Made by a program: the position numbers and the translations under genes. This document shows, piece after piece, positions 1 to 64,000 of a DNA stretch of 64,000 bases (its first letter is position 1; each line of letters starts with the position of its first letter). The DNA is taken from positions 62,001 through 126,000 of the forward strand of contig JAFSRX010000024.1 in NCBI GenBank assembly GCA_017445905.1, written 5' to 3'. The notes under the pieces are model-generated. The model was not told the origin of the DNA, did not search any database, and was given only the letters and a program-made list of their open reading frames with translations. This DNA comes from Eubacterium sp. (GTDB taxonomy: Bacteria; Bacillota; Clostridia; Oscillospirales; Acutalibacteraceae).

Positions 1-466
1 AATCCATAACGCAACGCGCCATTTTATTCATAATATCCTTTGAGGGATGCTTCATAATAATATCTTCAACGAAATCATTGGGAAGAACTCTGCATTCGCC
101 GAGTAATTCGCGAAGAGATTCAAGCTGCTCCTCAGTCGGAAGCGAGCCGAAAAGAAGAAGCCAGGCAACCTCTTCAAAACCGTATCTGTTATCTGCAATA
201 CAGCTCTCAACAATATCCTTAATATCATATCCGCGGTAAGAGAGTTTTCCTTCCTTAGGAACAACCTCGCCGTCGAGTATGTAGTAACCCTCGACTGAGC
301 ATATGCGGGTAAGACCTGCCATAACTCCGGTTCCGTCGCTGTTGCGAAGCCCTCTTTTAACCTCGTATCTTTCAAAATCCATCGGCTTTACTGTATTGTT
401 CTTTTCAAGAACATCACAGAGACCTGATATAGCACCCATAGAAATAGGGGAAATGTATGATGACAT
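1..466 (-). CDS. gltA: Citrate synthase, N-terminal part (runs off the window)
   Basis: Translating the minus strand from the ATG at 464-466 gives 155 open codons reaching the window edge. The protein shows the citrate/2-methylcitrate synthase N-terminal block: residues around GLRNSDGTGVMAGLTRI, then DGEVVPKEGKLSYRGYDI and GFEEVAWLLLFGSLPTEEQL. Members of this family condense acetyl-CoA with oxaloacetate at the entry of the TCA or glutamate branch in the cytoplasm. The start is set by a TAAGGAG ribosome binding site at 474-480. The catalytic His and Asp residues lie in the missing C-terminal part, so activity and the choice between citrate and methylcitrate synthase cannot be judged. The family assignment is firm. 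Confidence 0.88.
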   Translation of the reverse strand, partial: MSSYISPISMGAISGLCDVLEKNNTVKPMDFERYEVKRGLRNSDGTGVMAGLTRICSVEGYYILDGEVVPKEGKLSYRGYDIKDIVESCIADNRYGFEEVAWLLLFGSLPTEEQLESLRELLGECRVLPNDFVEDIIMKHPSKDIMNKMARCVMD

Positions 467-561
467 ATTCTTTCTCCTTAAATAATATATTTTAAATAAG
501 ATTATATCATATCTGAAAGTAGATTATACAAAATATTTATAATAATGTCAAGGTGGTCAGA

Positions 562-648
562 TTGAAGAGAGCTCTAATAATTTTCTCAGTGCTTTTTGCT
601 GCAACAGCACTGATACCGATAATAGCAATGTTTCAGTCAGTTCAGTAA
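562..648 (+). CDS. Possible 28-residue membrane peptide
   Basis: A TTG-started ORF of 28 codons preceded by AAGGTGG (550-556). It encodes a basic N-terminus followed by one hydrophobic stretch, like a signal or membrane peptide, and ends in FQSVQ. A TATAAT-like box lies at 538-543, which would give a very short leader. It sits alone between citrate synthase and the end of the germination operon. It could be a real small membrane protein, the broken 5' end of a longer exported protein (the N-terminus resembles a SpoIID-type leader), or chance. Confidence 0.3.
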   Translation: MKRALIIFSVLFAATALIPIIAMFQSVQ

Positions 649-680
649 AATCGCACAGGGGACAGTCCCCTGTGCGATTT
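648..680. terminator. Perfect 15-bp-arm palindrome, likely bidirectional terminator or dispersed repeat
   Basis: Arms AAATCGCACAGGGGA and TCCCCTGTGCGATTT enclose the loop CAG. It overlaps the last two bases of the gerC stop codon and follows the small ORF, so it could stop transcription from both sides. A close relative lies at 45525-45557 and a short one at 35624-35639, which suggests a dispersed palindrome family used as terminators. Confidence 0.6.
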
Positions 681-1803
681 AAGTTGCAGTGTTGTTTGAT
701 ACTCTTTGCAATGAGGATGATACCTCGCTTTTTACTTCAATATTATTCAGATAATTTTGCCAATTATCCTTCAGTTTATTATATAAACCGATATCTTCAT
801 AATAAAGATATCTTGCGCACATAAAAGGATCACTCCTGTTGTTAAAACACTTCTTAACCGTGCTGTTACAAATGCTTTCAAGCTTTTTTTCGCACGCTGT
901 CTGAATTAAAATATTATCCTCCTCTTTAAGCGGCTTTTTAACTGTTTTTCCCGCTTCGTTAATTATCAGACGGGTTTTGATTTTAATTCTAAATATTATT
1001 TTCGAATTCTTGATTTCAATGCTTTTTTTGGCTCTTGATGAAGTGACTTCAACTGAAACCTTTCCGATATTCGGAACATCAAAGGTTATAATTCCTCTTT
1101 TAAAACGGTTTTTAACAGTTAAAAAAGCGAAGGTTTCTTCTTCACCCAGAAATGCAGCATATTTATCACCTGAAAAAACTGCTGTTCCGATGCATTTAAC
1201 ATTGTCCTTTTCGGCTTTTAAAACGGGAAAGAAAATATCAGACGTTTCATCATTATAGAGATTTAGAATATCTGCAACAGTAACTGCGGCGGCATGACCG
1301 TTTTCCTCTCCGAGTTTAATCAGCGAATAGATGTTTTCAGCGGGGATCTGAGCAGATTTTTCCTTGCTTCTAACTATTTCTTCGGCACTCGGATAACCGA
1401 TTACAGCAAGAACATCGGGGCGCGAATCCTTGCTTTTTAAAAGGTAATCTATTCCTGAAGATACATTGTTTTTCGACCAATCAAAGCCGAAAACAATCAG
1501 CTTGTTCTGACCGAAAAAAACATCATTTGAAACCGTTTTCGAGGTGTTGAAAACCGCTTCGGAAATATTACTGCCTTTTCCCTTAGTCAGAGATGTTATG
1601 TTTCCGCTGAGCTGGTCAGAAGCGCTGCTTCCTGCAAACAGATTAAGATACTGAAGTGAAACCTCGGCATTGTTTTCATTCCCGTCAACGGCAAGCGCCT
1701 GAACTATCGTTAAATCATTAATACGTTTTGATGTTTTAGTGCAGGAGGAAAATGTAAGCGAAACAGCCATAACACAAACGATAATTTTAAATATGTTTTT
1801 CAT
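679..1803 (-). CDS. Ger(x)C-family spore germination lipoprotein
   Basis: A 374-residue exported lipoprotein with signal peptide and lipobox-like FSSC (cleavage before Cys20). The N-terminal block with RINDLTIVQALAVDG and LQYLNLFAG matches the start of Ger(x)C proteins, the lipoprotein subunit of nutrient germinant receptors in the spore inner membrane. The length fits the family. It is the third gene of the minus-strand set gerA-gerB-gerC and its start overlaps the end of gerB by 17 bases, so translation is probably coupled. Germinant specificity cannot be predicted. In forespores such operons are usually under sigma-G, but I could not identify that promoter with confidence. Confidence 0.9.
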   Translation of the reverse strand: MKNIFKIIVCVMAVSLTFSSCTKTSKRINDLTIVQALAVDGNENNAEVSLQYLNLFAGSSASDQLSGNITSLTKGKGSNISEAVFNTSKTVSNDVFFGQNKLIVFGFDWSKNNVSSGIDYLLKSKDSRPDVLAVIGYPSAEEIVRSKEKSAQIPAENIYSLIKLGEENGHAAAVTVADILNLYNDETSDIFFPVLKAEKDNVKCIGTAVFSGDKYAAFLGEEETFAFLTVKNRFKRGIITFDVPNIGKVSVEVTSSRAKKSIEIKNSKIIFRIKIKTRLIINEAGKTVKKPLKEEDNILIQTACEKKLESICNSTVKKCFNNRSDPFMCARYLYYEDIGLYNKLKDNWQNYLNNIEVKSEVSSSLQRVSNNTAT

Positions 1804-2869
1804 TTTTTACTCTCCGTTTTGAAAATACTGTAAAGCATATTGGAATAATAACAAGAAAAGCTGTTGCAACTGCGCTGTAAAACCATCTTGTTGAGTTTGA
1901 TATTTCGCTGTAAAAACGGCTGTAAATGAGAAGCGAAAGGGCAAGGGAAGAAAAGAATAATAATGGCGTTTTAATCTTGGCGTTCATCCTCTGAATGCAT
2001 TGCCCGGAGCAGTAAACCAAATAAGCGCATTTAGCAAACAGCGCAAAAAATCCGAAGGCTGTATAAACAATATCAAGTCTTGAAAAGCTCTTGAATGCCG
2101 TCATCTGAAAGAGGGTATAAACCGGGAAAGAGAAAAGGGGAGCAGCATTTCCAAGAACACCAATGCAAAAAAGCAGCATTATGAATATTGCAATATATGA
2201 GGCAAAAATTCCGTAAAAAAGCGGCTTTTCAGGTTTACTCTGACATCTTTTACTTAAAACAAAAAAGAGTGCAGGTTCGATGGAATTCGATGAAAAAATA
2301 TAGCTGTTTTCAAGAATTTCATTTTTTGTTCCTACGAAAAATGGCATAAAATTTATCGGATGAAAGTTTTTTATGTTAAGCATAACGATGATTATGAGAA
2401 CAATAATTGAAAGAACAGCGCATAAAACCGAAAACCTTCCCAGTGCTTCAATGCCGAGATATGCTACGTAGCACGCAGCAGCAGTCATAATAATTATAAA
2501 AAGCAGAGGGGAGTCTCCATGGGTTGTTTTATCGCAGGCAAAAAAGGCAAAACGGCTTATATTAACCCCTGAAAAGAAAACAAAATATATGAAATATATT
2601 ATTCTTCCAGCTTTGGTATCAAGCGGGTTTTTATTATATTTTACGCATATATATGAAGGAATACAAAAAATCAGATTAATTCCGAGTGCGATAGCCGAGC
2701 TGATAAGTGCATCGGGAGAAATTCCGTTAAACAGGATCGATTGATAAAAGGTCAGAGCAACAACTGCTCTTGAAACAAGAAAGATAAAAAATAGCTGATA
2801 TGGGGATATAACGCCTCTTTTAGTAGGCTTTTTAGCTTCTGTTTTCAACGGACGAGCCCTCCAGGTCAT
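1787..2869 (-). CDS. GerB-family germinant receptor permease subunit
   Basis: A 360-residue polytopic membrane protein of the spore germination permease family (APC superfamily fold), with about ten hydrophobic segments. It begins around ISPYQLFFIFLVSRAVVALT, as in GerKB/GerAB-type proteins. It is thought to bind germinant within the spore inner membrane. It lies between the GerA- and GerC-type subunits. The ATG at 2867-2869 overlaps the end of the upstream gene by 38 bases, and no strong ribosome binding site is seen, consistent with translational coupling. Confidence 0.9.
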   Translation of the reverse strand: MTWRARPLKTEAKKPTKRGVISPYQLFFIFLVSRAVVALTFYQSILFNGISPDALISSAIALGINLIFCIPSYICVKYNKNPLDTKAGRIIYFIYFVFFSGVNISRFAFFACDKTTHGDSPLLFIIIMTAAACYVAYLGIEALGRFSVLCAVLSIIVLIIIVMLNIKNFHPINFMPFFVGTKNEILENSYIFSSNSIEPALFFVLSKRCQSKPEKPLFYGIFASYIAIFIMLLFCIGVLGNAAPLFSFPVYTLFQMTAFKSFSRLDIVYTAFGFFALFAKCAYLVYCSGQCIQRMNAKIKTPLLFFSSLALSLLIYSRFYSEISNSTRWFYSAVATAFLVIIPICFTVFSKRRVKNEKHI

Positions 2870-4337
2870 AGATTCTTACTCTGCGTTTTGAAAGCTTCTT
2901 CCAGCCCTGACGGAAGATAGTGTCACCTATTGAAGAAGGAGTCAAAGGCGAAATCGGAGCGGAATAGGGAACACCCAAGTTATTAAGCGCGCAAATATTG
3001 ACGCCAAGCGCACCAGCACCGATAATCAAACCGTACATTCCACTGACTCCTGCAAGCAGTATAAACAGTATTCTAAGAACTGCAACGCTTTCATAAAGCG
3101 GATAAACTACATATGAAGCAATAGCGGTTAGCGCAACAATAACGAGCATCGGCTCGCCGATAATTCCCGCAGAAACCATTGCTTCGCCTATAACTATAGC
3201 GCCGATTATCGAAACTGCATGACCTATTGTCTGGGGCAATCTCAGTCCCGCTTCTCTCATGATTTCATAGAGAATATGGATAATAACCGCTTCAAGAACA
3301 AGTGAAAACGGTGTTGTTGCTTCGCTTGAAGCGATAACGTATAAAAGCGTTGTTGGTATCATTTCCTGATGAAACGATCCGACTGCAACATACATTGCAG
3401 GAAGAAAAATCGATATGAAGAATGCGAGATATTTAAGAATTCTTGTGAATGAGGCGTAAAACGGCGGATTATCATAATCGTCAAGTGATGAAAAATTATC
3501 GCTGAAAAGATACGGAGTATATATAACAAAGGGCGTTCCGTCAACAATAATTCCGATTCTTCCTTCAAGAAGCTTTGAAGCGAGAACATCGGGGCGCTCT
3601 GTATTTCCGACTGTTGAAAAGAAGGAATTTATATCTGAGTTAATGAACGGCTCAAGACATCCGAAATCCGAAATTGTGTTTAAATCAGCGCTTTTCAACC
3701 TGTCTTCAATTTCTTTTAAAGAGTCAAAATTTACTCTATTATCCATATATGCGAGAACAACGCAGGTTGAAACCGAAGTTCCGAGATTTATTTGTTTCAA
3801 CTTTAAATGATAGGTTTTTAAACGTTTTCTGAGAAGCGCTTTATTATCGTTGAGTGTTTCAACAAAGCATTCCTTTGCGCCCTTGACCATCGCTTCATTG
3901 GTAGGCTCATCGGTTGTTCGCTTGCTCCATCCCTGAACTCCCATAGCAAGAGCCTTATAACATCCTTCAAGATAAAAAAGAGCAAAACCGCTCATAAGAT
4001 AAAAGCGGCATTCCTCAAAAGTGTTTACTTCATTCATCTCAACGCTGCCGATAACTGATTTTTTTATTTTTTCAAAACGTTCATCGGGCGATGAGGCTTC
4101 AACCTCTGTGCTAAGTATCGGAGAGGTTATCATATGGGAAAGCATTAAAGAGTCTGTAAGTCCGTCAAAGGTGCAGAAAAAACCTCTTTGCCCTGATATA
4201 ACAATTTCTCTGAGCAAAAAATCAGAGCAGTCTGTAAAATCACTTTTGAAAATGTCACGGTTCATTTCATAACTTTTTGTCAGATATTTCATCTTATCAC
4301 CGATATTATTATTCATTGGATCGCGAATAATATGCAT
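2832..4337 (-). CDS. GerA-family germinant receptor subunit
   Basis: A 501-residue protein with a soluble N-terminal region followed from about residue 290 by the conserved GerA membrane block. Visible motifs include EGRIGIIVDGTPFVIYTPYLF, DYDNPPFYASFTRILKYLAF, LEAVIIHILYEIMREAGLRL and PQTIGHAVSIIGAIVIGEAM. This is the A subunit of nutrient germination receptors in the spore inner membrane. The annotated ATG (4335-4337) gives an N-terminal extension. An internal ATG at 4290-4292, preceded by GGTGAT, would give a 486-residue protein and is an equally good start. It heads the gerA-gerB-gerC set and diverges from the DUF421 gene only 30 bases away, so the promoters must overlap. Confidence 0.93.
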   Translation of the reverse strand: MHIIRDPMNNNIGDKMKYLTKSYEMNRDIFKSDFTDCSDFLLREIVISGQRGFFCTFDGLTDSLMLSHMITSPILSTEVEASSPDERFEKIKKSVIGSVEMNEVNTFEECRFYLMSGFALFYLEGCYKALAMGVQGWSKRTTDEPTNEAMVKGAKECFVETLNDNKALLRKRLKTYHLKLKQINLGTSVSTCVVLAYMDNRVNFDSLKEIEDRLKSADLNTISDFGCLEPFINSDINSFFSTVGNTERPDVLASKLLEGRIGIIVDGTPFVIYTPYLFSDNFSSLDDYDNPPFYASFTRILKYLAFFISIFLPAMYVAVGSFHQEMIPTTLLYVIASSEATTPFSLVLEAVIIHILYEIMREAGLRLPQTIGHAVSIIGAIVIGEAMVSAGIIGEPMLVIVALTAIASYVVYPLYESVAVLRILFILLAGVSGMYGLIIGAGALGVNICALNNLGVPYSAPISPLTPSSIGDTIFRQGWKKLSKRRVRIYDLEGSSVENRS

Positions 4338-4367
4338 AGTGTATGAGAAAATAATACAGGTGATTAT

Positions 4368-4823
4368 ATGACGATTATTGTTTTAAGAAGTGTAATTATT
4401 TACCTTATTGTTGTTCTGGCTGTTAGGATAATGGGAAAACGTCAGCTGGGCGAGCTTAATCCCCACGAATTTGTTATAACAATTCTTATCAGCGCTGTTG
4501 CAACAATTCCTATTCAGGAAAGCTCAATACCTCTTTCGTATTCAATACTTCCCATTATGGTCTTTGTTTCTTTTGAAGTTCTTGAATCGGCGATTTCAAT
4601 GAAATCAGAATTTTTTAGAAATATGATTGACGGAAAGCCGATTTATATCATTAAAAACGGAAAACTTCAACATAAAGAGCTTAAACGCCTCAGATTTACT
4701 ATTGATGATTTGAATGATGCACTCAGACAGAAGGATATATTTGATATAAACGAGGTTAAAAATGCTGTTGTTGAAACAAACGGCTCACTGAGCGTTCAGA
4801 AAAAGGAAGAAGGGGAAGGCTGA
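4368..4823 (+). CDS. DUF421 (YetF-like) membrane protein
   Basis: A 151-residue protein with three hydrophobic segments, then a short cytoplasmic domain. RIMGKRQLGELNPHEFV and the later NGKLQHKELKRLRFTIDDL are diagnostic of DUF421/YetF proteins. Family members often run to about 200-230 residues, so this copy is at the short end. The start is supported by AGGTGAT just upstream. It is followed after one base by a DUF4363 gene, a pairing common in spore-forming Firmicutes. It diverges from the germination operon. Its biochemical role is unknown. Confidence 0.85.
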   Translation: MTIIVLRSVIIYLIVVLAVRIMGKRQLGELNPHEFVITILISAVATIPIQESSIPLSYSILPIMVFVSFEVLESAISMKSEFFRNMIDGKPIYIIKNGKLQHKELKRLRFTIDDLNDALRQKDIFDINEVKNAVVETNGSLSVQKKEEGEG

Positions 4824-4824
4824 T

Positions 4825-5187
4825 ATGAAAAGAGTCTGGTTTGCAGTTGTTTTTATCCTGCTCAGTGCAGGACTTTGCATATATGAGCAGTATTATGTTA
4901 AAACGAGCTGCGAAAATATGATTCAAATTCTTGAACAGGCTCAAGAGTTTGAAGAAGCAAAAGACAGTGAGAACAGGAATAAAAAAATAGATGAACTACA
5001 AAGCTATTGGAAAAGCCGAAACGACTTTCTTTTTGCCTTTTCAGAGCATAGCACTCTCGATGAACTGGCGCAGTATATACGCTCGCTCAAAGCGGCTCAC
5101 AGTATGAAAAGCTCGCTTGAAGAAACTAAAGCGCTTGTTTTGGTTTTCTATGAAGACGCGCGTATATCTTTTTCAAATATCCTTTAA
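4825..5187 (+). CDS. DUF4363 family protein
   Basis: A 120-residue protein with one N-terminal membrane segment (about residues 5-22) and an extracytoplasmic helical domain. It contains KIDELQSYWKSRNDFLFAFSEH, the conserved centre of DUF4363 proteins. It starts two bases after the DUF421 stop codon and is almost certainly co-translated with it. The association suggests a small membrane complex, but no function is established. Confidence 0.8.
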   Translation: MKRVWFAVVFILLSAGLCIYEQYYVKTSCENMIQILEQAQEFEEAKDSENRNKKIDELQSYWKSRNDFLFAFSEHSTLDELAQYIRSLKAAHSMKSSLEETKALVLVFYEDARISFSNIL

Positions 5188-5206
5188 ATTAAAATAGACT
5201 CGGTTT

Positions 5207-5863
5207 TCAGTTAACCGAGTCTAAAATATATTCAGCAATTTTTGTGCTGCGATTTATGTAGCTTGAATGACTTTCGCCGTCAAATATTTTAAGTTTTGAA
5301 TTGGGAAGAGTTTCGGCAAGATGGCGGGTGTGGTCTTCCTTGATTAAATCTCTGCTGCCTGCTGTAACGAAACAGGGAATATCAATCTTTTTTAGCATTT
5401 CATCCGTTATATCGGGCTCGCGCATCATAATTTTCATCTTGTCGCTTCTGTCAATATGACTCCACAGCTTAAAGAACTTCATTGCTCTATCCTTTGTGCT
5501 GTCGGGAGAAAGGCTTGCTCCGCTCAGAATGAGCGTTTTAACAAGTCCGGGATGTTCGCTTGCAAGATATATCCCTATTATTGCACCGTCTGAAAAACCG
5601 TAAACAATCGGGTTTTCAATATTTAGATCAGTGATGAATTCATAAACATCCTGCGCCATATCTTCATAGTGCAGAATTTTAACCTTCTGGCTTTTTCCGT
5701 GGGAGCGTGAGTCGATGGCATAAACCTTGTATTTCTTTTCAAGAATCGTTATTGCCTTCTTGAAGATTTTGCTGCTCATTGAGTTGCAGTGAAGCATAAT
5801 GAGAGGCTCGCCGTTTCCATATACTTCATAGTGGAGCTTTATACCGTTTACATTGATATACAT
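5207..5863 (-). CDS. Alpha/beta-fold hydrolase
   Basis: A 218-residue cytoplasmic protein with the alpha/beta hydrolase signature. The nucleophile elbow is GFSDGA (Ser91). Preceding elements are MLHCNSM (oxyanion region) and AIDSRSHGKSQ. A late Asp lies in TAGSRDLIKEDH and the catalytic His in DGESHSSYI. The substrate cannot be inferred; esterase or peptidase-type members look alike. AGGAG precedes the ATG at 5861-5863. It is the last gene of a minus-strand run with the DUF4430 lipoprotein and the HprK-like kinase, separated by only nine bases from the former. Confidence 0.85.
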   Translation of the reverse strand: MYINVNGIKLHYEVYGNGEPLIMLHCNSMSSKIFKKAITILEKKYKVYAIDSRSHGKSQKVKILHYEDMAQDVYEFITDLNIENPIVYGFSDGAIIGIYLASEHPGLVKTLILSGASLSPDSTKDRAMKFFKLWSHIDRSDKMKIMMREPDITDEMLKKIDIPCFVTAGSRDLIKEDHTRHLAETLPNSKLKIFDGESHSSYINRSTKIAEYILDSVN

Positions 5864-5872
5864 AGCATTCTC

Positions 5873-6628
5873 CTAACAAACATATTTGAAAATAATCTCA
5901 TCGCCGCTTGAAACAGTGTATTTTTCGCAGCTTTTTGGCGGTGATTTTGAATTAACCGTATAAACCCAGCCGCTTGACTGACCGCAGTCAAATTCATCAA
6001 GATTGTTTATTCCTGAAACATATATTCCGTAAATCGTGCTTCTTGATGTTAGTTTTATTCCATTGCTACCGCAAGCAGATGAAAGAACATCATAAACTGT
6101 GTTGTTTTCTGATATAGCGCATTTAGTTCTGTCAAGAATAATCCCGTTTTTCGGAACAAAGCTTTCGTGTCCTTCGTTGAGCTTATTCATATTATCAAGA
6201 ATGCTTTTGCACTCGATTGTAATATAGCATATATTCTGAGTTTCAGAATGTGTTTCAGAATTAGTTTTATTTTGTTTTGTTGTATGTTTCTTTTTCGGCT
6301 TTGCCTTTGTTGTTTTATGAGCTTTGCTCGTTACCTTTGAAGTGCTTTTTTTAGTATTTGATATTCGGGAAGGCTTTGAGGTTGTTGACGAAGTGGCTGA
6401 GGTTGTAGTGAGCGTTGCGCTTTTTGATGTAGAATTTGCAGTTGTTGAAGAAACTGCCGGGATTTCAGAATCCATCGTCACAATAACTATTTCACCTGAA
6501 GAAGCTGTTTCAGATACAGTTGTTTTTGCCTTTGATGAAACGTTATTATGTTCTTGCGATTGTGAACATCCTGCTGCAGTTGATATCAAAAGAATTATTG
6601 AAATAATTATCATCAGGTGTTTTTTCAT
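5873..6628 (-). CDS. DUF4430-domain lipoprotein with Ser/Thr/Lys-rich linker
   Basis: A 251-residue lipoprotein: signal peptide with AAGC lipobox (Cys21), then a low-complexity Ser/Thr linker and a Lys-rich stretch (about residues 50-125), then a C-terminal DUF4430 domain containing SSGWVYTVNSKSPPKSCE and ending DEIIFKYVC. DUF4430 resembles the transcobalamin C-terminal domain and occurs on Firmicute surface proteins of uncertain ligand. The ATG overlaps the stop of the upstream HprK-like kinase gene by four bases (ATGA), so the two are translationally coupled. This overlap is notable because the second kinase of this type at 47.7 kb is also followed by an exported protein. Confidence 0.82.
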   Translation of the reverse strand: MKKHLMIIISIILLISTAAGCSQSQEHNNVSSKAKTTVSETASSGEIVIVTMDSEIPAVSSTTANSTSKSATLTTTSATSSTTSKPSRISNTKKSTSKVTSKAHKTTKAKPKKKHTTKQNKTNSETHSETQNICYITIECKSILDNMNKLNEGHESFVPKNGIILDRTKCAISENNTVYDVLSSACGSNGIKLTSRSTIYGIYVSGINNLDEFDCGQSSGWVYTVNSKSPPKSCEKYTVSSGDEIIFKYVC

Positions 6629-7356
6629 ATTCCAAGCTCCTCAGGTGTTTTTAGCATTGCCGAGGAGGATACCTCAACTGCTTCTTTTGAGATATTGCAT
6701 CCTAATTCATAAAGCGGAACACTGCCGAAAATATCCTCAATAACATCAAAAAGAAGATTCATTCCGTTGAGTGGAAGTTTTCTGACCGTTTGAGAGAAAA
6801 TGTTAAAAACTGCCTTGCTGGTATCAGCTTTTTTAATCCAGTTCGTTTCGCTTCTTTCGATGAAGCATATTCCGCCGAGAGGAACAATTTCAGGTCTTGA
6901 ATAGTCATATTTTCCGCTCCAGGGAGTTCCGCAGGCATAGATTTTTCCGTCAATTTTTCGTATGGCTGGCTTATCGTCGTTAAGCATATACGCTCTTTCA
7001 CCGAAATATTTCAGCCAGAGATTTGCATGGGTTGATTTACCCGTTCCGCTGTCCGCTGAAAACGCATAGGCAACGCCGTCAACAACAATGCAAGAGGAGT
7101 GAAGAAGCATACCGTTGAAGTTTAAAAGTGCAGCATAAAATGCCGACCCTGTCAGCATATACGCCCAGTCGTCATAGCCAAGTTCAGGATGCTTCTCAAT
7201 GTGAGAATTGATTTTCTCATCGCTGACATCAATAACTATATCGGCTTTGATATCATCGTTCTGATTTTGTGAAAGATACGGACGAGCCTGTTTTTCGGTT
7301 CTTCCGCCACAGCGTTCTATCCTAACTCTCAGACCTGCGATATCGTAATAAGGCAT
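6625..7356 (-). CDS. HprK-like P-loop kinase family protein
   Basis: A 243-residue protein of the PEP-carboxykinase/HPr-kinase-like P-loop type. The Walker A motif lies in SADSGTGKSTHANLW, followed by LNDDKPAIR and GTPWSGKYDY. These motifs are shared with the kinase at 47664-48374, where they read PSGTGKTTHIRLW, VNGDKP and STPYAGK. It lacks the bacterial HPr kinase N-terminal domain, so it is probably not the regulator of the sugar phosphotransferase system. Related proteins occur near PqqD-like proteins and in some peptide modification clusters. A strong AAGGAGGG site precedes the ATG. It overlaps the DUF4430 lipoprotein gene downstream. The substrate is unknown. Confidence 0.72.
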   Translation of the reverse strand: MPYYDIAGLRVRIERCGGRTEKQARPYLSQNQNDDIKADIVIDVSDEKINSHIEKHPELGYDDWAYMLTGSAFYAALLNFNGMLLHSSCIVVDGVAYAFSADSGTGKSTHANLWLKYFGERAYMLNDDKPAIRKIDGKIYACGTPWSGKYDYSRPEIVPLGGICFIERSETNWIKKADTSKAVFNIFSQTVRKLPLNGMNLLFDVIEDIFGSVPLYELGCNISKEAVEVSSSAMLKTPEELGI

Positions 7357-7417
7357 AATCTTCCCTCCTTCTGTTTAATAAATAAAGTATAATCTATCTC
7401 ACCATTTAAGTCAAATA

Positions 7418-7445
7418 TTGATTTTTATTTTTTATATGATAAAAT
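7418..7445 (+). promoter_or_regulatory. Putative promoter for mltG
   Basis: TTGATT and TAAAAT hexamers are separated by 16 bases, about 30 bases before the mltG ribosome binding site (AAAGGAAA). This is the only candidate I see in the space between the divergent HprK-like and mltG genes. Confidence 0.4.
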
Positions 7446-7478
7446 AAGCATATAATTTTTTATTGAAAGGAAACGAAT

Positions 7479-8525
7479 ATGAAAAAGAAAAAGAATAAAC
7501 ACTCGGGTGTTATTGCAATACTTGTTGTTATTTTGATAATTGTTATCGGACTTCTTGGATACTTCGGATATTCGGTTATAACAAACGATATAAACGGAAA
7601 GAACCAAAGCTCCGACGAATATACGCTTGTTATAACAAAAAATGATTTTGAATATGAAATCGGGAAGAAGCTATATGATAATAAAATCGTTGTTTTTGAC
7701 TCACTATGGACTTCCTGGATGAGCAAGCATTATCCTGATTTTACATATATCAACGGCGAATACAAACTAACTGCGGATATGAGCTATGAGGAAATAGCAA
7801 AGAAGCTTCAAAATCCCGATATCTCTCATAAAACCGTTAAGGTTGCAATTCCCGAGGGATATAATGCAATGGAAATTGCCAAAACTCTTGAAGAGAATAA
7901 TATCTGCAAAGCTGATGAATTTCTTGAAGTTTGTAAATCAAAGGAAGGCTTTGAATACGACTGGATTAAGGATATTCCTGATGATGAGCTTATTGCCTAT
8001 CCGCTTGAAGGCTTTCTTTTTCCTGCAACATATGATTTTGCAATGAACAGCGACCCGAAGGGGATTGCCGATGCAATGCTGGGAACATTTGATAAGCGCA
8101 TTTCGGATAAGTGGACAAAGTTCTGTGATGAAAACTATATGACTGTGTTTGAACTTATCAATCTTTCCAGTGTTGTTCAGGAAGAGGCTTTCGGACCTGA
8201 ATCGGCGGGAAATATCGCTTCGGTATTTATTAACCGACTCAATAAGGGCGCAAAGCTTCAAAGTGATGTAACATATTTCTATGCAAGAGATTTAAGAGAT
8301 GAGCAGGGCTTTTCCCAAAAGGTTTATGATTCATATTATACATATCGCTGCGAGGGACTTCCAAGCGGACCCATATCAAATCCGGGTGAAGAAATAATCA
8401 ATGCTGTTGTTAATCATCCCGATACGGATTATCTTTATTTCTTCTCAGATTTGAAAAAGGAATTCCACTTTGCAAAGGATTATGATGAATTTGTTGCCTT
8501 ACAGAAAAAATACCCATGGAAGTAA
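7479..8525 (+). CDS. mltG: Endolytic peptidoglycan transglycosylase MltG
   Basis: A 348-residue single-pass membrane protein (hydrophobic segment about residues 11-33) with a YceG/MltG domain. Its landmarks are the LysM-like region with KTVKVAIPEGYNAMEIAKTL, the catalytic glutamate in LSSVVQEEAFG (about residue 236), and NRLNKGAKLQSDVTYFY, GLPSGPISNPG and YLYFFSDL. MltG cleaves nascent glycan strands at the outer face of the membrane and helps set their length. It leads a probable operon with nnr (43-base gap) and a small lipoprotein. Confidence 0.95.
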   Translation: MKKKKNKHSGVIAILVVILIIVIGLLGYFGYSVITNDINGKNQSSDEYTLVITKNDFEYEIGKKLYDNKIVVFDSLWTSWMSKHYPDFTYINGEYKLTADMSYEEIAKKLQNPDISHKTVKVAIPEGYNAMEIAKTLEENNICKADEFLEVCKSKEGFEYDWIKDIPDDELIAYPLEGFLFPATYDFAMNSDPKGIADAMLGTFDKRISDKWTKFCDENYMTVFELINLSSVVQEEAFGPESAGNIASVFINRLNKGAKLQSDVTYFYARDLRDEQGFSQKVYDSYYTYRCEGLPSGPISNPGEEIINAVVNHPDTDYLYFFSDLKKEFHFAKDYDEFVALQKKYPWK

Positions 8526-8568
8526 GTTTCGCGATATATGGTTAGTGAGTAGGGAAAGATATTGAGTT

Positions 8569-10131
8569 ATGAAAGTATTAAGTGCAGATGAAATAAGATT
8601 AGTTGAGCAGAGATGTTTTGAACGTTATTCAACCGAGGCTGAATTAATGTTTAAAGCAGGTTACGCCTGCTACAATGAAATTATCAGAAAATATGAAAAT
8701 GAAATAAAAGGCGCAAAGGTTTCCGTTTTCTGCGGAAACGGAAAAAATGCAGGCGATGGATTTGTTATTGCAAGACTTCTCAGCTGCTATGGCGCAGATG
8801 CGAGTATTGTTCTCGTTGATAAAGAACCTTCAATCGCCGAACCTCTTATGTACTTTGAACAGGCAGTGAACAGCGGAGTAAAGGTTGAATACTTTACAAA
8901 TATTAACAATGAAATGGCTTCAAAAAACCAAACTTGTGACAACGTAAAGTGCAACAACTTTACAGAATCAAACTTTATTATTGACTGCATTTTCGGAATT
9001 GGATTTCACGGAAGAGCTCGAGGAGCGTTTAATGACGCGTTTAAGGCAGTTAATGAAAGCGCTGCAAAGGTTATTGCTATTGATACGCCGAGCGGAAGCA
9101 ATGCAACAACGGGAGAAGTATGTGCAAATGCAGTAAAGGCTGATTTTACCATTGCGATTTCAACGCTTAAATATGCCCATATTCTTCCTCCTGCAAATTC
9201 TCTTTGCGGTGAGATAAAAACTGTTGATATCGGTATTCCCAATGACTGCTATGACTCAGATTATACCGAAACAATCGAGTTTGATGATGTTAAGAATTGT
9301 TTTTCTCCGAGAGAGAAAAATTCAAATAAAGGAACTTTCGGACATCAGCTAAACATTTGTTCAAGCAAAAAAATGTTTGGCGCAGGTGTTATTGCAACCC
9401 AGGCGGCTTTGCGTTCGGGTGCGGGTCTTGTTAAACTGATGTTGCCCCTTGACGCATTTCCTCTTGCTGCTGCTCATTTAACTCAGTGCCTTTTCGAACC
9501 GGCACTTCAAACTGTAACGGGAACCTTTTCAAGATTGGCAGCAGGCGCTGTTAAAGAACAGCTGAAATGGGCAAGCAGTGTTGTTATCGGGTGCGGAATA
9601 GATGTTAATGATGATACAAAGGAGATAACCGAGCTTGTTCTTAAAAAGAGCAGAGTTCCGATAATTCTTGACGCTGACGGAATAAACTGCATAAATGGGC
9701 GCATATCTATATTTAAGGAGATTAAAGCGCCGGTTGTTCTTACGCCCCATCCGATGGAGATGAGCAGGCTCATATCAAAACCAATTGCCGAGATACAGGG
9801 AAACAGAATAAATACAGCGAAAGCTTTTGCAAAGGAGAATGGAATAATTCTTGTATTAAAGGGCGCAAATACGGTTGTAACGGACGGAGAAAAGGTGTTT
9901 GTGAACCTCACCGGGAATCCCTCTATGGCAATGGGAGGAACGGGCGATATGCTCAGCGGAATGATTGGCTCGTTCATTTCTCAGGGAATGAGCGCTTTTG
10001 ATGCAGCAAGGTGCGCTGTTTGTATCCACGGACTTTGCGGAGATATTGCAGCAAAAGAGCTTAGTCAGAGAGGAATACTTGTTTCTGATATGATTGACCG
10101 ACTCGGCGCTTTAATGTCTGAATTTGAATAG
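8569..10131 (+). CDS. nnr: Bifunctional NAD(P)H-hydrate epimerase / ADP-dependent NAD(P)H-hydrate dehydratase
   Basis: A 520-residue fusion of the two NAD(P)HX repair enzymes. The N-terminal YjeF-type epimerase domain shows FCGNGKNAGDGFVIARLL and DCIFGIGFHGRARG. The C-terminal ribokinase-like dehydratase domain shows RSGAGLVKL, LDADGINCI, VLTPHPMEMSRL, LKGANTVVTDG and GGTGDMLSGMIGSF. Together they epimerise and dehydrate damaged hydrated NADH and NADPH, restoring the cofactors. The length matches fused bacterial Nnr proteins. It is co-directional with mltG and the next lipoprotein gene. Confidence 0.95.
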   Translation: MKVLSADEIRLVEQRCFERYSTEAELMFKAGYACYNEIIRKYENEIKGAKVSVFCGNGKNAGDGFVIARLLSCYGADASIVLVDKEPSIAEPLMYFEQAVNSGVKVEYFTNINNEMASKNQTCDNVKCNNFTESNFIIDCIFGIGFHGRARGAFNDAFKAVNESAAKVIAIDTPSGSNATTGEVCANAVKADFTIAISTLKYAHILPPANSLCGEIKTVDIGIPNDCYDSDYTETIEFDDVKNCFSPREKNSNKGTFGHQLNICSSKKMFGAGVIATQAALRSGAGLVKLMLPLDAFPLAAAHLTQCLFEPALQTVTGTFSRLAAGAVKEQLKWASSVVIGCGIDVNDDTKEITELVLKKSRVPIILDADGINCINGRISIFKEIKAPVVLTPHPMEMSRLISKPIAEIQGNRINTAKAFAKENGIILVLKGANTVVTDGEKVFVNLTGNPSMAMGGTGDMLSGMIGSFISQGMSAFDAARCAVCIHGLCGDIAAKELSQRGILVSDMIDRLGALMSEFE

Positions 10132-10149
10132 GATTTGGACTGATACATA

Positions 10150-10617
10150 TTGAAAAAATTAATACCTATTGTTTTGGTTTTGCTTCTTATTTCGGGTTGC
10201 TCAGCTAATAAATACACCCCTGTTATAAATGCGGATTATAAGTTGTCCGCTGTTTATAAAACAGGGGATTTTTCATATTCCTGTATTATTGAAAAGAAAG
10301 GCGAAACCGTATCTATAACGCCGATTTCAACAAGAGCAAAGGGAATGATTATTAGTTGCAACGGAAAAGAGATTTCATTTAAGAGAAAGAATTTTATAAA
10401 GAGCTTTAGAATTGAAGAGATTGATAAAACCAATCCCGCACTGATTCTTTATCGGGTTTTAACTTCGCTTGACAGCGCTCAAACAAATCTTATTGACGGC
10501 GAGTTTACATATACGGGAAAATGTGAACTTGGAAAATACATATTAACTCAGAAAAAGGACAACAGTTTTTCTTCTCTAAGTATCCCGCAGGCGGATATCA
10601 AGATAGAATTTATGTAG
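10150..10617 (+). CDS. Small lipoprotein of unknown function
   Basis: A 155-residue protein with signal peptide and ISGC lipobox (Cys17). The mature part is beta-rich with no domain I recognise. It begins with TTG 18 bases after the nnr stop codon, and the ribosome binding site is weak, so expression probably depends on coupling to nnr. The uniform reading frame and clear lipoprotein signal make it a real gene, but the function is unknown. Confidence 0.65.
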   Translation: MKKLIPIVLVLLLISGCSANKYTPVINADYKLSAVYKTGDFSYSCIIEKKGETVSITPISTRAKGMIISCNGKEISFKRKNFIKSFRIEEIDKTNPALILYRVLTSLDSAQTNLIDGEFTYTGKCELGKYILTQKKDNSFSSLSIPQADIKIEFM

Positions 10618-10633
10618 AAATAAATAAAAAATC

Positions 10634-10662
10634 TTGTAAATCTACAACTTTTATTGTATAAT
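10634..10662 (+). promoter_or_regulatory. Promoter of the GH3 gene
   Basis: TTGTAA and a perfect TATAAT are separated by 17 bases. An ATG at 10654 lies across the -10 box and so cannot be the start; this supports the GTG at 10705 as the GH3 start codon. Confidence 0.6.
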
Positions 10663-10704
10663 ATTTCTGTTAATAAATTTTTCTTATATGAAAGGAGTAA
10701 TTTT

Positions 10705-13158
10705 GTGAAACATCCAGAAATTATCCAAAAGATGAGCCTTGAGCAAAAGGCGTCGTTCGTATCCGGTTTTGACTACTGGCATCTTGAAGAAGCGCCTGAA
10801 CTTGGACTTCCCAAGATTATGGTAACCGATGGCCCCCACGGTCTTCGTAAACAAAATACGGATAAAAAAACTTCAAACGGAATAGGACTGGGTAACTCTG
10901 TTCCTGCAACTTGCTTCCCACCTGCTGCAACATCTTCATGTTCATGGGATCCTGAACTGCTTGAAAAGGCAGGCGAGGCAATGGGTGCTGAGTGCCTTAA
11001 AGAAAAGGTTTCTGTTATTCTCGGACCCGGAACAAATATCAAACGTTCTCCTGTTTGCGGAAGAAACTTTGAATATTTCAGCGAGGATCCGTTCCTTGCA
11101 GGTAAATGCTCTGCTGCTATAATCAAGGGCGTTCAGAGCAAAGGAGTAGGAACATCTCTCAAGCATTTCTGTGCTAACTCACAGGAAGCGTTCAGAATGG
11201 TTATTGATGAAATAATTGACGAAAGAACTCTTCGCGAAACATATCTTCCTGCATTTGAAATAGCAATCAAGGAAGCTCAGCCGTGGACTGTTATGAATTC
11301 ATATAATAAAATCAACGGCGTTTATGCTTCTCAAAACGCTCATACTCAGCAGAAAATTGCAAGAGGTGAATGGGGCTTTAAAGGCTTATTTGTAACTGAC
11401 TGGGGCTCATCTGTTGACCGTATTCCGGGACTTATCAACGGAACAGACCTTGAAATGCCTACATCAGGACCGCTTAATACAAAGAGAATCGTTGCTGCTG
11501 TTAATAACGGTGAACTTGATGAAGCCGTTCTTGATGAAAGAGTTGACACTGTTGTTGACCTTATTCTTAAATCAAAGCCCGCTCTTGAGGGTGAGCATAC
11601 CTTCTCATTTGAAGAGCATAACGAAATTGCTGCAAGAATTGCAGAGGGCTCAATGCAGCTTCTTAAAAATGATGATAATATCCTTCCGCTTAAACCCGGT
11701 CAGAAGGTTGCAGTAATCGGTGAAATGGCTGAGTCTCCCCGTTTCCAGGGTGCAGGTTCCTCAGTTATTAATCCGACAAATCTTGATAATGCGCTTGATA
11801 ATCTCAAAAAGCTCGGTGTTGATGTTACATATGCAAAGGGCTACGACAAGAGCAAGGATGAAGTTAATGAAGAGCTCTTCAGTGAAGCTGAAAATGCTGC
11901 GAGAGATGCAGATGTTGCAATTGTTTTCGCAGGTCTTACCGAAGAATTCGAGGGCGAGGGATACGACAGAGAAACAATCGATATGCCCTCAAGCCATAAT
12001 GCTCTTATTGAGAGAATTGCAATCGCAAACAGCAATACAGTTGTTGTTCTTGCCGGCGGATCTGTTGTTCTTATGCCTTGGCTCAACAATGTTAAAGGTC
12101 TTCTCAATTCGGGTCTTGGCGGACAGGCTGGCGGAATTGCAGTTGCAAGAATTTTAACAGGCGAGGTTAACCCCTCAGGCAAAACATCCGAAACATATCC
12201 AAAGTTCTTTGAGGATAACCCGACCTTCGGTAATTATCCCGGCGGACCTGTTACAAGTGAACACAGAGAGTCTGTTTTCATTGGCTATAAGTATTATGAT
12301 TCAGCTGACAAGGAAGTTGTTTTCCCGTTCGGCTTTGGACTTTCATATACAACCTTCGAGTATTCAGACCTTAAAGTTTCAGCTAAGGATATTAAGGATA
12401 CCGATACTCTTACAGTTTCGTTCAAGATTAAAAACACAGGCTCAGTTGACGGCGCTGAAGTTGCTCAACTCTATGTTGCTGATAAGGATTCAACAATCTT
12501 CCGTCCTGTTAAAGAACTCCGCGAGTTCAAAAAGGTATTCATCAAAGCAGGCGAAGAAGCTGAAGTTACCTTTGAACTCGGCAAGAGAGCGTTTGCTTTC
12601 TATAATGTTAATATTAATGACTGGTGCGTTGAAACAGGCGAATTTGATATTCTTGTTGGCGCATCAAGCAGAGATATCAGACTTTCCGAAACAGTAACAG
12701 TTGAAGGAACTGTTGAATGCGAAATCCCTGATTATAGAAATGTTGCTCCTAATTACTATAATAATGTTGCAGGAATAACAAGGGATGATTTCGCTGCAAT
12801 TTACGGCGAGCTTCCAAGCCCTGAAATTGATGTTAACAAGAATATAGATATTTACTGCTGTCTTAACGATGCACGCCATACAAAGTGGGGCGGAAGACTT
12901 TGCAGAATGATTGAAAAGGTTATGAGCAAGATGGGCTCGGCTGAAAACGGTGACGGAAAGATGCTTGCTGCAATGGCAACTCAGATTCCTATAAGAAACT
13001 TTATCGCAATGAGTATGGGCGTTTTCTCACCGAAGATGGCTGACGGACTTCTTATGATGCTCAACGATGACCAGTCAAGCTTTATTGGATTTAGTAAGAT
13101 TTTCTGGCGACTCGGAGGAGCGCTTACAAGACTTCCGAAGCTGTTGAAATCAATTTAG
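10705..13158 (+). CDS. Glycoside hydrolase family 3 beta-glucosidase-like enzyme
   Basis: An 817-residue enzyme without signal peptide, so probably cytoplasmic. Domains in order: the GH3 barrel, with VTDGPHGLRKQ, NIKRSPVCGRNFEYFSEDP and SLKHFCANSQE, and the nucleophile Asp232 in VTDWGSSVDR; the second alpha/beta domain (around EGEGYDRETIDMP); and the fibronectin-like C-terminal domain with GAEVAQLYVADK and PVKELREFKKV. A further C-terminal helical tail of about 110 residues follows. It would release beta-linked glucose or xylose from oligosaccharides; linkage cannot be read from sequence. The GTG start is set by AAGGAG (10692-10697). Confidence 0.92.
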   Translation: MKHPEIIQKMSLEQKASFVSGFDYWHLEEAPELGLPKIMVTDGPHGLRKQNTDKKTSNGIGLGNSVPATCFPPAATSSCSWDPELLEKAGEAMGAECLKEKVSVILGPGTNIKRSPVCGRNFEYFSEDPFLAGKCSAAIIKGVQSKGVGTSLKHFCANSQEAFRMVIDEIIDERTLRETYLPAFEIAIKEAQPWTVMNSYNKINGVYASQNAHTQQKIARGEWGFKGLFVTDWGSSVDRIPGLINGTDLEMPTSGPLNTKRIVAAVNNGELDEAVLDERVDTVVDLILKSKPALEGEHTFSFEEHNEIAARIAEGSMQLLKNDDNILPLKPGQKVAVIGEMAESPRFQGAGSSVINPTNLDNALDNLKKLGVDVTYAKGYDKSKDEVNEELFSEAENAARDADVAIVFAGLTEEFEGEGYDRETIDMPSSHNALIERIAIANSNTVVVLAGGSVVLMPWLNNVKGLLNSGLGGQAGGIAVARILTGEVNPSGKTSETYPKFFEDNPTFGNYPGGPVTSEHRESVFIGYKYYDSADKEVVFPFGFGLSYTTFEYSDLKVSAKDIKDTDTLTVSFKIKNTGSVDGAEVAQLYVADKDSTIFRPVKELREFKKVFIKAGEEAEVTFELGKRAFAFYNVNINDWCVETGEFDILVGASSRDIRLSETVTVEGTVECEIPDYRNVAPNYYNNVAGITRDDFAAIYGELPSPEIDVNKNIDIYCCLNDARHTKWGGRLCRMIEKVMSKMGSAENGDGKMLAAMATQIPIRNFIAMSMGVFSPKMADGLLMMLNDDQSSFIGFSKIFWRLGGALTRLPKLLKSI

Positions 13159-13166
13159 TCTCACGA

Positions 13167-13321
13167 CTTCCCCTTGAGGGGAAGGGGGACCGCTTGCGGT
13201 GGATGAGGTGTGTTGCCTTTAGAACACAGTTCCTGAACCGTTCGCCAAAAGCACTCAAAACATAAAGTCACCTCATCAGTCTGCTCCAAGTATTCGCAGA
13301 CAGCTTCCCCTCAAGGGGAAG
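13167..13321. repeat. 155-bp foldback repeat element with self-complementary ends
   Basis: The element begins with CTTCCCC-TTGA-GGGGAAG (13167-13184) and ends with the reverse complement CTTCCCC-TCAA-GGGGAAG (13304-13321). Each end is therefore a hairpin, and together they form 18-bp terminal inverted repeats. Inside, GGATGAGGTG near the left end pairs with CACCTCATC near the right, extending the foldback. No ORF lies inside. It looks like a MITE-type or structured-RNA repeat of the kind dispersed in gut Firmicutes. It may also end transcription of the GH3 gene. Confidence 0.7.
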
Positions 13322-13360
13322 CCTAAATAGGTTTGATTGATTATATTTGGAGGAATGAAA

Positions 13361-14857
13361 ATGAAAAAAGTATTCAACTCAATTCTTTGCTTAGCTCTTT
13401 CTTTGCTGATGGCTTTAACATCTGCTTCGGTTGCATTTGCAAAAGAGAAGGTTACTCCTGTTATTCTTGTTCACGGACTTGGTGCGAACCCTGTTTATGA
13501 GAACATAGGAACAGAAGAACAAAAAGAAATTAAAAATCTCGGACTTGGCGATGACCTTGTTTCAACACTTCTTGATAATGAAGATCTCATCTGCGAAGTT
13601 CTGAAGATTATTGAGCCGAAAAGAAAGGTTAATGATAAAAAGCTCATTAATTCTCTTGCAAAGCTCGTTAAAAATACTCCGATAAACTGCACCGAAAACG
13701 GTAATGTTAAAAAGGGTCAGGGTATTATAAATTATTGGACAGCTCCTCTTTCAAAGCACAGAAGCTATTACAAAGACGCAACTGTTGCTGAAAGCGCAAT
13801 AGCTCGTCAGCTTTGCAGAGAAGTTGGCGCAAAGAATGTTTATTGCTTTAATTATGACTGGCGCCAGGATATATGCAAAACCGCCAAAGACCTTAATGCA
13901 TATATAAAGAAGATTAAGAAAAAGACAGGCAGTAAAAAGGTTTCGCTTGTAGGATGTTCTCTCGGCGGAGCAGTTCTTTCGGCATATATGGATGCCTATA
14001 AGTCAAAGAAAGATGTTAAACGCTATGTTTTTGTTAATCCTGCTATAATGGGTGTTGATGTTTCAAGAGCATATGCACTTGATATGAAATTCAGCAAAAA
14101 ATCAATAATTCAGTATCTTGACTGTATGGAGAGCGCTTATAATAATGGCTCGTCAGCAGCTCTTTTCCGTCTTATTTATGCTCTTGGCGATGATAGAATC
14201 GGCTATGCAGCAGATTATCTAAACGGCTTTGTTAAGAATAAGAAGAATGTTAAGAGCTTGTTTAAGAAGGTTATAAAGCCCTGGATTGGAAATATTCCGT
14301 CATTATGGGAGTGCATTCCCTATAACAGCTTCAATAAAGCAGTTAAGGAAATGAGTAAAATGGGCGTTCTCGATAAGACGAGCGGAGTATATAAAAAGAT
14401 TAAGAAATACCATGCTGTTCAGGGCAGAGCTAAAAAGAATCTTAAAGCTGTTAAGAAGAGCGGCGCTCAGGTTGCAATAATTGCTTCCTACGGAACAATG
14501 GGCATTCCTGCAACTTCAAAAGCATATAACCAGACCGATGTTCTTATCGATACAAAATATGCTTCTGCAGGGGCAACCGTTGCAAAATATTCAAAGAAGC
14601 TCAGCAAGAAAAACCGCAAGGGTAAATATGTTTCACCCGATAAGGTTATTAATGCAAAAACCTGTGCTCTTCCCGATAATACCTGGTTCCTTAAAGATGT
14701 TCAGCATATGCGCTTTAAGTATAATTCAGATGCAACAAAGCTTGTTGCAAGGCTTGCAACGGGCAAGGTTAAATCAAATATTTACGCTGTTAAAAGGAAG
14801 TATAAAATAGCGCAGTTTACAAAAGAAAACAGTGATAATAAACTGGTTAATGTTTAA
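13361..14857 (+). CDS. Secreted LCAT/lipase-like alpha/beta hydrolase
   Basis: A 498-residue exported protein (signal peptide about residues 1-26, ending SVAFA). It opens with PVILVHGLGANP (oxyanion region), then YCFNYDWRQDICKTAKDLN and the nucleophile elbow GCSLGG (Ser200), a pattern seen in lecithin:cholesterol acyltransferase-like and PGAP1-like esterases. Late Asp and His candidates are present (LPDNTWF, VQHMRF). It probably hydrolyses lipid or acyl esters outside the cell. The start is chosen because GGAGG (13349-13353) is eight bases before the ATG at 13361, while the ATG at 13355 is too close. The protein is strikingly Lys-rich. Confidence 0.82.
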   Translation: MKKVFNSILCLALSLLMALTSASVAFAKEKVTPVILVHGLGANPVYENIGTEEQKEIKNLGLGDDLVSTLLDNEDLICEVLKIIEPKRKVNDKKLINSLAKLVKNTPINCTENGNVKKGQGIINYWTAPLSKHRSYYKDATVAESAIARQLCREVGAKNVYCFNYDWRQDICKTAKDLNAYIKKIKKKTGSKKVSLVGCSLGGAVLSAYMDAYKSKKDVKRYVFVNPAIMGVDVSRAYALDMKFSKKSIIQYLDCMESAYNNGSSAALFRLIYALGDDRIGYAADYLNGFVKNKKNVKSLFKKVIKPWIGNIPSLWECIPYNSFNKAVKEMSKMGVLDKTSGVYKKIKKYHAVQGRAKKNLKAVKKSGAQVAIIASYGTMGIPATSKAYNQTDVLIDTKYASAGATVAKYSKKLSKKNRKGKYVSPDKVINAKTCALPDNTWFLKDVQHMRFKYNSDATKLVARLATGKVKSNIYAVKRKYKIAQFTKENSDNKLVNV

Positions 14858-14864
14858 AAATTAA

Positions 14865-14896
14865 GAAGGGATACTCGTTGAGTATCCTTTCTTTTT
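14865..14896 (+). terminator. Rho-independent terminator of the lipase gene
   Basis: A stem GGGATACTC / GAGTATCC with loop GTT, extended by flanking GAA/TTC, is followed by a T-rich run (CTTTTT). It lies immediately after the stop codon. Confidence 0.8.
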
Positions 14897-14989
14897 GTAG
14901 TTTTGTTAATAATCTATTTACATCTTAGAAAAATTATGATATTATAATATTGGAGAAATTTAGATTAGTGAAAAAAGGGGGTATAAGGA

Positions 14990-17900
14990 ATGAAAAAACG
15001 ACTGTTTTCAGCATTACTTGCGGTTGTTATGCTGTTTTCTTTCTTTGTGCCCGTTAGTTCTTTGGGTCAGGTTGGAGATAAATATCCGTATTATCCCTAT
15101 ATTGATGAAGACGGAACATATTATCGTATTTATAACGGTGAAGAAAAGCCCTTCAATACCGATTGGAATTCAATAGTTGATTATGTTGCAACCGAATTGA
15201 AGGCTCTCAAAAGAAGCGTTTCATTTGATTTTGCAACTTCTGATGAAAACTTTGCATATATTTATAATACAACGCGCGACACATCTTCCTTAAGCGGCGA
15301 TGACATTTATAGTTTACTGATGTCTGATGTTGCTCAGTTAATAGGAACTGACGGTTACACTATTGGAGCACACAGCACTGTCGGATATATGAACGACAGC
15401 GATTATCCTTATGGAAATAATGCAAGATATTATCCGTTTACCATAACTCTCAGTTCTATAACATATTCAAATACAGACAGTCTGTCTCTTCCTTCTACGG
15501 ATGAAAACGGAATATACTACCGCAGGTCAAACGGCGTTGCGCTTGCCTTTAACACTGATTATGATCAGATGATTTCTTATATTCAGAACAGACTTATTAG
15601 TCGAAGAAATCAGATAACATATTATTTCGCAACAAGCGACCCTGAATATATTTATAACGAAAGCAATTCCGCGGAGATTCGTGAACAGTTTATCCGCGAT
15701 GTTATGACGGATGTTTATAAAAAAGACAGTGCGCTGCCCTCAAATGCGGGTGGCGGAGATTATCTTTTTAAATCTATAAAAAAAGTTGTTATAGGAAGTA
15801 TTCCTTATACTCCTGCTGAGGATAATCCGACAGAGGGGAATACAAGATATTCAGTTTTCTATTTTTCTCTCAGAAATATTTGCTACTACACGAATTTTGA
15901 GCAGGAAGAATTCATACGGCGCTACTGTTCTGATTTTTCAGAAAAATTTATCAGAGAAGACGCGAGCGACTACGATAAGGTTAAAACAATATATGATTTT
16001 GTTGTTCGCAATACAAAGTACGACTGGGATGTTTTCACCGACAGGGAAAAATATCCTGTTAACAGCGAGAGATATACAGTTGCCCATTCTGCATACGGTG
16101 CCCTGAGAGGCAATCTTGATGAAGAAGAGAGTTTCAGTTGGAGCAATAAACAGAGTATTACAGGGGAAAATATAATCAGTACTGCCGACCAGGGACTTGC
16201 AGTCTGCGAGGGCTATTCAAAGCTGTTTTATTATCTCTGTGTTATGAACGGAATACCCTGCAGAATTGTTGATGGCGATTATGTTGATGAATCGGGCAAG
16301 GGAAGCGACCCTCACGAATGGAACTATGTATGGCTTGATGACGGCTGCGGCGACGGCTATAAATGGTTTGAAGTAGATACAACCTTTGCCGCTCAGAATT
16401 CGTTTAAAGATGTTGATATGAATAATTATGATTATTTCCTCTGCGGAAGGGAGAATATCAATTTTGGTTATATGAATCATCAGCAGCCCTATCATATTGA
16501 TAATACTTCAATTGATGCAGCCTTTGTTATATATGATTACTGGGGCGACAACGGTGATTCAACCTATGTTTCATCAAAAGAAGACTATCAGTTTAGAAAG
16601 CTCAATTTCAATAATATTGATGCGCTTCAGGGGGGCTATATTGTTCGCCGTTCAACCGAATATGAGGGCGATACAGATGTTAAGGTTGCGCTTATTCATT
16701 CAACTAAAGACGACCAGTATATTATCAATATTGATGATAACGGCGATGTTTTGCCAACTGATATTCATGGCTTTATATATAACGGTCAGCCCCAGTCTGT
16801 TTATGAGGTGTTTATTCCTTATCTCGATATAAAGGAATATGAAATTGATAAGCTGACTGGTATAAAGGACGCAGGGCAATATACAATTAATATCAAAGGC
16901 GCAAACAACACCTTTGTTCAGATTAGTTTCAACATAATACCAATGGATCTTGATAATTCCCACGAGGGCAACTATGATTATGATACCTTAAATATTCAGA
17001 AAAGCGCGGTCTATACAGGAAATACCATAACTCCGAAGACTTATATTGTAGATGGATATAAAAATGTTCTTGAAGAGGGAAAAGATTATGAAGTGGTTGC
17101 ATATAAGGATTCGGCTCATACTCAGAAAACTGATATTAAGGATATCGGAACCTATTATGTTGATATTAACTACGAAGTCGGAAACAACTATTCAGGCCAT
17201 TACTATCTGACGTTTAAGGTCAATAAAATCGGAATGGATGAAATTATCATTGACTTTAACAAAGATGGAATTGATGATAATGATTTTGAATTTCCATATC
17301 TTCCCGAGTCACTGAGAGCTCAAAACAATATTTCATCTCCTGCCGATTTATTTAAAGCGGGCTCTCTTAATATGACAATCGGAGAGTATAATGTTAAGGT
17401 TGATAAGGATTATTCAGTTACATCAAGCGGTGGTCTGAGCTGGGATGAGAGTGGAATTCTAACCTTAACAGGGCTTTCAACAAGCGATGTTTTAGCTTCG
17501 GGAACAAAGAAAACAATCAGATACAAAATAACGGAAAAATTTGATATTTCTTCCCTCGACGGTCAGTATGCCGATTCGGGTAAAACAAATGTTTATATCT
17601 ATAACGGAAAGCTTCAAAAGCCAGTTCGTTTCGACCATCTCGATGGTTATCTTGAACAGGGTGTTGACTATGTTATTGACTCATATTCAAATAATTTGAA
17701 TGCAGGTGAGGCAAGCGTTAAAATCAAGGGCATAAACGGCTGCACGGGAACTGCAACAATGCATTTCTATATCAACAAAGCAAGTATCGGAAATTGCGTT
17801 GTTTCAACGAAAACCTCGGGCGGTCTTGTAACCTGTGAGCTGACATATAACGGAAAAGACCTTGCTAAAGATAAGGACTATACCGAAACCTATGTAACAA

Positions 17901-18499
17901 CAAGCAGTGGATATCAGATTATTTTAACCGGTATTAATAACTTTGCAGGAACTTATAAAATCAATGTTAAAGGAACTCTTGTAAAACCAACATCAAGCGG
18001 TAATTACGCAACCCTTTCAACTTCTTCCTATACTTATAGCGGCAGCTCAAAAAAGCCGACTGTTAAAGTGTATAACAAGAATAAAAAGGCTATAAGCCCG
18101 ATTTATTATACTGTTTCGTATTCAAATACTATAAGCGTCGGAACAGGCAAGGTGAATATTAAATTCCAAAACAGCAATAGCGAAACTATAACGAAAACCT
18201 ATACAATTAAACCAAAGGGAACAACCCTTTCTTCCGTCAGTGCCGCTAAAAAAGCCTTTACGGTTAAATGGAAAAAGCAAGCAACACAGACAACGGGATA
18301 TCAGATTCAGTATTCAACAAGCAGCGCTTTTTCATCAACTAAAGCTGTTAACGTAACAAAGAATACAACGCTTTCGAAGAAGATAACAGGGCTCAAAGCA
18401 AAGAAAAAATACTATGTTCGTATCAGAACATATAAAACTGTCAGCGGAAAGAAATATTATTCTTCCTGGAGCACGAAAAAATCAGTTAAAACAAAATAA
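14990..18499 (+). CDS. Giant secreted protein with transglutaminase-like domain, MBG-like repeats and C-terminal fibronectin III
   Basis: A 1169-residue exported protein (signal peptide about residues 1-26). Two related N-terminal modules of about 150 residues each precede a transglutaminase-like core with the full triad: Cys406 in AVCEGYSKLF, His442 in DPHEWNYVW and Asp463 in FEVDTTF. Then come MBG/YDG-type beta repeats (for example YNGKLQKPVRF and YSGSSKKPTVKVYNK) and a terminal fibronectin III module ending KSVKTK. Such proteins may crosslink or cleave amide bonds at the cell surface; the actual reaction is unknown. The start follows a strong AAGGGGG site. The terminal module is nearly shared with the RCC1/lipase protein at 26.2 kb. 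Confidence 0.85.
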   Translation: MKKRLFSALLAVVMLFSFFVPVSSLGQVGDKYPYYPYIDEDGTYYRIYNGEEKPFNTDWNSIVDYVATELKALKRSVSFDFATSDENFAYIYNTTRDTSSLSGDDIYSLLMSDVAQLIGTDGYTIGAHSTVGYMNDSDYPYGNNARYYPFTITLSSITYSNTDSLSLPSTDENGIYYRRSNGVALAFNTDYDQMISYIQNRLISRRNQITYYFATSDPEYIYNESNSAEIREQFIRDVMTDVYKKDSALPSNAGGGDYLFKSIKKVVIGSIPYTPAEDNPTEGNTRYSVFYFSLRNICYYTNFEQEEFIRRYCSDFSEKFIREDASDYDKVKTIYDFVVRNTKYDWDVFTDREKYPVNSERYTVAHSAYGALRGNLDEEESFSWSNKQSITGENIISTADQGLAVCEGYSKLFYYLCVMNGIPCRIVDGDYVDESGKGSDPHEWNYVWLDDGCGDGYKWFEVDTTFAAQNSFKDVDMNNYDYFLCGRENINFGYMNHQQPYHIDNTSIDAAFVIYDYWGDNGDSTYVSSKEDYQFRKLNFNNIDALQGGYIVRRSTEYEGDTDVKVALIHSTKDDQYIINIDDNGDVLPTDIHGFIYNGQPQSVYEVFIPYLDIKEYEIDKLTGIKDAGQYTINIKGANNTFVQISFNIIPMDLDNSHEGNYDYDTLNIQKSAVYTGNTITPKTYIVDGYKNVLEEGKDYEVVAYKDSAHTQKTDIKDIGTYYVDINYEVGNNYSGHYYLTFKVNKIGMDEIIIDFNKDGIDDNDFEFPYLPESLRAQNNISSPADLFKAGSLNMTIGEYNVKVDKDYSVTSSGGLSWDESGILTLTGLSTSDVLASGTKKTIRYKITEKFDISSLDGQYADSGKTNVYIYNGKLQKPVRFDHLDGYLEQGVDYVIDSYSNNLNAGEASVKIKGINGCTGTATMHFYINKASIGNCVVSTKTSGGLVTCELTYNGKDLAKDKDYTETYVTTSSGYQIILTGINNFAGTYKINVKGTLVKPTSSGNYATLSTSSYTYSGSSKKPTVKVYNKNKKAISPIYYTVSYSNTISVGTGKVNIKFQNSNSETITKTYTIKPKGTTLSSVSAAKKAFTVKWKKQATQTTGYQIQYSTSSAFSSTKAVNVTKNTTLSKKITGLKAKKKYYVRIRTYKTVSGKKYYSSWSTKKSVKTK

Positions 18500-18525
18500 G
18501 GCAGGGCGGGCGCCTGCCTTATTTT
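18495..18525 (+). terminator. Terminator of the transglutaminase-like gene
   Basis: AATAAGGCAGG pairs with CCTGCCTTATT around a G/C-rich loop, followed by TTTT. It overlaps the stop codon region. Confidence 0.8.
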
Positions 18526-18591
18526 AATGATGAATGATGAATTGAGGTTATTCGGCTTAGGCACAAACAATTAAATATGCCAATACGAGAT

Positions 18592-18658
18592 AAATAAAAA
18601 ACCGCAGGATAAACCTGCGAATTTCTTATTTATACTTTCTTTTACGAGCTGCTTCGCT
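18592..18658. repeat. Direct copy of the rpsU 3' end and terminator
   Basis: These 67 bases match 18795-18861 (3' end of rpsU plus its terminator) with one mismatch, at an offset of 203 bases. This copy is not part of an intact gene. On the minus strand it follows directly after the repeat core at 18659-18765, the same placement as the tRNA acceptor copy in the units at 45.7-46.3 kb. Confidence 0.8.
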
Positions 18659-18781
18659 TCGTCGGAACAAACTCCGTGATTGAAGCATTTTGCAAGCAAA
18701 ATACTAATAATCACTTCGATTGTTCCTCCTCTCCCCAAAAAATCTTGCGATTTTTTGGGGACCCCAGAAGAGCAAAGCAGC
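18659..18781 (-). repeat. Two-hairpin repeat core with inverted copy of rpsU 3' sequence
   Basis: Read on the minus strand, a 16-base inverted copy of rpsU (18766-18781, one mismatch to 18851-18866) is followed by a core at 18659-18765. The core has hairpin 1 (CCCCAAAAAATC / GATTTTTTGGGG), then GAGAGGAGGAACAA, then hairpin 2 built on GTGATT...AATCAC and ATTTTGC/GCAAAAT, and ends CCGACGA. The same core occurs three times behind tRNA-Ser at 45.8-46.3 kb. A possible reading frame crosses it but appears to be a by-product of the rpsU copy. Confidence 0.75.
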
Positions 18782-18800
18782 ACATCATAAACAAAAATAA

Positions 18801-18832
18801 AAAACCGCAGGATAAACCTGCGATTTTCTTAT
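18801..18832 (-). terminator. rpsU terminator
   Basis: CGCAGG / CCTGCG with an AT loop, followed on the minus strand by a long T run. It lies directly after the rpsU stop codon and is duplicated with the rpsU 3' end at 18.6 kb. Confidence 0.75.
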
Positions 18833-19005
18833 TTATACTTTCTTTTACGAGCTGCTTCGCTCTTCTTTTTACGAGCAACAGAAGGCTTTTCGTAATGCTC
18901 TCTCTTTCTTACTTCCTGGATGATGCCATCGCGTGAAGTCTGACGCTTAAATCTTCTGAGTGCGCTGTCGAGAGATTCATTCTCTTTAACTCTTACCTGA
19001 CTCAT
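18829..19005 (-). CDS. rpsU: 30S ribosomal protein bS21
   Basis: A 58-residue basic protein starting [18 protein letters not shown] and ending RKRKYK, the complete bS21 pattern. It binds the 30S platform next to the anti-Shine-Dalgarno end of 16S rRNA. The ATG at 19003-19005 is fixed by GGAGGG just upstream; longer in-frame versions lack support. Its 3' end is the source of both direct and inverted copies in the repeat that follows it. The gene itself is intact. Confidence 0.95.
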
Positions 19006-19164
19006 GCTTTCCCTCCTTGCTCTTTCCGTGTTTTCGGATAGATTATATACAAATAGACTTTTGTTGTCAAGCATTTTAGCAAATTATGTTGAAAATATTT
19101 AAAAATATTTCTATCTTAACTAAATATGTCGATTAAAATAGACAAAGTGCTGAGCCTAAGCCTT

Positions 19165-21483
19165 TTATTTAACGCATTTTATATGCGATGACTTGGATTT
19201 CGGGCTTAGATAAAAGGTTTTATTTTTCTTAACATAACGTGCTGTTTTGTAGTAATAGGTCTTATTATTTTGAACGTTTTTATCCGTCCAGCAGGTTGCC
19301 TTCGGATTTGTAATTGTTTTAACAACCTTGTAAGTTCCACCCTTTGAAGTGGCTTTAAGAATTTTATATCCTGTAACCCCGTCAATAGGCTTCCAGTAAA
19401 CTCTTATTCCACCTTCCTTGTTCTTTAGCTCAGGAGCTGAAGGTGTGGGAGGGAGCATTTGTTTGCTTATTCCGGAAGAAAAATTTCCCCATCCGATTTT
19501 GTTTCCTGCTTTAACTCTGAAATAGTATGTTTTACCAACGATGAGTTTTTCTTTGAGTTTCTTTGTTGATTTGGTTGAAGAAAGCTCAATCCAGTTTCCG
19601 CCCTCTTTCTTATATTCAACTATATATCTGTCTGCGTTTTTAACTTCTTCCCATTTCAATGTCATCGAAGTTGGAGTTGTTCTGTTTAAAACGAGGTTCT
19701 GAGGCACTGAAAGTTTAATCTTAATGTCGTTTGAGGCGTCTGAATACTCTGAAAATACCTTATCAGAGCCTTTTTTAACAAAACTTCTTACCTTATAGAA
19801 ATATTCCTTGTTATATTCTATATCCGAATCTGTAACACTCGCTATTTCGCTGTCATCAACAGTTGCAACAGCTTTATAAGTTCCGAACTGGGAAGCGCAT
19901 CTATAAACGGTATATCCGTCAACGTCATTGCAGGTTGTGTATGAAATCTTGATACCCTTTGATGTCTGTGACACCGAACTGATTCTTTCTCTTTTCGGAA
20001 TTGCCGTGAAGGTTAGCGTTGTATATTCTCCGCTTCCAACAGGGGTTGACTGGCGACAGCTGAAATTGTATTTCTCACCGGGAGTCAAATCCTTCAGCGT
20101 AATTGAATTTTCCACTGTTTTGCTCAGCGAAACAACAGTTTTTGCGTTTTGGTCTGTTAAATAATAATTAAAAAAGTCATTTTTACCGCTTGCATTAAAT
20201 GTCAGTTCAACCGAAGTTGCGCTGTTATTTTTAAATGTAATAGTCGGTGATGAAAGAAGATATTTCCCTGAAATCGCTTTTGAGGTTGTTGAATATTCAT
20301 TTGAGCCCGATTTAATGTATCTTTCAATTTTATAATAATATCTTTTGCCGTAAGCTATCTTTTTGTCGAGATAGCTTTCAACGGTTTTATCAGTGATTGT
20401 TTTAATCTTTGAGAAAGTTCCGTTTGAACTGTCGCTTTTATAAATTCTGACGCCCGTTATATCATTGAGTGCGTTCCATTTAAGATTGAGTCCAAGACTT
20501 TCAATTGAGAAATTCAGCTTTGTAAGGGTAGGGGGAAGAGCTGTTTTTGATACAGCCTTGCTGTAGTCCATAAACTTAGTTCCAAAAAATGCTGCAACTC
20601 TGAAATAGTATTTTTTTCCGAGTTCTAAATTATTGATTGAATACTTGAGTTTTTTACAGTTTTCTGTGAGTGTTTTATATGAACTGTCACCTGATTTTTT
20701 ATACTGAACCTTGTATTTGTCAGCGCCTTCGATTTTATCCCACTTAATATCCATTGATGTTGGTGAAGTTCTTGAAACCTTAACTGTCGGAACAACTGCT
20801 TTAACTAAATAGTATTTATCTTCATAGTTTTTATAGCGGTTTATCGTTATTCCGAGGCCGCCGATTTTCATTGTGTTATAAAACAGGGAATTAAAGGAAT
20901 AAAGAGTTCCGTCACTGTTTTTAATTGTCTGAGTAGGATTCTTTCTGAAAGAGTCCCAGTAAATAGTATCAACGTGGCAGTCAGAAGAACTGTGCTGAGC
21001 AACATTGTAGTTGGAATGATATATTTCCATCTTTTCAGTGCTAACGCTCTGAATCATAATCGTATGGGTCTTGCTGACAGATTGAGAATATGCGCCGTAA
21101 TGAACAATATCTCCTGAGGTTGCATTATTTATAAAAAATGAAATAATGTTTTCAACATCTGTGTTTGTAGGCGTTCTCGATGAGGTTTCAAAGGTTGAAA
21201 CTGTATAATAATTACCTGAATAATGATGGGATTTATAGTTTCCGTAAAGACCTTCGCCGTTATATGTAACACCGTAAAGCTTTTCGCAGACTTTAGCAAC
21301 GAATAAATAGCAGTTACCCGTAACTACAGCGGTACTTCCCGAAATATATCCGGTTGTTTTTTGTAGTTCAATTAACTTGTCCTGTGCGTAGCTTTTTGAA
21401 GCAGCAACAGCACTTGTCTGAGTGAAAGTGCTCAGTGAAAAAAGCAGTGTAAATGCGAGTAATAGTGATAAAACTCTTTTCAT
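19165..21483 (-). CDS. Secreted NlpC/CHAP-like protein with fibronectin III repeats
   Basis: A 772-residue exported protein (signal peptide about residues 1-28). The N-terminal domain resembles a papain-fold NlpC/CHAP amidase: candidate Cys58 in TGNCYLFVAKV, His140 in SKTHTIMIQS, and GDIVHYG between them. About five fibronectin III modules follow, several containing KYKVQYKKSG / YIVEYKKEGG and GKKYYFRV / GKTYYFRV. It may cleave cell-wall peptide crosslinks or be a surface adhesin; catalysis is inferred only from motif placement. The ATG at 21481-21483 is preceded by GAGGAGG, so the seven codons upstream are excluded. Confidence 0.78.
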   Translation of the reverse strand: MKRVLSLLLAFTLLFSLSTFTQTSAVAASKSYAQDKLIELQKTTGYISGSTAVVTGNCYLFVAKVCEKLYGVTYNGEGLYGNYKSHHYSGNYYTVSTFETSSRTPTNTDVENIISFFINNATSGDIVHYGAYSQSVSKTHTIMIQSVSTEKMEIYHSNYNVAQHSSSDCHVDTIYWDSFRKNPTQTIKNSDGTLYSFNSLFYNTMKIGGLGITINRYKNYEDKYYLVKAVVPTVKVSRTSPTSMDIKWDKIEGADKYKVQYKKSGDSSYKTLTENCKKLKYSINNLELGKKYYFRVAAFFGTKFMDYSKAVSKTALPPTLTKLNFSIESLGLNLKWNALNDITGVRIYKSDSSNGTFSKIKTITDKTVESYLDKKIAYGKRYYYKIERYIKSGSNEYSTTSKAISGKYLLSSPTITFKNNSATSVELTFNASGKNDFFNYYLTDQNAKTVVSLSKTVENSITLKDLTPGEKYNFSCRQSTPVGSGEYTTLTFTAIPKRERISSVSQTSKGIKISYTTCNDVDGYTVYRCASQFGTYKAVATVDDSEIASVTDSDIEYNKEYFYKVRSFVKKGSDKVFSEYSDASNDIKIKLSVPQNLVLNRTTPTSMTLKWEEVKNADRYIVEYKKEGGNWIELSSTKSTKKLKEKLIVGKTYYFRVKAGNKIGWGNFSSGISKQMLPPTPSAPELKNKEGGIRVYWKPIDGVTGYKILKATSKGGTYKVVKTITNPKATCWTDKNVQNNKTYYYKTARYVKKNKTFYLSPKSKSSHIKCVK

Positions 21484-21570
21484 TATATCTGCCTCCTCTC
21501 TCAAAACGGCATTAATTATATCATATTTTTAATAAAAGGTCAAATTAAGCAGCTGTTAACAGACAGCAAC

Positions 21571-21599
21571 TTGACTATTTGAGTTTTATCAATTATTAT
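21571..21599 (+). promoter_or_regulatory. Promoter of aroQ
   Basis: TTGACT and TATTAT are separated by 17 bases. The expected transcription start lies about ten bases before the aroQ start codon, so the leader would be very short. Confidence 0.5.
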
Positions 21600-21615
21600 G
21601 TTGTTGGTGATAAAA

Positions 21616-22053
21616 ATGAAAAAAATATTGGTATTAAACGGTCCCAATCTCAATATGACGGGAATAAGAAAAAAAGATGTTTATGGCGCTGAAACTCTCG
21701 AGGATATAAATTCATACCTTAAAGAATACGGCGAGGGCAGGGGCGCAGAGATGTTCTTTTATCAAAGCAACCACGAAGGAAATCTGATTGATATAATTCA
21801 TAAATCAAAGGATGAATATGACGGAGTTGTTATCAACGCCGGCGCTTATACCCATTATTCATATGCAATTCGCGATGCTATTGAATGCGTTAACGAATTT
21901 ACTCCCTTCGTTGAAGTTCATATGAGTGATATTCACAAGCGAGAGGGATTTCGTCATATTTCGGTTATAACCGATGTTTGCATTGAACAAATTTCAGGCT
22001 TTGGTAAAGACTCATATAAAATGGGTATTGATTTATTATTAAAAATAATGTAA
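21616..22053 (+). CDS. aroQ: Type II 3-dehydroquinate dehydratase
   Basis: A 145-residue protein with LVLNGPNLNMTG, HEGNLIDIIHKS, INAGAYTHYSYAIRDAI and VEVHMSDIHKREGFRH, the defining blocks of type II dehydroquinase. It converts 3-dehydroquinate to 3-dehydroshikimate in the shikimate pathway as a cytoplasmic dodecamer. The ATG at 21616, preceded by GGTGA, is preferred over an ATG 18 bases upstream that overlaps the -10 box. It is followed by efp. In many Clostridia an aminopeptidase P gene lies between the two; here it does not. Confidence 0.95.
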   Translation: MKKILVLNGPNLNMTGIRKKDVYGAETLEDINSYLKEYGEGRGAEMFFYQSNHEGNLIDIIHKSKDEYDGVVINAGAYTHYSYAIRDAIECVNEFTPFVEVHMSDIHKREGFRHISVITDVCIEQISGFGKDSYKMGIDLLLKIM

Positions 22054-22099
22054 TATATAGACGTAAAAAAATATATCATATTTCATGGAGGAAAAACAT

Positions 22100-22657
22100 A
22101 TGATTTCAGCAGGTGATTTCAGAAACGGCGTAACCTTCGAGGAAGACGGAAACGTTTTGCAGGTTATTGAATTCCAGCACGTAAAACCAGGAAAGGGCGC
22201 AGCTTTTGTTAGAACAAAGACAAAGAATGTTATCTCGGGCGCAGTAACCGAAAAGAGTTATAATCCATCGGCTAAGTTCCCGACAGCATTTATCGAGAGA
22301 AAGGATATGGCTTATTCATATTCAGATGACGGAATGTATTATTTCATGGATAACGAAACCTTCGATATGGTTCCTGTATCAGAAAGCGACCTTCCCGATA
22401 ACTTCAGATTCGTTAAAGAAAACGATGTCTGCAAGATTCTCTCATATAAAGGAAAGGTTTTCGGCGTTGAGCCTCCGACCTTTGTAACTCTTCAGATTAC
22501 TCATACAGAGCCCGGCGTTAAGGGTAACACAGCAACAAATACTCTTAAACCCGCAACTGTTGAAACAGGTGCAGAGATTCGTGTTCCGCTTTTCATCAAC
22601 GAAGGCGATATGATAAGAATCGACACAAGAACCTGTGAGTATATGGAAAGAGCATAA
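22100..22657 (+). CDS. efp: Translation elongation factor P
   Basis: A 185-residue protein, the standard EF-P length. It begins [12 protein letters not shown] and has the domain I loop KPGKGAAF with Lys32 at the tip, the residue modified in several bacteria, and the C-terminal [22 protein letters not shown] relieves ribosome stalling at proline runs. The start follows GGAGG (22087-22091), which excludes the five codons upstream. No gene for an EpmA/B-type modification system is visible nearby. Confidence 0.96.
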
Positions 22658-22701
22658 TCAGTGCATAGTGCAAGTTACTAATACAAGCTAAGGAGTAAAT
22701 T

Positions 22702-23097
22702 ATGGATACAATGGAAAGCTTAGGCTATCTTAAAGGTTTAATCGACGGTCTTGATCTTGATGAAGATAAAAAGGAAACAAAGGTTTTCAAGGCAATTATC
22801 GAAGTTCTTGAGAATATGAACGATGACCTTGATGATGTTTATGAGGAGCTTGAATATCAGACAGATACTATCGAAGCTATCGACGAAGATCTCGCAGAGC
22901 TTGAAGAGGATTACTACGGCGATGACGACGATGAAGACTGGGATGATGACGAATACGAAGAATTCGAGATTGAATGTCCGAATTGCGGAGAAATCATCAC
23001 AGTTGACGAGGATACCGTTCTAGAAGGCGGAATCGAATGCCCTAACTGTGGCGAAAACCTTGAATTTGAGATAGAATATGAAGAGGACGACGAGTAA
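22702..23097 (+). CDS. Acidic zinc-ribbon protein (CD1247-like)
   Basis: A 131-residue protein: an N-terminal helical region (LGYLKGLIDGLDLDEDKK, then coiled-coil ENMNDDLDDVYEELE), a very acidic Asp/Glu linker, and a C-terminal zinc ribbon with paired CPNCGE motifs. Proteins of this type are found next to efp in many Clostridia, sometimes mislabelled AraC regulators. The function is unknown; the zinc ribbon suggests binding to RNA polymerase, ribosome or nucleic acid. An AAGGAG site supports the start. Confidence 0.75.
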   Translation: MDTMESLGYLKGLIDGLDLDEDKKETKVFKAIIEVLENMNDDLDDVYEELEYQTDTIEAIDEDLAELEEDYYGDDDDEDWDDDEYEEFEIECPNCGEIITVDEDTVLEGGIECPNCGENLEFEIEYEEDDE

Positions 23098-23127
23098 TCT
23101 CGTCGTTTTCAATTAAACGGTGTTAAA

Positions 23128-24330
23128 ATGAAGAAAAAATTTGATTTTAAAACTCTTCTTCCTGTTTTAATTCCGCTTATTGCTGCCGTTGTTGTTGTAA
23201 GCACACTTGCAATTTCAGGAAAAGTTGCTAAAAACAGCGATGAAACTTCACCAAGTGCAACAGTAACTGCATACACCGAAGCTCAGACAGAGGCTGTTGA
23301 AGAAGATGACGCAAAGGTCAGCATTGTTGCTGTTGGTGATAATCTTATTCACAACACTCTTATTGCAGCAGGCGAAAAAGACGACGGAACAAGAGATTAT
23401 AACAGTTTTTATGAGGATATAAACCGTTATATCAAGCCAGCCGATATTGCTATTATCAACCAGGAAACAATGCTCGGCGGAAGCAGTTTTAAGTATTCGG
23501 GATATCCTAATTTCAACACTCCGTGGGAGGTTGGTGAGGCTGCAATTAATGCAGGCTTCAATGTTTTTACCTGTGCAACTAACCATTCAATGGATATCGG
23601 AACAGCGGGAATTGAAAAAGAGCTTGAATTTTTTGAAAAGCATCCTGAGGTTGTTCACGTAGGAACATATGCAAGCCAGGACGACTATAACAAAATAACA
23701 TATATGGAAAAAAACGGCTTAAAATTTGCCTTTCTCAATTATACCCAGCATACAAATGGCATAGGAGTTCCCGAGAACAAGAGTTATGTTGTTAAGTTCC
23801 TCAAAGAAGAGCTTGTTAAAAAAGAGATTAAACAGGCAAGAAAAAATGCCGATGTTGTTATTGTTCTTCCTCATTGGGAGCAGGAAAACAGCCATGATGT
23901 TATTGAGCTTCAGAGAAAATATGTTAAAATTTTCTCTGATCTCGGAGTTGATATAGTTATTGGAACTCATCCCCACGTTCTTCAGCCTGTAGAATGGGTA
24001 AAAAATGAAGAAACGGGCAAAAAAATGCTTGTTTATTACTCAATCGGTAACTTTATTTCCCATCAGATTAACCTCAATCAGATGGTTGGCGGAATGGCTG
24101 AGATAACCGTTGAGAGAGTTGATGGAGAAATCCAGATAACTAACGCAAAACTTGCACCCGTTATTGATTTTTACAAGAATTCAAACGGTAAATATAAGTT
24201 CAGCGTTTATAAATTCAGCGACTATAACGATGACCTTGCTTCTCAGCAGGCTCAGGGTGGACCTTCGGTAAAATATGCCGAAAAGCTTGCTAAAAGAATA
24301 GTTGATGAAGAATTTCTTGATTTGAATTAA
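23128..24330 (+). CDS. CapA-like metallophosphatase-fold surface protein
   Basis: A 400-residue membrane-anchored protein (hydrophobic segment about residues 12-32) with a PGA_cap/CapA domain. Metal-site motifs are SIVAVGDNLIHNTLI, IINQETMLGG, ATNHSMDIG, VIVLPHWEQEN and VIGTHPHVLQPVEW. CapA proteins are tied to poly-gamma-glutamate capsule export, but no capB or capC gene is present here, and many solitary homologues have unknown roles. It lies 30 bases after the zinc-ribbon gene and may share its transcript. Confidence 0.88.
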   Translation: MKKKFDFKTLLPVLIPLIAAVVVVSTLAISGKVAKNSDETSPSATVTAYTEAQTEAVEEDDAKVSIVAVGDNLIHNTLIAAGEKDDGTRDYNSFYEDINRYIKPADIAIINQETMLGGSSFKYSGYPNFNTPWEVGEAAINAGFNVFTCATNHSMDIGTAGIEKELEFFEKHPEVVHVGTYASQDDYNKITYMEKNGLKFAFLNYTQHTNGIGVPENKSYVVKFLKEELVKKEIKQARKNADVVIVLPHWEQENSHDVIELQRKYVKIFSDLGVDIVIGTHPHVLQPVEWVKNEETGKKMLVYYSIGNFISHQINLNQMVGGMAEITVERVDGEIQITNAKLAPVIDFYKNSNGKYKFSVYKFSDYNDDLASQQAQGGPSVKYAEKLAKRIVDEEFLDLN

Positions 24331-24333
24331 TTA

Positions 24334-24361
24334 TTGACAAGTGTAAATAAAGTGATATAAT
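24334..24361 (+). promoter_or_regulatory. Promoter upstream of glnA
   Basis: A consensus TTGACA and TATAAT are separated by 16 bases, just after the CapA gene. The predicted transcript would begin about 90 bases before the glnA start codon. Confidence 0.6.
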
Positions 24362-24383
24362 AATCATATAATTTTAAGAACAA

Positions 24384-24420
24384 AGGCGTTCAGTAAAGAC
24401 TAACTGAACGCCTATTTTTA
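24384..24420 (+). terminator. Terminator-like hairpin in the glnA leader
   Basis: AGGCGTTCAGT and ACTGAACGCCT form a perfect 11-bp stem with an 8-base loop (AAAGACTA), followed by ATTTTTA. It lies between the promoter and the glnA start, so it may act as an attenuator. It could also simply end the upstream CapA transcript, the promoter-like match being accidental. Confidence 0.65.
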
Positions 24421-24458
24421 AAAAAACCGGCTACTAATTTGCGAAGGGAGAAATCAGG

Positions 24459-25796
24459 ATGGCAAAATATACAAAAGAGTCCATACTTAAAGAAGCAAAA
24501 GAAAACGGAGTTGAATTCGTCAGACTGCAGTTCACTGATTTGTTCGGCATAATGAAGAATATTGCAATGCCTGTTTCACAGCTTGAAAAAGCGCTCAATA
24601 ACGAGTGTATGTTCGATGGCTCATCAATCGACGGCTTTGTTCGTATTGATGAAAGCGATATGTATCTTCATCCCGATTATGATACTTGGGCACTGTTTCC
24701 GTGGAGAAAGCATCAGAATGCTCAGACAGGCAGACTTATTTGCTCTGTTTACAAAGCTGATAATAAAACCCCGTTTGAGGGCGACCCGAGAAACGTACTT
24801 CAGAAGGTTATTGACGAAGCGGCTGAAATGGGCTACGGTTTCAACGTTGGTCCTGAATGTGAATTCTTCCTTTTCAAAACCGATGAAAACGGAAAACCGC
24901 TTCTTGAGCTCAACGATGAGGCAGGTTATTTCGACCTTAATCCTATTGACCACGGTGAAAATTGCAGAAGAGACATCTGTCTGGCGCTTGAAGAAATGGG
25001 ATATACCGTTGAGGCGGCTCACCACGAGGCTGCACCCGGTCAGCATGAAATTGACTTCAAGTTCGGTGATGTTATGACAACTGCCGACAGAGTTATGACC
25101 TTCAAGCACGTTGTTAAAACCTATGCAACAAAACACGGACTCCATGCAACCTTTATGCCGAAGCCTGTAACAGGAATAAACGGCTCGGGTATGCATACAA
25201 ATATGAGTTTATATGACCTTAAAACAGGAAAAAATGTTTTTGACGATCCGAACGGTGAACTTGGTCTTTCAAAAGAGGCGTTCGCATTTATCGCAGGAAC
25301 ACTTGAGCATATCAAGGGTATAACAGTTTTTGCAAATCCGAATGTTAACTCATATAAAAGACTTGTTCCGGGATATGAGGCTCCATCATATCTTACATGG
25401 TCAACTTCAAACAGAAGCGTTCTCGTAAGAATCCCCGCTTCAAGAGGCAAGGGAACAAGAATTGAGCTTAGAAGTCCTGACCCGACCTGTAATCCTTATC
25501 TTGAAATGGCGCTCTGCCTTGCAGCAGGACTCGACGGAATCAAGAGGGGACTGACTCCTCCTGAATCAAATGATGAAAATATTTATGCGCTTTCAAAGAA
25601 GGATAAGAAGGAAATTGAACATCTTCCGACAACGCTTAAAGAAGCATATAAAGCCGCTGAGGAAGATCCTTTCATCCGCGAAGTTCTCGGCAATCATGTT
25701 TATGATAACTACATAGCAGGAAAGAAAGCCGAGTGGAATGAATACAGAAGAACAGTTTCACAGTGGGAAATCGATAAATATATGATTAACTATTAA
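24459..25796 (+). CDS. glnA: Glutamine synthetase type I
   Basis: A 445-residue GSI of the short Firmicutes (alpha) type. Landmarks in order: [67 protein letters not shown] and [19 protein letters not shown]. It makes glutamine from glutamate, ammonia and ATP as a cytoplasmic dodecamer. This subtype lacks the adenylylation region of proteobacterial enzymes and is normally controlled by feedback inhibition and transcription. The leader hairpin at 24384 suggests control at the RNA level here. GGGAGA precedes the ATG. Confidence 0.96.
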
Positions 25797-25856
25797 AAAA
25801 AGCACCCTTGAGGCGTTCGACATTAATAAGGGTAGATTTAAAAATACTATCAACTA

Positions 25857-25882
25857 GGCGAGGATTTATATCCTCGCCTTTT
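25857..25882 (+). terminator. glnA terminator
   Basis: GGCGAGGAT and ATCCTCGCC pair around a short AT loop, followed by TTTT. It lies about 60 bases after the glnA stop codon. Confidence 0.75.
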
Positions 25883-26219
25883 CTCTAACCATGTTGAGCA
25901 GTAAAAAAGTCGTTATAAAGCGGAAGATAATTCGAGAAAGATGTTATAGAGTAAATATAATTGATATTAATAATTATATGTGTTAAAATAGGAAGTGCCA
26001 AATGATTATATAATTGAATATGGATATGAATTTTTCATACTTTAGGAATAGTGTTTTTATTTTACATAAAAATGCTTAGTTTTTCATTTGCACTTTCCTT
26101 TGGTATGATTCAAAATAAGTTCAAATTATATAATTGTTTGGCGACAGTTGGAGCTATGCGTTTTTTGGCGTACAGTTAGTTTCGGCTGTACGCATTTTTT
26201 TATTAAGGGAGTAATGTTT
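25883..26219. other. AT-rich intergenic region with long inverted repeat and attenuator-like hairpin
   Basis: No gene is visible. Two features stand out. AGGAAGTGCCAAATGA (25990-26005) is an imperfect inverted repeat of TCATTTGCACTTTCCT (26084-26099), about 78 bases apart. Closer to the next gene, a TATAAT box (26129-26134) precedes a strong terminator-like hairpin, GCGTACAG / CTGTACGC followed by ATTTTTTT (26168-26200), only about 20 bases before the start codon at 26220. An upstream ATGCG could pair with the 3' arm and compete with the hairpin. Confidence 0.5.
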
Positions 26220-29200
26220 ATGAAAAAGGTTATTAGTTTAATGTTGTCGCTCTTTATGTTAATAAGCATAACAGCAGGATTGGATTTTTCGGCAAATGCA
26301 GACGATGATATGATAATTCCTTATACATTAAAAGGAACTAAAGTATCATGTGGATTTGATTGTTTAGCAGTTATAGATGAAAACAGTGCTCTGTGGACAA
26401 AGAGCAGTAGTGGCTCTTCTGGTGGAGGAGATAGCGGAAGTTATCATAATTCTGACTTCTTTTCAAGAATATTTCCCTATGATGTTGTTGAAATAAAAAC
26501 TGCAAATATTGGCTATAACACAAATGATAGTGTTGGTTATCAGCATGGTCAAGCTGCTGCTTTGTGTGAAAATGGCAAGATGTGGATTTGGGGTCAAAAC
26601 AGATATGGCACATTAGGTAATGGCTCTTATGGAACAGGTAAAGCTTCTAATAAACCACTTCAAGTTAATATAAACGAAAAAATCATTTTCTTTGATGTTT
26701 CTGGTTTGAACTCTGCTGCTGTAACAGAAGACGGAAGTCTATATATATGGGGTGCTAACAATTACAATCAAGTTTTAGGTTCAGCTGGAAGTGTTGTCAG
26801 CACGCCTACTAAAGTAATGGACAATGTGAAAAAGGTTTCTTTAGGTTTCGGACAAAATACATCTATCGGAGGCTGTGTTGCTGCAATAAAAAACGATGGT
26901 AGTCTTTGGATGTGGGGTTGGAATTATCATGGAAATGTAGGGGTTGAACATGTAACAAATGGATCAACTATCACAGAGCCAGTGAAAGTTTTAGATAATG
27001 TGAAAGCTGTTTCGTTAGGTTTCGGTTATTCATTTGCAGTGAAAAACGACAATACATTATGGGCTTGGGGAAATAACAATGATGGTGTTCTTGGAACAGG
27101 AGGAACAACTTCAACACATATTCCCCAACAAATAATGACAAATGTAAAATCAGTTTCAGCAGGATATAATCACGTGCTTGCATTAAAAAACAACGGAACT
27201 CTTTATTCTTGGGGTAATAATAGTTACGGACAATTAGGTAACGAATCAACGACAACAAATTATATGCCATCTAAAATTATGGAAGATGTAATTGATATTG
27301 ATGCTGGATACCGGAATTCCGTAGCGCTAAAGGAAGATGGAACTGTTTGGAACTGGGGAATTACAGATGGGTTTAATTCTAATTATTATTATAATACACC
27401 AAACTCAACAGTTCCGGTTCAAATTGATTTATCAAACAAAACAGTAAACTATAAGGCTGAAGGAAACGAGCGACAAATAGATATTGCATGGAATGATAAA
27501 TGGCTTGAAGATAACTCTGCCGTTTATAATCACGACCTTGCTGTCGCCGGTATAGTATTAAGTACTGCTGCAGAAAACAACAATACAGAAAGTACACTTA
27601 ACAAACTAGGGTTTAGTGTATATAATTACAACTACTCTTCTAATGATATTGACAAGCCTGCTTGCTCTGTAGGTTATAAAATAATCTATGACACAAACGG
27701 AGAAAAGAAAATTGATCTTGTACTCGTGTGTTGCGGAACAAGATATGATGAAAACATATTTGAAAACGGAGATATTATGACTGATATCAAAGCAAGAAAT
27801 GACGGCTTTCTTGCTCCGGGTAAAGAATGTTATAATAACCTCAACAAAGCAATAACAAGTATTTCAAGCAATACTGGTGTTAATATTACAGCCGATAACA
27901 CAAGAGTTTTTATTACCGGACACAGCCTTGGCGGTGCGTGTGCTAATGTTGTAACTATGCTTTTGGCTGACAAAGAACAATTTAATGCGGATAGCATTTA
28001 TATGTATACTTATGCTTCACCGAAGGTCTGTGTAGATTGGTCTGATTTCAAAACAAGATACTCTGTCCCGGGTGCATTTAATATACTGAATAATTCAGGC
28101 GATATTGTGCATTATTTTTGGAATTTCAGTTATACAATGAAAACCGGTATTTTTGGTGAAAAGTATATCACCCAAGGGCTTAATTCCAGAATGGGAAAAG
28201 ATATAGCATATAACAACCTTAAAAGCGATTTCAAATTCAGAGCGCATGCGGCAACTCTGTATGGTCAGCAGTATGATGATTTGTTTTCAATGCTACGGGC
28301 ACACTATTCAACAACATATTTTGCTGCACTACTTGCAAAAAGGCCCATTGAATATGCTGCAAAAACATTCCGGCTTCTCTCAGCTCATTGCCCTGTTGAT
28401 GTAGCAGTTTATGATGCTGACGGCAACTCTTGCGGATACACAAAAGACGGAGTGGCATATAACGATAATATCAGTCCCATTAGAATTGTCGTAATGGATA
28501 ATGAAAAATTTATAGAAATACCTGATGACGGTAATGAGTATATTGTAAAATATACAGGAACTGACGATGGCACAATGAAGATTCAAGATCAGATTTATGA
28601 CCTTGAAACAGGCGAGGTTGAATCCGAAAAGGTATTTGAAGGCGTTGTGCTTGAAGAAGGAAAGCAGTTTGAAAGCGCTATTGATGCTGAGGACACCGAA
28701 AAAACGGATTTATATGTTATTGACGATGACGGCGACAAGATAAGCAGCGTTGACATCAACGGTGCTGAAACCGACCTTTATACTTATGATATTACAGAGC
28801 ACAATATCCAAATCGGCACAGACAGTTATAAATATGACGGTACTGCAAAAACGCAGAACGTTTCGGTTGAAGGATTAACAGAGGGTACGGATTACAGAGT
28901 TATCTACGATAATAATGTTAACGTCGGCACGGCAACCGTAACCGTAAAAGGCGTTAATTATTATTACGGCAGAGAAAGCAAAACCTTTAAGATTTATGAC
29001 GAAGGCACCTGTAACGAAACTGTAAGCTGGAAACTCTCGCCGTCCGGTGCGTTGACAATTACAGGCAACGGTGAAATTCCGAATTATGATGCAGAAAGCC
29101 CTGCGCCGTGGTCGGCAAATGCTTCCTCTATAAGCAAAATTGTTATTAATGACGGCGTAACCGCTATAGGCAACAATGCTTTTGCAGGCTGTGATAAGGT

Positions 29201-30020
29201 AAGCGAAATATTTATTCCCTTAAGCGTAAAATCAATCGGCGATAATGCTACCGACGGATGTGCTAACCTGAAAAGCATTAACTACACAGGCACAAACGAC
29301 GAATGGAACTCAATTATCATAGGCGAAGGAAATACTGTTGTTGAAAGCACAGAGAAAACATTTTCTTCAACCGAAAGCGGACATATTTGGGATGCCGGTG
29401 TAGTAACAAGAGCCGCAACCTGCTTGGCAGAGGGCGAAATGACATACACTTGCACTGAGTGCAATATAACAAAAACTGTGCCTATTGCCACAATTGTTCA
29501 TAGTTATGAAACCAAGACAACTGACCCGACCTGTACGGCAAAGGGCTTCACAACTTATACTTGTGCTAAATGCGGCGATACATACGTTTCCGATTATGTA
29601 AATGCAAAAGGACACTCAGCCGTTGTTGACAAAGCAGTTCCTGCAACATTTAAAGCAACGGGCAAAACGGCAGGCTCGCATTGTTCTGTTTGCGGAAAAG
29701 TAATTAAATCTCAAAAATCTGTTGCAAAGCTTGGTGCTGCGAAGTTGTCAAAGATAACGGCAGGTAAAAAACAATTTAAAGCAACTTGGAAATCGGTTAA
29801 GAATATTGATGGCTACCAGATTCAGTATTCAACAAGCAGCAAATTTAAATCAGGCAATAAAACTATAACCGTTAAGGGTTATAAATCAACATCAAAAATA
29901 GTTAAGAAACTCAAAGCGAAGAAGAAATATTATGTTCGCATCAGAGCGTATAAGACGATTAACGGAAAGAAACAATATAGTGCTTGGAGTTCAAAGAAAA
30001 GCGTTACTACTAAGAAGTAG
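26220..30020 (+). CDS. Mosaic secreted protein: RCC1 propeller, lipase 3 domain, MBG, leucine-rich and fibronectin III modules
   Basis: A 1266-residue exported protein (signal peptide about residues 1-26). Order: six or seven RCC1-type blades with NGKMWIWGQN, DGSLYIWGANN, DNTLWAWGNNN and NGTLYSWGNNSYGQLGN (about 50-400); a class 3 lipase-like domain with nucleophile Ser569 in ITGHSLGGACANV and a later NSGDIVHYFW; an MBG-type repeat (YKYDGTAKTQNVSV); a BspA-like leucine-rich piece (AIGNNAFAGCDKV); two Cys-rich YTCTECN/YTCAKCG repeats; and a fibronectin III end. The role is probably adhesion plus lipid ester hydrolysis at the surface, which is inference. The first half is more AT-rich, with codon choice unlike the second half and neighbours. 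Confidence 0.82.
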   Translation: MKKVISLMLSLFMLISITAGLDFSANADDDMIIPYTLKGTKVSCGFDCLAVIDENSALWTKSSSGSSGGGDSGSYHNSDFFSRIFPYDVVEIKTANIGYNTNDSVGYQHGQAAALCENGKMWIWGQNRYGTLGNGSYGTGKASNKPLQVNINEKIIFFDVSGLNSAAVTEDGSLYIWGANNYNQVLGSAGSVVSTPTKVMDNVKKVSLGFGQNTSIGGCVAAIKNDGSLWMWGWNYHGNVGVEHVTNGSTITEPVKVLDNVKAVSLGFGYSFAVKNDNTLWAWGNNNDGVLGTGGTTSTHIPQQIMTNVKSVSAGYNHVLALKNNGTLYSWGNNSYGQLGNESTTTNYMPSKIMEDVIDIDAGYRNSVALKEDGTVWNWGITDGFNSNYYYNTPNSTVPVQIDLSNKTVNYKAEGNERQIDIAWNDKWLEDNSAVYNHDLAVAGIVLSTAAENNNTESTLNKLGFSVYNYNYSSNDIDKPACSVGYKIIYDTNGEKKIDLVLVCCGTRYDENIFENGDIMTDIKARNDGFLAPGKECYNNLNKAITSISSNTGVNITADNTRVFITGHSLGGACANVVTMLLADKEQFNADSIYMYTYASPKVCVDWSDFKTRYSVPGAFNILNNSGDIVHYFWNFSYTMKTGIFGEKYITQGLNSRMGKDIAYNNLKSDFKFRAHAATLYGQQYDDLFSMLRAHYSTTYFAALLAKRPIEYAAKTFRLLSAHCPVDVAVYDADGNSCGYTKDGVAYNDNISPIRIVVMDNEKFIEIPDDGNEYIVKYTGTDDGTMKIQDQIYDLETGEVESEKVFEGVVLEEGKQFESAIDAEDTEKTDLYVIDDDGDKISSVDINGAETDLYTYDITEHNIQIGTDSYKYDGTAKTQNVSVEGLTEGTDYRVIYDNNVNVGTATVTVKGVNYYYGRESKTFKIYDEGTCNETVSWKLSPSGALTITGNGEIPNYDAESPAPWSANASSISKIVINDGVTAIGNNAFAGCDKVSEIFIPLSVKSIGDNATDGCANLKSINYTGTNDEWNSIIIGEGNTVVESTEKTFSSTESGHIWDAGVVTRAATCLAEGEMTYTCTECNITKTVPIATIVHSYETKTTDPTCTAKGFTTYTCAKCGDTYVSDYVNAKGHSAVVDKAVPATFKATGKTAGSHCSVCGKVIKSQKSVAKLGAAKLSKITAGKKQFKATWKSVKNIDGYQIQYSTSSKFKSGNKTITVKGYKSTSKIVKKLKAKKKYYVRIRAYKTINGKKQYSAWSSKKSVTTKK

Positions 30021-30106
30021 TTAATCGTGATAAGTAGGGGAGGGCTTCCACGCTCTCCCTTATATAATTGCCGTGCGCAGCGCCAATGCACTGCCCACTC
30101 AAAAGA

Positions 30107-30173
30107 GCGATATTCCTTCGGAGCGATATACTCTGTGCGATATACCAAAGGTGCGATATTCGCTTCGCGAGAT
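30107..30173. repeat. GCGATAT tandem mini-hairpin array
   Basis: GCGATAT recurs at 30107, 30123, 30137 and 30153, with a variant GCGAGAT at 30167. Spacing alternates 16, 14, 16 and 14 bases, so the true period is 30 bases. The two nine-base spacers are self-complementary (TCC-TTC-GGA and ACC-AAA-GGT) although their sequences differ. It lies just outside the phage-like block. Confidence 0.7.
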
Positions 30174-30210
30174 AAAACAAGAACCGCAGATTTCCTGCGG
30201 TTCTTGTTTT
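30174..30210. terminator. Bidirectional terminator at the left edge of the phage block
   Basis: AAAACAAGAACCGCAG pairs perfectly with CTGCGGTTCTTGTTTT around a five-base loop, giving T-rich ends in both directions. It separates the RCC1/lipase gene from the convergent ImmA-like gene and overlaps the latter's stop codon. Confidence 0.75.
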
Positions 30211-30604
30211 AATCGAAATAATGGTGATATGCCATCCAGAGAAATTCCTCGGTTACTTCAAGCTCCTCGGCGATATCCCACATCTGATATCCTTTTTTCA
30301 GATATTCAATAAGCGTTTTCTTTGGAATCAGCTTTCTGATTGCCCATCGGTTTGCCCGATATTCGCATTTTTCCTGAGTAAACAGCGGAGAGCTCTCGCA
30401 GTAAAGCGCACCCGTCATACAGTGACCGAGTTCGTGCGCCTTTGCTGTGTTTTTCTCAGCTTCGTTATTAAAATTTTTTTCATTAATACCGATAAAATAC
30501 CTGTTTCCGTTTTCAATGGAGCAGGCTTTTATTTTTTCAAAAGGGTAATCAATAATGCCTATATTGTTTTTTAATGCAATTTCATTCACAATCCTGTCTG
30601 TCAT
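30209..30604 (-). CDS. ImmA/IrrE-family metallopeptidase
   Basis: A 131-residue protein with the zinc-binding motif HELGH (residues 57-61) preceded by NNEAEKNTAKA, and a downstream KCEYRANRWAIRKLIP segment supplying the third ligand region. ImmA-type peptidases cleave the repressor of mobile elements after DNA damage. Here the gene lies about 150 bases downstream of the repressor gene on the same strand. The ATG at 30602-30604 is preferred over an in-frame GTG six bases upstream because AAGGAG is five bases before it. Confidence 0.85.
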   Translation of the reverse strand: MTDRIVNEIALKNNIGIIDYPFEKIKACSIENGNRYFIGINEKNFNNEAEKNTAKAHELGHCMTGALYCESSPLFTQEKCEYRANRWAIRKLIPKKTLIEYLKKGYQMWDIAEELEVTEEFLWMAYHHYFD

Positions 30605-30750
30605 AGCCACTCCTTATATCAATTCTAAAGCATACGTATTCAATTAACAACAATATTTTTTTTATAGTACAAAAAATCGGATGAGTGGAATCCGAAATGT
30701 ACAAGCCACCGTACTAAAATCAGCTGTGTACAACACCTGAGATGCGGTAA

Positions 30751-31104
30751 CTATTCTTTTCCCTTAATGAATTCAGCGAATTTTTTAACCTCTTCAAGTT
30801 TATCGTCGGTAACTTCTCCTCCGAAAAGAGCAAATTTAAGTTCCTTATCAGAAATCTTTCTTACTCCTGTTTCATTCTTCATTGGAACATCATATCCCAT
30901 AAGCCACGCTTCATTAACATCAAATATCTGAGCCATTGAAATAACTGTCGGAACTTTTGGTTTCATAATGGCATTTGCATATCTGCTGATGGTGGCAGCG
31001 GATAAACCGAGCTTCTCACCGATTGAATAGGTTGTTTCTTCGGTTGTGTCGATAAGCTGCGAAAGTCTTTGTGCAAACACATTAAGGTCAACTGTATTTT
31101 TCAT
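30751..31104 (-). CDS. Phage-type repressor with XRE helix-turn-helix
   Basis: A 117-residue protein starting KNTVDLNVFAQRL, with an HTH (YSIGEKLGLSAATISRYANAI) in the N-terminal half and FDVNEAWLMGYDVPM after it, as in Clostridial prophage repressors. The C-terminal part is short and has no LexA-type Ser-Lys protease site, so inactivation probably depends on the adjacent ImmA-like peptidase. The ATG at 31102-31104 is preferred; upstream in-frame ATGs lack a ribosome binding site. It faces the Cro-like gene across an operator region. Confidence 0.82.
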   Translation of the reverse strand: MKNTVDLNVFAQRLSQLIDTTEETTYSIGEKLGLSAATISRYANAIMKPKVPTVISMAQIFDVNEAWLMGYDVPMKNETGVRKISDKELKFALFGGEVTDDKLEEVKKFAEFIKGKE

Positions 31105-31229
31105 TGTAATCAGCCTAGCCTTTCTGCCCATGTGAGTGGTACCGTTTGTCTTTGAGGGCGATAAAAGAGAAACGGAAAAATATTTTGCAGTGCTGCAAAT
31201 CATTTTCTATATATAATATAACATAAGCG

Positions 31230-31244
31230 ATTGCCAAAAGCAAC
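31230..31244. promoter_or_regulatory. Operator O1
   Basis: ATTGC-CAAAA-GCAAC: two inverted half-sites of consensus ATTRC with a five-base spacer. It lies in the expected promoter area of the repressor gene, where a TTGTTG and a TATATT-like box flank it on the minus strand. Confidence 0.6.
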
Positions 31245-31270
31245 AACAATCTGAAAATTTTTCAAAAATT

Positions 31271-31285
31271 ATTGCGAAAAGTATT
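31271..31285. promoter_or_regulatory. Operator O2, overlapping the cro -35 box
   Basis: ATTGC-GAAAA-GTATT, the same layout as O1, 41 bases from it. Its right end overlaps the TTGACA box of the Cro-like gene promoter by two bases. Confidence 0.6.
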
Positions 31286-31312
31286 GACAAACGATTTTTG
31301 ATGTGCTATTAT
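31284..31312 (+). promoter_or_regulatory. Promoter of the Cro-like gene
   Basis: TTGACA (31284-31289) and TATTAT (31307-31312) are separated by 17 bases. O2 touches the -35 box and O3 covers the predicted start of transcription. Confidence 0.7.
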
Positions 31313-31315
31313 GTG

Positions 31316-31330
31316 ATTGCAAAACGTAAT
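31316..31330. promoter_or_regulatory. Operator O3, at the cro transcription start
   Basis: ATTGC-AAAAC-GTAAT, the best match to the inverted half-site ATTRC with five-base spacer. It is 45 bases from O2 and sits just after the -10 box. Confidence 0.65.
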
Positions 31331-31346
31331 TGAAGGCGGTGATATA

Positions 31347-31547
31347 GTGGCAAGTCTTGAAAAGCTCAAGAGAAAAATCAAAGAGAAAAATATGAGCTAC
31401 AGTTTGCTTTCAGAAGAAATTGGTATCTCTTTATCCGCTTTAAATAACAAATTAAATGGAAGAAGTACATTTGATATTATTGAAGCGAGCAAGTTGTTAT
31501 CCATTCTCGACATTTCTCCCGAAGATATTGCATATTTTTTTACTTAA
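31347..31547 (+). CDS. Cro-like XRE helix-turn-helix protein
   Basis: A 66-residue protein dominated by one HTH domain (YSLLSEEIGISLSALNNKLNG) with LSILDISPEDIAYFF at its end. This is typical of short Cro/CI-type regulators that start the lytic side of a prophage switch. It starts at a GTG seven bases after GGCGGTGAT. It diverges from the repressor gene, and operators O1-O3 lie between them. Confidence 0.82.
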   Translation: MASLEKLKRKIKEKNMSYSLLSEEIGISLSALNNKLNGRSTFDIIEASKLLSILDISPEDIAYFFT

Positions 31548-31550
31548 AAC

Positions 31551-31565
31551 ATTACGCAACGCAAT
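31551..31565. promoter_or_regulatory. Operator O4, downstream of the Cro-like gene
   Basis: ATTAC-GCAAC-GCAAT repeats the O1-O3 half-site pattern only a few bases after the Cro-like stop codon. It may control expression of the following small gene and terminase set. Confidence 0.55.
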
Positions 31566-31703
31566 TATTTTGTCGAATAAAATCGAATGAAATATTTATT
31601 TAATAATTATATTTTGTAAATCAGATTTGCGTATCAGATTTCAATATTGTATTATTCGCCATTTGCAAAAACAAGCGTTATTTGACGATGAAAGGAGGAA
31701 TTT

Positions 31704-31949
31704 ATGAAAGTTAAATACAGCATCAATATTCCGTCGCACTGGAAAAATATCAAGTGTCCGTTTTTCAGGAGTGATAACTATAACTCAATAAGCTGTGAGG
31801 GTTGTCTTGAAAAAACATCGCTTCGTCATACCTTTAAAAGCAGATTTATTAAAGATGACTGGCAGGAAAAATACTGTATGAAAATATCTAAGTGCAGGGA
31901 ATGTCCGATATACCGCATTGCCGATAATAAGTACAGTGATGAAAGCTGA
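31704..31949 (+). CDS. Small Cys-rich phage protein, probably zinc-binding
   Basis: An 81-residue protein with cysteines spaced as a zinc-binding fold: CPFF, CEGC, YCMK and CRECPIY. Proteins of this look are common in Clostridial prophages just before the terminase genes. A strong AAAGGAGG site precedes the ATG. The function is unknown; DNA or RNA binding is likely from the fold. Confidence 0.65.
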   Translation: MKVKYSINIPSHWKNIKCPFFRSDNYNSISCEGCLEKTSLRHTFKSRFIKDDWQEKYCMKISKCRECPIYRIADNKYSDES

Positions 31950-31984
31950 GCTATAAATAACTGACCGGGAAAAGAGGTGAATAA

Positions 31985-32488
31985 ATGGCTTTTGATTCAA
32001 ATGCTGCTATGAATGAATATATAAGCGACAACTCTATGACCTACAAAAAACTTGCCGAAAAATACGGCGTTAAATATAGCGTCATTGCTAAACAGGCAAA
32101 AGAAAATGAGTGGGTTAAAAAGAGAAAGCAAAGAACTGAATGCGAGGAATGTAAAGCAAACAAGCTCTCTATTCTTCAGAAGGCAGCGGATAAGTCAATT
32201 CAGTCGCTATATGCGAAACTATATGAAGAGGAGCTGAGTATAAATGATATAAAAAACATTTCAACAATTCTCAAAACCCTGACCGCTGTTCAACGAGATT
32301 TATACGGACTTCCAACCTTTAAGGAGGAAAACAGTGTCAGACTCTCGAATGAAAGACTCAAACTTGTTAAGGCAAAAATTACTTCCTCGGAAGACGATGA
32401 TAAAGAAACAGGCGTTGTTCTCATTCCGTTTCTTGATGAAGAGGATGAAAATGAGGAAGTTGTTTATGAGGGTGAAGAGAATGTCTGA
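31985..32488 (+). CDS. Terminase small subunit (putative)
   Basis: A 167-residue protein with an N-terminal helix-turn-helix (YKKLAEKYGVKYSVIAKQAKENEW) and a helical middle part, located directly before the terminase large subunit and overlapping it by eight bases. TerS proteins recognise the packaging site on phage DNA and load TerL. The assignment rests on the HTH, size and position. Confidence 0.72.
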   Translation: MAFDSNAAMNEYISDNSMTYKKLAEKYGVKYSVIAKQAKENEWVKKRKQRTECEECKANKLSILQKAADKSIQSLYAKLYEEELSINDIKNISTILKTLTAVQRDLYGLPTFKEENSVRLSNERLKLVKAKITSSEDDDKETGVVLIPFLDEEDENEEVVYEGEENV

Positions 32489-33890
32489 AATAATCTGGAA
32501 GCCCCAACCTAAACAGCTTGAATTTATGAAAAGAAGGGAATACGAATGTCTTTACGGCGGTGCGGCGGGCGGCGGAAAAAGCGACGCAATACTAATTGAA
32601 CCGCTGCGCCAGGTACATATCCCGAATTACCGAGGAATAACCTTCCGAAGAACATATCCTCAGCTTGAAGCGCTCATTGCAAGGTCGCTTGAGCTTTATC
32701 CCAAGATATACCCCAGGGCGAAATATAATTCAAGTGAAAAACGGTGGATATTTCCATCGGGCGCAAGACTTTTTTTCGGATATATGCAACATGAACAGGA
32801 TAAATATAACTATCAGGGAAAGCCCTATGATTTCATTGCCTTTGATGAGCTGACTCATTTTACTTACTCTCAGTATATGTATCTTATGAGCCGTAACAGA
32901 CCTACGGGCGCAAACACTAGAGTTTATATGCGCGCAACCGCCAATCCCGGAGGAGTTGGACATGCCTGGGTAAAAGAGCGATTCATAGCACCAGCGCCGC
33001 CGTTAACTCCGATTGAAACAAAATACAATATCGAAACACCCGAGGGAAAAAGAATACAAATAGCAAAAAGAAGGATTTTTGTTCCCGCAACGGTTTTCGA
33101 TAACAAAGCCCTGCTCGATAACGATCCTGAGTACCTGGCAACTCTCGCCGCTCTTCCGGAGGCTGAAAGAAAAGCACTTCTTCTCGGCTCCTGGGACGGC
33201 TTCGACGGTCAGGTGTTCAGCGAATGGCAGAATGTTCCGTTTCACTATGAGGATGGCAAATGGAGTCATGTTATTGCACCGTTTGAAATCCCGTATAACT
33301 GGAAAATTGTTCGCGTTTTCGATTTCGGTTATTCAAGACCTTTTGCGGTTTTGTGGCTGGCTTTTGACGAGGAGGGGAAGTGTTACGTCATAAAGGAATA
33401 CTATGGCTGGAACGGAACTCCGAATAACGGTGCAAGACTTGAGCCGTCGGCGATTGCTCAGAACATAAGAGAGATTGAAAAAACATCTCCCGAACTCAAG
33501 GACAGGGACATTTTCGGTATTGCCGATCCATCGATATGGGATAAGTCAAGGGGCGAAAGTATTGCGAGGGTTATGGAAAAACATCCATATTATATACATT
33601 TCAAGCCCGGAAAAAATGACCGTCTCAGCGGACTTATGCAGTTTCACTACCGAATGCATTTCGATGAAAACGGAGAGTGTTTGTTTCAGGTGTTCAATAC
33701 CTGTAAAAACACAATCAGAACGCTTCCTGCGTTAACCTATGATGAAAAGAAGGTTGAGGATATAAATACGGAGAGCGAGGATCATATCTATGACGCTCTG
33801 AGATACGGACTTATGGAATACACCGTAGCTCCGAGAAAACCGAAGGTTATGCCAGATATGAGAAACGACCCGCTAAACCTCAGAAATTGA
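32481..33890 (+). CDS. Phage terminase large subunit
   Basis: A 469-residue packaging motor. It has an N-terminal ATPase with Walker A GGAAGGGKS (Lys33) and Walker B-like FIAFDELTHF, then a nuclease domain with VFDFGYSRPFAVLWL, FGIADPSIWD and the terminal acidic DHIYDALRYGLM. It cuts concatemeric DNA and pumps it into the prohead. The ATG at 32481 follows GAGGGTGA and overlaps the small subunit gene. All catalytic blocks look intact. Confidence 0.93.
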   Translation: MSEIIWKPQPKQLEFMKRREYECLYGGAAGGGKSDAILIEPLRQVHIPNYRGITFRRTYPQLEALIARSLELYPKIYPRAKYNSSEKRWIFPSGARLFFGYMQHEQDKYNYQGKPYDFIAFDELTHFTYSQYMYLMSRNRPTGANTRVYMRATANPGGVGHAWVKERFIAPAPPLTPIETKYNIETPEGKRIQIAKRRIFVPATVFDNKALLDNDPEYLATLAALPEAERKALLLGSWDGFDGQVFSEWQNVPFHYEDGKWSHVIAPFEIPYNWKIVRVFDFGYSRPFAVLWLAFDEEGKCYVIKEYYGWNGTPNNGARLEPSAIAQNIREIEKTSPELKDRDIFGIADPSIWDKSRGESIARVMEKHPYYIHFKPGKNDRLSGLMQFHYRMHFDENGECLFQVFNTCKNTIRTLPALTYDEKKVEDINTESEDHIYDALRYGLMEYTVAPRKPKVMPDMRNDPLNLRN

Positions 33891-34018
33891 AAATTGAAAA
33901 TGGAAAATTGTGAATTAAGGGCGGGACCCTTGGAGCGGGCGCCAGACCCTTTTGTCTCGCAAGCTCGACATTTCCCCTAGCAGGGGAATAACCCGCACCC
34001 GATTATATTGGAGGTTAT
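33891..34018. other. Repeat-derived intergenic spacer between terminase and portal
   Basis: This stretch of about 130 bases holds short degenerate repeats related to AATTGAAAATGG, then GC-rich inverted sequence, including CCCCT-AGC-AGGGG (33974-33986). GGAGG at the end serves the portal gene. Chromosomal-type repeats inside a late phage operon are unusual and fit a resident element that has accumulated host repeats. Confidence 0.4.
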
Positions 34019-35623
34019 ATGGAAAAAGAGAAAAAGAAAAGTGCCGCTATCGGTGAAAATGAACTGAAAGCGGCGATTGAAACACTTAATGAATACAAAT
34101 CCAAAAAAGCAAATTTCGATAAGAGGGTTATCGATAATGAGGAGTGGTGGAAAATGCGCCACTGGGAGAGCATTCGTTCTGAAAAACAGGATACTGAGCC
34201 GAGTTCGGCTTGGCTGTTTAACTCAATAATGAATAAGCTTGCTGACTACAGCGACAATTTCCCTGAGCCCCATATAAGAGCAAAGAATGCCGACGATGTT
34301 AAGGAAGCCCAGCGAATAAAGAACATTCTTCCGATGATTATCGAGGCAAACGATTATGAGAGTACTTATATGGACGTTGCCCTTTCAAAGATTAAAAACG
34401 GAACGGGAATAACTGGCGTTTTCTGGAACAAGGAAAAGGACGATATTGATATTCAGCCCATTGATGTTCTCTCAATTTACTGGGAGCCCGGTATAAAGAA
34501 TATTCAGGCAAGCCGAAATGTTTTTACGGTAACTCTTGTTGATAATGACGTATTGCAGGAAGCATATCCCGATATCAATCTTGATTCATCCGAGGATGTA
34601 ACCTCGGCTAAATATCTCTATGAAGATAAGCCCGAAACGAAGAACAAAAGCGCAGTTATTGACTGGTATTATAAGAAAAGCGGAGTTCTTCATTACTGCA
34701 AATTCGTCAATACTTCTGTTTTGATTTCAACAGAGAATGAGCCCGAAATCTATCCAAACGGACTTTATGACGACGGGGAATACCCCTTTGTTGTTGATAC
34801 TCTTTTCAAAATGGAAGGAACTATTGCAGGCTTCGGATACATTGATGTCTGCAAATCGCCGCAGGAATATATTGATAAGCTTGATCAGGCAATAATTCAG
34901 AATGCCTTTATGTGCGCGCGTCCGAGATATTTTATGAGAAACGATTCAGGAGTTAATGCCGAGGAGTTTCTCAACTGGAAAAATCCCCTTGTAAAAACAA
35001 ATGGAAATCTCGGCGAGGAGGATTTGCGCCAGATTGCTGTTAAACAGCTTGATTCGGGTGTTTATAGCGCAAGAGAAGGAAAGATTATCGAGCTCAAGCA
35101 GACCAGCGGAAACAGTGATGTCAGCACGGGAAGCACTTCAAACGGAGTAACTGCCGCTTCCGCGATTTCCCAGCTTATCGAAACAGGGTCAAAGGGCAGC
35201 AGACTTGCAATTAAAGGAACATATAGCGCATACAGGAGAATGATTTATATGGTTATTGAACGTATGCGACAGTTTTACGACGAGCCGAGATATGTTCGCA
35301 TTGTGGGTGAGGACGGCACAGAGAATTTTGATACTTACGACAATCGCGGACTTATTGAAAAAGAAGAGATAAACGGTGTAACGGGTGAATCCTTCTTCCG
35401 TCTGCCTCAGTTTGATATCGAGGTGTCGGCTCAAAAGTCATCGCCATATAGCAAGCTCTCGCAAAACGAACTTGCTCTGCAGTTTTATAACAATGGCTTT
35501 TTTGACCCAATGAATGCCCAGCAGGCGTTGGCATGTCTGAAAATGATGGATTTTGACCATAAACAGGACATTATTTCAATCATTCAGAAAAACGCCCAGA
35601 CAATCCCGCCAATTAATGTATAA
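34019..35623 (+). CDS. Phage portal protein (P22-like type)
   Basis: A 534-residue protein directly after the terminase, with ETLNEYKSKKANFDKRVIDNEE near the N-terminus, MNKLADYSDNFPEP, INGVTGESFFRLPQFDIEVS and a long helical C-terminus. This matches short-tail phage portal proteins that form the dodecameric DNA channel at the capsid vertex. GGAGG precedes the ATG. It is followed by the scaffold-like gene, the usual order. Confidence 0.82.
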   Translation: MEKEKKKSAAIGENELKAAIETLNEYKSKKANFDKRVIDNEEWWKMRHWESIRSEKQDTEPSSAWLFNSIMNKLADYSDNFPEPHIRAKNADDVKEAQRIKNILPMIIEANDYESTYMDVALSKIKNGTGITGVFWNKEKDDIDIQPIDVLSIYWEPGIKNIQASRNVFTVTLVDNDVLQEAYPDINLDSSEDVTSAKYLYEDKPETKNKSAVIDWYYKKSGVLHYCKFVNTSVLISTENEPEIYPNGLYDDGEYPFVVDTLFKMEGTIAGFGYIDVCKSPQEYIDKLDQAIIQNAFMCARPRYFMRNDSGVNAEEFLNWKNPLVKTNGNLGEEDLRQIAVKQLDSGVYSAREGKIIELKQTSGNSDVSTGSTSNGVTAASAISQLIETGSKGSRLAIKGTYSAYRRMIYMVIERMRQFYDEPRYVRIVGEDGTENFDTYDNRGLIEKEEINGVTGESFFRLPQFDIEVSAQKSSPYSKLSQNELALQFYNNGFFDPMNAQQALACLKMMDFDHKQDIISIIQKNAQTIPPINV

Positions 35624-35639
35624 GGGGTCAGACCCCTAA
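35624..35639. repeat. Short GGGGTCAGACCCC-type palindrome
   Basis: GGGGT-CAG-ACCCC lies right after the portal stop codon. It is related to the palindromes at 648-680 and 45525-45557, and may act as a weak terminator or mRNA end-stabiliser. Confidence 0.45.
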
Positions 35640-35698
35640 TACATTGTTGAATTTAGTAAGGTCGTGACTTACCACAGAATTATATAAAGGAGTTCATT

Positions 35699-36508
35699 AT
35701 GAATAGTGAAAATTTTAGCAGTGCTCAGCCCTTTGCCGAAGGAGCAGCGCCGTCAAACAGCAGTGATGAATATAATAATTCATCAAACTCTCAGTTCGCT
35801 GCTGAGGAAAACGCCCAAACAAACGGCGAAAAATCTGATGAGAGAGATAAAGGCGAAGAATTTTTAAATCTGATAAGCGGTGAATACAAAGCCGAGTATC
35901 AGTCTGCACTTGAAAACGCCCTTTCAAAAAGACTTAAAACAAACAACAAAAAGTTCGCTCAGAATGAGCAGTTCAGAACAAGGCTACAGCCTGTTTTTGA
36001 AATTCTTGCCGATAAATATTCGATTGAAGATCCGTCGGATATCGAATCAATAATCAGTGCAGCTGAAAATGATATGTTGCCCGAAGATGTAAAAATCGAA
36101 AGAGAATTTCAGGAAAGATTCAACGGCTGGCTGCAACAGGCTGATGAAATGAAGCTCAAATATCCTTCTTTTGATTTCGAATATGAATCAACGAATGAGG
36201 AAACAGGAGAAGATTTCAGAAGGCTTTTAAACAGCGGAGTTGATGTTGAAAGTGCGTTTACCGTTATTCACAAAAATGAGATTATGGGCAGTGCAATGCA
36301 GTATGCCTATAAAACCGCAAAACAGGAAATGGCGGATGCAAGAACAGCACGTTCAAACCGTCCAAGTGAAAACGGAACCTCCTCACATCAGGCAACGGCA
36401 ATAATTGACGATATAACAAAGCTGAAGCCCGAACAGCGAAAGCTAATCAAAGCTGCAGTCAGCAGGGGAGAAAAGGTTTCAGCAGAAAATTTCAGAAGAT
36501 TCTTATAA
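35699..36508 (+). CDS. Putative capsid scaffolding protein
   Basis: A 269-residue hydrophilic protein: a Ser/Asn/Glu-rich N-terminus, a central helical charged region (EFQERFNGWLQQADEMK) and a basic C-terminal tail. It lies between portal and major capsid genes, the normal place for a scaffold protein that directs prohead assembly. No enzymatic motif is visible. The call rests on position and composition. AAGGAG precedes the ATG. Confidence 0.68.
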   Translation: MNSENFSSAQPFAEGAAPSNSSDEYNNSSNSQFAAEENAQTNGEKSDERDKGEEFLNLISGEYKAEYQSALENALSKRLKTNNKKFAQNEQFRTRLQPVFEILADKYSIEDPSDIESIISAAENDMLPEDVKIEREFQERFNGWLQQADEMKLKYPSFDFEYESTNEETGEDFRRLLNSGVDVESAFTVIHKNEIMGSAMQYAYKTAKQEMADARTARSNRPSENGTSSHQATAIIDDITKLKPEQRKLIKAAVSRGEKVSAENFRRFL

Positions 36509-36524
36509 AACAGGAGGAAAAAAT

Positions 36525-37646
36525 ATGCTTAAACTTAACACACAGCTTTTTGCTCACACCTATGGCGGTAATGCTTATTCAAACGGCGCAACAGGTGTTG
36601 GCAACACAAATTTAACCAATCAGCAGGTGAGCGACGGTAACGGAGGTTACGAAAATGTTCTCACCCACGGAATGAAAACCTATTATGATAACGAGCTTCT
36701 TGAAAATGCAAGAAGTCAGCAGTTCTTTGCTCAGTTCGGAAAGAAGACTCCGCTTCCCAAGGGAAGAGGCAAGACTGTTGAATGGAGAAAATGGGATACT
36801 ATTCCCGCTGAAACAGCAACTCTTCAGGAAGGTGTAACACCCGACGGAAGAAAGCTCGGTCAGACAAATATAACTGCTTCCGTAGCTCAGTACGGTGATT
36901 ACGCAGAGATTTCTGACGTTCTTGAGCTTACCTATGTTGATGATGTTATTCTCGGTGCAACAGAGGAATTTGCTGCAGCAGGCGCTGAAACAATGGATAT
37001 TGTTATCCGTGATGCGATTGACAGTGATGTTTCAACAGGTATCAACGTTGTATATGCTCCAAAAGCAGACGGAACCGCCGTAACAGCAAGAAAGAGCGTA
37101 ACTTCTAACGGCTCAACAACAACTCAGGGAATTGATTCTGACTGCAAAATCACTCCTACTCTTATCAACCATATTGTAACAATGCTCAAGAAAAACAAGG
37201 CGCCAAAAATCAACGGCGACTATATTGCAATCATTCATCCGTCTGTTGCAATGGACCTTAGAGAGAGTCAGGGATGGCTCAATGCTCACCAGTATGCTCA
37301 GCCCGAGGAAATTTATAACGGTGAAATCGGAAAGCTCCACGGTGTTCGTTTCATTGAAAGCACCAATGCCAAGGTTTGGGACGGAACAGACGCTTCAACA
37401 AACAGCGGTGTTGCTGTTTATGCAACTTATATTTTCGGTAAGGATGCATGGGGTGTTGTTGACCCTGCTGGCGCAGGTATGGAAATGATTGTTAAGGGTA
37501 AGGGCTCAGGCGGAACTGCCGACCCGCTCGACCAGCGCTCAACAGTTGGATATAAGTTCTCAACTGCTGCAAAGGTTCTCTATCCCGAAAGAATTGTTCG
37601 CCTTGAAACTGCTTCAACCTTCAGCTCAACTGATGTTACTAATTAA
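36525..37646 (+). CDS. Major capsid protein, N4-gp56 family
   Basis: A 373-residue protein beginning LKLNTQLFA, with LLENARSQQFFAQFGKKTPLP, GKTVEWRKWDTIPAETATL, TVEWRKWD-associated QEGVTPDGRKLGQT and AQYGDYAEISDVLELTYVD. These are the conserved blocks of the N4-gp56 family of HK97-fold capsid proteins. It builds the icosahedral shell. GGAGG precedes the ATG. Its presence with a P22-like portal supports a short-tailed virion. Confidence 0.9.
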   Translation: MLKLNTQLFAHTYGGNAYSNGATGVGNTNLTNQQVSDGNGGYENVLTHGMKTYYDNELLENARSQQFFAQFGKKTPLPKGRGKTVEWRKWDTIPAETATLQEGVTPDGRKLGQTNITASVAQYGDYAEISDVLELTYVDDVILGATEEFAAAGAETMDIVIRDAIDSDVSTGINVVYAPKADGTAVTARKSVTSNGSTTTQGIDSDCKITPTLINHIVTMLKKNKAPKINGDYIAIIHPSVAMDLRESQGWLNAHQYAQPEEIYNGEIGKLHGVRFIESTNAKVWDGTDASTNSGVAVYATYIFGKDAWGVVDPAGAGMEMIVKGKGSGGTADPLDQRSTVGYKFSTAAKVLYPERIVRLETASTFSSTDVTN

Positions 37647-37748
37647 TTACGTCTCGAAGATTGCGAAGTGCAAGAAAACCAATAACAACTTGCAATAAAA
37701 ATCAAAGGGAGGGCACTTTTGCCCTCCCGAATTAAGAAAGGAAAAACG

Positions 37749-37955
37749 ATGGCTAAAAAGAAAGAAGATATGATTGAGGTATATATTCCTCTTGACCGTT
37801 CAAATGAAAAAAATGATAAGTTTTACTGCTCAGTAAACGGCGTTGCAATGCTCATTCCAATGGGAAAGCGCGTTAAAGTTCCGGCTTCATATGCCTATGC
37901 AATTCAGAATGCACAGTCTGAAGCTGAGCTGATAAGAAACAGAGCAAGAGCATAA
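37749..37955 (+). CDS. Small phage structural-region protein
   Basis: A 68-residue protein with EDMIEVYIPLDRSNEKND and VNGVAMLIPMGKRVKVP, resembling small proteins that accompany the capsid gene in related prophages. The ATG at 37749 follows AAAGGAAA, and the ten in-frame codons upstream lack a binding site. The role is unknown. Confidence 0.65.
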   Translation: MAKKKEDMIEVYIPLDRSNEKNDKFYCSVNGVAMLIPMGKRVKVPASYAYAIQNAQSEAELIRNRARA

Positions 37956-38013
37956 TAAGCATCTGTTGACAGTGTTCAGCGGCGAATGTTTATAAAATGC
38001 TAAAGGAGGTTAT

Positions 38014-38394
38014 ATGAAAAAAGTAACACTTGATGAGGTGATTTCTTATTTTGATGAACAATGTCCCAATCAATATTCAAGAGAAAACAAAATCGCATGG
38101 ATAAGCGAACTTGATGAAATTATTTTTGAAAACATTATCAAAAACAGGGAAAATCCCGAAATAAGCACTTTCACCCCTTATGACAGCGAAACTGAAGGTA
38201 CACAAGAACTGCTTGTTCCTTTTATGTTTCGAGAAATCTACCGATATTTTATCGAAAAAAGCGTTGCCTATACAAACAGGGAAACGATTGCCTATAACAA
38301 TGCGCTCCAGATGTTTGAGGCATATTATGATAACTATTTTTCATGGTATAACCGCAATCACAAATCAAGCGACGTTATCAGTTTCAATATATAA
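38014..38394 (+). CDS. Putative head-tail connector protein
   Basis: A 126-residue alpha-helical protein with VPFMFREIYRYFIEKSVAYTNRE and YNNALQMFEAYYDNYFSWYN. Size, helical make-up and place after the capsid genes fit an adaptor that plugs the portal ring. AAAGGAGG precedes the ATG. No specific family can be claimed. Confidence 0.55.
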   Translation: MKKVTLDEVISYFDEQCPNQYSRENKIAWISELDEIIFENIIKNRENPEISTFTPYDSETEGTQELLVPFMFREIYRYFIEKSVAYTNRETIAYNNALQMFEAYYDNYFSWYNRNHKSSDVISFNI

Positions 38395-38432
38395 ACAATT
38401 AGAAAGGGGCTGATGAAATAAGATTACCAACA

Positions 38433-40403
38433 TTGAATGCAGCGCCGTCATATAAGGATATGACCGAAGAATTCAGAGGAATTAACAGAAATATCCGAAT
38501 ATCCGACGGCGAATGGTTTAATCAGAAAAATATGACCTCTGATTTTTATCCTGCAACAAGCACGAGAAACAAAAGAAGCATTCAGCAGATAAATCAAAGC
38601 TCCGAGCTTATTGCAGAAAACTCTCAAACCGTAAGCGCAGGCGCAGAATCGAGTGGGCTTTGCAGTTTTGATAATAAAATATTTTCACTGCGAAAAATCA
38701 GGCACGAAAACAACGATGAAGGATACTGGATTTTTAAGGGAAATGAGCCGATATGCTGCAGCTCAAATACTCCACTGAGTCTTGAGAAATGCTCATATTT
38801 TGATAAAGAGAGTTCAGAACTGAGAGATGTTTTTCAGATGGGCTCATATATCTGTTCGTTTCCCGACGGAGTTATTTATGAAACAGCAAACACGGATGAA
38901 GATATTCCGGTTCATAAAGTTGAGGAAGAAAAGGCTGTTTCAAGTCTTGATGTTCAAACTGTTATAAAGAGTGACCGTGAGGATGAATACACTCCGATAG
39001 AACTCGGATCTTCATACCGTATTCAGGATTCTCAGATTCAATATTACATTCAGAATGAATCTCTTTGGGTAAACCAAAACACCTTTGTTATGATTTATTC
39101 AAAAAACAATGAAGACACCTTTGATGCGTTTGAAGAGGGAGATACGGTTTCAATTAAGTATTCCGATTTGGTATCAGACGATTTTTACACAAAACCAAAA
39201 ATAAAAAGCGGAATAATTGATGGCGATAAGAGAGAGGGAAGTGTAAGAATTATTAAAAAAGGTTTTCTTTACAGCAATACCTCACTCGGTATAACTCAGA
39301 AAACAGCATACATTATAGCATCTGGACATATTCATATTTTTAAATCATACCAAAGTAGTGAATATGGAGCCAGCCATATAAACGCAAGCTTCAGCAATGC
39401 AAAGATAATAAGAAAATGTCCTGATATAAGATTTGCTTGTGAGAGTTCAAACCGAATATGGGCTTGCAGCAAGGACGGTCACGAAATTTATGCCTCAGCA
39501 CTGGGAGATCCTTATAATTTCTATGATTACTGCGGTATTGCAAGTGATTCTTATGCCGTAAACGTTGGAACAAACGGAGGCTTTACAGGATGTGTAAACT
39601 TTCTTGGAAGACCCCATTTCTTCAAGGAAAATTCGCTTCATATCATAAACGGAAGCTATCCGAGTAATGCGGGCGAAATGGATTCATTTAGCTTTTCGGT
39701 TTCAACTGTAACCGATTTTCGCGGAGTCGAAAAGGGAAGTGAAAGAAGTTTTGCGATTATTGATAATATTCTCTATTACAAATCATCTTCAGGAATTGTT
39801 GCATTTGACGGAGCAAATACCGTTCTTATTTCGGGCGCACTGGGAAAAGAGAAATATAAAAACGCCACTGCAGGCGCTTATAAAAATAAATACTATGTTT
39901 CAATGCAGGATAAAAACGGCAAGTATCATCTCTTTGTTTACGATACTGAGCTAGGTATCTGGAGCAAAGAAGATAATGCTCGAATTATTCAGTTTATTAA
40001 TGCAGGAAACGAGCTTCTTTTTCTCAATGCAGACGACAATAAAATCTACAGCGTATCTGATGAAAACATTCTTGAAAATGAAGAATTTGAAATAGAAAAG
40101 AATGTTCAGTGGATGTGTGAAACAGGCAATATCGGATATTCATATCCGAATAATAAATATCTTTCGCGCTTTCAGATGAGAATGCTAATGGGCGAAGGTG
40201 CAAGCGCTTGCTTTTATATCCAGTATGATTCAAACGGAGTCTGGCACCGCAGGGGCGAAATGAAGAAAAACGGAATTAAAACCCATTTAATTCCAATAGT
40301 TCCTGTTCGCTGTGATCATATGAAAATTAAAATTGAGGGAAAGGGCGATGTGAAAATTATTTCTGTTTCAAAGATACTTGAAGAGGGAGGAGATGTTTCA
40401 TGA
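38433..40403 (+). CDS. gp10-like tail/DNA-stabilisation protein
   Basis: A protein of 656 residues from the TTG at 38433, or 661 if translation begins at the ATA at 38418. Beta-rich repeats such as NGGFTGCVNFLGRPHFFKEN, RSFAIIDNILYYKSSSGIVA and KYYVSMQDKNGKYHLFVYD suggest the propeller-like fold of P22 gp10-type proteins, which close the portal after packaging. The N-terminus is odd. A good AAAGGGG site is followed by ATG AAA TAA, and the coding frame begins only after this, reading RLPTLNAAPSYKD. A single missing base after ATGAAA would restore an ATG start. Confidence 0.68.
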   Translation: MNAAPSYKDMTEEFRGINRNIRISDGEWFNQKNMTSDFYPATSTRNKRSIQQINQSSELIAENSQTVSAGAESSGLCSFDNKIFSLRKIRHENNDEGYWIFKGNEPICCSSNTPLSLEKCSYFDKESSELRDVFQMGSYICSFPDGVIYETANTDEDIPVHKVEEEKAVSSLDVQTVIKSDREDEYTPIELGSSYRIQDSQIQYYIQNESLWVNQNTFVMIYSKNNEDTFDAFEEGDTVSIKYSDLVSDDFYTKPKIKSGIIDGDKREGSVRIIKKGFLYSNTSLGITQKTAYIIASGHIHIFKSYQSSEYGASHINASFSNAKIIRKCPDIRFACESSNRIWACSKDGHEIYASALGDPYNFYDYCGIASDSYAVNVGTNGGFTGCVNFLGRPHFFKENSLHIINGSYPSNAGEMDSFSFSVSTVTDFRGVEKGSERSFAIIDNILYYKSSSGIVAFDGANTVLISGALGKEKYKNATAGAYKNKYYVSMQDKNGKYHLFVYDTELGIWSKEDNARIIQFINAGNELLFLNADDNKIYSVSDENILENEEFEIEKNVQWMCETGNIGYSYPNNKYLSRFQMRMLMGEGASACFYIQYDSNGVWHRRGEMKKNGIKTHLIPIVPVRCDHMKIKIEGKGDVKIISVSKILEEGGDVS

Positions 40404-40639
40404 TAAATCTTCCCAAGCCTTCCGAGTTAACTATGAAAAACTTTTCAAAGGGGCAAAGCGAGTATATTTTATCCTATCTTAAAACACTTGTGTCCGCTCT
40501 TGAAAAAATGCTTCCCTCAAAAAAAAGTGATGAAAAAAACAAGGGAAGATATGTTGAGGATATCCGATTAAAAAACTCGGTTTTAAAGGTCAGGTTTTCA
40601 GACGGTGAGGTTAAAGAACTTGATATTTCAAACCAATAA
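40400..40639 (+). CDS. Small phage protein
   Basis: A 79-residue protein with helical INLPKPSELTMKNFSKGQSE and a C-terminal beta hairpin (KVRFSDGEVKELDI). It overlaps the preceding gene by four bases (ATGA), so translation is coupled. Similar short genes lie between gp10-like and ejection-protein genes in related elements. The function is unknown. Confidence 0.65.
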   Translation: MINLPKPSELTMKNFSKGQSEYILSYLKTLVSALEKMLPSKKSDEKNKGRYVEDIRLKNSVLKVRFSDGEVKELDISNQ

Positions 40640-40663
40640 AGAAAAATAAAAAGGAGATGAAAT

Positions 40664-41374
40664 ATGGCAAAGACTTCTTCTGAAAAACAGCTTGCAAAAG
40701 CAAATAAAAAACTAAAAAAGCTCGGTGGTTTCAAGTATAAAGATTCAAACGGACTTTATTCTGATTATTCTCAGGCATATAAGGATTACGCAAACTGGCT
40801 TAACAATCCGAAAAAATATGGCTACGGCACATATTCAAACGATGTTGATTCACTGTTTAAAGAGGTTATGAATCAGAAAAAATTCAGTTATGATCCTAAA
40901 GAGGATAAGCTTTTTCAGATTTATAAACAGCAGTATATGAACCAGGGCAATCGTGCAATGCAAAATCAGCTTGGTGCTGCCGCAGCTTTTTCGGGAGGAT
41001 ATAACTCATCTGCTGCTCAGACCTCGGCTCAGAACGCATACCAGAATTATCTAAATGCCCTTTCGGATAAGGCCGCCGAAACATATCAGAATGCTCTTAA
41101 TATGTACAGATATAATCAGCAGAATATGTTTGATAAATATAACGCTGCAAGGGATATGAATAATGCTGCGAATGAGGCTTACTGGAAACAGGCAGAGGCA
41201 AGAGCTCAGAGAATGAACAGCACATATAGTGCATATAACGATGACAGAAATTATCAGTATAACAAGTTCTCAACAGACAGGAATTTCTATCAGACCCAGG
41301 GTAAGAATGCGTTAGACCAGATAAATTGGCTTAAAGAATATAAGCTCAAAAAGAAACAGTACAAGGGAGGTTGA
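40664..41374 (+). CDS. Putative virion-internal (ejection-type) protein A
   Basis: A 236-residue Gln/Asn/Tyr/Ala-rich helical protein. It has KKFSYDPKEDKLFQIYKQQY, then GAAAAFSGGYNSS and a long helical Ala/Tyr region. It shares the pattern [FY]xYxPxxDxxF then SGGY[NG]S with the next gene, so the two look like diverged paralogues. In short-tailed phages such proteins are packaged in the head and injected with the DNA; this is inference from position and composition. AAGGAG precedes the ATG. Confidence 0.6.
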   Translation: MAKTSSEKQLAKANKKLKKLGGFKYKDSNGLYSDYSQAYKDYANWLNNPKKYGYGTYSNDVDSLFKEVMNQKKFSYDPKEDKLFQIYKQQYMNQGNRAMQNQLGAAAAFSGGYNSSAAQTSAQNAYQNYLNALSDKAAETYQNALNMYRYNQQNMFDKYNAARDMNNAANEAYWKQAEARAQRMNSTYSAYNDDRNYQYNKFSTDRNFYQTQGKNALDQINWLKEYKLKKKQYKGG

Positions 41375-41376
41375 TT

Positions 41377-42462
41377 ATGGCAATATCTAAGAAAACAAAA
41401 AAGCAGTATAACAAAGTGTTTTCGCCCTATGCTCCTTCTGCTTCTCTTATTTCTGCTGCTTCAAAGCTTAATGACTTTTCAGACCGATTTCCGCAGTATC
41501 AGAATTCCTATGACAATCAGATTAAGCAAATATATAACAAAATCAAAAACAATCCCGATTTTGAATATATGCCTGAAAACGATTCTGCTTTCAGACGTTT
41601 TGCCGATGAATATAGCGCTCTTTCAAATCTTGCTGTTGCCGCTAACCAGGCGCAGGCTCAGGAGCTTTCAGGGGGCTATGGCTCAACTTATGCTCCTGAG
41701 GTTTCTAACCAGGGAATTGCTCAGATGAAGGAAAATGCCGAATATGCAAGACCTGCATTCTTGGAAATGGCTCAGCAGGCGTATCAGGCTAACATTGATT
41801 TATATAAAAAGCTCTATGATACTGCCGCTGGTGCAAGGGATGATGAACTTGAGGGATATGTAAATGCCGCTCAGGCTTTTCAGAAGGAATATGATGCCCT
41901 TCAGAAAAAATATGCCGATAAGCGTGATTTTGATTATTCTAAGTATAGCGATAACAGAGATTTTTGGGCAAAACAGTATGCAAACGAGCTTGAAGGCGCT
42001 AACAGAGAAAAGGAATATCAGTTTAAAAAATATGATACCTGGACTGATATTGCTGAAAATAAATGCGCTGATTTCAACAATAAAAAGAACAATAAGGGTA
42101 TGAAAAAATATCTCGATAAGCTTGTTGAAGAAGAAAAAATTACAGGCTATATTGCCGATAATCTTTATCGAAAATATAAATATGTTGCTCCTGTTCGTTC
42201 ATCAAGTTCAGGAGGACGCCGTTCATATTCACGTTCAAATTCAAATGATAAAAAGTTTGATGCGCTCAAAAGCTTTGTTCCCGATAATAATATTCTGAAA
42301 TTCATTAATCTGCGAAACCGTAGCGATGATTATACCACTGCGCTTAATTGGATTGACTATCTTGTTGATAACGAAATACTCGATAAGAACTATAAATACT
42401 ACTATGTCTATTATTATAAAGATAAGTATAAAGACCGGCTGAAGAATAAGCAGAAAGGATGA
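41377..42462 (+). CDS. Putative virion-internal (ejection-type) protein B
   Basis: A 361-residue helical protein related to the previous one: FEYMPENDSAFRRFADEY, then QELSGGYGSTYAPEV and long Tyr/Lys/Asp-rich coiled regions (KKYADKRDFDYSKYSDNRDF). A Ser-rich linker (RSSSSGGRRSYSRS) leads to a C-terminal domain rich in Tyr and Lys. The start at 41377 follows AAGGGAGG. Like its neighbour it probably belongs to the DNA delivery apparatus. Confidence 0.6.
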   Translation: MAISKKTKKQYNKVFSPYAPSASLISAASKLNDFSDRFPQYQNSYDNQIKQIYNKIKNNPDFEYMPENDSAFRRFADEYSALSNLAVAANQAQAQELSGGYGSTYAPEVSNQGIAQMKENAEYARPAFLEMAQQAYQANIDLYKKLYDTAAGARDDELEGYVNAAQAFQKEYDALQKKYADKRDFDYSKYSDNRDFWAKQYANELEGANREKEYQFKKYDTWTDIAENKCADFNNKKNNKGMKKYLDKLVEEEKITGYIADNLYRKYKYVAPVRSSSSGGRRSYSRSNSNDKKFDALKSFVPDNNILKFINLRNRSDDYTTALNWIDYLVDNEILDKNYKYYYVYYYKDKYKDRLKNKQKG

Positions 42463-42468
42463 TGATAA

Positions 42469-43692
42469 TTGAAAAAATCGATATGCAATAAAACACTTGA
42501 TGTTCAAAAAAACGGAGTTCAGTTTACAGTTAATGCTAATCAGAATGAAGCCCTTTCAAGACAAATCATCATCAGTATAACGGACGGCGGAAAGCCTTTT
42601 GACTTTTCCAATGATACTCTTACAGCAATTTTATACGCAAAAAAGCCCGATGGAACAATTCTTTATAACGCCTGTGAAATCCTAAAAAACAAGGTTTGTT
42701 ATACCCTTACTCAGCAAATACTTGTATGTGCAGGAAATGTCAGCGCAAGACTTCTTATTGCAGGGGTTAACAGCGTTGAAACCGCACTCAGCGCCATTGA
42801 AAATAATTCACTTGAAAACAGCGATATTGTTGAGGTTTTGTATTCTCCTGAGTTTTGTATATGCGTGAGTGAAACCGAGGATTTCAGCCAAGCAGTTGAG
42901 TCAACTAACGAATATACAGCGCTGACTCAACAGATAGCCTCAGCTCTTGCAGCAGCTACCGCAGCAAACACTGCGGCTTCCTCTGCAGAACAGGCAGCTT
43001 TAAACATTTCTGCTTCTGTTACTCAGACTCAAACAGGCGCAACGCTTACTGTTACCGATTCCGACGGAACAGTGAGAACGGCAAACCTTTTAAACGGTGC
43101 GAAGGGCGACAAAGGCGAAACAGGAGCAAAGGGCGATAAAGGCGATATCGGACCTGCAGGTCCTCAGGGTCCTCAAGGTATTCAGGGTGTTCAAGGTAAC
43201 AAAGGTGAGCCCGGACAAGACGGAATAATATATACCGAGGGAAACGGAATAGTTATTGAAAATGATGAGATATCCGTTGACCCCGATGTTATTCCTGATT
43301 TAACAGGCAGACAGCCTCTTGATTTATCCAAAGGAACTGCCCGTAATCCAAAATTGATTGGCTCATTACAAAACGGCGTATATGATGTTGTTAAAGAGGG
43401 TTGGCTCGCAGCGAATAATTATCAGTTTCAATATAATTTCTGTATATCAAAGCTGAGTATCGGGTCGATTGTTGCAAAAGGCGCAAGCAAAACAGTAATA
43501 ATATCACAAGAAAAATGTATGGTAGTTGACAATGCAGGAATGGTTATTGATGATTGGACTAATGCAACAGTTGTTGTTAAGAAGGATTTAGCAACGTACT
43601 ACAACAAAACACAGATTGACACAATGATAGGTGATATTGACACAGCCTTAACAACAATCGTTTCAGGAGGTGGAGTAAATGGCAATAGCTGA
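42469..43692 (+). CDS. Tail fibre with BppU-like N-terminus and collagen-like repeat
   Basis: A 407-residue protein starting at TTG after AAAGGAT. The N-terminal domain (residues about 1-130, with VNANQNEALSRQIIISITDGGK) resembles BppU baseplate-upper-protein domains. An Ala-rich coiled coil follows (AAATAANTAASSAEQAAL), then about 16 collagen-like Gly-X-Y triplets (GAKGDKGETGAKGDKGD and similar), then a receptor-binding-type tip with SKLSIGSIVAKGASK. It is probably the host-recognition fibre. Confidence 0.75.
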   Translation: MKKSICNKTLDVQKNGVQFTVNANQNEALSRQIIISITDGGKPFDFSNDTLTAILYAKKPDGTILYNACEILKNKVCYTLTQQILVCAGNVSARLLIAGVNSVETALSAIENNSLENSDIVEVLYSPEFCICVSETEDFSQAVESTNEYTALTQQIASALAAATAANTAASSAEQAALNISASVTQTQTGATLTVTDSDGTVRTANLLNGAKGDKGETGAKGDKGDIGPAGPQGPQGIQGVQGNKGEPGQDGIIYTEGNGIVIENDEISVDPDVIPDLTGRQPLDLSKGTARNPKLIGSLQNGVYDVVKEGWLAANNYQFQYNFCISKLSIGSIVAKGASKTVIISQEKCMVVDNAGMVIDDWTNATVVVKKDLATYYNKTQIDTMIGDIDTALTTIVSGGGVNGNS

Positions 43693-44200
43693 TACATTGA
43701 CGGAACTTGCAACCGATATATCTAATGCTTATGACAGCATAGATGATAAGGGCGGAACGCTCCCGCAAAGCAAGAACACAAACAATCTTGCAACGGCTAT
43801 TGACAGCATACCGTCAGGAACAATGCCGAGCGGAACAATTAATATAACGCAGAACGGAACAGTTGATGTTACGCAGTATGCAAGTGCTAACGTTGATGTT
43901 TCAAATGTCAGGACTTTAACCGCAGAGGTAACTGCTTATGCTTCTTATTCGAGTTTAGCAGGTTTCATTAATGCATATGGGTCATTCATTTCGCAACGAC
44001 AAAGCAATGAAATTATATATTTCAAATTTGTAGATAACACCACAAACACACGAGCAGGAATAGACGGCTATATATTACTTAATGGTGACGGAGTGTCAAG
44101 AAGAAGGGGGACAAGTGGAGCACAGGGGGCAGAAAATGGGCTTGATGTCTATGCAGGCTGTACCATTGAATTTAACTATATCGCTATGTTAGGAGTATAA
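43679..44200 (+). CDS. Tail-fibre-associated protein
   Basis: A 173-residue protein with an N-terminal helical part (IADTLTELATDISNAYDSIDDKGG), the short beta repeat ITQNGTVDVTQYASANVDVS found in many phage fibre proteins, and a compact C-terminal domain. It overlaps the fibre gene by 14 bases and follows AGGAGGTGG. It is probably a second fibre or tip subunit; a chaperone is possible. Confidence 0.65.
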   Translation: MAIADTLTELATDISNAYDSIDDKGGTLPQSKNTNNLATAIDSIPSGTMPSGTINITQNGTVDVTQYASANVDVSNVRTLTAEVTAYASYSSLAGFINAYGSFISQRQSNEIIYFKFVDNTTNTRAGIDGYILLNGDGVSRRRGTSGAQGAENGLDVYAGCTIEFNYIAMLGV

Positions 44201-44204
44201 TCCA

Positions 44205-44315
44205 ATGAATAACAAAATCATCATATGTTTGCTTTCACTTGCAGGGACAGCAATCGGCTCAGGCTCTTGGGAGCAGTTACCAAATATTACACTCGAAAGT
44301 GAGGAAGGAATATGA
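44205..44315 (+). CDS. 36-residue phage peptide upstream of holin
   Basis: A short ORF (starting MNNKIIICLLSLAG, ending ESEEGI) with AGGAG nine bases before its ATG. Its TGA overlaps the ATG of the holin gene. The N-terminal half is hydrophobic. The ribosome binding site and ATGA overlap argue it is translated. It may couple holin translation or modulate lysis timing. Confidence 0.55.
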   Translation: MNNKIIICLLSLAGTAIGSGSWEQLPNITLESEEGI

Positions 44316-44728
44316 AAGATTTTAATTTATTCAGCATAATATCGTCTATTATCGGCGGTACATTAACTTATTTGTTCGGAGGTTTCGATATGCTCTTGAA
44401 AGCGCTTATAACCCTTGTAATCCTTGATTACATAACTGGGATAATCAAAGGCATCTATATTAAACAGCTTTCAAGTGAAATCGGATTTAAAGGACTACTG
44501 AAAAAAATATTAGTTCTGATTATAGTTGCTCTTTCTGTAATAATTCAGAAAACAATAAATAATTCAATTCCGATAAGAGAGATTGTTATTGTTTTCTTTA
44601 TCTGCAATGAGGGCATATCAATAATCGAAAATGCAGCAGAGTTTATACCTATACCGGATAAGCTGAGAAATATTTTGTTGCAGCTGAGAAAAGAAAATGA
44701 AGAAAAGGAGGATGATATATATGGATAA
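44312..44728 (+). CDS. Phage holin (holin_4 / toxin-secretion-type)
   Basis: A 138-residue membrane protein with three or four hydrophobic segments. It contains LITLVILDYITGIIKGIY and GFKGLLKKILVLIIVALSV, the diagnostic centre of this holin family, and FFICNEGISIIENAAEF. It permeabilises the membrane to release the endolysin. It overlaps the endolysin gene by eight bases. Confidence 0.9.
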   Translation: MKDFNLFSIISSIIGGTLTYLFGGFDMLLKALITLVILDYITGIIKGIYIKQLSSEIGFKGLLKKILVLIIVALSVIIQKTINNSIPIREIVIVFFICNEGISIIENAAEFIPIPDKLRNILLQLRKENEEKEDDIYG

Positions 44729-45515
44729 AACGAACATAGGTCTAGTTCAGTATGCCAAAGCGCAGCTTGGTAAACCTTATTGGTACGGCTGTTTTGGACA
44801 AAAGTCAACGAAATCGCTTTATGATTCAAAGAAAAGACAGTATCCTGCTCAGTATCAGTGGGTCTGCCCGAATAATCAGATCGGAATAAAAGTTCATGAC
44901 TGTGTTGGCTTAATCAAAGGTTATCTTTGGTGTAAGAATGCAGAGGATATTTTACCTGAATATAAAATGTCTCAGGATGTTTCTGCTAACGGGATGCTTG
45001 AAAAATGTAAGATTAAAGGCAATATTTCGAGTATGCCCGATATTCCCGGTGTGCTTGTCTTTATGTCGGGTCATGTAGGTGTTTATATCGGCGACGGAAA
45101 TGTTGTTGAGGCAAGAGGACATGCTTGGGGAGTTGTTAAAACAAAGCTCAAGGATAGAAACTGGAAAAACTGGGGCAAATGTCCGTGGGTTGACTATATT
45201 GAGCTTGAAAATAAGAAAATTGAAAAAACTTCTGTTCCCAAAATTAAACCGGCTAACTATACTCTGGCAAATGTTAGAGGAGTATATAAAGGTTGGGGCT
45301 CAGCAACAGGAAGAAAGAAGGTTAAGGATTTAACTGCCGACGGAAAAAAACACGCTGTGAGCAAAAAGGATAACGCAGAAGCATTTTTACTTGCCGGAAC
45401 AAGGGTAACGGTTAAAGAAACAAAGCTTCTTTCATCGGGAAATCTCTGGGCAAAAATCCCAAGCGGTTATATCTGCGTTTTTGAAAAATCTAAAGAAAAA
45501 TACTTCCTTAAATAG
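44721..45515 (+). CDS. Phage endolysin, NlpC/P60-type with SH3-like C-terminus
   Basis: A 264-residue protein. The N-terminal papain-fold domain has VQYAKAQLGKPYWYGCFG, the nucleophile Cys in KVHDCVGLIKGYLW and the His in FMSGHVGVYIGDGNVVEARG. The C-terminal part (from TLANVRGVYKGWG) looks like an SH3b or related wall-binding domain. It cleaves stem-peptide bonds of host peptidoglycan. There is no signal peptide, as expected for a holin-dependent lysin. AAAGGAGG precedes the ATG. Confidence 0.87.
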   Translation: MDKTNIGLVQYAKAQLGKPYWYGCFGQKSTKSLYDSKKRQYPAQYQWVCPNNQIGIKVHDCVGLIKGYLWCKNAEDILPEYKMSQDVSANGMLEKCKIKGNISSMPDIPGVLVFMSGHVGVYIGDGNVVEARGHAWGVVKTKLKDRNWKNWGKCPWVDYIELENKKIEKTSVPKIKPANYTLANVRGVYKGWGSATGRKKVKDLTADGKKHAVSKKDNAEAFLLAGTRVTVKETKLLSSGNLWAKIPSGYICVFEKSKEKYFLK

Positions 45516-45524
45516 AAAAATCCT

Positions 45525-45560
45525 AAATCACACAGGGATCTGACCCCTGTGTGATTTTTT
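45525..45560. terminator. Terminator closing the phage operon
   Basis: AAATCACACAGGG pairs with CCCTGTGTGATTT around ATCTGAC, followed by T residues. The arms closely match the palindrome at 648-680. It marks the right end of the phage gene block, just before the tRNA promoter. Confidence 0.75.
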
Positions 45561-45583
45561 AAGGATAATTAAAATATTAGCTC

Positions 45584-45612
45584 TTGCATTTTTAAATGCT
45601 TTAATGTATAAT
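45584..45612 (+). promoter_or_regulatory. Promoter of tRNA-Ser
   Basis: TTGCAT and a perfect TATAAT are separated by 17 bases, with the -10 box ending 18 bases before the mature tRNA 5' end. Confidence 0.7.
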
Positions 45613-45630
45613 AACAAGGCGTTTAGAAAT

Positions 45631-45723
45631 GGAGAGTTGTCCGAGCTGGCCGAAGGAGCACGATTGGAAATCGTGTAACGGGCTACAACCTGTTCGAGGG
45701 TTCGAATCCCTTGCTCTCCGCCA
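45631..45723 (+). tRNA. tRNA-Ser (anticodon GGA)
   Basis: Folding by eye gives a class II tRNA. The acceptor GGAGAGT pairs with GCTCTCC (one T-G wobble) and is followed by discriminator G and an encoded CCA. The anticodon stem CACGA/TCGTG encloses loop TTGGAAA with anticodon GGA (reads UCC and UCU). A long variable arm and TTCGAAT T-loop follow. The 3' end is copied, both directly and inverted, in the tandem units that follow. The phage block ends just upstream. Confidence 0.95.
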
Positions 45724-46291
45724 AAACAAAAAGCACTGCCAATGGCGGTGCTTTTTTTGGAGAGCAAGGGATTCGAATAAAATGGGGACCCCCAAAAATC
45801 CAAAGATTTGTGGGGAGAGGAGAAACAAATGAAGTGATTGTTAGTATTTTGTTAAGCAAAATGCTTTAATCACGTAATTTGATTGGACGAGCTCTCCGCC
45901 AAAACAAAAAGCACTGCCGACGGCGGTGCTTTTTTTGGAGAGCAAGGGATTCGGATAAAATGGGGACCCCCAAAAATCCAAAGATTTTTGGGGAGAGGAG
46001 AAACAAATGAAGTGATTGTTAGCATTTTGTTAAGCAAAATGCTTTAATCACGTAATTTGATTGGACGAGCTCTCTGCCAAAACAAAAAGCACTGCCGACG
46101 GCGGTGCTTTTTTTGGAGAGCAAGGGATTCGGATAAAATGGGGACCCCCAAAAATTCAAAGATTTTTGGGGAGAGGAGAAACAAATGAAGTGATTGTTAG
46201 TATTTTGTTAGGCAAAATGCTTTAATCACGTAATTTGATTGGACGAGCTCTCCGCCAAAACAAAAAGCACTGCCGACGGCGGTGCTTTTTT
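45723..46291. repeat. 178-bp tandem repeat array behind tRNA-Ser (three full units plus a partial)
   Basis: Units begin at 45723, 45901, 46079 and 46257, exactly 178 bases apart. The last ends after its terminator. Each unit contains: the tRNA terminator; an inverted copy of the tRNA T-arm/acceptor end (19/19 in unit 1, 18/19 in units 2 and 3; at 45759-45777, 45937-45955 and 46115-46133); GGGGACCCCC with hairpin 1 (CCCCAAAAATC / GATTTTTGGGG); GAGAGGAGAAACAA; hairpin 2 (GTGATT...AATCAC around ATTTTG/CAAAAT); GGACGA; and a direct ten-base copy of the acceptor end (GCTCTCCGCC, one T variant). No protein gene is evident. Confidence 0.9.
45731..45758 (+). terminator. tRNA-Ser terminator
   Basis: AAGCACTGCC pairs with GGCGGTGCTT around AAT, followed by a run of T. 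The hairpin is repeated in every unit at 178-base spacing, with loop GAC in place of AAT in later copies. Confidence 0.88.
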
Positions 46292-46405
46292 GAATTTTTA
46301 AAATATTATTAGTTTTATAACTGATATAATTTATATTATGCAATGCTTGAAAAAAAGTTTAAAATATGTTATTGTTATATTGAAATAATCTGCGGAGATG
46401 ATATT

Positions 46406-47662
46406 ATGCCCAATAACAGAAATTTCGGTTACGGATTTAATAAATCTGATTCATCCGAGAGTGGGAATGAAAACAAACCTATTAATCAATCAAAATATCT
46501 AAGAAAACCCGGTGAGAAGAAAACCTCAAAATATGTTCGCGATAAGAACGATACAAGACCTCAGAGTAAGTATCTCAGAAACAAAAACGAAGAACGTGAA
46601 CATCATTATAATCTTGCCAGAAACTATAGAGAAGATGAGGAAATATCCGAAGATATTACTGACGAAGAACTTGACGAAACTCAGATTGCTGAAAATGAAA
46701 CTGCTGAAACTTCTGATGTTGAAAGCGTTGAAAACGATGTTGAAGCAAGTGAAAATGATGTAGTTTCAGAAGAACCCGAAAACGCTGATGAAGTTATCGA
46801 CGGTGAAAACGATGAGCTTAAATCGGTAGAGGAATATGCTAAAGAGCATGGCGGCGAAGAAACAGGTAAATATTCCGATGAAGTTGCCAATATGTTCTCC
46901 CACAGTAAGCTAAGCAAGGAAACAACCGTTGCTCAGAATGGAAACGAGGAAGAGCAAAGGCGCAAACTTATTATTATGACCGTTATTGTAATGGTTGTTT
47001 TATCCGTTATTTCATATGCGTTGTTCTTTGCAAAGATTCGCTTACCCCATACACCCGATATGCTTAATTTTGAGCTTTCAATAGTTCCTGAATTAATAGC
47101 ATCTCTTGCTTACGGTCCGCTCTTCGGAATACTCATCATTATTATTAAAACTATAGTTTTGCTGTTTACTTCAGATACGGCGTATGCAACTCTTTTTTCA
47201 GGCTTTATTCTTGATTCTATATTTGTATTTATCTGCGGATGGTTTTATTCAAGAAGAATGTTTTCGCTTAATCCTAAAAAGAGTCTCAAACCGACATCAA
47301 AAGATAAAAGAAGAGGAAGAATATTTATTGGCGGAATTATCGGAAGCGTTGTAACAACCTTTATATCCTTCTTCCTGACGAGATTTGTCAGTTATCCGAT
47401 GCTAATCTGGCAGTACGGTGAAAAGTTTGGTGTGAATAATTATTATATTCTTGAAAATTATCAGAAAGGACTTGACTCACTTAATACTGCATTGCCCGAA
47501 ACAATCAGTAGCACAATAACTAAATTTACCGGTTTAACTCAGGCAATACTGTTTTACAATGTTCCGCTTACGTTAATTAAACTGTTTATCATAACTGTTG
47601 CAACTGTGGTTTTCTATCCGATTTTCAGCCCTTATATACATTTTAGAAAGAATTCAAAATAA
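46406..47662 (+). CDS. RibU-like ECF transporter substrate-binding (S) component with long acidic N-terminus
   Basis: A 418-residue protein. Residues 1 to about 186 are hydrophilic, first basic repeats (SKYLRKPGEKKTSKYVRDKN) then Glu/Asp-rich. The membrane part has about five or six segments with LNFELSIVPELIASLAYGPLFG, a pattern typical of riboflavin-type and related S components of energy-coupling-factor transporters. Usual S components are about 180-220 residues, so the extension is unusual. The vitamin cannot be assigned safely and no FMN riboswitch is visible upstream. The ATG at 46406 follows GCGGAGATGAT. Confidence 0.72.
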   Translation: MPNNRNFGYGFNKSDSSESGNENKPINQSKYLRKPGEKKTSKYVRDKNDTRPQSKYLRNKNEEREHHYNLARNYREDEEISEDITDEELDETQIAENETAETSDVESVENDVEASENDVVSEEPENADEVIDGENDELKSVEEYAKEHGGEETGKYSDEVANMFSHSKLSKETTVAQNGNEEEQRRKLIIMTVIVMVVLSVISYALFFAKIRLPHTPDMLNFELSIVPELIASLAYGPLFGILIIIIKTIVLLFTSDTAYATLFSGFILDSIFVFICGWFYSRRMFSLNPKKSLKPTSKDKRRGRIFIGGIIGSVVTTFISFFLTRFVSYPMLIWQYGEKFGVNNYYILENYQKGLDSLNTALPETISSTITKFTGLTQAILFYNVPLTLIKLFIITVATVVFYPIFSPYIHFRKNSK

Positions 47663-47663
47663 T

Positions 47664-48374
47664 ATGAAATTTTGTGTTAATTTTTCAAATCTCAATATAA
47701 AGGTCAATTCGATTTACGAATATGCCTATAATTTCTGCAGGGAGTTTATCTGCGATGAAAATCAGATTGATTTTGAGGTTGAAACAACCGAGGAAAAAAT
47801 TGACGCTGAAATTAATTCCGTAGATTTTAACCCGCCGAGGGGATATGCTGAAAGTATTTGTATATACCGAGAAATCGCCGAAAAACTGCCAATATATAAT
47901 CGTTGCGTTTTCCATGGTGCTGTGTTAGAATATAAGCAGAAAGGTTATCTTTTTACTGCTCCCAGCGGAACAGGAAAAACAACTCATATAAGGCTTTGGA
48001 AAAAGTTTCTCGGCGACAGCGTTGAAATTGTAAACGGAGACAAACCGATTCTTCATATTGAAGAAAACAATGTTACCGCTTTTTCAACGCCATATGCGGG
48101 AAAAGAGAATTATCATAATTTATCATCAGTTAAGCTTAGCGGAATTTGTATCATAAAAAGAGGGAAAGAGAATAAAATTGAGAGGGTTAATCCGGGAGAT
48201 TATATAAGCGAAATAATCGCTCAGATATATATGCCGTTTGAACCCGCTCAAAGTATTAAAACACTTGAATTACTCGATACTCTTCTTAAATCTGTACCGC
48301 TTTATGTTCTTTATTGCGATATCAGTGAAGAGGCGTTTAAAACATCATATGGAGAACTTGTAAATGAAGATTAA
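47664..48374 (+). CDS. HprK-like P-loop kinase family protein
   Basis: A 236-residue protein with the same fold and motifs as the one at 6625-7356: FTAPSGTGKTTHIRLWKKF (Walker A), VNGDKPILH, FSTPYAGKENYHN and a C-terminal YCDISEEAF that matches LGCNISKEAV in the first copy. It lacks the HPr-kinase N-terminal domain. It begins one base after the transporter stop codon and overlaps the PqqD-like gene by 11 bases. The kinase plus PqqD-fold pairing is known from some ribosomal peptide modification clusters; here the substrate is unknown. Confidence 0.75.
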   Translation: MKFCVNFSNLNIKVNSIYEYAYNFCREFICDENQIDFEVETTEEKIDAEINSVDFNPPRGYAESICIYREIAEKLPIYNRCVFHGAVLEYKQKGYLFTAPSGTGKTTHIRLWKKFLGDSVEIVNGDKPILHIEENNVTAFSTPYAGKENYHNLSSVKLSGICIIKRGKENKIERVNPGDYISEIIAQIYMPFEPAQSIKTLELLDTLLKSVPLYVLYCDISEEAFKTSYGELVNED

Positions 48375-48630
48375 AAAAGGCTTTGCAAAAAGAAAAATCG
48401 GCTTGAGATACGTTGTTGTTGCAACGGGTCAGCTCAGCCGTGAGATGAATATTATTATTGAAATGAACGATACTTCAAGTGATATCTGGAATATGCTTGA
48501 AAAAGAAAAAAGCGTTGAGGAAACTGCTTCTTTTCTTGCTGAAAAATACGGTATTGATTATGAAAAAGCACTCAGTGATACCAACAAACTTGTTCAAAAG
48601 ATGAAGGAAACAGGTATTTTTGAAGACTGA
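48364..48630 (+). CDS. PqqD-like (RRE-fold) protein
   Basis: An 88-residue protein with KRKIGLRYVVVATGQ, IIEMNDTSSDIWNML and KSVEETASFLAEKYGIDYEKA, the beta-strand then winged-helix pattern of PqqD-type peptide chaperones (RiPP recognition elements). These hold leader peptides for modifying enzymes. It overlaps the kinase gene by 11 bases, so the two probably act together. No radical SAM or cyclase gene is adjacent. Confidence 0.78.
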   Translation: MKIKKGFAKRKIGLRYVVVATGQLSREMNIIIEMNDTSSDIWNMLEKEKSVEETASFLAEKYGIDYEKALSDTNKLVQKMKETGIFED

Positions 48631-48656
48631 TTTAATAACAAAAAGGGGATGGTAAA

Positions 48657-49184
48657 ATGAAAAGAAAAACAGTTTTTTCAGTTGCACTCTGCGCTTTGCT
48701 TTGCTTTGCGTTTTGCTTTATTGCGTTTGCTGACGGCCACGATACCCCTGTAATCCCCATTCATACAAAGCATACCTACAGGTCGAGCATTACTGCTTTT
48801 CCGACTTGCACTCAGGAAGGCGAAAGAACATATACATGTTCAGTATGCGGCAATACATATACAGAGGTTATGCAGCCATATGGACATCTGTTATATTATA
48901 ACGGAAACCAAACCTGGGAGGGCATTGAGCTTAAGTGTTCATATTGTGATGAAACCGAGGTCTGCACTGCCGCCTCCTTGGAAGAAAAATGGAATATTGA
49001 TTATGTAAACGATGTTCCTTACAGGACGGGTTATAATGATTCAGGCTATCTTGATTTAGATTGCAACGGATTAATCAACGGCAAAGATTATGCGATGATT
49101 TTGAAACTTCGCAACAATGAAGAAAAGCTGATTGAAAAGCACGAACGTTCGCTTATCGGAAGTGAAACACAAGAAGAACTATAA
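48657..49184 (+). CDS. Exported protein with Cys-rich repeat and single dockerin-like motif
   Basis: A 175-residue protein with a signal peptide ending near FIAFA. The mature part contains a two-Cys repeat PTCTQEGERTYTCSVCGNTY, a second CSYC pair, and a C-terminal half-dockerin with the calcium-loop pattern LDLDCNGLINGKDYAMILKL. Only one of the usual two dockerin repeats is present. It follows the kinase/PqqD pair on the same strand with a good AAAAGGGG site, so it may be their substrate or partner. Binding of a cohesin-bearing scaffold is an inference. Confidence 0.7.
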   Translation: MKRKTVFSVALCALLCFAFCFIAFADGHDTPVIPIHTKHTYRSSITAFPTCTQEGERTYTCSVCGNTYTEVMQPYGHLLYYNGNQTWEGIELKCSYCDETEVCTAASLEEKWNIDYVNDVPYRTGYNDSGYLDLDCNGLINGKDYAMILKLRNNEEKLIEKHERSLIGSETQEEL

Positions 49185-49212
49185 TAAGTGCATATTTAAG
49201 AATACTTAACAA

Positions 49213-49249
49213 AAAGAGCTTTTGATACTCAAAGTATCAGAAGCTCTTT
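49213..49249. terminator. Bidirectional terminator between convergent genes
   Basis: AAAGAGCTTTTGATACT pairs with AGTATCAGAAGCTCTTT around CAA (one mismatch-type bulge). It lies between the dockerin-like gene and the convergent aminopeptidase gene, covering the latter's last codons. Confidence 0.75.
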
Positions 49250-50302
49250 GTTTATTGTTGAAATGTTTTCGTTGCCGGTTTCAGTAACTACGCAAACATC
49301 TTCAATTCTGATTCCAAATTTATCGGGAAGATATATTCCGGGCTCGATTGAGGTTACGTTACCGATTTCATATGTATCAGTGCTTCTCGGTGATGCGTTG
49401 AAGCCTTCGTGAATTTCAATTCCAACTCCGTGACCGAGTCCGTGGCGGAAATACTGAGCCATATTCTTTTCGTTGAGAACATCATATGAAGCCTTATAAA
49501 CATCAGCGCATTTTGCGCCTGCTTTAAGAGCATTAATTCCGGCTTTCTGAGATTCCAAAACGAGATAATACATCTCTCTCATCTCATCGCTTGCACTGCC
49601 GAGAGCAACAGTTCTTGTCATATCCGAGTGATATCCTTTATATGTTGCGCCGAAGTCAAAGAGAACAAATTCATCTTTTTTGATTTTTCTCTCTGACGGA
49701 ATTCCGTGGGGCATTGAGGTGTTTGGCCCTGAAACGAGAATTGTTTCAAACGATAGTCCATCTGAGCCGTTCTTAGCCATAATGTAATCAAACTGCGCTG
49801 CGAGTTCTTTTTCAGTTCTGCCTTCTTCAACGAAGTTCAATATTTCAAGAAATGATTTTTCAGCAATAGCATTAGCTTTTTTCAGAAGCTCGATTTCCTC
49901 AGGCTCTTTTCTGTTTCTCAGTCTCATAAGCTTATCATCAAGCTTTATAAATTCAACACCGCTGAGAGCTTCTCTTAGCTTCTCATAAATTGCAAAGCTG
50001 ATGGTTTCATTTTCGAAAACAAGCGTCTTAATGCAGTGTTTATCTGTTAGCTTTTTAATCTCATCAATAAATGCTTTATCAATTTCAATAACTTCAAGAC
50101 CACTTTCTTTTGAGTGGTTCTGAGCGGTTTCAGTGTATCTTGAATCAACAATATGATATGCCGCTCCGTCTTTTGTTATAATAATTCTTCCTTCGCTTGG
50201 CGAGAAAGAACAAATGTAGTGCATATTTGCCTCATCACTGAGAATAAGCGCATCCGCACTGAGTTCGTTTAATAATTCAATACATTTTTTTATGTTGTTC
50301 AT
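49229..50302 (-). CDS. Aminopeptidase P / Xaa-Pro peptidase
   Basis: A 357-residue M24 metallopeptidase. After a creatinase-like N-terminal domain come the metal-ligand blocks: LFDFGATYKGYHSDMTRTV (two Asp), HGLGHGVGIEIHEG (His), TSIEPGIYLP (Glu) and GIRIEDVCVV (Glu). It removes N-terminal residues before proline. The length fits Firmicute PepP/PepQ-like proteins. In many Clostridia this gene lies between aroQ and efp, but here it stands alone 27 kb away. GGAAAAAAG precedes the start. Confidence 0.92.
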   Translation of the reverse strand: MNNIKKCIELLNELSADALILSDEANMHYICSFSPSEGRIIITKDGAAYHIVDSRYTETAQNHSKESGLEVIEIDKAFIDEIKKLTDKHCIKTLVFENETISFAIYEKLREALSGVEFIKLDDKLMRLRNRKEPEEIELLKKANAIAEKSFLEILNFVEEGRTEKELAAQFDYIMAKNGSDGLSFETILVSGPNTSMPHGIPSERKIKKDEFVLFDFGATYKGYHSDMTRTVALGSASDEMREMYYLVLESQKAGINALKAGAKCADVYKASYDVLNEKNMAQYFRHGLGHGVGIEIHEGFNASPRSTDTYEIGNVTSIEPGIYLPDKFGIRIEDVCVVTETGNENISTINKELLIL

Positions 50303-50476
50303 TACTTTTTTCCTTTGCTGTAGTTTTTCTAAACGATTATATCACAATTAAAAAATTTTTCAACCCGACTGATTTAAATATGCCTTGTGCGCTATGCACT
50401 AACTAAATGTTGACTTTAATCTGATAATATGTTAACTTTAAAACATAAAATAAATATCGATATGAGGTACTCCGAG

Positions 50477-51967
50477 ATGGAAAAATACTTAATCAACCCC
50501 AATCAGAAAATTGCTAAAATCAGCAAAGACATCTATGGCAATTTCTCCGAGCATTTAGGTCGCTGTATCTACGGCGGAATATTCGTCGGAGAGGATTCAA
50601 ACATCCCGAATGTAAACGGAATGCGCTGTGATGTAATCGAAGCGCTCAAAGAAATGGGTCTTCCCGTTCTTCGTTGGCCCGGCGGTTGTTTTGCCGATGA
50701 ATACCATTGGAAAGACGGTATCGGCAAAAAAGAAAATCGCAAAAAGATGATTAATACCCACTGGGGAGGGGTTGTTGAGGATAATTCCTTTGGAACTCAT
50801 GAATATTTCGAGCTTTGCCGCCAGCTCGGATGTGATACATATATTAACGGAAACGTTGGTTCAGGAACAGTTCAGGAAATGAACGAATGGATGGAATATA
50901 TGACTTTTGACGGCGTTTCACCTATGGCACAGCTCAGAGCAGAAAACGGTCATAAAGAGCCGTGGAAGGTTGACTACTTCGGTGTTGGCAACGAAAGTTG
51001 GGGTTGCGGCGGAAATATGGACCCTGAATACTATGGCTGCCTTTTCAAGAGATATAATACCTATGTCCGTGATTATCAGGAAGGCTTCCATACAAAGAGA
51101 ATTGCCTGCGGTCCTAACGATAATGATATGCATTGGACGCATAAGGTTATGGATAAGGTTAAACACCATGCCGACGGTATTGCTCTTCATTACTATACTA
51201 TTCCAACGGGAAACTGGCATCATAAGGGCTCGGCTACTGAATACGACGATGATGAATATATCTCAACAATCTGCAAGGCATATAGAATGGATGAGCTTAT
51301 TAAAAATCATCTCGCTGTTATGCACGCGGTTAAGCCTGATGCAAAAACAAAGCTTATTGTTGACGAGTGGGGAACATGGTATGATGTTGAACCGGGAACA
51401 AATCCGGGCTTCCTCTATCAGCAATCAACAATGCGCGATGCAATTGTTGCAGGTGTAACTCTTAACATTTTCAATAAACATGCGGAATCGGTTATGATGG
51501 CAAATATTGCTCAGACGGTTAACGTCCTTCAATCAGTTATCCTGACCGACGGCGAAAAGATGGTTAAAACGCCAACCTATTATGTTTTCAAAATGTATAA
51601 AGAGCACCAGGAAAACACTCTTATAGGCTCATATATTACAACTCAAGAAATTGAATCGAAAAACGACGGAAACAGAAAGTTCCCGAAGCTTACTGAATCT
51701 GCTTCAGTAGATGAAAACGGTGTTATATATTCAACTGTTTCAAACGCATCTCTCAACGAGGGAAGCGAAATAAAATGTCAGATAGCTGATACCGAGATTA
51801 AATCTCTCAGAGCTGAAATAATAACCGCTCCTGCAAGAGCTAAAAACGATTTCGGCGAGGATGAAAACGTAAAGTGTGAAGCCTTTACGGATTTTGAAGT
51901 AACAAAAGACGGCTTCAAAGCAAATATCCCGGCATGCTCAGTTGTTAAATTCGTTATTAATGAATAA
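50477..51967 (+). CDS. GH51 alpha-L-arabinofuranosidase
   Basis: A 496-residue enzyme without a signal peptide. It shows [37 protein letters not shown], the acid/base Glu173 in GVGNESWG and the nucleophile Glu297 in [10 protein letters not shown]. It releases terminal arabinose from arabinoxylan- or arabinan-derived oligosaccharides inside the cell. The length is standard. The ATG at 50477 follows GAGGT; two earlier in-frame ATGs (50429, 50462) have weaker sites. It complements the GH3 enzyme in plant fibre use. Confidence 0.93.
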
Positions 51968-52214
51968 TTGTAAAAAATGTCTTCTGATTGAAGCAGGTGA
52001 AAGAGTAACATACGACGAAATAATGCAGTATGTTGCAACTCTTGATGAAAAAGACCTTGTTTCTCAGAATGAATTTAATGAAAGAATATCATTTTGCAGA
52101 GAATGCGAAAATCTCATTTCGGGCATGTGTTTGAAATGCGGCTGCTATGTTGAAGTAAGGGCGAAGCTGAAAGACGCATTCTGCCCGGATTTTGATAACA
52201 AAAAATGGAACTAG
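51960..52214 (+). CDS. Small Cys-rich protein (DUF6171-like)
   Basis: An 84-residue protein with CKKCLL near the N-terminus, [27 protein letters not shown] and a terminal CPDFDNKKW, an arrangement suggesting two zinc or metal sites. Its ATG overlaps the end of the GH51 gene by eight bases and no separate ribosome binding site is visible, so it depends on translational coupling. The function is unknown. Confidence 0.7.
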
Positions 52215-52288
52215 TATAATAGCCGACCGCAGGTCCCTCAATTCGTAATTCGTAACTCGTGATTCGTAATTTCAGTAAGGAGAATATT
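52215..52288. other. Short spacer with degenerate AATTCGTAA repeats
   Basis: Four imperfect copies of ATTCGTAA follow one another between the Cys-rich gene and the metallophosphoesterase gene, ending in the AAGGAG site. Similar AATTGAAAATGG-like short repeats occur at 33.9 kb. Nothing else is seen. Confidence 0.4.
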
Positions 52289-53653
52289 ATGACCCCTTTC
52301 AGCTTTTATCTGATAACAGATACTCATTATTTTAAAAACTCCCTCGGTGCAAGAGGCGAGGCATACGATGAATTTATGCGCTATGAGCAGAAATGCTTTG
52401 CTGAAACTCAGTGTATTAATGAAGCGGTATTTGAATGGCTAAAAAATGCCCACGACGCAGAAACTCTTCTTATTGCAGGCGACTTATCTTTCAATAGTGA
52501 GAAAGAAAGCCATATTGAGTTTATAAAGCACCTCAATGAACTCAAAGAGAGTGGCAAAAAGATTTACGTTGTAACCGCTGACCATGACTTCAAGGATAAC
52601 CCTGAGGACTGCTTTGCAATGGATGAAACAGGGTGGCTTCATCCCGAAAGCACAAAGAGGGAAGAACTCTTTGATATGTACTATGAGTTTGGCTTTAAGG
52701 ATGCCATCGCAGTTGATAAACAGCATCTTTCATATGTTGCTCAGCTTGCTGACGGAGTTCGTCTTTTAGCGCTTAATAACGACGGTCCCGAAGGCGGCGG
52801 ACGTTTCTTTGATGAAAAACAGATGCAGTGGATTAAGGAGCAGTGCCAGAAGGCGAGAGAAGACGGTCAGATGATGTTTGCGATGAACCATTATCCGCTT
52901 CTTCCGGGTCAGCCGATTCTTTCGGTTGTTAACACCTCTTATCAGAAGCATTCAATAGACGCGCTTAATCTTCTTGCTGATGAGGGTGTGCACCTTGTAT
53001 TTACAGGACATATGCATAACCAGAGCATAAATGTTCACGAAACTGAAAATGGCAATAAGATTTATGATGTCTGCACAGGCTCGATTATTGCCGACCCGTC
53101 TGTAATCCGTCTTGTTAATATCGAAAGCGAAGATACTGTTGATATCAAAACAATTCCCGCTCCTGATTTTGACTGGGATACAAACGGAAAAACCTGCACT
53201 CAGTATCTTAAAGACCTTTTCGACAATATGATTCTCAATATGCTCGGCGATATGAAAGACGATCCCGAGAGAATTATGAGAAAGCTCGGAATGGGAGATA
53301 AAAAGAACCTTAAACCAATAGTTAAATTAATCGGAAAAAGACTCAATAAGGTAACAGTCGGTCATCTTTGCCGAGTTCTCTTCATCAAGTGTGACAAGAG
53401 CATAAAGAAGATGAAATTAAAGGATTTTGCTGCAGAACTTGTCCGCCAGGTGTTTGAGGGTAACCAGAGCTTTAAAGAGGGAACTCCAAAGGGTGATGTT
53501 TTCCTTAAATTCTTAAAGAAAATCAGATTTATACTCAAGAAAATCAATGCCAAAGGCTACGACGGAAAACCCGTTGATATGTTTGAGGCGCTTAAAAATT
53601 CAGCAGGAAACTATGGTATTGATGACTATAACGCAACATTAAAGCTATTTTAG
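52289..53653 (+). CDS. Calcineurin-like metallophosphoesterase
   Basis: A 454-residue protein with all main metal-binding blocks: YLITDTHYF, LLIAGDLSFNSE, VTADHDF in place of the usual GNHD, FAMNHYPLLPG and VFTGHMHNQS. The catalytic core ends near residue 300; a Lys-rich helical C-terminal domain follows. GNHD to TADHD is a conservative variant that keeps the His. The substrate is unknown. AAGGAG precedes the ATG at 52289. No signal peptide is apparent. Confidence 0.85.
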   Translation: MTPFSFYLITDTHYFKNSLGARGEAYDEFMRYEQKCFAETQCINEAVFEWLKNAHDAETLLIAGDLSFNSEKESHIEFIKHLNELKESGKKIYVVTADHDFKDNPEDCFAMDETGWLHPESTKREELFDMYYEFGFKDAIAVDKQHLSYVAQLADGVRLLALNNDGPEGGGRFFDEKQMQWIKEQCQKAREDGQMMFAMNHYPLLPGQPILSVVNTSYQKHSIDALNLLADEGVHLVFTGHMHNQSINVHETENGNKIYDVCTGSIIADPSVIRLVNIESEDTVDIKTIPAPDFDWDTNGKTCTQYLKDLFDNMILNMLGDMKDDPERIMRKLGMGDKKNLKPIVKLIGKRLNKVTVGHLCRVLFIKCDKSIKKMKLKDFAAELVRQVFEGNQSFKEGTPKGDVFLKFLKKIRFILKKINAKGYDGKPVDMFEALKNSAGNYGIDDYNATLKLF

Positions 53654-53690
53654 TTTAATAGTATTTGCTTTGTTCTGACAATAGAATAAA

Positions 53691-54944
53691 ATGTTAAAAA
53701 CGGCAGATAATAGGCTTATGAATACTTTGTTTATAAGGCTGAAAAATCTGCCGTTTTATTTATGCCCTGCGTTTATTTTTACTGCAGGAACAATGATTTT
53801 TATTAATCTTTTAACCCTGATTCCGTCGGAAAATATGAATGCGCTGTATGACGGCTTACATTCGGGAATTACTGCGCTTTTTGCGTTTTCAGGCGCAACC
53901 TTCATAATTTATTTCATATGCAAAAACACAAAAAAGGCTGTTGCAGCAGGCTATTGCGTTCTTCTTTTTGACGCTGTTATTTATAGCATTTGCAAGGTGC
54001 ATATAAGTTTTGTTTTTGTTGTAATTCTATCGTTAATTTTCTCATTCTTTTTTGAAAGAGGCTCTCTTCTTGCAGCGTTTTCAGTGTGCTCTTTAATCAG
54101 CGTTATTACTGCTCTTTCAATCGGAATAAGTTATGAATATTTATTTGAATTATTAAAAGCTTTCTGTTCATCATTAAAGGGCAAGGGAGCTCTTTTCGGA
54201 ATAATAAACAACGCATATTCTCTTCTCTTTTCCGATAATCTTTCAAAGCTCTTTTATCACAAGGACTATTCGGGAACTGCCTTTGTTAATTCGGAAATTG
54301 TTACGGGAGTAATAGATATTTTCAAAGCGCAGAAGGTTGCGGGAATTGGTGTTTCAAAATATATGACGGGTAAGTATTTTGTTAATATATTTGTTTCATC
54401 AGGTCTGTTCCTTCTGCTTTATCAGAGATTTGAAAAAGAGCAAAAAATGGCGTTTTTACTCTGTTTTGCTATTGCCGTTGTTTTCGGAGACGTAAGACTT
54501 TTTGCGCTATTTTTGCTTTTATATAATCCTCTTATGTATCTTGGCTATCTGTTTTTGATTGCTGTTTCATATTTATCGTCATATCTTCTTGATATAAGAA
54601 TTGTATTCTTAAAATCAGGCTCACTTATAGAGCTTTTCAGATATCTTAATAAACCTGTTTACTTTATTTTAGCAGGCTTGGTAATAACTGCTTTAACCTA
54701 TTTTTCTGAGAGCATAATTCTCTCAAAATTCGATTTTCAAAACAGAAGAATTTTTCCCTACGGAGTTAAAAAGCTGATTGCCGCTCTGGGAGGGGAGAGA
54801 AATATTGAAAGAATAAAAGAAAACGAGCTTACCGTAAGAAATCCCAATCTGATAAATATTCTTGCCCTCGACTGCGAGATTAAAGGCAATACCGTAACTC
54901 TTTACCCCGATGATATATCCGCCCTGAAACCGTTTTTTGAATAA
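53691..54944 (+). CDS. PTS EIIC-like membrane protein with degenerate EIIB-like tail
   Basis: A 417-residue protein with about ten hydrophobic segments in the manner of glucose-type EIIC proteins. A C-terminal domain of about 60 residues (KKLIAALGGERNIERI ... LYPDDISALKPFF) has the EIIB layout. The EIIB phosphorylation site, normally CITRLR after the ALGG-NI element, is absent: the chain runs from NIERIKENELTVRN straight on. It is therefore unlikely to carry phosphate and may be a sensor or a domesticated transporter. It precedes the VTC/CotH cluster on the same strand. The assignment is by pattern only. Confidence 0.55.
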   Translation: MLKTADNRLMNTLFIRLKNLPFYLCPAFIFTAGTMIFINLLTLIPSENMNALYDGLHSGITALFAFSGATFIIYFICKNTKKAVAAGYCVLLFDAVIYSICKVHISFVFVVILSLIFSFFFERGSLLAAFSVCSLISVITALSIGISYEYLFELLKAFCSSLKGKGALFGIINNAYSLLFSDNLSKLFYHKDYSGTAFVNSEIVTGVIDIFKAQKVAGIGVSKYMTGKYFVNIFVSSGLFLLLYQRFEKEQKMAFLLCFAIAVVFGDVRLFALFLLLYNPLMYLGYLFLIAVSYLSSYLLDIRIVFLKSGSLIELFRYLNKPVYFILAGLVITALTYFSESIILSKFDFQNRRIFPYGVKKLIAALGGERNIERIKENELTVRNPNLINILALDCEIKGNTVTLYPDDISALKPFFE

Positions 54945-55096
54945 TCAGCAGTTTTTTATTTTGTAATACTACTTTAAAAATATCCAATTTTATAATACTG
55001 TAATAAAAAACTATATTAGTATATATTTTAATTTGATTTTTTATAACTAAGGTTATATAATCAATTTTGGGATAATTTGTTTTTGGTGGTGATAAT
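54945..55096. other. AT-rich promoter-type region before the VTC cluster
   Basis: A stretch of about 150 bases, very rich in A and T, with several TATAAT-like boxes and no ORF. It ends with GGTGGTGAT before the TTG start of the VTC gene. It probably holds the promoter of the VTC-to-CotH operon. Confidence 0.4.
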
Positions 55097-55882
55097 TTGG
55101 CAATAGCGACTTTTAAGAGATATGAAAAGAAATATCTCATAACAAAAGATAAGCTTGATGAGATTATGCCCGTACTTCTTGAATATATGGAACTTGACCC
55201 CTATTGCATCGGTGGAAAAGAATATCGAATATACAGTATTTACTACGATACTGTAAACCATGATATTATCAGACATAATTCATCAAAGCCTTATTATAAA
55301 GAAAAAATGCGAATCCGCTCTTATTATGATAAATGCTCGCCCGATGATACGGTTTTTATGGAGCTGAAGAAAAAAAGCAACGGAGTCGGAAACAAGCGAA
55401 GGATAAAAATAAAGTTTAAGGAAATTGAGCCCTTTGTTAATGAAGGGATTTTGCCCCAAACAAATGATTATCTTTCATCCCAGGTTGCAAAGGAACTGAA
55501 GTATTTTCTTTCGAGAAACAAGGTAGCCCCAGCACTTTATGTTCAGTATGACAGGCTGGCGCTTTTCGGAAAAGAGGATAAAGATTTTCGAATGACCTTT
55601 GATAGAAATCTGAGAACTCGACGAAGTAATTTCGTTTTGGGAGAAAGCGATGAAGATGAACTGCTTTTGCCCGAAAATACATATATTATGGAGATAAAAA
55701 TTCTCGGCTCAATGCCGATGTGGCTTGCTAAACTGCTCAGCGAAAATGAGCTTTACAGCCGAGGCTTTTCAAAGTACGGTCAGGTTTATAAGCGAGATGC
55801 CAAAGAGGGAAGACTCGTCTATGAACTTGAAGATATAAACGGAAATAAAATCGATTTTGATAATTTTGAGGAGGAAGAATAA
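55097..55882 (+). CDS. VTC-domain (polyphosphate polymerase-like) protein
   Basis: A 261-residue protein of the triphosphate-tunnel VTC type. Charged tunnel residues appear in FKRYEKKYLI, YRIYSIYYDT, EKMRIRSYYDK, FMELKKKSNG and YIMEIKI. In yeast the VTC4 domain makes polyphosphate from ATP; bacterial members next to CotH genes are less understood. The start is TTG after GGTGGTGAT. Its stop overlaps the next start by one base (TAATG). Confidence 0.85.
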   Translation: MAIATFKRYEKKYLITKDKLDEIMPVLLEYMELDPYCIGGKEYRIYSIYYDTVNHDIIRHNSSKPYYKEKMRIRSYYDKCSPDDTVFMELKKKSNGVGNKRRIKIKFKEIEPFVNEGILPQTNDYLSSQVAKELKYFLSRNKVAPALYVQYDRLALFGKEDKDFRMTFDRNLRTRRSNFVLGESDEDELLLPENTYIMEIKILGSMPMWLAKLLSENELYSRGFSKYGQVYKRDAKEGRLVYELEDINGNKIDFDNFEEEE

Positions 55883-56586
55883 TGAACGATTTTTTATATG
55901 CTTTAACAAGTGGTGACTACGCCAGAGAAATAACATGGCAGAATGTTTTAACTGTTGTTTTATCAGCAGCGGCAATAGGACTGGCAATTAGCCTTGTTTA
56001 TTTGTTTACCCATAAAAAAGAGGGATATTCCCAGGCTTTCTGTGTATCTCTCATACTTTTAGCTCCCATTGTCGGTATGGTAATTTTTGTAATAGGAAAT
56101 AATGTTGCAACCGCATTTTCACTTGCAGGCGCATTTGCACTTGTTCGTTTCAGAAGTGCGCCTGGTGACCCGAAGGATATCGCTTTTGTTTTCCTCAGTG
56201 TAACAATGGGATTGGCCTGCGGTCTTGGCTATTGGATTTGGGGTGCAATGGCAACAGCACTTCTCATTTGCATTATTCTCGTTCTTCATTTCACAAATTA
56301 TGCGGGCAAGCATAAGGAGGTTTATGAACTCAGAATAACTGTTCCCGAAACACTCAACTATGTTGGAGCATTTGATGAAACTCTTGGAAAATATACTACT
56401 ACATATAAACTTAAAAGAGTTAAAAGCGTTGATTTCGGAGCACTCTTTGAGCTTACCTTTGCAGTAACTCTTAAAGATACAAATGATATAAGAAAAATGA
56501 TAGACGATTTAAGAGCTATGAACGGCAATCTTAAAATTATGCTTTCAACAGAGGAAAGCGCAGTAAGAAGCTTTCATTTTCAATAA
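55882..56586 (+). CDS. DUF4956 membrane protein
   Basis: A 234-residue protein with about four membrane segments and the conserved block LAGAFALVRFRSAPGDPKDIAFVF. The C-terminal soluble part of about 80 residues follows. DUF4956 proteins are nearly always found with VTC-domain and CotH proteins. It is directly coupled to the VTC gene. The role is unknown; the Arg-rich RFRSAPGDPKD loop could handle phosphate groups, which is inference. Confidence 0.85.
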   Translation: MNDFLYALTSGDYAREITWQNVLTVVLSAAAIGLAISLVYLFTHKKEGYSQAFCVSLILLAPIVGMVIFVIGNNVATAFSLAGAFALVRFRSAPGDPKDIAFVFLSVTMGLACGLGYWIWGAMATALLICIILVLHFTNYAGKHKEVYELRITVPETLNYVGAFDETLGKYTTTYKLKRVKSVDFGALFELTFAVTLKDTNDIRKMIDDLRAMNGNLKIMLSTEESAVRSFHFQ

Positions 56587-56611
56587 ATAATAACCGAAAG
56601 AAGATATAGAA

Positions 56612-58588
56612 ATGGAATTAAAAAAACTGAATGCAATAATACTTTGCATATGCTTGATAATATCTTTTGCAGCGTGTACTAAAAAAGCTCAGCCTGCAGC
56701 AGTAACAACTGCTCAGACTGAGAAAGCAACTGCTGCTGAGGTAACCGCAGCAATAGTTCAGGTTGCAAGTGAGGAAATATCCTTCTATGATGCAAAGGAT
56801 TCAAAAGGCAATAACCTTAAACTTTCTCCGATTTATTCAAAGGACGGAAAAACGGTTGTTGCTGCATACATAATTTCAGTTACAGATAAGAATAATAAAA
56901 CTCTTGATTCAAAGGTGTTTCCGCTTCTTAACAGCGTTGTTGCAGCAAAAAGCGATGATAAGGGAATAACTCTCAGCACCGATTCTGCGCAAAATCTTAT
57001 AAAGATTGAAACATATGCCGACAAAAGCGGCAATATGATTGCAATAAAGGATGTTAATGATTTAAACGGAAACAAGAATAAGGAAGAATTTCTTAAACTT
57101 TTAAAAAAGACTAATAAAAAGGGCTCTGTTCATTATCTTTTAACCGATGAAGCTGTTGAGGTTAAAAAGGAAAACGGAAAAACTCTTGTTGTTGAAAAAG
57201 GAAAGAAAATCGAGGTTAAAAAGGTTGATTCAAAAAACAAAACCGTTGCCAACAAAACCGAGAAGGATACCGCTTCAACATCTGAGAAAAAAACAGTAGA
57301 AAAGAAACAGAAGGAAGAAAAAGAGACCGGTGAAAGCAAAAAGACCACAAAAAAGGCTGATACCGAAGAAAAGGTATATACAGATATCGTTTTAAAGAAA
57401 AACGGAAAAGCCTCCTGTTCTTCAAAGAATGTTAAAACTAATACAAACGAGGTTATTATCAGCGCAGCAGGTGAATACAGAATAACTTCCCAAACAGATG
57501 TCTGGCACGGAGGAATAAAGGTTGAATTAAAAAATACCGAGGAAGCCGAGTTGCGTTTTGAAGACGTTGATATTTCTTATAACAGAGGAAATATTATTCA
57601 GCTTATTGATAAATCCGATACAACAAATAGAAGCTTTATTGAAGTTGAAGCATCTGCAGGAAGTGTCGCCGATGACGCTATTGAAGAACTTGCTGACAGA
57701 GATTCAGCGCCAAATGTAAGTCTTTCATTCCCAACAGGAACAAAAAGCACTTTCACCAATACCGCTAATGTTTATACAGGTGTTATTTATAACGAATCAA
57801 AACTAACGATTAAAGGTAACGGAAAGGCAGCATTAAAAGCTGATGTTAATGCCAATAATGTTATTTCTTCATCAAAAGCAATAACAATCAAGAATGTTGA
57901 TTTATCACTTGAAACCGCTGCGGCAGGAGTATCAAGTAAGCTCGGCGGTGCAAAGGGAATATATTCATACGGAAAAGTAAATCTTGAATCAGGCTCGCTT
58001 AGAATTAATTCAAATGGTGATGCTATAAGATGTGACGAATATAATCAGTCCGGTGGAAGTGCAAATATTATATCATCAGCCTGTGACGGAATTGACGCAG
58101 ATGATTTAATAATTATAAGCGGCGGAACAACTAAGGTTAAGGCGCTTGAAAAAACCTCTCTCAAAGTCAGAAGAGTTAATAATCAGGACAGACTTGATTC
58201 TTATATTGCTTCGGGTCAGAAAGTCAACGATGAATATAAGAAATTCTGTATCCGAAGCGGAAAGGGTGACGGATTTAAAATAAACGGCGGAAAAGTTGTT
58301 TGCGAAAGCTATAAGGTGTCAACACCGAGAGATTCAAGCCAGAAGGTTATTATCTGCAAGGCTTCAAAACAGACAAAGGGTAATGACGATGAAAGTAAGA
58401 AGCCTGTTAGATGGAAGATTTCAGGACTTGGCTCAAGCGAGAATGAATGTATAAAATTCTTCTATTCCTCTTCCTCTGTTACACAAAAGGAATACTCAAT
58501 AACAGTTAACGGCTCAAGTAAGGAAACAACCTGGAAATGGGCTGATGGCGTTGGAGTTGCAAAGGTTGTTTCTTCAACAACAGTTTAA
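56612..58588 (+). CDS. DUF4353 (Cthe_2159-like) carbohydrate-binding lipoprotein
   Basis: A 658-residue lipoprotein with FAAC lipobox, a Thr/Ala-rich then Lys/Glu-rich linker (about residues 195-255), and a right-handed beta-helix-type domain. The beta-helix has repeated ...NSNGDAIRCDEY and SACDGIDADDLIIISGG turns. DUF4353 proteins include polysaccharide-binding Cthe_2159. Calcium-binding Asp residues in the turns fit that family. Located between DUF4956 and CotH, it probably acts on the cell surface in the same process. Confidence 0.8.
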   Translation: MELKKLNAIILCICLIISFAACTKKAQPAAVTTAQTEKATAAEVTAAIVQVASEEISFYDAKDSKGNNLKLSPIYSKDGKTVVAAYIISVTDKNNKTLDSKVFPLLNSVVAAKSDDKGITLSTDSAQNLIKIETYADKSGNMIAIKDVNDLNGNKNKEEFLKLLKKTNKKGSVHYLLTDEAVEVKKENGKTLVVEKGKKIEVKKVDSKNKTVANKTEKDTASTSEKKTVEKKQKEEKETGESKKTTKKADTEEKVYTDIVLKKNGKASCSSKNVKTNTNEVIISAAGEYRITSQTDVWHGGIKVELKNTEEAELRFEDVDISYNRGNIIQLIDKSDTTNRSFIEVEASAGSVADDAIEELADRDSAPNVSLSFPTGTKSTFTNTANVYTGVIYNESKLTIKGNGKAALKADVNANNVISSSKAITIKNVDLSLETAAAGVSSKLGGAKGIYSYGKVNLESGSLRINSNGDAIRCDEYNQSGGSANIISSACDGIDADDLIIISGGTTKVKALEKTSLKVRRVNNQDRLDSYIASGQKVNDEYKKFCIRSGKGDGFKINGGKVVCESYKVSTPRDSSQKVIICKASKQTKGNDDESKKPVRWKISGLGSSENECIKFFYSSSSVTQKEYSITVNGSSKETTWKWADGVGVAKVVSSTTV

Positions 58589-58629
58589 AAAATTATCACT
58601 GGCAACTGACCACTGAAATGGTGATATTT

Positions 58630-61600
58630 ATGAAAAAATCTAAAAAAATTATATCCATAATCTTAACACTGGTGCTTTCAACGAGCGCTTTCTTCGCTGT
58701 ACCTATGACATCTTCAGCGGTTTCAAAGGCGGGCGATCTGGAGAGCGCAGGACTTGAATTTTGGGCGGATCCCGAAAACAGTTTAACCGTTAGTGATATA
58801 AATGCATTTATAGGTAATCAAAGCAAAACAACTATGACGGGCGCCGTTGGGGTTTATAAGAGAAGTACAAGTTCGGATTATTACTATCTTTTTCTTCCGA
58901 GTAATGCCGATTGCAGTAATCTTAAAGTCTGGTTTACCGCAGCAAGCGCATCTGTTAACGGAAAAACGGTCGAAAGCGGAAAAAATACCGATGTTTTCAA
59001 AGATATTGATGAAGGTGGATTTAAGAAGGACTATACTTTAAAACTCAATTCAACATCATATAATCTTGTAGCGATTAAGTCGGGCGATGTCGGAACGATA
59101 TATGTTGATACCGAATCGGGCTCAATAAAAAGCATAAACGGAAGCTCCGACCACAGTGTCAGCGAAGCGGGAAGTGTTCTTGTTATAAATCCACAGGGCG
59201 AGGTTGAATACGACGGCGATATGGAGAGCTTCAAGGGCAGGGGAAATGCAACCTGGTCAACGGGCAGTACTAAAAACCCCTACGGTCTCAAACTCGCTCA
59301 GTCAACAAGTCTTATGGGACTCGGCAAGGGCAAAAAATGGGTTTTGCTCGCAAACTCAAATGACTCAAACTCACTTTTGAAAAATCAGATTATTTATGAC
59401 TTTTCTAAATATATCGGCATTAATTATCAGCCGACCTGCCATCCTGTTGACCTTTATGTTAACCAACAGTATTACGGCTCGTATCAGCTTTGTGAAAAGG
59501 TTGAAATCAAATCTGCAAGGGTTGATATAAACGATTCATATGAAGCACTCGAAATTGCCAACGGAACTTCGGACCCACAGACTGGAGCAATAACCCCAGC
59601 CGATTTCTCAACAATGAGCAATTTCACAACGAGAGTGTTTAATGCTGACGGCAGCAGAAACACTAATAGTGCTTCGGGCGCAAATTCATATGCCCATACA
59701 GTTGGAACAAGAAAAGTCAGCGGAACAACGAGCGGCTTAAGCTTTAATGATCTCAATGATCCGATTGACATAACGGGCGGATATGTTTTTGAAATGGAGA
59801 TTTCAAACAGATGGGCGAATGAAACAACAGGTTTCTGCGCCTACAACCGTCAGGGCTGGGTTGTTAAGAGCCATGATTATGTCAGCAGAAATATGGCGAA
59901 TTATTGCTACGATTTATTGTATGCCCTCGGTTCAGCGATATATAACGGCGGAACTGTTCCTTCAACTTCAACAACAACAACCTGCTCATCGCTTTCAAAC
60001 TTGTCAGTTATAAGTTATGGCGCAAAGTCGGTAACAAACCCCGCACCTGCCGAGCAGTATCAGGGAAAGCGCTGGAGCGATATTATGGATGCTGATTCAG
60101 CTACCCGTAATTATTGGATTCAGGAATTCTTTAAAAATATTGATGCATCAATAACCTCAAACTATTTTTATAAGGATTCAGATTCCTTCGATTCAAAGCT
60201 CTATGCGGGTCCTGCATGGGATTTTGATAATGCGCTTGAGTATGACCGCAGTGGTCAGTACCGCTGGGGTATGAACCGTTCGGATACGAGCGGATGGTAT
60301 GCAAAAAATTCAAGAATATACAGCTGGCGTGAGGGTGACCATTCAACCGCATATACAAGCAACAATCAAGCGCCGCTTGGTTTCTATGCTGCGCTTGCAA
60401 CAAACTGCTCCGATTTTGATTTGATGGCAAAAAGTGAGTGGTATTCAAATGTTGCGCCTGCCATTGATGTTCTTCTCGGCAATAAGACAGACCCGAATGG
60501 CGTATTGAAAAGTACTGCTGAATATGCAGACGCAATCAAGAAAACGGGAACAATGAACAATATTCGCCATGATAAGAATTCAAGCAACGAATACGATGTT
60601 TCTTCAGTAACAAACGGAATTAATAACTGGGTTTCAGAAAGAAGAACCTGGATAAATAATGAATTTGGAACTGTTTCAATTTCTAACTGTACTGTTGATG
60701 CAATAGACGAGCAGAGTGTTACAGGAAGAGAAATAAAACCCGAAGTTAAAGTCAGCTATAAGGGCGTTGAACTAAAAAAAGGTAAGGATTATTCTGTTTC
60801 ATATTCGAATAATATTTCCTCGGGAACAGCCAATGTTGTTGTAAGCGGTATGGGTTACTATTCGGGAGAAAGAACCGAGCATTTCACAATTAAAGCCGGA
60901 AGCCTTATTGGAACAAGCGTTACTATAAGAGAGGGCGCATATAAAGACGAAGTTCTTATTCCGAGAATAATTGATAAGGAAAATGTTGAGATAAATGACT
61001 TTATCAATTATCAGTGGTATTCTGATGATACAGCAATCAGCGGCGCAACTGACAGGGAATATACCGTTAAGGCAAGCGATGCAGGAAAAACTTTAACGCT
61101 TAAAATAACTGGTGACGGAGTCAATCTTGATGAGCTTACTATAACCTCAAATCCCTGTACAGTTTACGCAGGTGAAAAGCCTGAGAATTATACTGAAACG
61201 CTTGCTTCATGGGATTATGACTATATTTCAGATACCTCAAATCTTGTTAACGCAGATGAAAGCGGCGAAACATACTACTATAACGCAACCTCGGGGATGA
61301 ATGCTCAGAGTGCTAAGCTAAGAGGATCGGTTAATGCAACTGATTCTTCTAAAATTAAGTGGAGCGGAATTGGCGAGGAGTATAAAAATGGCTCGCCCTC
61401 TGGTAAAGCACAGGTTCCTTTGATGGGAACAAGCAAGAGCGATAATATAGCCTGGGGAGAATATCCTTATTTCGAAGCATCTGTTTCAACAAAACAGTAT
61501 GAGAATATAACCTTCTCGGCTAAACTCGGAGGAACAAAGAAAGGTCCGCGTGACTGGAAACTCCAGTATTCAGTTGACGGAAAAACCTTTAAGGATGTTT

Positions 61601-63888
61601 CGTCTGCAACATATTCCTTAACTGCAAATAAGGACATGCAGCAGGCATTTAATAATGTTCAGCTGCCGGATGAATGCGACGACAGAAATCTTGTTTATAT
61701 CCGTGCTATCGTGAACGGTGATATTGCAATAAACGGAATAAATGCAATTATCGGGGAGCTTTCCGGTGATGCAGCAATTAATAATGTTCAGATAACGGGA
61801 GCTAAGATAACTGCAATAACTCAGCTTGATGCACCCGAAATAAGCTCGAATACAACATTTGAAGATAATTCTCTTGTTTTCGATACTGACTCAGTATCAA
61901 TAAAAGATACAAATGGTGGCGCAGAGGTTTATTATTCGGTTGACGGCAGCGAATTTGAACTCTATAAAGGCAAATTCAATCCGTTTTCAGAATCTGCAAA
62001 AGCAGGGGATAAGGCAGTTGTTAAAGCTTATTCATATTTCAATGAGATTTATTCGGAAACCGTTAGAACAACCTTTACCTATGCGGGCGATAATATTAAT
62101 CAGTTCTCGTTTGATTCTTTCAGCGAAAACGTTTATGAGGGCAAGGTGTTCTCAAATGGCGGTGCATTCGGAAAAAGCGCAAGGATGAGCGCATATGCCG
62201 ACGGTCAGAATCTCTATGTTCCTCTCTGGAATGATGAGAAAAAAGCCTTTTCAATAGCTCCTGATGATGGCGCAAAATGGAGCGAGTATTCAGGCTTTAC
62301 CTTTGAACTTTCAACGGCAGGATATAAGAATATTCGTTTGAGTATGAAAGCATATACAACGAATCTTGGACCGTTAAGCGTTTCTCTTGACTACAGCTTG
62401 AACGGAAATGATTGGCATAATATTGTTCAATATGCCGACCTTTACGCAAACGGTAATCTCAATCAGCTTTTCAGTAAAGAATTACTCCCGGAGGAATGCG
62501 ATAATAAAACAAAGGTTTATTTAAGAATAAGAACTGAGGAAAACGAAACATTTTCTCACGAGGTTCTTCATAACAACCAGTCAAAGGGCAATCTATATAT
62601 CAACGATGTTTTCTTCAGTGGTGATGAAAACTCAGATATCAAAATGCCATACACTAATAAAACCTCAGATTACTTCGGTGATTCGGGAACAATTAAGTAT
62701 TATTCTGTTGATGATTATCCGATGTTCTATACTGTATCTGACACAACTGGCAAAACGATTCTATCCGGAAGATACAGCGAAAGCGGAATTTCAATTACAT
62801 CTGCTTCTGCATTCAGTAAACTGCAGACTGGCGGATATAAAGTCAGCGTAAGAGCAGGGGACGACGATGATTCAAGTGCAACGAACGTAAGAACATATTA
62901 TTATAAGGGAAGCAGTATCGCTGAGTTTGATTTCGACGGTAAAAATACTCTGATTGAAGATTATCTTGATGCTGAGTCAACAACCGTTTCAAATAGCGGA
63001 GGAAGTGTTGCATCAACGTTATCGTTCTATCCAAATGCTGCCGATAAAACAGCTTTTTCCTATGGCGATAAATATGGAATTAAATCTTCTTATACTGTAG
63101 AAAATCCTTTCGTTGCAACAAAGAATCTCGATAATCCGTCGGGTAACGGTTATTATCTGATTAAAACAAATACAAAGGGATATCATAGCATAACCCTGGG
63201 TGCTGAACAGATTTGCTCGAATAAAGCTCCGAGGGATTGGGGAATTGCTTATTCAACAAACGGAACAAACTATACTTTTGTTGAGAAGTCTAACGTAAGA
63301 GCCGTCAGCAACGATGCATTTGATTCAACAGTTGAAACCTATAATAATTTCAGACTTCCGAGTCAGTGCGATGATAAAGATGAGCTTTATATTAAGATAT
63401 TCATCAACGGTGGCGAAGCTGTTGACGGTACTGAGCTTGCCGACGTAACAAAGGGTAACTGCGGAATTAATAATGTTGAAATAAGCGGCGTTGAGATTCC
63501 GAAGGAAGTCAGCGTTACCATCGATACTTTCCTTCTTGAAAGCAAGGATAAGATGAACGAGAGTTGCCCCGTTTCATCAACTATAACAATTAATGATGAA
63601 ACAGTCAGCGAGCATAAAAACAGTGTTACGTTAACTCTTATTGAGGGCGAAAAATACACTGCTTATATCTCAGCAAATAAAACTTTCGAAAAGAAAGTAA
63701 CTTTCACTGCTGAAAAAGATTTAGTTCTCAGCGAGGGCATTATTGCGCTCGATCTCGACGGTAACGGCGTTATCAATGCCAAGGATTATTCCCGTATTAT
63801 AAGAATAACCAATGATGCTCAGGAAAAAGCCTTTGAAGAAGCTTTTGAAAACTTCATCAATAAAAAATCAGATGGCTTTAGCTACTAA
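58630..63888 (+). CDS. Giant secreted CotH-family protein with carbohydrate-binding-like repeats and half dockerin
   Basis: A 1752-residue exported protein (signal peptide about residues 1-32). The CotH kinase-like domain spans about residues 180-630, with YGSYQLCEKVEI, GYVFEMEIS and LYAGPAWDFDNAL. Then come an MBG-like repeat and three related modules of about 200 residues, each with a ...LPxxCDD/N... motif and a NNVxISG-type end (about 860-1060, 1160-1340 and 1430-1630). It ends with one dockerin-like loop ALDLDGNGVINAKDYSRIIRI. CotH proteins phosphorylate spore coat proteins, but secreted long members have other or unknown targets. The start follows GGTGAT. Confidence 0.85.
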   Translation: MKKSKKIISIILTLVLSTSAFFAVPMTSSAVSKAGDLESAGLEFWADPENSLTVSDINAFIGNQSKTTMTGAVGVYKRSTSSDYYYLFLPSNADCSNLKVWFTAASASVNGKTVESGKNTDVFKDIDEGGFKKDYTLKLNSTSYNLVAIKSGDVGTIYVDTESGSIKSINGSSDHSVSEAGSVLVINPQGEVEYDGDMESFKGRGNATWSTGSTKNPYGLKLAQSTSLMGLGKGKKWVLLANSNDSNSLLKNQIIYDFSKYIGINYQPTCHPVDLYVNQQYYGSYQLCEKVEIKSARVDINDSYEALEIANGTSDPQTGAITPADFSTMSNFTTRVFNADGSRNTNSASGANSYAHTVGTRKVSGTTSGLSFNDLNDPIDITGGYVFEMEISNRWANETTGFCAYNRQGWVVKSHDYVSRNMANYCYDLLYALGSAIYNGGTVPSTSTTTTCSSLSNLSVISYGAKSVTNPAPAEQYQGKRWSDIMDADSATRNYWIQEFFKNIDASITSNYFYKDSDSFDSKLYAGPAWDFDNALEYDRSGQYRWGMNRSDTSGWYAKNSRIYSWREGDHSTAYTSNNQAPLGFYAALATNCSDFDLMAKSEWYSNVAPAIDVLLGNKTDPNGVLKSTAEYADAIKKTGTMNNIRHDKNSSNEYDVSSVTNGINNWVSERRTWINNEFGTVSISNCTVDAIDEQSVTGREIKPEVKVSYKGVELKKGKDYSVSYSNNISSGTANVVVSGMGYYSGERTEHFTIKAGSLIGTSVTIREGAYKDEVLIPRIIDKENVEINDFINYQWYSDDTAISGATDREYTVKASDAGKTLTLKITGDGVNLDELTITSNPCTVYAGEKPENYTETLASWDYDYISDTSNLVNADESGETYYYNATSGMNAQSAKLRGSVNATDSSKIKWSGIGEEYKNGSPSGKAQVPLMGTSKSDNIAWGEYPYFEASVSTKQYENITFSAKLGGTKKGPRDWKLQYSVDGKTFKDVSSATYSLTANKDMQQAFNNVQLPDECDDRNLVYIRAIVNGDIAINGINAIIGELSGDAAINNVQITGAKITAITQLDAPEISSNTTFEDNSLVFDTDSVSIKDTNGGAEVYYSVDGSEFELYKGKFNPFSESAKAGDKAVVKAYSYFNEIYSETVRTTFTYAGDNINQFSFDSFSENVYEGKVFSNGGAFGKSARMSAYADGQNLYVPLWNDEKKAFSIAPDDGAKWSEYSGFTFELSTAGYKNIRLSMKAYTTNLGPLSVSLDYSLNGNDWHNIVQYADLYANGNLNQLFSKELLPEECDNKTKVYLRIRTEENETFSHEVLHNNQSKGNLYINDVFFSGDENSDIKMPYTNKTSDYFGDSGTIKYYSVDDYPMFYTVSDTTGKTILSGRYSESGISITSASAFSKLQTGGYKVSVRAGDDDDSSATNVRTYYYKGSSIAEFDFDGKNTLIEDYLDAESTTVSNSGGSVASTLSFYPNAADKTAFSYGDKYGIKSSYTVENPFVATKNLDNPSGNGYYLIKTNTKGYHSITLGAEQICSNKAPRDWGIAYSTNGTNYTFVEKSNVRAVSNDAFDSTVETYNNFRLPSQCDDKDELYIKIFINGGEAVDGTELADVTKGNCGINNVEISGVEIPKEVSVTIDTFLLESKDKMNESCPVSSTITINDETVSEHKNSVTLTLIEGEKYTAYISANKTFEKKVTFTAEKDLVLSEGIIALDLDGNGVINAKDYSRIIRITNDAQEKAFEEAFENFINKKSDGFSY

Positions 63889-63907
63889 TTAAATATTCAG
63901 ATAAAAT

Positions 63908-63938
63908 AAAGGATGTCTCACTTAGTGAAACATCCTTT
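63908..63938. terminator. Terminator between convergent genes
   Basis: AAAGGATGT(C)TCAC pairs with GTGAAACATCCTTT (one bulge) around TTA, followed by ATTT. It lies between the CotH gene and the minus-strand fragment. Confidence 0.75.
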
Positions 63939-63949
63939 ATTTCATCTTC

Positions 63950-64000
63950 TTATCTGCATCTTACCCAGAAGGCAAGCTCACCGAGCTCGCTTCCGCTAAG
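63950..64000 (-). CDS. C-terminal fragment of an unidentified gene
   Basis: On the minus strand the last 51 bases read 16 codons (ending LGELAFWVRCR) then TAA. They lie just past a convergent terminator. The sequence looks coding, but it is too short to name. Confidence 0.45.
   Translation of the reverse strand, partial: LSGSELGELAFWVRCR

What the first reader, a model, noticed from the sequence alone, without database searches (positions are those of the whole stretch)
45723..46291. 178-bp units carrying an inverted copy of the tRNA-Ser 3' end and a conserved two-hairpin core, in perfect tandem
Seen directly: the period is exactly 178 bases over three units, with only scattered substitutions. 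Each unit contains terminator, inverted tRNA 3' end (19/19 in unit 1), core with two hairpins, and a direct copy of the acceptor end. Simple tandem duplication does not explain the inverted copy. A readthrough transcript could fold so that the tRNA T-arm/acceptor pairs with its inverted copy across the terminator, or act as antisense to tRNA-Ser. Inference: this may be a mobile structured element that captures the 3' end of its target gene, or a regulatory RNA array.
Basis: partly seen in the sequence, partly recalled or inferred. Interest (0 to 1): 0.85.

Follow-up and report, generated by a model that had tools for sequence, protein, structure and literature searches.

The report
Small cassettes that rebuild gene ends
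Three tandem repeats behind a transfer-RNA gene belong to a widespread family of tiny DNA elements in gut and rumen bacteria that often sit inside the ends of conserved genes, carry a spare copy of the gene end so that the gene stays whole, and carry a short inverted copy of the insertion point that may act as an address label.

Summary
In detail: three 178-bp units (172-174 of 178 identical) follow tRNA-Ser, with a 19/19 inverted copy of its 3' end. The core, hairpin 1 - GAGAGGA - hairpin 2 - GACGA, is a covarying element found in many Oscillospirales-type genomes. In 150 pooled copies, 50 have the sequence after GACGA (Q) repeated upstream (2 expected), in 38 of 50 from the first base on. 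Sites include tRNAs, rpsI, rpsU, 5S rRNA and parS. The order is gene - terminator - inverted segment - core - Q, so the gene stays intact. The inverted segment is specific to its own junction (mean rank 2.6 of 28; 1.5 of 7) and spans about -8 to +6. Two unrelated scaffolds share this layout. In 15 of 27 loci the upstream terminator is no more like the downstream one than chance although Q matches, which suggests an imported cassette. My best reading is a non-autonomous, site-specific cassette whose inverted segment is a guide, in logic like IS608. Mobility, guide function and enzyme are inferred: reverse transcriptase and IS110 are missing from the six richest genomes. Two thirds of pooled copies show no captured gene end.

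The parts
45631..45723 (+). tRNA-Ser (GGA), the gene whose 3' end is restored and copied
   Evidence: ARAGORN
45723..45900 (+). unit 1 (178 bp)
45728..45758 (+). unit 1 intrinsic terminator hairpin (T1)
   Evidence: sequence
45759..45778 (+). unit 1 inverted segment X', reverse complement of the tRNA 3' part; 19/19 at 45759-45777
45789..45815 (+). unit 1 hairpin 1 of the core
   Evidence: a hairpin at this place in 160 of 163 pooled copies
45815..45822 (+). conserved GAGAGGAG between the hairpins
   Evidence: alignment
45824..45884 (+). unit 1 hairpin 2 of the core, three stacked stems with covariation
45886..45890 (+). conserved GACGA, right end of the core
   Evidence: invariant in the 19-row alignment
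45891..45900 (+). direct copy of the acceptor end (Q)
45901..46078 (+). unit 2
46079..46256 (+). unit 3
46247..46291 (+). last direct acceptor copy and last terminator
18829..19005 (-). rpsU, intact upstream of a second element
   Evidence: relatives
18795..18861 (-). upstream (functional) copy of rpsU 3' end and terminator
   Evidence: identity 0.99 over 67 to the downstream copy
18766..18783 (-). inverted segment X' at rpsU
18659..18733 (-). core from GAGAGG to GACGA at rpsU (hairpin 1 lies at about 18734-18765)
18592..18658 (-). downstream direct copy of the rpsU 3' end and terminator

Best explanation
The array is three copies of a site-specific, non-autonomous mobile cassette. One cassette reads: copy of the target gene's end (Q), terminator, inverted segment X', hairpin 1, GAGAGGA, hairpin 2, GACGA. 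It sits between P and Q of a conserved gene and so leaves an intact gene upstream and a redundant Q downstream. X' is complementary to about -8 to +6 around the P|Q junction, which is both the left end of the inserted cassette and the empty target. I infer that X' is a guide that pairs with this junction to set left-end cleavage and target choice, like the guide 5' of each subterminal hairpin in IS608, but three to four times longer. Shown: anatomy, precise right ends, junction-specific complementarity, three scaffolds, tandem arrays, mismatched terminators. Inferred: mobility itself, single-strand chemistry, guide function, the enzyme. The three near-identical units most likely arose by tandem amplification through the repeated Q-terminator stretch.
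For: Right flank repeated upstream in 50 of 150 copies against 2 expected; the repeat starts at the first base after GACGA in 38 of the 50 and within 3 bases in 49. Inverted segment ranks its own junction at mean 2.6 of 28 (14.5 expected) and 1.5 of 7 (4 expected) among junctions of the same class. Two other scaffolds have the same order and local inverted segments: el2 at seven tRNA sites (weak at L029 and L207, rank 6) and el3 at L115 and L065, with L156 at a contig edge. Terminators: null identity 0.61, 95th percentile 0.72; 15 of 27 loci lie at or below 0.72 although Q is 79-100% identical. Mismatches of X' with its junction: 10 of G.T type, 2 of A.C type, 11 transversions; G.T against A.C gives two-sided binomial about 0.04, worked out by hand. 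Hairpin 2: 94.3% of cells paired in 93 sequences, 484 double changes against 147 shuffled. Empty sites: 24 of 28 readable rpsU loci of the genus show no element. tRNA proximity 36 of 150 against 7.2. IS608 facts from passages of PMC5934647.
Against: 100 of 150 copies show neither direct copy nor a clear inverted segment. Not every direct copy is a captured gene end: in L194 and L162 the upstream copy follows another core, and in L148, L186 and L168 it is a neighbouring tRNA gene. No enzyme found: Y1_Tnp is in 19 of 37 genus genomes, not in element-rich G029 and G034, and 27 sampled Y1 loci carry no significant core match. In 9 of 27 loci the two terminators match at 0.78 or better, 0.98 in L118, which looks like local duplication. 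X' spans both sides of the cut, whereas IS608's left guide pairs with the left flank. No complementarity between GAGAGGA and GACGA is evident by eye. Strand bias expected for lagging-strand insertion was not seen: 52 of 92, p 0.25, weak proxy. Long X' matches in tRNA loci are partly the conserved T-arm. Mobility was not observed directly.
Confidence: 0.42

Rival explanations
1. The inverted segment is a by-product, not a guide. The core inserts right end first at P|Q, repair synthesis copies Q and the terminator (a long target duplication), and snap-back or template switching copies the junction in reverse before joining the core.
For: Long near-identical duplications in L118 (64 bases, 1.0), L217 (51, 1.0), L004 (67, 0.99). 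Inverted scores of 10 or more in 21 of 30 loci with a terminator-like hairpin (null 11%) and in 4 of 15 classed without, all four of which do have a terminator by eye. In several tRNA loci the inverted arm runs colinear almost to the terminator.
Against: At rpsI the segment is centred on the junction and lacks about 25-30 nt next to the terminator. el2 at L086 has it with no terminator between. Several older loci keep long exact matches, and G.T mismatches are favoured. Unrelated terminators with matching Q do not follow from duplication plus drift.
Confidence: 0.22
2. An RNA-level retroelement: the transcript 5'-X'-core-GACGA-3' pairs with the junction as an intron's internal guide does and is copied at a nick (reverse splicing or target-primed reverse transcription).
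For: Guide at the 5' side and fixed 3' end; order rc(Q)-rc(P) like an intron internal guide (recalled); duplications of differing length; wobble-type mismatches.
Against: RVT_1 occurs in 9 of 37 genus genomes and in none of the six richest in core hits (G000, G002, G034, G029, G005, G007); G028 with 11 hits has one. No Rfam match at gathering score in the window, and only tRNA in L029, L065 and L115. The core is far smaller than group I or II introns (recalled). Only 3 of 163 copies lack hairpin 1, so no 5' truncation.
Confidence: 0.15
3. Ordinary segmental duplication spread by homologous recombination between alleles of conserved genes; the core is a passive repeat.
For: Tandem arrays and allelic import could explain differing terminators; genus-level patchiness.
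Against: Same exact sites in distinct genes and species, three unrelated scaffolds with the same layout, junction-specific inverted segments; recombination inside an 18-nt Q seems unlikely.
Confidence: 0.13
4. A regulatory RNA array that acts in cis or as antisense on tRNA-Ser.
For: Complementarity to the tRNA 3' half; terminator readthrough would place both on one transcript; G.T-type mismatches.
Against: The same cassette sits behind rpsI, rpsU, 5S and several tRNAs in patchy fashion; 24 of 28 readable rpsU loci of the genus lack it. Two thirds of cores have no complementary gene junction.
Confidence: 0.06

Closest known systems
IS200/IS605 single-strand transposons, in particular IS608, and non-autonomous derivatives
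   Same: Two subterminal hairpins, short unpaired stretches 5' of each hairpin, fixed 3' end, target set by base pairing with DNA just 5' of the left hairpin (passages of PMC5934647).
   Different: No transposase linked; pairing is about 14 nt and spans both sides of the junction instead of 4 nt; the block carries a copy of the target gene's end and a terminator; scaffold varies.
REP / CGTC-tagged palindromes (Di Nocera et al. 2013, PMC3733652)
   Same: Reverse complement of the core starts TCGTC next to a hairpin; head-to-head dimers; no flanking transposase for CGTC repeats (abstract and passages).
   Different: CGTC repeats have 8-9 bp stems and are listed there for five phyla that do not include Firmicutes; here about 110 nt, two hairpins, captured gene end and junction copy.
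Integrative elements that restore tRNA 3' ends (recalled, tyrosine-integrase islands)
   Same: Insert in tRNA 3' parts and bring a replacement 3' end.
   Different: About 0.18 kb, no integrase in the unit, inverted junction copy, also in rpsI, rpsU, 5S and parS.
IS110 bridge RNA, TnpB omega RNA
   Same: Structured non-coding part with target complementarity (recalled).
   Different: IS110 only in G021 of 37 genus genomes; TnpB zinc ribbon in 7 of 37 at E 0.001, over the cut-off only in G027 and, weakly, element-rich G034; layout differs.

Membership tests
IS200/IS605-type element or its MITE | Y1 HUH transposase linked to or co-occurring with the ends | tested here: not met
   Y1_Tnp in 19 of 37 genus genomes, absent at E 0.001 from element-rich G029 and G034; in 12 + 15 sampled Y1 loci only one match, 9.8 bits at E 1.5
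IS200/IS605-type element or its MITE | Guide 5' of each subterminal hairpin pairs with its cleavage site | tested here: inconclusive
   Left side: X' pairs with the P|Q junction in 30 of 49 rows. Right side: no pairing of GAGAGGA with GACGA seen by eye
IS200/IS605-type element or its MITE | Insertion without target duplication | tested here: inconclusive
   If the block is counted from P|Q to GACGA there is none, but 9 of 27 loci look duplicated
IS200/IS605-type element or its MITE | Active strand on the lagging-strand template | tested here: inconclusive
   GC-skew proxy 52 of 92, p 0.25; 22 of 35 with stronger skew, p 0.18
RAYT-mobilised REP | Repeat flanks a RAYT gene | tested here: not met
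   No significant core in sampled RAYT-like loci; one G000 RAYT (L301) is flanked by another repeat
Retroelement with target-primed reverse transcription | Reverse transcriptase in the host | tested here: not met
   RVT_1 in 9 of 37 genus genomes, none of the six richest in core hits; draft genomes, so not proof of absence
IS110 with bridge RNA | IS110 recombinase | tested here: not met
   1 of 37 genus genomes, G021, which has no core hit
TnpB omega-RNA element | TnpB nuclease | tested here: not met
   7 of 37 at E 0.001; 2 over cut-off: G027, which has no core hit, and G034 at 28 bits
Known Rfam RNA family | Match at gathering score | tested here: not met
   Window none; L029, L115, L065 only tRNA. 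Below the threshold searches list only low matches that I take as chance
Integrative element restoring a tRNA | Replacement 3' end carried by the element | tested here: inconclusive
   Upstream gene end intact with own terminator; terminators at or below the null 95th percentile in 15 of 27 loci, clearly alike in 8 to 9

The most novel reading that the evidence does not exclude
A natural class of guide-addressed cassettes: each tiny element carries a roughly 14-nt address complementary to one conserved gene junction plus a spare end for that gene, uses interchangeable scaffolds, and can re-enter the same regenerated junction again and again, building arrays without harm to essential genes.
Probability: 0.38. 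Interest if true: 0.92.

Novelty: new variant of a known kind. Interest (0 to 1): 0.77.

Why it matters
If right, parasitic DNA of about 180 bp can live inside essential, universally conserved genes without cost, because it replaces the piece it displaces. The engineered extended targeting of IS608 (PMC5934647) would have a natural counterpart with long guides. It would point to an unknown enzyme in common gut and rumen bacteria that inserts DNA at sites named by base pairing, and it would explain inverted gene-end copies that otherwise look like assembly noise.

Tried and rejected
Rejected: simple tandem duplication alone (does not give the inverted copy or the same layout at other genes). 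Rejected by my own check: L165 first looked as if X' came from a foreign tRNA (note); a pattern search and alignment showed a colinear, diverged local arm, so I withdrew it. Weakened: terminator snap-back (see rivals). Candidate enzymes reverse transcriptase, IS110, TnpB and Y1/RAYT were tested and not linked. Larger elements: in 100 of the 106 species-collection loci (up to 8 kb) the paired cores seen lie within about 350 bases of each other; I did not annotate the genes around them. Vehicles: no exact pattern match in the viral contig collection, one partial 47-nt match in phages, none in plasmids. Orientation bias: none. Literature: nine searches were answered and no listing named this element; I saw abstract and passages of PMC3733652 and passages only of PMC5934647 and PMC8266576. 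Open-licence papers only, so prior description cannot be excluded.

Rows dropped: pattern matches 183, of which 163 had enough flank, 150 after merging near-identical right flanks. Junction analyses use 48 rows with score 13 or more and a start within 3 bases, 45 after three long segments were set aside; 27 of them, tRNA, rpsI or rpsU. In one search, 19 rows come from the direct-copy filter and 9 el2/el3 rows were added by hand; the window array itself was not in that set. In one search, 42 rows come from the filter (window included) and 7 were added by hand. The 93-row alignment used 80 loci of my choice, with GC-rich members mostly left out.

Full report
Observation. The array is as described. 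TRF gives 45713-46291 with period 178, the three units differ at 4-6 of 178 positions, and the inverted copy of the tRNA 3' end is 19/19 in unit 1. Shuffled flanks gave at most 11 (2000 shuffles). A second copy sits behind rpsU on the minus strand.

The core is a dispersed element. The first unit as DNA query gives 30 matches in the home genome. A covariance model of GAGAGGA-hairpin 2-GACGA finds 41 full-length hits at E 1e-11 or better there, and 22 weaker partial hits, which look like the opposite strand of the same hairpins. In 60 genomes (the home genome, 36 same-genus relatives and 23 genomes of other families) 21 have hits, all in the genus, with stricter filters. No exact pattern match occurs in the viral contigs.

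Structure. In 19 aligned copies 95.2% of cells pair and 17 of 24 pairs change on both sides. In 93 copies from 80 loci of my choice 94.3% pair with 484 double changes against 147 in shuffles; that alignment was fitted to the model and leans to the structure, but the first was a MAFFT alignment. A hairpin 1 is present next to GAGAGGA in 160 of 163 copies, with several unrelated sequences.

Insertion sites. I pooled 150 distinct copies. The sequence right of GACGA recurs in the 600 bases upstream in 50 (score 12; 2 expected from mismatched pairs); the repeat begins at the first base after GACGA in 38 of the 50 and within 3 bases in 49. A few of the 50 have other causes: L194 and L162 follow another core, and L148, L186 and L168 resemble a neighbouring tRNA gene. 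Recognisable targets are tRNA genes (many at GTTC|R of the T-loop; some at the T-stem end as in the window; antisense in the D-arm of tRNA-Thr), rpsI, rpsU, 5S rRNA and parS-like palindromes (gene names other than the ARAGORN tRNAs are my reading of the sequences). Cores lie within 150 bp of an intact tRNA in 36 of 150 cases against 7.2 at random positions, and in 19 of 67 against 1.9 in loci of 5 kb or more. Target and hairpin-1 type are associated (p 0.001 in 40 classified copies, not corrected for relatedness). Among solo copies 49 of 125 have the direct copy, among head-to-head copies 1 of 20, and among one composite repeat 0 of 5.

The inverted segment. In the direct-copy class 17 of 50 have right-flank complement just left of hairpin 1 at score 6 (2.7 expected); in the others 8 of 100 (5.5 expected). 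Using the full junction, 30 of 49 rows (27 of 42 cores, 3 of 7 other scaffolds) reach score 9 with median span -7.5 to +6. The segment prefers its own junction to other junctions of the same class: mean own score 10.4 against 6.7 and mean rank 2.6 of 28 for tRNA; 14.1 against 8.8 and mean rank 1.5 of 7 for rpsI, where species differ at codons next to the junction. Among 23 mismatches 10 are G.T type, 2 A.C type and 11 transversions; the G.T excess hints that pairing is kept, but the sample is small.

Other scaffolds. Two further sequences unrelated to the core show the same order. el2 occurs at seven tRNA sites (L029, L030 twice, L170, L164, L086, L207), with an inverted copy of the first bases of the local Q, weak in L029 and L207. 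el3 occurs at tRNA sites in L115 and L065 with about 13-14 nt spanning the junction; a third copy, L156, lies at a contig edge so its upstream gene is not seen. Stretches with short matches (28-36 nt) to el3 lie beside rpsI in L061, L138 and L229. At L029 and L115 an el2 or el3 unit and a core unit stand in series, each with its own terminator.

Duplication or cassette. If the upstream piece were a plain target duplication, the two terminators should match as well as Q. In 27 loci I compared them: Q is 79-100% identical throughout, but terminator identity is at or below the null 95th percentile (0.72) in 15, 0.74-0.78 in 4 and 0.80 or more in 8. L115, L153 and L233 have identical Q and unrelated terminators; L118 and L053 have nearly identical terminators. 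So some units look locally made and many look imported. At rpsU, 24 of 28 readable loci of the genus show no element in up to 230 bases after the stop codon (one of them is cut at 38 bases), while G000, G007, G026 and G031 have it. One of the 24, G006, keeps an inverted stretch without core (L253).

Enzyme. RVT_1 occurs in 9 of 37 genus genomes and in none of the six richest in core hits, G000, G002, G034, G029, G005 and G007; G028, with 11 hits, has one. Transposase_20 occurs in 1 of 37. The TnpB zinc ribbon reaches E 0.001 in 7 of 37 and the cut-off in 2, G027 and element-rich G034 at 28 bits. Y1_Tnp occurs in 19 of 37, but 27 sampled Y1 loci gave one match of 9.8 bits. These are drafts, and the enzyme is unknown.

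Mechanism. In IS608 the cleavage sites pair with guides 5' of the subterminal hairpins, and lengthening that pairing makes the target specific (passages of PMC5934647). The core has the same order: X', hairpin 1, GAGAGGA, hairpin 2, GACGA. Read so, the mobile block runs from P|Q to GACGA, X' names its left junction and the empty site, and the carried Q-terminator keeps the gene whole. This fits precise ends, junction specificity, differing terminators and arrays. It is inference; the lack of strand bias (52 of 92), the unidentified enzyme and the many copies without captured gene ends weigh against it.

Verdict. A real, widespread family whose gene-end class has an unusual architecture. I rate it a new variant of small non-autonomous mobile elements, with a fair chance that it is a new class of guide-addressed cassette.

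Noticed in passing
L301 1120-1878 (-), home genome: A RAYT-like Y1 transposase gene flanked by copies of a different palindrome, GGTACAGGGGACGGTTCTCTGTACC, which also occurs elsewhere in the genome.
   Followed up: partly
L005, L006, L008, L011-L016, L018, L019: Near-identical cores embedded in a larger mosaic repeat (right side GGCGGACGAATAG or GGCGRACTAAAGCC), many at contig ends; probably moved as part of another repeat.
   Followed up: partly
L020, L022, L025, L071, L173, L185, L196: Head-to-head pairs of two different cores with a recurring pair of hairpin-1 types, GACGA outward, without captured gene ends.
   Followed up: partly
L253 (relative G006), downstream of rpsU: An inverted rpsU junction stretch without any core, perhaps a scar.
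   Followed up: no
L168, L178, L179, L188, L203: Cores whose GACGA end abuts the 3' end of a tRNA gene within 1-2 bases in antisense.
   Followed up: no
L179 and L139: Matches on contigs binned as Patescibacteria and Bacteroidales; L139 lacks hairpin 1. Binning error or transfer not checked.
   Followed up: no
L021, L099, L193: Cores next to parS-like palindromes (TGTTTCACGTGAAACA or close), which are duplicated (the name parS is recalled).
   Followed up: partly
L028: The right flank resembles the 5' part of a tRNA-Leu gene (read by eye).
   Followed up: no
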